A stretch of 11,048 nt of DNA, from assembly GCA_946611445.1 (NCBI GenBank), contig CAMODP010000050.1, forward strand, positions 1-11,048, read 5' to 3'. Shown here one piece after another: positions 1 through 11,048 of the stretch. Source of the stretch: an uncultured Eubacterium sp. (GTDB lineage: Bacteria; Bacillota; Clostridia; Lachnospirales; Lachnospiraceae). Within the stretch, counting starts at the first letter, position 1. Each line of letters opens with the position of its first letter. Made by a program: the position numbers and the translations under genes. Under the pieces are notes generated by a model. That model saw only the letters and a program-made list of their open reading frames with translations, searched no databases and was not told the origin of the DNA.

Positions 1-818
1 TCAGCCGTGCCGACATCAGTGTCATATACCGCCATCATCATGTTGACTGCCCAGTACGGATAGAATTCACTGAGCAGATGGATGCCGTCGATTTCCCACA
101 GGTCACTGTGTTCCTCGGCAATCGCGTCATTGTTGACAAAGTGATATCCCTTTTCCGCGCACAGCTGCTCGACCGCCGCGCTGTAATCCGGAATCTCTCT
201 CCACTTCTCCGACGTATCAAAGGCGGGGTCACGTGCGGGCAGAATGGAATTTACATATACCTGCGTATTCGGAAGTTCTCTCTGCACATGCTGGATGATC
301 TGGTCATATTCCGCCGCGTATTCCTGCGGTGTTTCCCAGATGCCGATCGATGTATCATTCAGACCGAAGCAGAGGAATACGATCGTCGGATTGACATTCT
401 TCAGCTCCGTCAGGTGTTCTTCTATATCCCGAATGGTCCAGCCCGCGCCGGCAATTACGCGCTCCTCAGGCATAAACTCAAAATAGGAAAAACCGACTGC
501 GCGGGAATCGCCCATGATTGCGCAGTCCCGGAACAGCGTCCACACATCAATCGTGCCGTCAGTCAGCTCCCTGCGCCGCTTTTCCCGCTCTTCACGCATC
601 CGCTGCTGCTTCTGCTCCAGAAGCTTCTGCTGCACTTCATCCACGTCCGCGGCCTCCAGGTTTTTCAGCCAGGCAATACCGGCGGAAACCGCGCTGTTTT
701 TCTTATCTGAGCGGAGTGCCCGTGCGACCGTAAAAATCACCGCGGCTGCCAGCAATATGACAGCGGCGAGGACAATCCTGCCTTTCCAGTTCTTCTCTGT
801 CTTCTCTCTTGGTTTCAT
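1..818 (-). CDS. Membrane-anchored SGNH/GDSL hydrolase, C-terminus cut by window edge
   Basis: The reading frame is open from an ATG at 818 to the left edge, giving 272 residues with no stop in the window. Residues 14-32 form one hydrophobic segment after a basic start, so this is probably a type II membrane protein with its catalytic part outside. Residues 55-85 are very rich in Gln, Glu, Lys and Arg and look like a helical stalk. The SGNH blocks are present: GDS at 103-105 with Ser105 as likely nucleophile, the block II Gly around 124-126, GLND at 152-155, and DGIH at 244-247 giving Asp and His. The family contains esterases, lipases and carbohydrate O-acyl esterases or transferases, and the substrate here cannot be read from sequence. 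An in-frame stop lies four codons upstream, so the start is secure. The ribosome binding site is weak. The gene follows another SGNH hydrolase after a 47-nt gap. Confidence 0.88.
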   Translation of the reverse strand, partial: MKPREKTEKNWKGRIVLAAVILLAAAVIFTVARALRSDKKNSAVSAGIAWLKNLEAADVDEVQQKLLEQKQQRMREEREKRRRELTDGTIDVWTLFRDCAIMGDSRAVGFSYFEFMPEERVIAGAGWTIRDIEEHLTELKNVNPTIVFLCFGLNDTSIGIWETPQEYAAEYDQIIQHVQRELPNTQVYVNSILPARDPAFDTSEKWREIPDYSAAVEQLCAEKGYHFVNNDAIAEEHSDLWEIDGIHLLSEFYPYWAVNMMMAVYDTDVGTA

Positions 819-824
819 AGTGAC

Positions 825-853
825 AGATTAAAACTTTTCCCGAAGCGTGTCAA
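825..853 (-). promoter_or_regulatory. Weak candidate promoter before the membrane-anchored SGNH gene
   Basis: On the minus strand a perfect TTGACA (848-853) is followed by TAATCT (825-830) after 17 nt, or by TTTAAT (827-832) after 15 nt. The -10 is poor at the good spacing and better at the short spacing. A start site there would leave almost no leader before the ATG at 818, so the gene may simply be co-transcribed with its upstream neighbours. Confidence 0.25.
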
Positions 854-865
854 CACAAATGTAAC

Positions 866-1666
866 TCAGATAAAGCCTGCGGCACAACCGTACAGCAGGG
901 CATTTCCGCCCTGTTCCTCCTGTGAAAGACATGATTTCCACTTGCCGAGCCGTATGATACTCTGCTCCGGCGCTGTGGCGATTCTCAGCAGGACTGTCTG
1001 GTTTTTGCGGGGGGAAACTGTCGGCAGCGCTGCCATGATACGGTGATAGATATCCAGATATGTCGCATTGTCATAATGCAGCTGGTCAGGAGAAACAAAG
1101 GTGTCCAGTATCTGGGAATACGTATCGATATACGTCACTTCTTCCGACAGCTGCGCCTTCATTACCTCATTGAACGCTTTGATGGAGGCATTGTTGATCA
1201 TTACATTGTAAAAATAGTAATCGCCGTCAACCGGATTGACAGAGACGACATAGGTATCCGCCCCGTACAGCTTCCACTCTTCCGCCTTCATATTGATGGT
1301 ATCGGCATACTGCATCGCTGTTTCGGCAGAAGTCCCGGAAACGCAGTCATTTACACCCATCAGTATGACGATGGCCGCTCCGTCGCAGATCTGCGTCTCC
1401 GCCACCGGTATGCCGGTGCCTATCATCCAATCATATTTTGCGCCGATTCTGCCTGCCCAGAAATCTCCCCTGGCATCCTCCATGAAAATATCGTAGGCGA
1501 TATTTACCTCATTGACATTTCCATACATCTCCACTGTGCGGGAATCGCCGATAAAGATCACTTTTCTTTCCGGCATGCTGTCTTCTGCAAATACCGCGGC
1601 GGGATGGGCTGTTATCACCGCCGTCAGGCAGACAATTGCGGCACAGATTCCTCTGATCCTCTTCAT
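866..1666 (-). CDS. Secreted SGNH/GDSL hydrolase
   Basis: This is a 266-residue protein with a signal peptide at about residues 1-27 (basic start, hydrophobic core, likely cleavage after VFA). The SGNH blocks are GDSR at 40-43 (Ser42), GVND at 104-107, and D194/H197 in the SPDQLHY stretch, so it should be an active extracellular esterase or acyl hydrolase of unknown substrate. I chose ATG 1666 because the signal peptide begins there. A longer in-frame start at 1741 lies inside the upstream gene and adds residues that do not look exported. The start lies 7 nt after the stop of the 3D-domain gene and has little Shine-Dalgarno sequence, which suggests translational coupling. About 50 residues after the last SGNH block (215-266) look unlike the rest of the domain and begin next to a run of six C, so a frameshifted tail is possible. 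Confidence 0.87.
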   Translation of the reverse strand: MKRIRGICAAIVCLTAVITAHPAAVFAEDSMPERKVIFIGDSRTVEMYGNVNEVNIAYDIFMEDARGDFWAGRIGAKYDWMIGTGIPVAETQICDGAAIVILMGVNDCVSGTSAETAMQYADTINMKAEEWKLYGADTYVVSVNPVDGDYYFYNVMINNASIKAFNEVMKAQLSEEVTYIDTYSQILDTFVSPDQLHYDNATYLDIYHRIMAALPTVSPRKNQTVLLRIATAPEQSIIRLGKWKSCLSQEEQGGNALLYGCAAGFI

Positions 1667-1673
1667 AAGACAG

Positions 1674-2870
1674 TTACCAGGCCGTCGCGATATCCAGCTG
1701 GTCCTCGTTGTACGCGGCGAACCCTCCTGTATCGCAGACAATAGCCTTGCCGAGTGAACTGTCCACTACGCTGCCGCGGGGATATTTGTCCAGATTCGCG
1801 GCAACCATCACATAGTCGCCCAGCATCTTCACGCCGTCATCCCGGACCCAGTAGTCATCACCATTTCCCATGCCGCGCATGATATCGACAACACCCGACA
1901 TTTCCATGTTATAGTATGTCTCTCTTCCGGTGGGCCCCTCATTGACGCCGGCCATGGCCGTGAGTACAGAACCTCCCCAGGAAGTATCCGGGACAAAGCC
2001 CTCTGAATATCCGCCTGTCTTAGCCGGCTCCTCTGCCTCCGCCGGAGCCACTGCCGTCTCAGAAACCGTCACGCTCTGTCCGGCATCTGTATAAGCCGTC
2101 TCATCCGTCAGCGCCGCGGTCTGTGCGACGGCTTCTTCAGTGTAAGTCATCTGAGATGTATCCGCCGCCAGATATGCGGTCTGCGCCGTATTATCTGTAA
2201 ATACAGGGGTTTCGGCAAGCATGGCGGCAACCTCGGCCTGCGCCTGAAGCTCAAGAAGAGCGGCTTCCGCTTCCCTGTTTTTCTCGAGGCGTATCTCTTC
2301 CGAATACCGTTCTACGTCTGCAGAAGTCTCTTCAATCAGAGCCTGCAGCTCCTTCTGCTTTTCCGCGCAGTTCTGCTTCAGTCCTGCGACGCTCTCCTGC
2401 TCTGATCTGACCTGTTCCTGCGTCTCCGCAATCAGGCTGCAGATATCCTGATACTGCTCCAGCATCTGTCTGTCATATCTGGAGAGCTCGCTCATATTGT
2501 TTGCGGTTGTCAGGAAGTCCATGAAATTCCCCGAGCCAAGCAGCGCAGTGAAGCCGGCCATATCCGCTGAATTCTCATACATGTACCGGATTCTGGTTTT
2601 CATGCCCTCTCTCTGCCGGGCTTCCGAACTGCTGGCCTCCTCCAGCTGCTTTTCCAGCTGGCTAAGCTGATACCGGGTATCCTCGTACTGCACCTGCAGA
2701 TCATCATACTCCTCTGTAAGGCCGGTAAGCTGTCCCTTCAGTTCCCGGAGATAAGTCTCGGCATCGCTCTTTTTCTGTTCCAGGACATCCTGTGTGTCGG
2801 CCGCTGCCGGACACGCGGCATACATCAGCATTGCTGCCATAACCAGGATTAGAACAATTCCCTTCTTCAT
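1674..2870 (-). CDS. Exported PcsB-like coiled coil with C-terminal 3D domain
   Basis: This is a 398-residue exported cell-wall protein. Residues 1-24 are a signal peptide with a probable AAA/D cleavage site. Residues 25-215 are a long heptad-rich coiled coil resembling the PcsB/CwlO N-terminal region, including a hinge-like segment around 91-125 (RIRYMYEN, then a LLGSGNFMDFL stretch). Residues 220-285 are a low-complexity linker rich in Thr, Ala and Glu. Residues 310-398 match the small 3D (three-Asp) beta-barrel domain, related to RlpA/MltA barrels, with CDTGG at 379-383 and LDIATAW at the end. In these families the coil is thought to control access of the catalytic domain to peptidoglycan. 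The barrel may bind or cleave glycan, but activity is not proven by sequence. ATG 2870 was chosen because the signal peptide starts there. No strong SD lies just upstream; an AAAGGA sits about 20 nt away. An SGNH gene follows closely. Confidence 0.87.
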   Translation of the reverse strand: MKKGIVLILVMAAMLMYAACPAAADTQDVLEQKKSDAETYLRELKGQLTGLTEEYDDLQVQYEDTRYQLSQLEKQLEEASSSEARQREGMKTRIRYMYENSADMAGFTALLGSGNFMDFLTTANNMSELSRYDRQMLEQYQDICSLIAETQEQVRSEQESVAGLKQNCAEKQKELQALIEETSADVERYSEEIRLEKNREAEAALLELQAQAEVAAMLAETPVFTDNTAQTAYLAADTSQMTYTEEAVAQTAALTDETAYTDAGQSVTVSETAVAPAEAEEPAKTGGYSEGFVPDTSWGGSVLTAMAGVNEGPTGRETYYNMEMSGVVDIMRGMGNGDDYWVRDDGVKMLGDYVMVAANLDKYPRGSVVDSSLGKAIVCDTGGFAAYNEDQLDIATAW

Positions 2871-2964
2871 CTCATTTACCAGTTGGTATCCTTTCTCACA
2901 TTCATTACCATGAAAAGTGTCATTGCAATGAAAGCGCAAAAAGCCCCGTGCTTTCTTTTAAGAG

Positions 2965-2992
2965 ATTATAACATTTTGAAAAAAAATTGCAA
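2965..2992 (-). promoter_or_regulatory. Promoter of the 3D-domain/SGNH gene group
   Basis: On the minus strand TTGCAA (2987-2992) and a perfect TATAAT (2965-2970) are separated by 16 nt containing an eight-T run. This fits a sigma-A promoter. The predicted start is near 2958, giving a leader of roughly 90 nt before ATG 2870. The leader holds a small AAAGC/GCTTT hairpin and the 10-bp palindrome CATTGCAATG (2921-2930). Confidence 0.65.
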
Positions 2993-3049
2993 ATTTTCCT
3001 TAATTATTTCGTCCTTTGAAATGCCAAACACACGTTTCTTATGATGCAT

Positions 3050-3079
3050 TTGATACCATATCTTGTATATGAAAGTCAA
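3050..3079 (-). promoter_or_regulatory. Second candidate upstream promoter, extended -10 type
   Basis: On the minus strand TTGACT (3074-3079) is followed after 18 nt by TATCAA (3050-3055). A TG one base before the -10 gives an extended -10 motif. It lies about 85 nt upstream of the better TATAAT promoter and would serve the same genes. It could equally be chance in this AT-rich gap. Confidence 0.35.
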
Positions 3080-3101
3080 GTTTTTTCCTGTATATTGTGC
3101 C

Positions 3102-3118
3102 GTCACACATTTTGTGAC
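3102..3118. promoter_or_regulatory. Inverted repeat, possible regulator binding site
   Basis: GTCACA and TGTGAC form perfect 6-bp arms around a 5-bp centre. The site is 23 bp upstream of the second candidate -35, a position where an activator or a repressor could act. The regulator is unknown. Confidence 0.4.
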
Positions 3119-3197
3119 TAAAGGTCATTTTTTTGTCTTCCGTAAAAGTTTATGCATATTGCACAACAGGCCTGTCCGGCATTGGTTAAAAAGCCAC

Positions 3198-3265
3198 AAA
3201 AAAACGGCTGATTTCGACGGATGAAGGGGATCATCTCCCACTTATTCGTTAAAATCTGCCGTTTT
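3198..3265 (-). terminator. Rho-independent terminator after the acyl carrier protein gene
   Basis: On the minus strand the 14-nt arms (3252-3265 and 3201-3214) pair as AAAACGGC/GCCGTTTT and GATTT/AAATC with a single A-A mismatch. A run of seven T (3198-3204) directly follows the GC-rich base. The loop is unusually long, about 37 nt, and can form its own small GGGA/TCCC hairpin. This marks the end of the MBOAT-DHHW-FkbH-ACP transcription unit. Confidence 0.7.
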
Positions 3266-3316
3266 CCCTTCATTTTTGCCCGAAAACAGGGGCCATTCAG
3301 GGGCCTTTCACCACAT

Positions 3317-3562
3317 TCAGCGTTTTGCCCTTGCCGCTACGATGGCAGCCATCTCCCCTACATTTTTCATCGTCGACACCTCGCTCATACGGAACTTCAT
3401 GCCGAATTCACTCTCCACCGCCGCGACCAGCGTGATGTGCTCCAGGCTGTCCCAGTCTTCGATATCATCCGCAGTCGTAGAAGCGGTCACGCGGATTTTT
3501 CTGTCGTCGAATACTTCCTGGAAAACCCGGTTCAGGCGGTCATATACTTCTCTCTCTGTCAT
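3317..3562 (-). CDS. Stand-alone acyl carrier protein
   Basis: This is an 81-residue acidic carrier protein. The 4'-phosphopantetheine attachment site is Ser39 in the motif DWDSLEH (36-42), and the rest fits the four-helix ACP fold. It starts directly after an FkbH-type gene, so it is the expected acceptor of the three-carbon unit made by that enzyme; WDSL-type carriers paired with FkbH are well known in glyceryl-ACP chemistry. I chose ATG 3562 because GGAGGA lies about 7 nt upstream. An in-frame ATG at 3613 overlaps the fkbH stop and has no such site. It is unlikely to be the fatty-acid-synthesis ACP, since no fab genes are nearby. A DltC-like role as cytoplasmic donor for the MBOAT is inferred from gene order. 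It is the last gene before the terminator. Confidence 0.9.
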   Translation of the reverse strand: MTEREVYDRLNRVFQEVFDDRKIRVTASTTADDIEDWDSLEHITLVAAVESEFGMKFRMSEVSTMKNVGEMAAIVAARAKR

Positions 3563-3568
3563 GGTGTG

Positions 3569-3575
3569 ATCCTCC
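3569..3575 (-). promoter_or_regulatory. Strong ribosome binding site of the acp gene
   Basis: GGAGGAT on the minus strand, 6 nt before ATG 3562, decides the start codon of the carrier protein. Confidence 0.8.
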
Positions 3576-3612
3576 GAATTTTGTACTATATGTTTTTTTA
3601 TTGATATGTGCA

Positions 3613-5388
3613 CTATATAATATGTATATAGCGATTTTGCGGCGTGTACCCCGCCGTCGGCAGCTCCCAGACTGTATTGCCCGCCTCGTCTTCCGACACT
3701 TTTGTGAAGCCGAAGGTGCCGTACAGTTCGCGGACCATGGCGTTTTTCTTCGTGGGATAATAGTAGCCGCGGATCAGGCGGATGCCTGACGCGGAGGCTG
3801 TCTCCACAAGGCGGTCCAGCATGGCCTGCTCCATGTCTCTTTTCAGGACACGGCAGCTCATCAGCCAGAGATCAATGTGGAGGATATCTCCTTCCTTCCG
3901 GCCGATCACGACGGAGACAACGCCGTTGTCGCCGAAGCGGTCTGTCAGTTTTCCGTACAGACGGATGTATGAAGGATCCTTCCAGATGCTCTCCATCTCC
4001 GCCGCGGAGTAGCGCCTTGTCGTGAGGTTGAACTGGTTGCTCTTGTTGGTGAGCTGGGTGATGCGGGCCAGATAGACGGGCTGGAAATCCTCGATGACCG
4101 CCTCCATGTCGAGACTGTCCAGATACTCCCCGTAATCGGCAAACGCAGCCTGCGAGGCGGCGCGGCGGGCGTTTTCCATGTACATTTCGTTCCGCTTGAG
4201 GTCATCCTCGTTCAGGGATACCGCTTCAAAATAGCCGCCGCGGTCGAGTGTGATGATGTAGTTCTCGACCCCTTCCATTTCCGGAGCCTGCAGACCCGGG
4301 ATCTGTGCTTCTGCAATGGCCCGTTCCGCCGGATTGTCATCGACAAACACGATTGATTCGGGAAGGATATTCAGTTCCGCGGCAATCTCCGCCAGGTTGC
4401 GGTCTTTGTTCTCCCAGTTCGCCCTGATACAGACAAAATCCTCAGGACGCAAGGCGCCGTCCGGATGCCGCAGTCCGTCCATCGCGTTCTCCAGGTCATT
4501 CTTGGAGCAGACAGTCAGCATGATGCCGGCGGATTTCAGCCGCCGGATATAAGCCTGGAACTCATAGTAGCTCTGGGCAACACCGGTCTCCTGTCCCACT
4601 TCGATCCCGTCCACGCCGTCATCGCCGACAACGCCGCCCCACAGCGTATTGTCAAGGTCAAGGGCCAGCGCCTTCCTGTTCCGTCCGAAGACTGCCTTGA
4701 TGATATTGGAAACGGAGAAGGCAAACAGCGGAATCGCGTCAAAGCACATGCAGTACTTATACATATTCCAGTAATACGGATTGAGCCACTCCTTCAGGCC
4801 GTAATCGGAAGCCAGGTAACTCAGATCATGTACATGAAAATCCTCTGTTCTGTCTGCATAGGCATACAGTCTGTCGTTCAGCCGGCCGATATAGTTCACG
4901 GTTCCCCGGTAATCCGCGCAGTCGCGGCTTCCCAGGATCCGGTACAGAGGCGGTTCGAAATTATTCTGTACAATCGGGCAGTGAAATGTCTCCCGCAGTC
5001 TGTCCCAGATCGCCTCAAAGCGGGAAGCCTCCGCTTCCAGCTTTTCATTCACGCCCTCCCGGCTGTCCGTCATGTCCGGAAGATTCCGGATATTCCGGTT
5101 CGATGTGTGGAGGAAGATCAGGTCAGGGGCAAAGTCCAGAAATTCCTGATCCGGAAACATCGCCTGCTGCTCATACTGCGCGTATTCACATTCATAAAAC
5201 ACCGGCTCGATGCCGTTGTCCAGAAGGAACAGCTCCATGCACTTTACGATGTCGCTCGTCGTGGAGCCGCCGAGCACAGCGATCTTTTTTACAAACCGGC
5301 TGCTGCCGTCCTCCGCAAGTTTTCTCCGGAGAGCCTTTCTCTTCCGCAGAATCATCTGGGAATCAAACGGATACTGCAGTTCTTTCAT
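3613..5388 (-). CDS. FkbH-type HAD-IIIC enzyme (glyceryl-ACP synthase-like)
   Basis: This 591-residue cytoplasmic enzyme has three parts. Residues 30-215 are an SGNH-like N-terminal region with GGST at 40-43. Residues 238-375 are the HAD core with DLDNT (244-248), SKN (296-298), Lys328 and VDD (349-351), so all four HAD motifs are intact. Residues 390-580 are a GNAT-like C-terminal region that includes the FkbH hallmark NKSNQFNLT (448-456). Characterised FkbH proteins of polyketide and tetronate pathways take 1,3-bisphosphoglycerate, remove phosphate and load a glyceryl group on an ACP. The same reaction is predicted here, with the neighbouring ACP as acceptor. The enzymes that would turn glyceryl-ACP into methoxymalonyl-ACP are absent, so glyceryl may be the final group. 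It begins 41 nt after the DHHW gene, and its GGA-rich SD is rather far (about 13 nt) from ATG 5388. Confidence 0.88.
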   Translation of the reverse strand: MKELQYPFDSQMILRKRKALRRKLAEDGSSRFVKKIAVLGGSTTSDIVKCMELFLLDNGIEPVFYECEYAQYEQQAMFPDQEFLDFAPDLIFLHTSNRNIRNLPDMTDSREGVNEKLEAEASRFEAIWDRLRETFHCPIVQNNFEPPLYRILGSRDCADYRGTVNYIGRLNDRLYAYADRTEDFHVHDLSYLASDYGLKEWLNPYYWNMYKYCMCFDAIPLFAFSVSNIIKAVFGRNRKALALDLDNTLWGGVVGDDGVDGIEVGQETGVAQSYYEFQAYIRRLKSAGIMLTVCSKNDLENAMDGLRHPDGALRPEDFVCIRANWENKDRNLAEIAAELNILPESIVFVDDNPAERAIAEAQIPGLQAPEMEGVENYIITLDRGGYFEAVSLNEDDLKRNEMYMENARRAASQAAFADYGEYLDSLDMEAVIEDFQPVYLARITQLTNKSNQFNLTTRRYSAAEMESIWKDPSYIRLYGKLTDRFGDNGVVSVVIGRKEGDILHIDLWLMSCRVLKRDMEQAMLDRLVETASASGIRLIRGYYYPTKKNAMVRELYGTFGFTKVSEDEAGNTVWELPTAGYTPQNRYIHII

Positions 5389-5429
5389 ATAATGTAATCA
5401 ATCCTTTCCGGGATCCGGATCCGCTTATT

Positions 5430-7019
5430 TTATACCTGTGCCGCGCCCGTTTCCTGTTCGCCGGATGCCTCCTGGTCCGGATAAGCATCCTGGCCGGCAG
5501 TGCCGTCCTGTGTCCCGCTGCCGGCAGACGGCGCGTCATCAATAATGGCGCTGCCCGCGTCCTGGGTCATCAGCTGATCGAGAGATGTGACGACCTGATT
5601 GCCGACCGTATCGCTGTCACAGCTGAATACAAAGTCCGTGATGCCCATCGCCCTGATAAAATCAGGCAGGTTCCTGGCAAAGTACCGCTGGTCTATTACC
5701 CAGATCTCCTCGAAGGAGCCCGTCAGGAACGGAATCTCCGCGTTGCCGTAGCTGTCCTTGAGCATCAGCAGTTTCCTGCCGTTCTTCACGGATGTGCGCA
5801 CTTTGATAATCTGATCATCCGATCCCATAAAGCGCAGATAAGAATTCGGCACGTCTGTCTCGATCAGCAGGCCGTCTGTATACTGATAATTAAAGCTGAT
5901 GTCATAGTGATCCGCTTCCACGGCAGGCACGGGCTCGTACCAGGTAAAGACCTCCGGATCATTGAGCAGATTGGAGCTCTGCGTATACCCATACAGAGAG
6001 CCGACATAGCCGTCCACTGACTGCTCATTATAGCTGTCCAGCGCGGCATAGGGAACGCCGGCCGCTTCCGCCAGCTTCTGGGCGGAATAGTACGCGCCGA
6101 GTGCCGACCAGTGATGATCGGTGCGCAGGTAAATATCCTCTTCCTTGTGCTGGTCCAGAACCTCTGTGACGTCAACCTTGATAATGCCCTCGTTCAGCTT
6201 TGACCATACCTTCTTAAAGGTCTCTCCCTGCGGAACGGAATACTCGCTGTAGTTAGCCGGCAGGTAGTATTCGCTGGCCAGCGGGACCGGCATGGAATAG
6301 ATCTTGACCGTATCACCTATCTGGTCATACAGCTCGTTCATAAAGCTGATATAATTCTCACATTCGCCGCCGGCGAACAGAGGCAGACCGCGCCAGTGTC
6401 CGTCCAGATTGACGATGACAAAGCCGTTTTCAAAAGTACCTTCCGCGTTTTCCTGATGATAGTCGCGGGTCTCCTCCTCTTCGGCCGCAGCAGAAGACGC
6501 AGCGGCTGCGGCAGATGCTGCCGCGTCAGAAGACGCAGGAATGGACGCGTCACTTCCCGATGATGCCGTCTTGCCTGCCGAAGCGGAAGCCGTCTCTGTC
6601 TTCTCCTCTGCCGGAGATTCATCCGACACCTTTTTGACATTTCCGATGACCTCTGCTGTGTTCCCGGAACTGATGCCAAACAGGGATTTCAGGTTGTTGT
6701 TGGCATTCTTGAACGCGTCGCGGAACGGCACGGTATCCGTGTACCAGGTCATCACCCCGTCCGTAAACTCGCCCGAGAACCAGCTGTTCAGGGACAGAGC
6801 GGGGAATTTTGTCAGCTCTCTTTTTTCTATATTGGACACCTTGGAGCGCGGAAATACCAGCAGAAAAAGAGAAATCAGCAGCCAGAACAGAAACAGTCCC
6901 GAAACCAGTCTCCGCGACAGCCGCAGATCCAGCCTCCGGCGGCGTTTTGCCTGCCTCTCTTTTCTCAGTCTCCGGCGTTCTTCCCGGTCCATCTCCATTT
7001 CATTCCTGTCTTCCTGCAT
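5430..7019 (-). CDS. DHHW/AlgJ-like membrane-anchored acyl-transfer protein
   Basis: This 529-residue protein has a strongly basic cytoplasmic start (1-38) and one membrane segment (about 39-56). An extracytoplasmic region follows with the DHHW motif at 301-304 and the KDSYGN motif at 421-426 (Ser423 as likely nucleophile). These residues define the DHHW/AlgJ/AlgX group of SGNH-like proteins, which work with MBOAT proteins to place acyl groups on extracellular polysaccharides. DltD has the analogous role in teichoic acid alanylation. Residues 136-185 are a low-complexity linker rich in Ala, Ser and Glu that splits the juxtamembrane part from the catalytic part, and the C-terminus (486-529) is also low-complexity. 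The start at 7019 has a GGGAG site about 8 nt upstream and lies 19 nt after the MBOAT stop, so the two are almost certainly co-transcribed. The acceptor polymer is unknown. Confidence 0.88.
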   Translation of the reverse strand: MQEDRNEMEMDREERRRLRKERQAKRRRRLDLRLSRRLVSGLFLFWLLISLFLLVFPRSKVSNIEKRELTKFPALSLNSWFSGEFTDGVMTWYTDTVPFRDAFKNANNNLKSLFGISSGNTAEVIGNVKKVSDESPAEEKTETASASAGKTASSGSDASIPASSDAAASAAAAASSAAAEEEETRDYHQENAEGTFENGFVIVNLDGHWRGLPLFAGGECENYISFMNELYDQIGDTVKIYSMPVPLASEYYLPANYSEYSVPQGETFKKVWSKLNEGIIKVDVTEVLDQHKEEDIYLRTDHHWSALGAYYSAQKLAEAAGVPYAALDSYNEQSVDGYVGSLYGYTQSSNLLNDPEVFTWYEPVPAVEADHYDISFNYQYTDGLLIETDVPNSYLRFMGSDDQIIKVRTSVKNGRKLLMLKDSYGNAEIPFLTGSFEEIWVIDQRYFARNLPDFIRAMGITDFVFSCDSDTVGNQVVTSLDQLMTQDAGSAIIDDAPSAGSGTQDGTAGQDAYPDQEASGEQETGAAQV

Positions 7020-7038
7020 ATCGCTCTCCCATCCTCTG

Positions 7039-8460
7039 TCAGAACCGCCAGTACAAGAACGGATTGTTTGTGGTATCCACCAGCATGATCGAACTGCACA
7101 CCAGCAGCAGGATGCAGAGTATCATGGAGCCGACCTTCCCGATCCGGAAGACGGCGTCATCCTGGCTGTTCACATACCATTCGCGGGCCTTCGGTATGAG
7201 CGGGAAACAGAACAGTACGGCCGCGATGATGAGGAAAATATTGTTCACCAGCGCCGCCCACGTGATCGGATCCGCAAAACCGCCGCTGCCCGTGAGCATG
7301 CTGATGCCTGTGATATTCAGGAAAAAGCGGCCCAGGTCGCGCAGATTTTCAAAATAAAAAATGCCGAAGCCGATCACAATGACCAGCTTGCTGTAAATAT
7401 GCTTCCACCACACCGGCCAGGCTTTGATCTTTTTCTTGCCCAGTCTCTGCTCGAAAAAGATGAAGCAGCCGAAATACAGACCCCAGAGGATAAAGTTCCA
7501 GGCGGCGCCGTGCCACATGCCGGTACAGAACCACACCAGGAACAGGCTCAGGTACATGCGTCTCTTTCCGAACAGGGGAACATAGAGCAGGTAATCCCTG
7601 AAAAAGGATCCGAGTGAGATATGCCATCTCTGCCAGAACTCAGCGATAGTCTGGCACATGAACGGGTAATTGAAGTTCTCATCAAAATGAAAACCGAACA
7701 TCCGTCCCATGCCGATCGCCATGTCCGAATATCCGCTGAAGTCAAAATAGACATACATCGAATAGACAATCACGACAAACCAGGTGCCGAGCAGGGACAT
7801 GCCCTGTACGCTGTTCCCGAAGAACCGGTCGACGATCACATACAGATTGTTTGCCAGAATGACTTTTTTCGCCAGTCCGACAATGACCCGCTGCGCGCCT
7901 TCGTACATATCGACAGCGTTTGTTTTTCTGTTTGTCAGTTCCTTCTCGATCACGCTGTAGCGTACGATCGGTCCCGCGATCAGCTGCGGGAAGAAGGACA
8001 GGTAGACCAGGAAGCGGTAGAACTTTTTCTGCGGTTCCACACTCTCCCAGTAACAGTCGAGAATATAGGAAATAGCCTGAAATGTGAAGAAGCTGATGCC
8101 GATCGGCAGGCGGATTGCCGGAATCGGGATCGAAGTCCGGAACACGCCGTTGATCGTCTCAAGGAAAAAGCCCGTGTACTTGAACACGAGAAGAAATGCC
8201 AGATCCACGACAAGGGCAGCTGCCAGAAGCAGCTTTCCTGCCGGTTCTTCGCGGAACCGGTCAATCTGAAGTCCCATAAACCAGTTGAAAAAGGCGCTGA
8301 AAACCAGCAGAAACACCCAGGCAGGCTCACCCCAGGCATAGAAAATCAGAGAAAAGACGATAAGTATAATGTTCCTGGTGCGCAGCCGGTCTGCATGATA
8401 ATAGCAGAGCAGGCAGAGCGGCAGGAACAAAAACAGAAAAAACAGATCAGCAAAAACCAT
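7039..8460 (-). CDS. MBOAT family O-acyltransferase (AlgI/DltB-like)
   Basis: This 473-residue polytopic membrane protein has many hydrophobic segments. It carries the MBOAT signatures: catalytic His317 in GMWHGAAWN, and His280 in the EFWQRWHISLG stretch followed by FFRDYLLYVPL. AlgI and DltB relatives move acyl groups from a cytoplasmic donor to the outer face of the membrane, where a partner such as AlgJ or DltD finishes the transfer. That partner is encoded next. The donor is predicted to be the ACP encoded two genes on. The last six residues, FLYWRF (468-473), resemble the C-terminal Tyr motif of DltX. I chose ATG 8460 because GGGAG lies 6 nt upstream and the hydrophobic N-terminus starts there. 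The in-frame ATG at 8487 lacks a ribosome binding site and adds a polar extension. Confidence 0.93.
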   Translation of the reverse strand: MVFADLFFLFLFLPLCLLCYYHADRLRTRNIILIVFSLIFYAWGEPAWVFLLVFSAFFNWFMGLQIDRFREEPAGKLLLAAALVVDLAFLLVFKYTGFFLETINGVFRTSIPIPAIRLPIGISFFTFQAISYILDCYWESVEPQKKFYRFLVYLSFFPQLIAGPIVRYSVIEKELTNRKTNAVDMYEGAQRVIVGLAKKVILANNLYVIVDRFFGNSVQGMSLLGTWFVVIVYSMYVYFDFSGYSDMAIGMGRMFGFHFDENFNYPFMCQTIAEFWQRWHISLGSFFRDYLLYVPLFGKRRMYLSLFLVWFCTGMWHGAAWNFILWGLYFGCFIFFEQRLGKKKIKAWPVWWKHIYSKLVIVIGFGIFYFENLRDLGRFFLNITGISMLTGSGGFADPITWAALVNNIFLIIAAVLFCFPLIPKAREWYVNSQDDAVFRIGKVGSMILCILLLVCSSIMLVDTTNNPFLYWRF

Positions 8461-8492
8461 TACAGACTCCCTCTCACCTTCATTCATCTGAT

Positions 8493-8521
8493 AGGTTACA
8501 CCGAATACTGCGGTTTTGCAA
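8493..8521 (-). promoter_or_regulatory. Weak candidate promoter before the MBOAT gene
   Basis: In the 71-nt gap between the nitroreductase and MBOAT genes the minus strand has TTGCAA (8516-8521), 17 nt and TAACCT (8493-8498). The -10 matches only three of six consensus bases. It could give the acyl-transfer genes their own start, but read-through from the asd promoter is equally likely because no terminator is visible here. Confidence 0.25.
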
Positions 8522-8531
8522 TCTGTTTTTC

Positions 8532-9302
8532 CTATGATTTTAAAACAGCGCTCAGCACGTACTGACTGCTGGGAAAGCTCTTCTGCGTCAGGTTCTCCAG
8601 CCGGATCAGGTCCACATCCAGCCAGAGCTCTTCCGCCGTCACCATCATGTTGGCCAGGAGGATTCCGAAATCAACCTCTTCCCAGCGGTACCGGCTCATC
8701 TGTGAGAACTGGTGCTTTTTGGTAAAGATGTGGATACGGCTGTCCATCACGACAAAGCGCCACGGCTGGGCATTCTGCGAGGAAGGCGCCATCCTGCCTG
8801 CCTCCAGCAGACTCCTGATGCCGCTTTTCGGTGTCTCCCTGTACACACACAGTTCATCCATCGGCAGGCGCTTTGCCTCCGTCCTCTTGCGCGTACAGCT
8901 TCCCTTACTCCTGCCGAATGCCAGCATACCGGTGAGAACCAGGTCGCCCTTCTCCCGGAGTTCCCTCCTGACATGGGTATCTCCCACAAAGCAGGTGCCG
9001 TATCCCTGCGAACAGAGATACAGGGCCATCTGCTGCATGAGAAAGCCGATGTTCATCTGGTACCGGGCGGTCACCTCTGAATAGAACAGTATGCAGTATG
9101 GCGCGCGGACGCCGAACAGGCCCAGCCTGCGCAGCTGGCCCTTCCGGTTGTCAATGATGGAGATGTCCGTTTCCGTCCCTTCAAACAGGGGAAGGAATTC
9201 CCTGCACCTGGTGCGGATCTCCTCGAGAATCTCCGGGGAGACCGCTTCATTGACATAGTTCCTCACTGTTTTTCTGACGAAAATGGCTTCGTACTGATTC
9301 AT
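8532..9302 (-). CDS. Nitroreductase family protein (TM1586-like)
   Basis: This 256-residue protein resembles the TM1586-type branch of the FMN-dependent nitroreductase superfamily. The N-terminal YEAIFVRKTVRNY stretch (4-16) and the APSSQNAQPW motif (172-181), which lines the flavin site, are both typical. Such enzymes use NAD(P)H and bound FMN; the natural substrate is usually unknown and cannot be read here. I chose ATG 9302 because AGGTGAG lies just upstream and the conserved N-terminus starts there; the longer frame to 9416 overlaps asd. Only 4 nt separate it from the asd stop and its SD sits inside the end of asd, so translation is likely coupled. A role in amino-acid synthesis is not implied by this linkage. 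Confidence 0.85.
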   Translation of the reverse strand: MNQYEAIFVRKTVRNYVNEAVSPEILEEIRTRCREFLPLFEGTETDISIIDNRKGQLRRLGLFGVRAPYCILFYSEVTARYQMNIGFLMQQMALYLCSQGYGTCFVGDTHVRRELREKGDLVLTGMLAFGRSKGSCTRKRTEAKRLPMDELCVYRETPKSGIRSLLEAGRMAPSSQNAQPWRFVVMDSRIHIFTKKHQFSQMSRYRWEEVDFGILLANMMVTAEELWLDVDLIRLENLTQKSFPSSQYVLSAVLKS

Positions 9303-9306
9303 AGTC

Positions 9307-10392
9307 TCACCTGGCTGTAATATATCCCTTCGCCGCAAGCGTCTCGGCGCACAGTACGGCACCGCCGGCAGCGCCGCGCAGCGTATTGTGCGAAAGGCCG
9401 ACAAACTTCCAGTCAAACAGGTTGTCCGGACGCAGACGGCCGAAGGTAATACCCATGCCGTTCTCCGCCATCACATCCAGCCGTACCTGCGGACGGTCAT
9501 CCTCCCGCATGTACCGGATAAACTGCGACGGCGCAGAAGGAAGCTGATGCTCCTGCGGATAACCCCGAAAGGCCTCTGCTGCAGCGACAAGTTCGTCAAA
9601 CGAAGGATTTTTCCGAAAACGCACGCTCACAGTCGCTGTATGCCCGTTCAGCACCGGCACGCGGATGCACTGCGCGGAAATCACCATCTGCTCCCCGCGT
9701 ACGATCTGGCCGTCCTCGACATGTCCCCAGATCCGCAGCGGCTCAAGTTCGCTCTTTTCTTCCTCACCGCCGATATACGGGATGACATTGCCCTCCATCT
9801 CCGGCCAGTCAAGGAAGGTCTTTCCGGCGCCGGAAATCGCCTGATAGGTGGAGACCACCGCCTCATACGGCTCAAAGGGCATCCACGCGCTCAGGATGGG
9901 CGCATAGCTCTGGATCGAGCAGTTCGGCTTTACCGCAATGAATCCCCGCTGTGTCCCCAGACGTTTTTTCTGGGCCGGGATGACCTCAAAATGGCTGTCG
10001 TTGATCTCCGGAATCACCATCGGCACATCCGGTGTCCACCTGTGTGCGCTGTTGTTGGAAACGACAGGCACTTCCGCCCTGGCGTACGTCTCCTCGATCC
10101 GGCGGATCTCATCCTTCGGCATATTCAGGGCGCAGAAAACAAAATCCACCTCCCCGGCAATCTTTTCCACCTCGCTGATGTCCAGCACCGGCATTTTCTT
10201 CACATATTCCGGAACGGCCGTCTCCATCTTCCAGCGCCCGTCCACTGCTTCCTCATAAGTGCGTCCGGCGCTTCTGGCGCTCGCTGCCACGCAGGTCACC
10301 TCAAACCAGGGATGCCCGTCCATCAGCGTGACAAACCGCTGTCCCACCATGCCAGTCGCTCCCAATATTCCTGCTCTCAATTTCTTGTCCAT
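9307..10392 (-). CDS. asd: Aspartate-semialdehyde dehydrogenase
   Basis: This 361-residue cytoplasmic enzyme reduces aspartyl-phosphate to aspartate semialdehyde with NADPH, the branch point for lysine, diaminopimelate, threonine and methionine. The NADP-binding GATGMVGQ lies at 11-18. The catalytic Cys158 is in KPNCSIQ, and the downstream R244 and H251 fit the substrate-binding Arg and the catalytic His. Its length and the PNCS motif fit the archaeal/fungal-type ASADH branch common in Clostridia rather than the E. coli-type enzyme. ATG 10392 is preceded by GGAGAGG about 10 nt upstream. It has its own promoter in the 128-nt gap after argH. No lysine riboswitch fits in the roughly 60-nt leader. 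Confidence 0.96.
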   Translation of the reverse strand: MDKKLRAGILGATGMVGQRFVTLMDGHPWFEVTCVAASARSAGRTYEEAVDGRWKMETAVPEYVKKMPVLDISEVEKIAGEVDFVFCALNMPKDEIRRIEETYARAEVPVVSNNSAHRWTPDVPMVIPEINDSHFEVIPAQKKRLGTQRGFIAVKPNCSIQSYAPILSAWMPFEPYEAVVSTYQAISGAGKTFLDWPEMEGNVIPYIGGEEEKSELEPLRIWGHVEDGQIVRGEQMVISAQCIRVPVLNGHTATVSVRFRKNPSFDELVAAAEAFRGYPQEHQLPSAPSQFIRYMREDDRPQVRLDVMAENGMGITFGRLRPDNLFDWKFVGLSHNTLRGAAGGAVLCAETLAAKGYITAR

Positions 10393-10434
10393 TGCAAATC
10401 AACCTCTCCGAAATACCGTATCTGTCCGCAACTC

Positions 10435-10460
10435 ACGCACATTTGTGCGTCATGGACGCA
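10435..10460. promoter_or_regulatory. Two overlapping inverted repeats, possible operator at the asd promoter
   Basis: ACGCACA/TGTGCGT (10435-10450, 2-bp centre) and TGCGTC/GACGCA (10446-10460, 3-bp centre) are both perfect and share one arm. They abut the -10 box and cover the predicted start, where a repressor would be expected to bind. An RNA switch is less likely because the first arm would lie upstream of the start site. Confidence 0.5.
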
Positions 10461-10489
10461 ATTATATAACTTCTGCCAAAAAAAGGCAA
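10461..10489 (-). promoter_or_regulatory. Promoter of asd
   Basis: On the minus strand TTGCCT (10484-10489) and a perfect TATAAT (10461-10466) are spaced by 17 nt. The -35 overlaps a small GCC/GGC hairpin around a seven-T run. The predicted start is near 10454, about 60 nt before the asd ATG. Confidence 0.7.
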
Positions 10490-10507
10490 CTGATTTTTGT
10501 GCATAAA

Positions 10508-10522
10508 GATGATTTTTTCATC
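10508..10522 (-). terminator. Weak hairpin at the end of argH
   Basis: GATGA/TCATC arms with a five-base loop overlap the argH stop codon and are followed on the minus strand by a short T-rich stretch. The stem is short and AT-rich, so termination would be partial at best and argH may read through into asd. Confidence 0.25.
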
Positions 10523-11048
10523 AGAGTTCCCGATTTTCCCGCAAATAGCTGCGGTTCGCCTCCAGCTCTTCTTCCATAGCCGCTGGTCCGGGCGCGCCGG
10601 CCGTGTTTCTCCGCTCAATACAGGTGCGCACACTGACCGCCTCATAAATATCCTCGTCAAAAACCGGGCTGAACCCGCGGAACTCCTCTATAGACAGATC
10701 ATCTATGGCGCAGCCCTTCTCCAGGCAGTACAGCACCATTCTCCCGATGATCCCGTGGGCGTCACGGAAGGGGATCCCCCTGCCGACCAGATAGTCTGCC
10801 GCATCCGTCGCATTGGTAAATCCGTTCCGGGCTGAAGCCTCCATTACCTCCGGACAGAACCGGAGCGTGTCCAGCATCCCGGAAAACAGGAGCAGACAGG
10901 CTTTCACGGTATCAATAGCGTCAAAGGTGCACTCCTTGTCTTCCTGCATGTCCTTGTTATATGCCAGCGGCAGGCCCTTCATCGAGGTCAGCATCTGCAT
11001 CAGCGCCCCGTAGACACGCCCGGTCTTGCCCCGGACCAGTTCGGCAAT
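10521..11048 (-). CDS. argH: Argininosuccinate lyase, C-terminal part (5' end outside window)
   Basis: The frame is open to the right edge and gives the last 175 residues of ArgH. This enzyme splits argininosuccinate into arginine and fumarate in the last step of arginine synthesis and works as a cytoplasmic tetramer. Recognition rests on the conserved GKTGRVYG, then MKGLPLAYNKDMQEDKE, and the later GIPFRDAHGIIG block, all typical of the ArgH C-terminal half. The Ser-containing flexible loop and the N-terminus lie outside the window. The stop is at 10521-10523. The asd promoter follows in the 128-nt gap, so the two genes can be expressed separately. Confidence 0.95.
   Translation of the reverse strand: MAELVRGKTGRVYGALMQMLTSMKGLPLAYNKDMQEDKECTFDAIDTVKACLLLFSGMLDTLRFCPEVMEASARNGFTNATDAADYLVGRGIPFRDAHGIIGRMVLYCLEKGCAIDDLSIEEFRGFSPVFDEDIYEAVSVRTCIERRNTAGAPGPAAMEEELEANRSYLRENREL

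What the first reader, a model, noticed from the sequence alone, without database searches (positions are those of the whole stretch)
3317..8460. Predicted Dlt-like surface glyceroylation module: MBOAT, DHHW protein, FkbH, ACP
Four consecutive genes combine an ACP-loading enzyme of the FkbH type (all HAD motifs intact), its ACP, an MBOAT transporter-transferase and a DHHW/AlgJ-like partner. In the Dlt system the donor is D-Ala on DltC, loaded by DltA. Here no adenylating ligase is present and FkbH would supply a glyceryl group derived from 1,3-bisphosphoglycerate. The absence of the later methoxymalonyl-ACP enzymes suggests glyceryl itself is moved to an extracellular polymer. This would tie wall decoration to a glycolytic intermediate.
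Basis: partly seen in the sequence, partly recalled or inferred. Interest (0 to 1): 0.82.

Follow-up and report, generated by a model that had tools for sequence, protein, structure and literature searches.

The report
Carrier-fed surface acylation module, probably glyceroyl
Four neighbouring genes look like a bacterial system that loads a small acid, probably glyceric acid made from a sugar-breakdown intermediate, onto a carrier protein and passes it through the membrane onto a cell-surface polymer; the same gene set recurs in many gut bacteria, but the chemistry has not been tested.

Summary
On the minus strand, in order of transcription, lie an MBOAT (7039-8460), a DHHW/PatB1-like SGNH protein (5430-7019), a three-domain FkbH protein (3613-5388) and an acyl carrier protein (3317-3562). 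Catalytic residues are intact and conserved. The order MBOAT>DHHW>FkbH>ACP is kept in 58 of the 80 best related loci. In 7 of 7 genomes of loci without an MBOAT beside FkbH, an MBOAT-DHHW pair was found elsewhere. The MBOAT ends in FLYWRF, the FXYXXF acyl-shuttle motif of PatA and DltX.

It is not a Dlt operon: no DltA or DltD in the window, DltB score far below cut-off. It looks like a PatAB-type machine fed by its own carrier protein, loaded by FkbH instead of a ligase. FkbH-ACP pairs sit beside several MBOAT lineages, one of which also holds DltA-linked MBOATs; a similar set occurs on Sinorhizobium pSymB. That the group is glyceryl is the family-based expectation, unproven; the acceptor is unknown. 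Open-access text searches found no description. A new variant of a known kind.

The parts
7039..8460 (-). MBOAT membrane O-acyltransferase (first gene of the module); ATG at 8460 preferred over the ORF start at 8487
   Evidence: PF03062 63 bits; TIGR04091 DltB 152 bits, below cut-off 375; PDB match DltB 6bug; His289 and His326 (numbered from 8487) in 56 of 56; GAGAGGGAG before ATG 8460
7042..7059 (-). C-terminal hexapeptide FLYWRF = FXYXXF acyl-shuttle motif, Tyr479 (numbered from 8487)
   Evidence: Tyr in 56 of 56 aligned MBOATs; motif described for PatA and DltX in PMC12148441
5430..7019 (-). DHHW protein: N-terminal helix, disordered linker about 115-181, SGNH-type O-acyltransferase domain (Asp301, His303, Ser423)
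   Evidence: PF14286 189 bits, PF16822 ALGX 45 bits; model matches 4nzk (TMt 0.88), PatB1 5v8d (0.73), AlgJ 4o8v (0.55); D301, H303, S423 in 71 of 71
3613..5388 (-). FkbH protein: N-terminal SGNH-like domain, HAD-IIIC domain, C-terminal GNAT-like domain
   Evidence: PF21211, TIGR01686 264 bits; 3slr; three-domain model; D244, D246, T248, S295, K328, D350, D351 and C512 in 81 of 81
3317..3562 (-). Acyl carrier protein, 81 aa, phosphopantetheine Ser in DWDSLEH
   Evidence: PF00550; Ser in 76 of 76; GGAGG before ATG 3562

Best explanation
A carrier-protein-fed surface acylation pathway. Step 1 (inferred from family): the FkbH protein takes 1,3-bisphosphoglycerate in its HAD domain, removes phosphate and, through its GNAT-like domain with the invariant Cys512, places a D-glyceryl group on the phosphopantetheine arm of the ACP. 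Step 2 (inferred from PatA and DltB): the MBOAT takes the acyl group from the ACP in the cytoplasm and, with its conserved His326, passes it to Tyr479 of its own C-terminal FLYWRF tail on the outside. Step 3 (inferred from PatB and PatB1): the tail hands the group to Ser423 of the membrane-anchored DHHW protein, which esterifies a hydroxyl of an extracellular polymer. Shown here: gene set, order, residues, predicted folds, conservation and co-occurrence. Not shown: substrate, acceptor, any activity. The role of Cys512 is my inference from its invariance.
For: Order conserved in 58 of the 80 best loci. In 7 of 7 genomes of loci without MBOAT beside FkbH, an MBOAT-DHHW pair was found. In 392 class genomes other than the own one, 9 hold the module-type MBOAT at E<=1e-150; 8 of these 9 hold the FkbH at that threshold against 19 of 383 others, and the ninth (G544) has a contig-cut FkbH beside its DHHW and MBOAT. 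Catalytic residues invariant. FXYXXF tail. DHHW model matches PatB1 and AlgJ. [quoted passage not shown]). In a tree of 64 selected MBOATs, a clade of 21 (SH-aLRT 100) holds 14 FkbH-linked and 7 DltA-linked members and none without a loader nearby, as if the loaders were exchangeable on one carrier-fed MBOAT type. Glycerate esters on a bacterial polymer exist: gellan (PMC9104527 passages).
Against: The window's own MBOAT lies outside that 21-member clade, nearest (beyond its own FkbH-linked clade) to DHHW-paired MBOATs, most of them without FkbH of their own, whose donor may well be acetyl-CoA. In G578 and G602 the MBOAT and FkbH-ACP are far apart (G578: about 1.7 Mb along one contig), and in G602 and G466 no DHHW hit lies beside the MBOAT. 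Some FkbH-ACP loci have GT2-TagF genes where MBOAT and DHHW would be, and a 46%-identical FkbH on a Subdoligranulum plasmid has no MBOAT within 8 kb. No biochemical data. D-glycerate is expected from 1,3-bisphosphoglycerate, while gellan carries L-glycerate, so that precedent is chemical, not genetic. The polymer is unknown; the own genome, 67% complete, has no PF04464 hit.
Confidence: 0.6

Rival explanations
1. The MBOAT-DHHW pair O-acetylates a polymer from acetyl-CoA, as PatAB and AlgIJ do, and FkbH-ACP serves a second, separate step in building the same polymer, such as adding a glyceryl group to a sugar or to the polymer backbone.
For: Beyond its own FkbH-linked clade the window's MBOAT is nearest to DHHW-linked MBOATs, most of them without FkbH of their own. 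FkbH-ACP or FkbH can sit next to GT2-TagF genes without MBOAT (L022, L048, L067, L040, L071). In G578 and G602 the two pairs are far apart. FkbH occurs without MBOAT in clusters with NeuB-like genes (my reading by eye; L117, L136, L175). Glyceric acid is an LTA constituent in C. difficile (PMC10642750 passages).
Against: Four-gene order in 58 of 80 loci. FkbH-ACP next to MBOATs of several lineages. In the window's own family and order many FkbH-linked MBOATs share a clade with DltA-linked ones, which are expected to use a carrier protein.
Confidence: 0.2
2. The same machine, but the acyl group is not glyceryl: FkbH loads phosphoglyceryl, lactyl or another acyl phosphate, or glyceryl is altered on the ACP before transfer.
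For: FkbH-ACP loci of the own family and order often carry a VOC protein (7 of 19 family loci, 4 of 14 order loci) or genes that look MaoC-like and SDR-like by eye (L124, L133, L165, L168), which could change the acyl group.
Against: None of these lies in the window, and a VOC gene is within 3 kb of FkbH in 0 of 80 loci of the window's type. HAD and SCR motifs match those of an FkbH in a Streptomyces KAS III-FkbH-ACP cluster.
Confidence: 0.15
3. A diverged Dlt operon that esterifies D-alanine.
For: The DltB model matches at 152 bits and a carrier protein is present.
Against: No DltA in the window; DltB cut-off (375) not reached; the SGNH partner is DHHW, not DltD; a separate MBOAT locus with a DltA-like ligase lies on C93.
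Confidence: 0.03

Closest known systems
PatA/PatB (Gram-negative), PatA1/PatB1 (Bacillus) and AlgI/AlgJ/AlgX MBOAT-SGNH O-acetyltransferases
   Same: MBOAT with fused C-terminal FXYXXF motif and a separate SGNH partner; the partner's model matches PatB1 and AlgJ
   Different: Those are described as using acetyl-CoA and lacking a carrier protein (PMC12148441); here an ACP and an FkbH loader are encoded alongside
Dlt D-alanylation of teichoic acids (DltA, B, C, D, X)
   Same: A carrier-protein-bound acyl donor (expected here) handed to an MBOAT and then to an SGNH protein
   Different: FkbH in place of the DltA ligase, DHHW in place of DltD, and the shuttle tyrosine sits in the MBOAT tail rather than in DltX
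FkbH glyceryl-ACP synthases of methoxymalonyl and tetronate pathways (for example tetromadurin Mad7/Mad8 and Mad14/Mad12, PMC7489565)
   Same: FkbH family protein beside a stand-alone ACP
   Different: No dehydrogenases, O-methyltransferase or FabH-like enzyme in the window; the partner is a membrane acyl-transfer pair
Gellan gum glycerate ester
   Same: Glycerate esterified to an extracellular polysaccharide
   Different: L-glycerate; I found no donor or enzyme (listings) or in passages of PMC9104527; no homology shown here

Membership tests
MBOAT-SGNH surface O-acyltransferases | MBOAT domain with conserved His | tested here: met
   PF03062 63 bits; His326 in 56 of 56
MBOAT-SGNH surface O-acyltransferases | FXYXXF shuttle motif at the MBOAT C-terminus | tested here: met
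   FLYWRF in the window; Tyr in 56 of 56
MBOAT-SGNH surface O-acyltransferases | SGNH partner with Ser-His-Asp and PatB1/AlgJ-like fold | tested here: met
   D301, H303, S423 in 71 of 71; 5v8d and 4o8v fold matches
MBOAT-SGNH surface O-acyltransferases | Acyl-CoA as donor | not testable with these tools
   An ACP is encoded in the module, which argues for a carrier donor instead
Dlt system | DltA D-alanine-carrier ligase in the operon | tested here: not met
   None among the ten window proteins; one DltA-like match in the own genome, on contig C93, 264 bits, below the cut-off of 560 and cut by the contig end
Dlt system | DltB at model cut-off | tested here: not met
   152 bits against 375
Dlt system | DltD-type SGNH protein | tested here: not met
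   Partner matches PF14286 DHHW and the PatB1 fold
Dlt system | Acyl carrier protein | tested here: met
   PF00550 with DSL serine
Dlt system | Separate DltX microprotein | not tested
   No dedicated search; the motif is fused to the MBOAT
FkbH glyceryl-ACP synthases | FkbH domain over curated cut-off | tested here: met
   TIGR01686 264 bits against 146.65
FkbH glyceryl-ACP synthases | HAD catalytic residues and SCR cysteine | tested here: met
   81 of 81 in close relatives; kept in all 39 rows of the more diverse set
FkbH glyceryl-ACP synthases | Loads glyceryl from 1,3-bisphosphoglycerate onto the ACP | not testable with these tools
   Needs an enzyme assay
Methoxymalonyl-ACP operon | Two dehydrogenases and an O-methyltransferase beside FkbH and ACP | tested here: not met
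   None among the ten window proteins

The most novel reading that the evidence does not exclude
A widespread and repeatedly assembled class of carrier-protein-fed surface acylation in bacteria: FkbH-ACP pairs have been joined to several MBOAT-SGNH chassis (DHHW type, Dlt-like type, alphaproteobacterial type), so that glycerate taken directly from the activated acyl phosphate 1,3-bisphosphoglycerate, without a ligase, decorates surface polymers of gut and rumen Clostridia and of rhizobia.
Probability: 0.5. Interest if true: 0.78.

Novelty: new variant of a known kind. Interest (0 to 1): 0.62.

Why it matters
A 2025 paper on PatAB says that MBOAT-SGNH pathways other than Dlt lack a carrier protein (PMC12148441, Discussion). 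This module would be a second carrier-fed branch, with a different loader and a hydroxy-acid payload. Record titles place it mostly in uncultured Ruminococcus, Clostridia and Oscillospiraceae, several of them from rumen or gut, whose surface chemistry is little known (recalled), and it allows a clear test in vitro. Using 1,3-bisphosphoglycerate, already an activated acyl phosphate, needs no ligase (though it forgoes the ATP that glycolysis would make from it) and would link surface decoration to glycolysis.

Tried and rejected
Considered and rejected: a Dlt operon (membership tests above); a methoxymalonyl or tetronate cluster (no further enzymes in the window); the flanking genes as parts of the module. 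In the 80 loci the queries for the two SGNH hydrolases, nitroreductase, aspartate-semialdehyde dehydrogenase and argininosuccinate lyase gave no hit, and the PcsB-like protein one, L005; a further PcsB-like hit lies beside the MBOAT in L193. That the module follows a teichoic polymerase: TagF-like hits lie near 21 of 80 loci, three of them weak (51-53 bits), but the own genome has no PF04464 hit, so the acceptor stays open.

Literature searches (open-access PMC text only, no preprints, subscription papers largely missing) that listed nothing on an FkbH-MBOAT surface pathway. The two papers holding both FkbH and MBOAT concern aeruginosin-type peptides (passages of one read; the other seen as a listing).

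Alternative partners in the own family, Sinorhizobium and Tistrella had no significant Pfam match; 3 of 10 gave weak Lipase_GDSL_2 matches (E 0.014-0.13). I call them SGNH-like from GxS and DxxH-type motifs seen by eye. Promoter-like sites: 14 against 7.3 (sd 2.6) in shuffles, one at 3612-3585 just before the ACP; terminator-like sites: 14 against 9.2 (sd 3.4); not used as evidence, and the first leaves open a separate ACP transcript. The FkbH model is only moderate (pLDDT 74, pTM 0.49), with a low-confidence stretch at 247-271 that overlaps HAD motif I. The MBOAT tree is a quick one without bootstrap; the FkbH tree has long branches.

Counts to read with care. One search kept the best 80 of 148 confirmed matches, so the 80 are the nearest relatives. 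The script gives 57 of 80; I add L017, which it missed because its FkbH frame overlaps the DHHW frame (all four genes are). Some of the 58 have an MBOAT cut by the contig start (L016, L021, L050). Family sample: 22 matches over the cut-off in 21 genomes; I fetched 20 regions (not the own genome, not G097), and one (L131) fell below my 150-bit limit, leaving 19. Order sample: 14 loci of 13 genomes out of 28 with a match; some belong to the own family; G210 among others was not fetched. Plasmids: 12 of 121 places in 119 records fetched, two of them the same S. meliloti module; L186 fell below 150 bits, leaving 11. Class sample: of 27 other genomes with FkbH at E<=1e-150 I looked at 22; 5 (G364, G382, G415, G489, G504) were not examined. 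MBOAT tree: 64 selected MBOATs, with 9 GTDB loci standing for the four-gene type; labels go by FkbH or DltA hits within 6 kb. L125 and L131 were dropped from the FkbH tree. Genomes within a sample are related, so the Fisher p-value of 1.5e-9 overstates independence.
Full report
WHAT IS THERE. The window is contig C50 (11,048 bp) of an unnamed 1.95 Mb, 67% complete genome. The module genes are on the minus strand: MBOAT 7039-8460, DHHW 5430-7019, FkbH 3613-5388, ACP 3317-3562, with gaps of 19, 41 and 50 bp; by eye, a purine-rich stretch precedes the MBOAT, DHHW and ACP starts. Upstream lie nitroreductase, aspartate-semialdehyde dehydrogenase and argininosuccinate lyase genes; downstream a PcsB-like coiled-coil protein and two SGNH hydrolases.

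CONSERVATION. A scan of GTDB genomes with the FkbH gave 148 confirmed matches, of which the best 80 were kept (61-73% identity). In 57 of 80 the order MBOAT>DHHW>FkbH>ACP on one strand is found by a scripted rule; L017 makes 58. Of the other 22, 18 have under 4.5 kb of sequence upstream of FkbH; 14 of these 18 still show the DHHW gene there. Four (L022, L048, L049, L067) have room and no MBOAT or DHHW there; in L022, L048, L067 and in the short L040 and L071 a GT2-TagF-like gene lies directly upstream. L010 has an inverted ACP, and L025 no ACP hit. In the 7 genomes of L010, L022, L040, L048, L049, L067 and L071, an MBOAT 59-62% identical to the window's was found in 7 of 7, with a DHHW gene beside it in 7 of 7; for L010, whose contig starts inside FkbH, this pair could in truth be the neighbour. 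Outside the four genes the commonest flank cluster that is not an antisense frame is a generic ABC-transporter ATPase, in 26 loci.

REVERSE TEST. Among 393 class genomes (own included), the module-type MBOAT (E<=1e-150) is in 10 and the FkbH in 28. Leaving out the own genome, 8 of 9 MBOAT genomes have the FkbH against 19 of 383 others; the ninth, G544, has an FkbH cut by the contig end next to its DHHW and MBOAT. Of the 27 other FkbH genomes I looked at 22: 19 have an MBOAT within 5 kb of FkbH, G466 is cut by a contig end, and G578 and G602 do not. In G578 the MBOAT-DHHW pair and FkbH-ACP lie about 1.7 Mb apart along one contig; in G578 and G602 FkbH-ACP has two DHHW-like frames upstream; in G602 and G466 no DHHW hit lies beside the MBOAT.

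OTHER BACTERIA. In the own family (unnamed) 21 of 100 genomes have FkbH over the cut-off; 12 of 19 loci examined have an MBOAT within 8 kb, in varied orders. In the order sample 9 of 14 loci do; two of the five without are on contigs of 3.2 and 5.4 kb. Of 11 plasmid loci, 3 do: two copies of one Sinorhizobium meliloti pSymB set (MBOAT, SGNH-like protein, ACP, FkbH; MBOAT ending FLYQGF) and one from Tistrella (FIYAGF). The other eight include polyketide-type clusters (L145, L185) and a 46%-identical FkbH of Subdoligranulum without MBOAT (L144), so FkbH alone does not imply this pathway.

PHYLOGENY. In a quick tree of 64 selected MBOATs, FkbH-linked ones need at least 6 changes of label on well-supported branches. 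The window's MBOAT lies in a clade of 10 that are all FkbH-linked (SH-aLRT 100). A separate clade of 21 (SH-aLRT 100) holds 14 FkbH-linked and 7 DltA-linked MBOATs and no unlinked one. This fits exchange of loaders on a carrier-fed MBOAT, and repeated joining of FkbH-ACP to different MBOATs. The FkbH tree likewise forces at least 6 changes, with long branches.

WHAT MOVES, AND ONTO WHAT. [quoted passage not shown]); biochemical proof for OzmB and others is recalled, not read. Glycerate esters exist on gellan (PMC9104527 passages), as L-glycerate. TagF-like GT2 proteins lie upstream in 21 of 80 loci and Stealth proteins in 13 of 80 (Pfam check of one representative each), which hints at phosphate-rich surface polymers in those species, but the own genome has no PF04464 hit. 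The own genome has two further MBOAT loci: C93 with a DltA-like ligase and C215 with a DHHW-like partner, so three MBOAT systems may run side by side.

VERDICT. A real, conserved four-gene unit; best explained as FkbH-ACP-fed, MBOAT-DHHW surface acylation, most likely glyceroylation. Function is inferred throughout.

Noticed in passing
L120, L128, L129, L132, L134, L135, L136, L156, L163, L164, L173: A VOC (Glyoxalase_4) protein of about 130 aa lies within 3 kb of FkbH in 7 of 19 family and 4 of 14 order loci but in 0 of 80 loci of the window's type; by recalled analogy with methylmalonyl-CoA epimerase it might epimerise the acyl thioester.
   Followed up: partly
L090 (own genome contig C190) 3-200 and 295-543: A second FkbH C-terminal fragment, 74% identical to the window's, at a contig start with a convergent ACP gene, as in L010: a second module, or sequence from a related strain.
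   Followed up: partly
L142 8228-13425 and L184 2228-7425 (Sinorhizobium meliloti pSymB): A similar MBOAT, SGNH-like, ACP, FkbH set in a model rhizobium; the SGNH-like protein is annotated as a TonB-dependent receptor, which looks wrong, and a VOC family protein is annotated upstream of the MBOAT.
   Followed up: partly
L013, L022, L035, L048, L067 and others, upstream of FkbH: Stealth and GT2-TagF fusion genes upstream of the module or of FkbH, suggesting a phosphopolymer locus in rumen Ruminococcus-like genomes.
   Followed up: partly
L117, L136, L172, L175: FkbH without MBOAT near NeuB-like genes (L117, L136, L175) or near flagellin-like or flagellar-rod-like genes (L136, L172); all read by eye from the translations.
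   Followed up: no
L168 7254-9037: Two frames that look like transketolase halves, by eye, between FkbH and ACP in one order genome.
   Followed up: no
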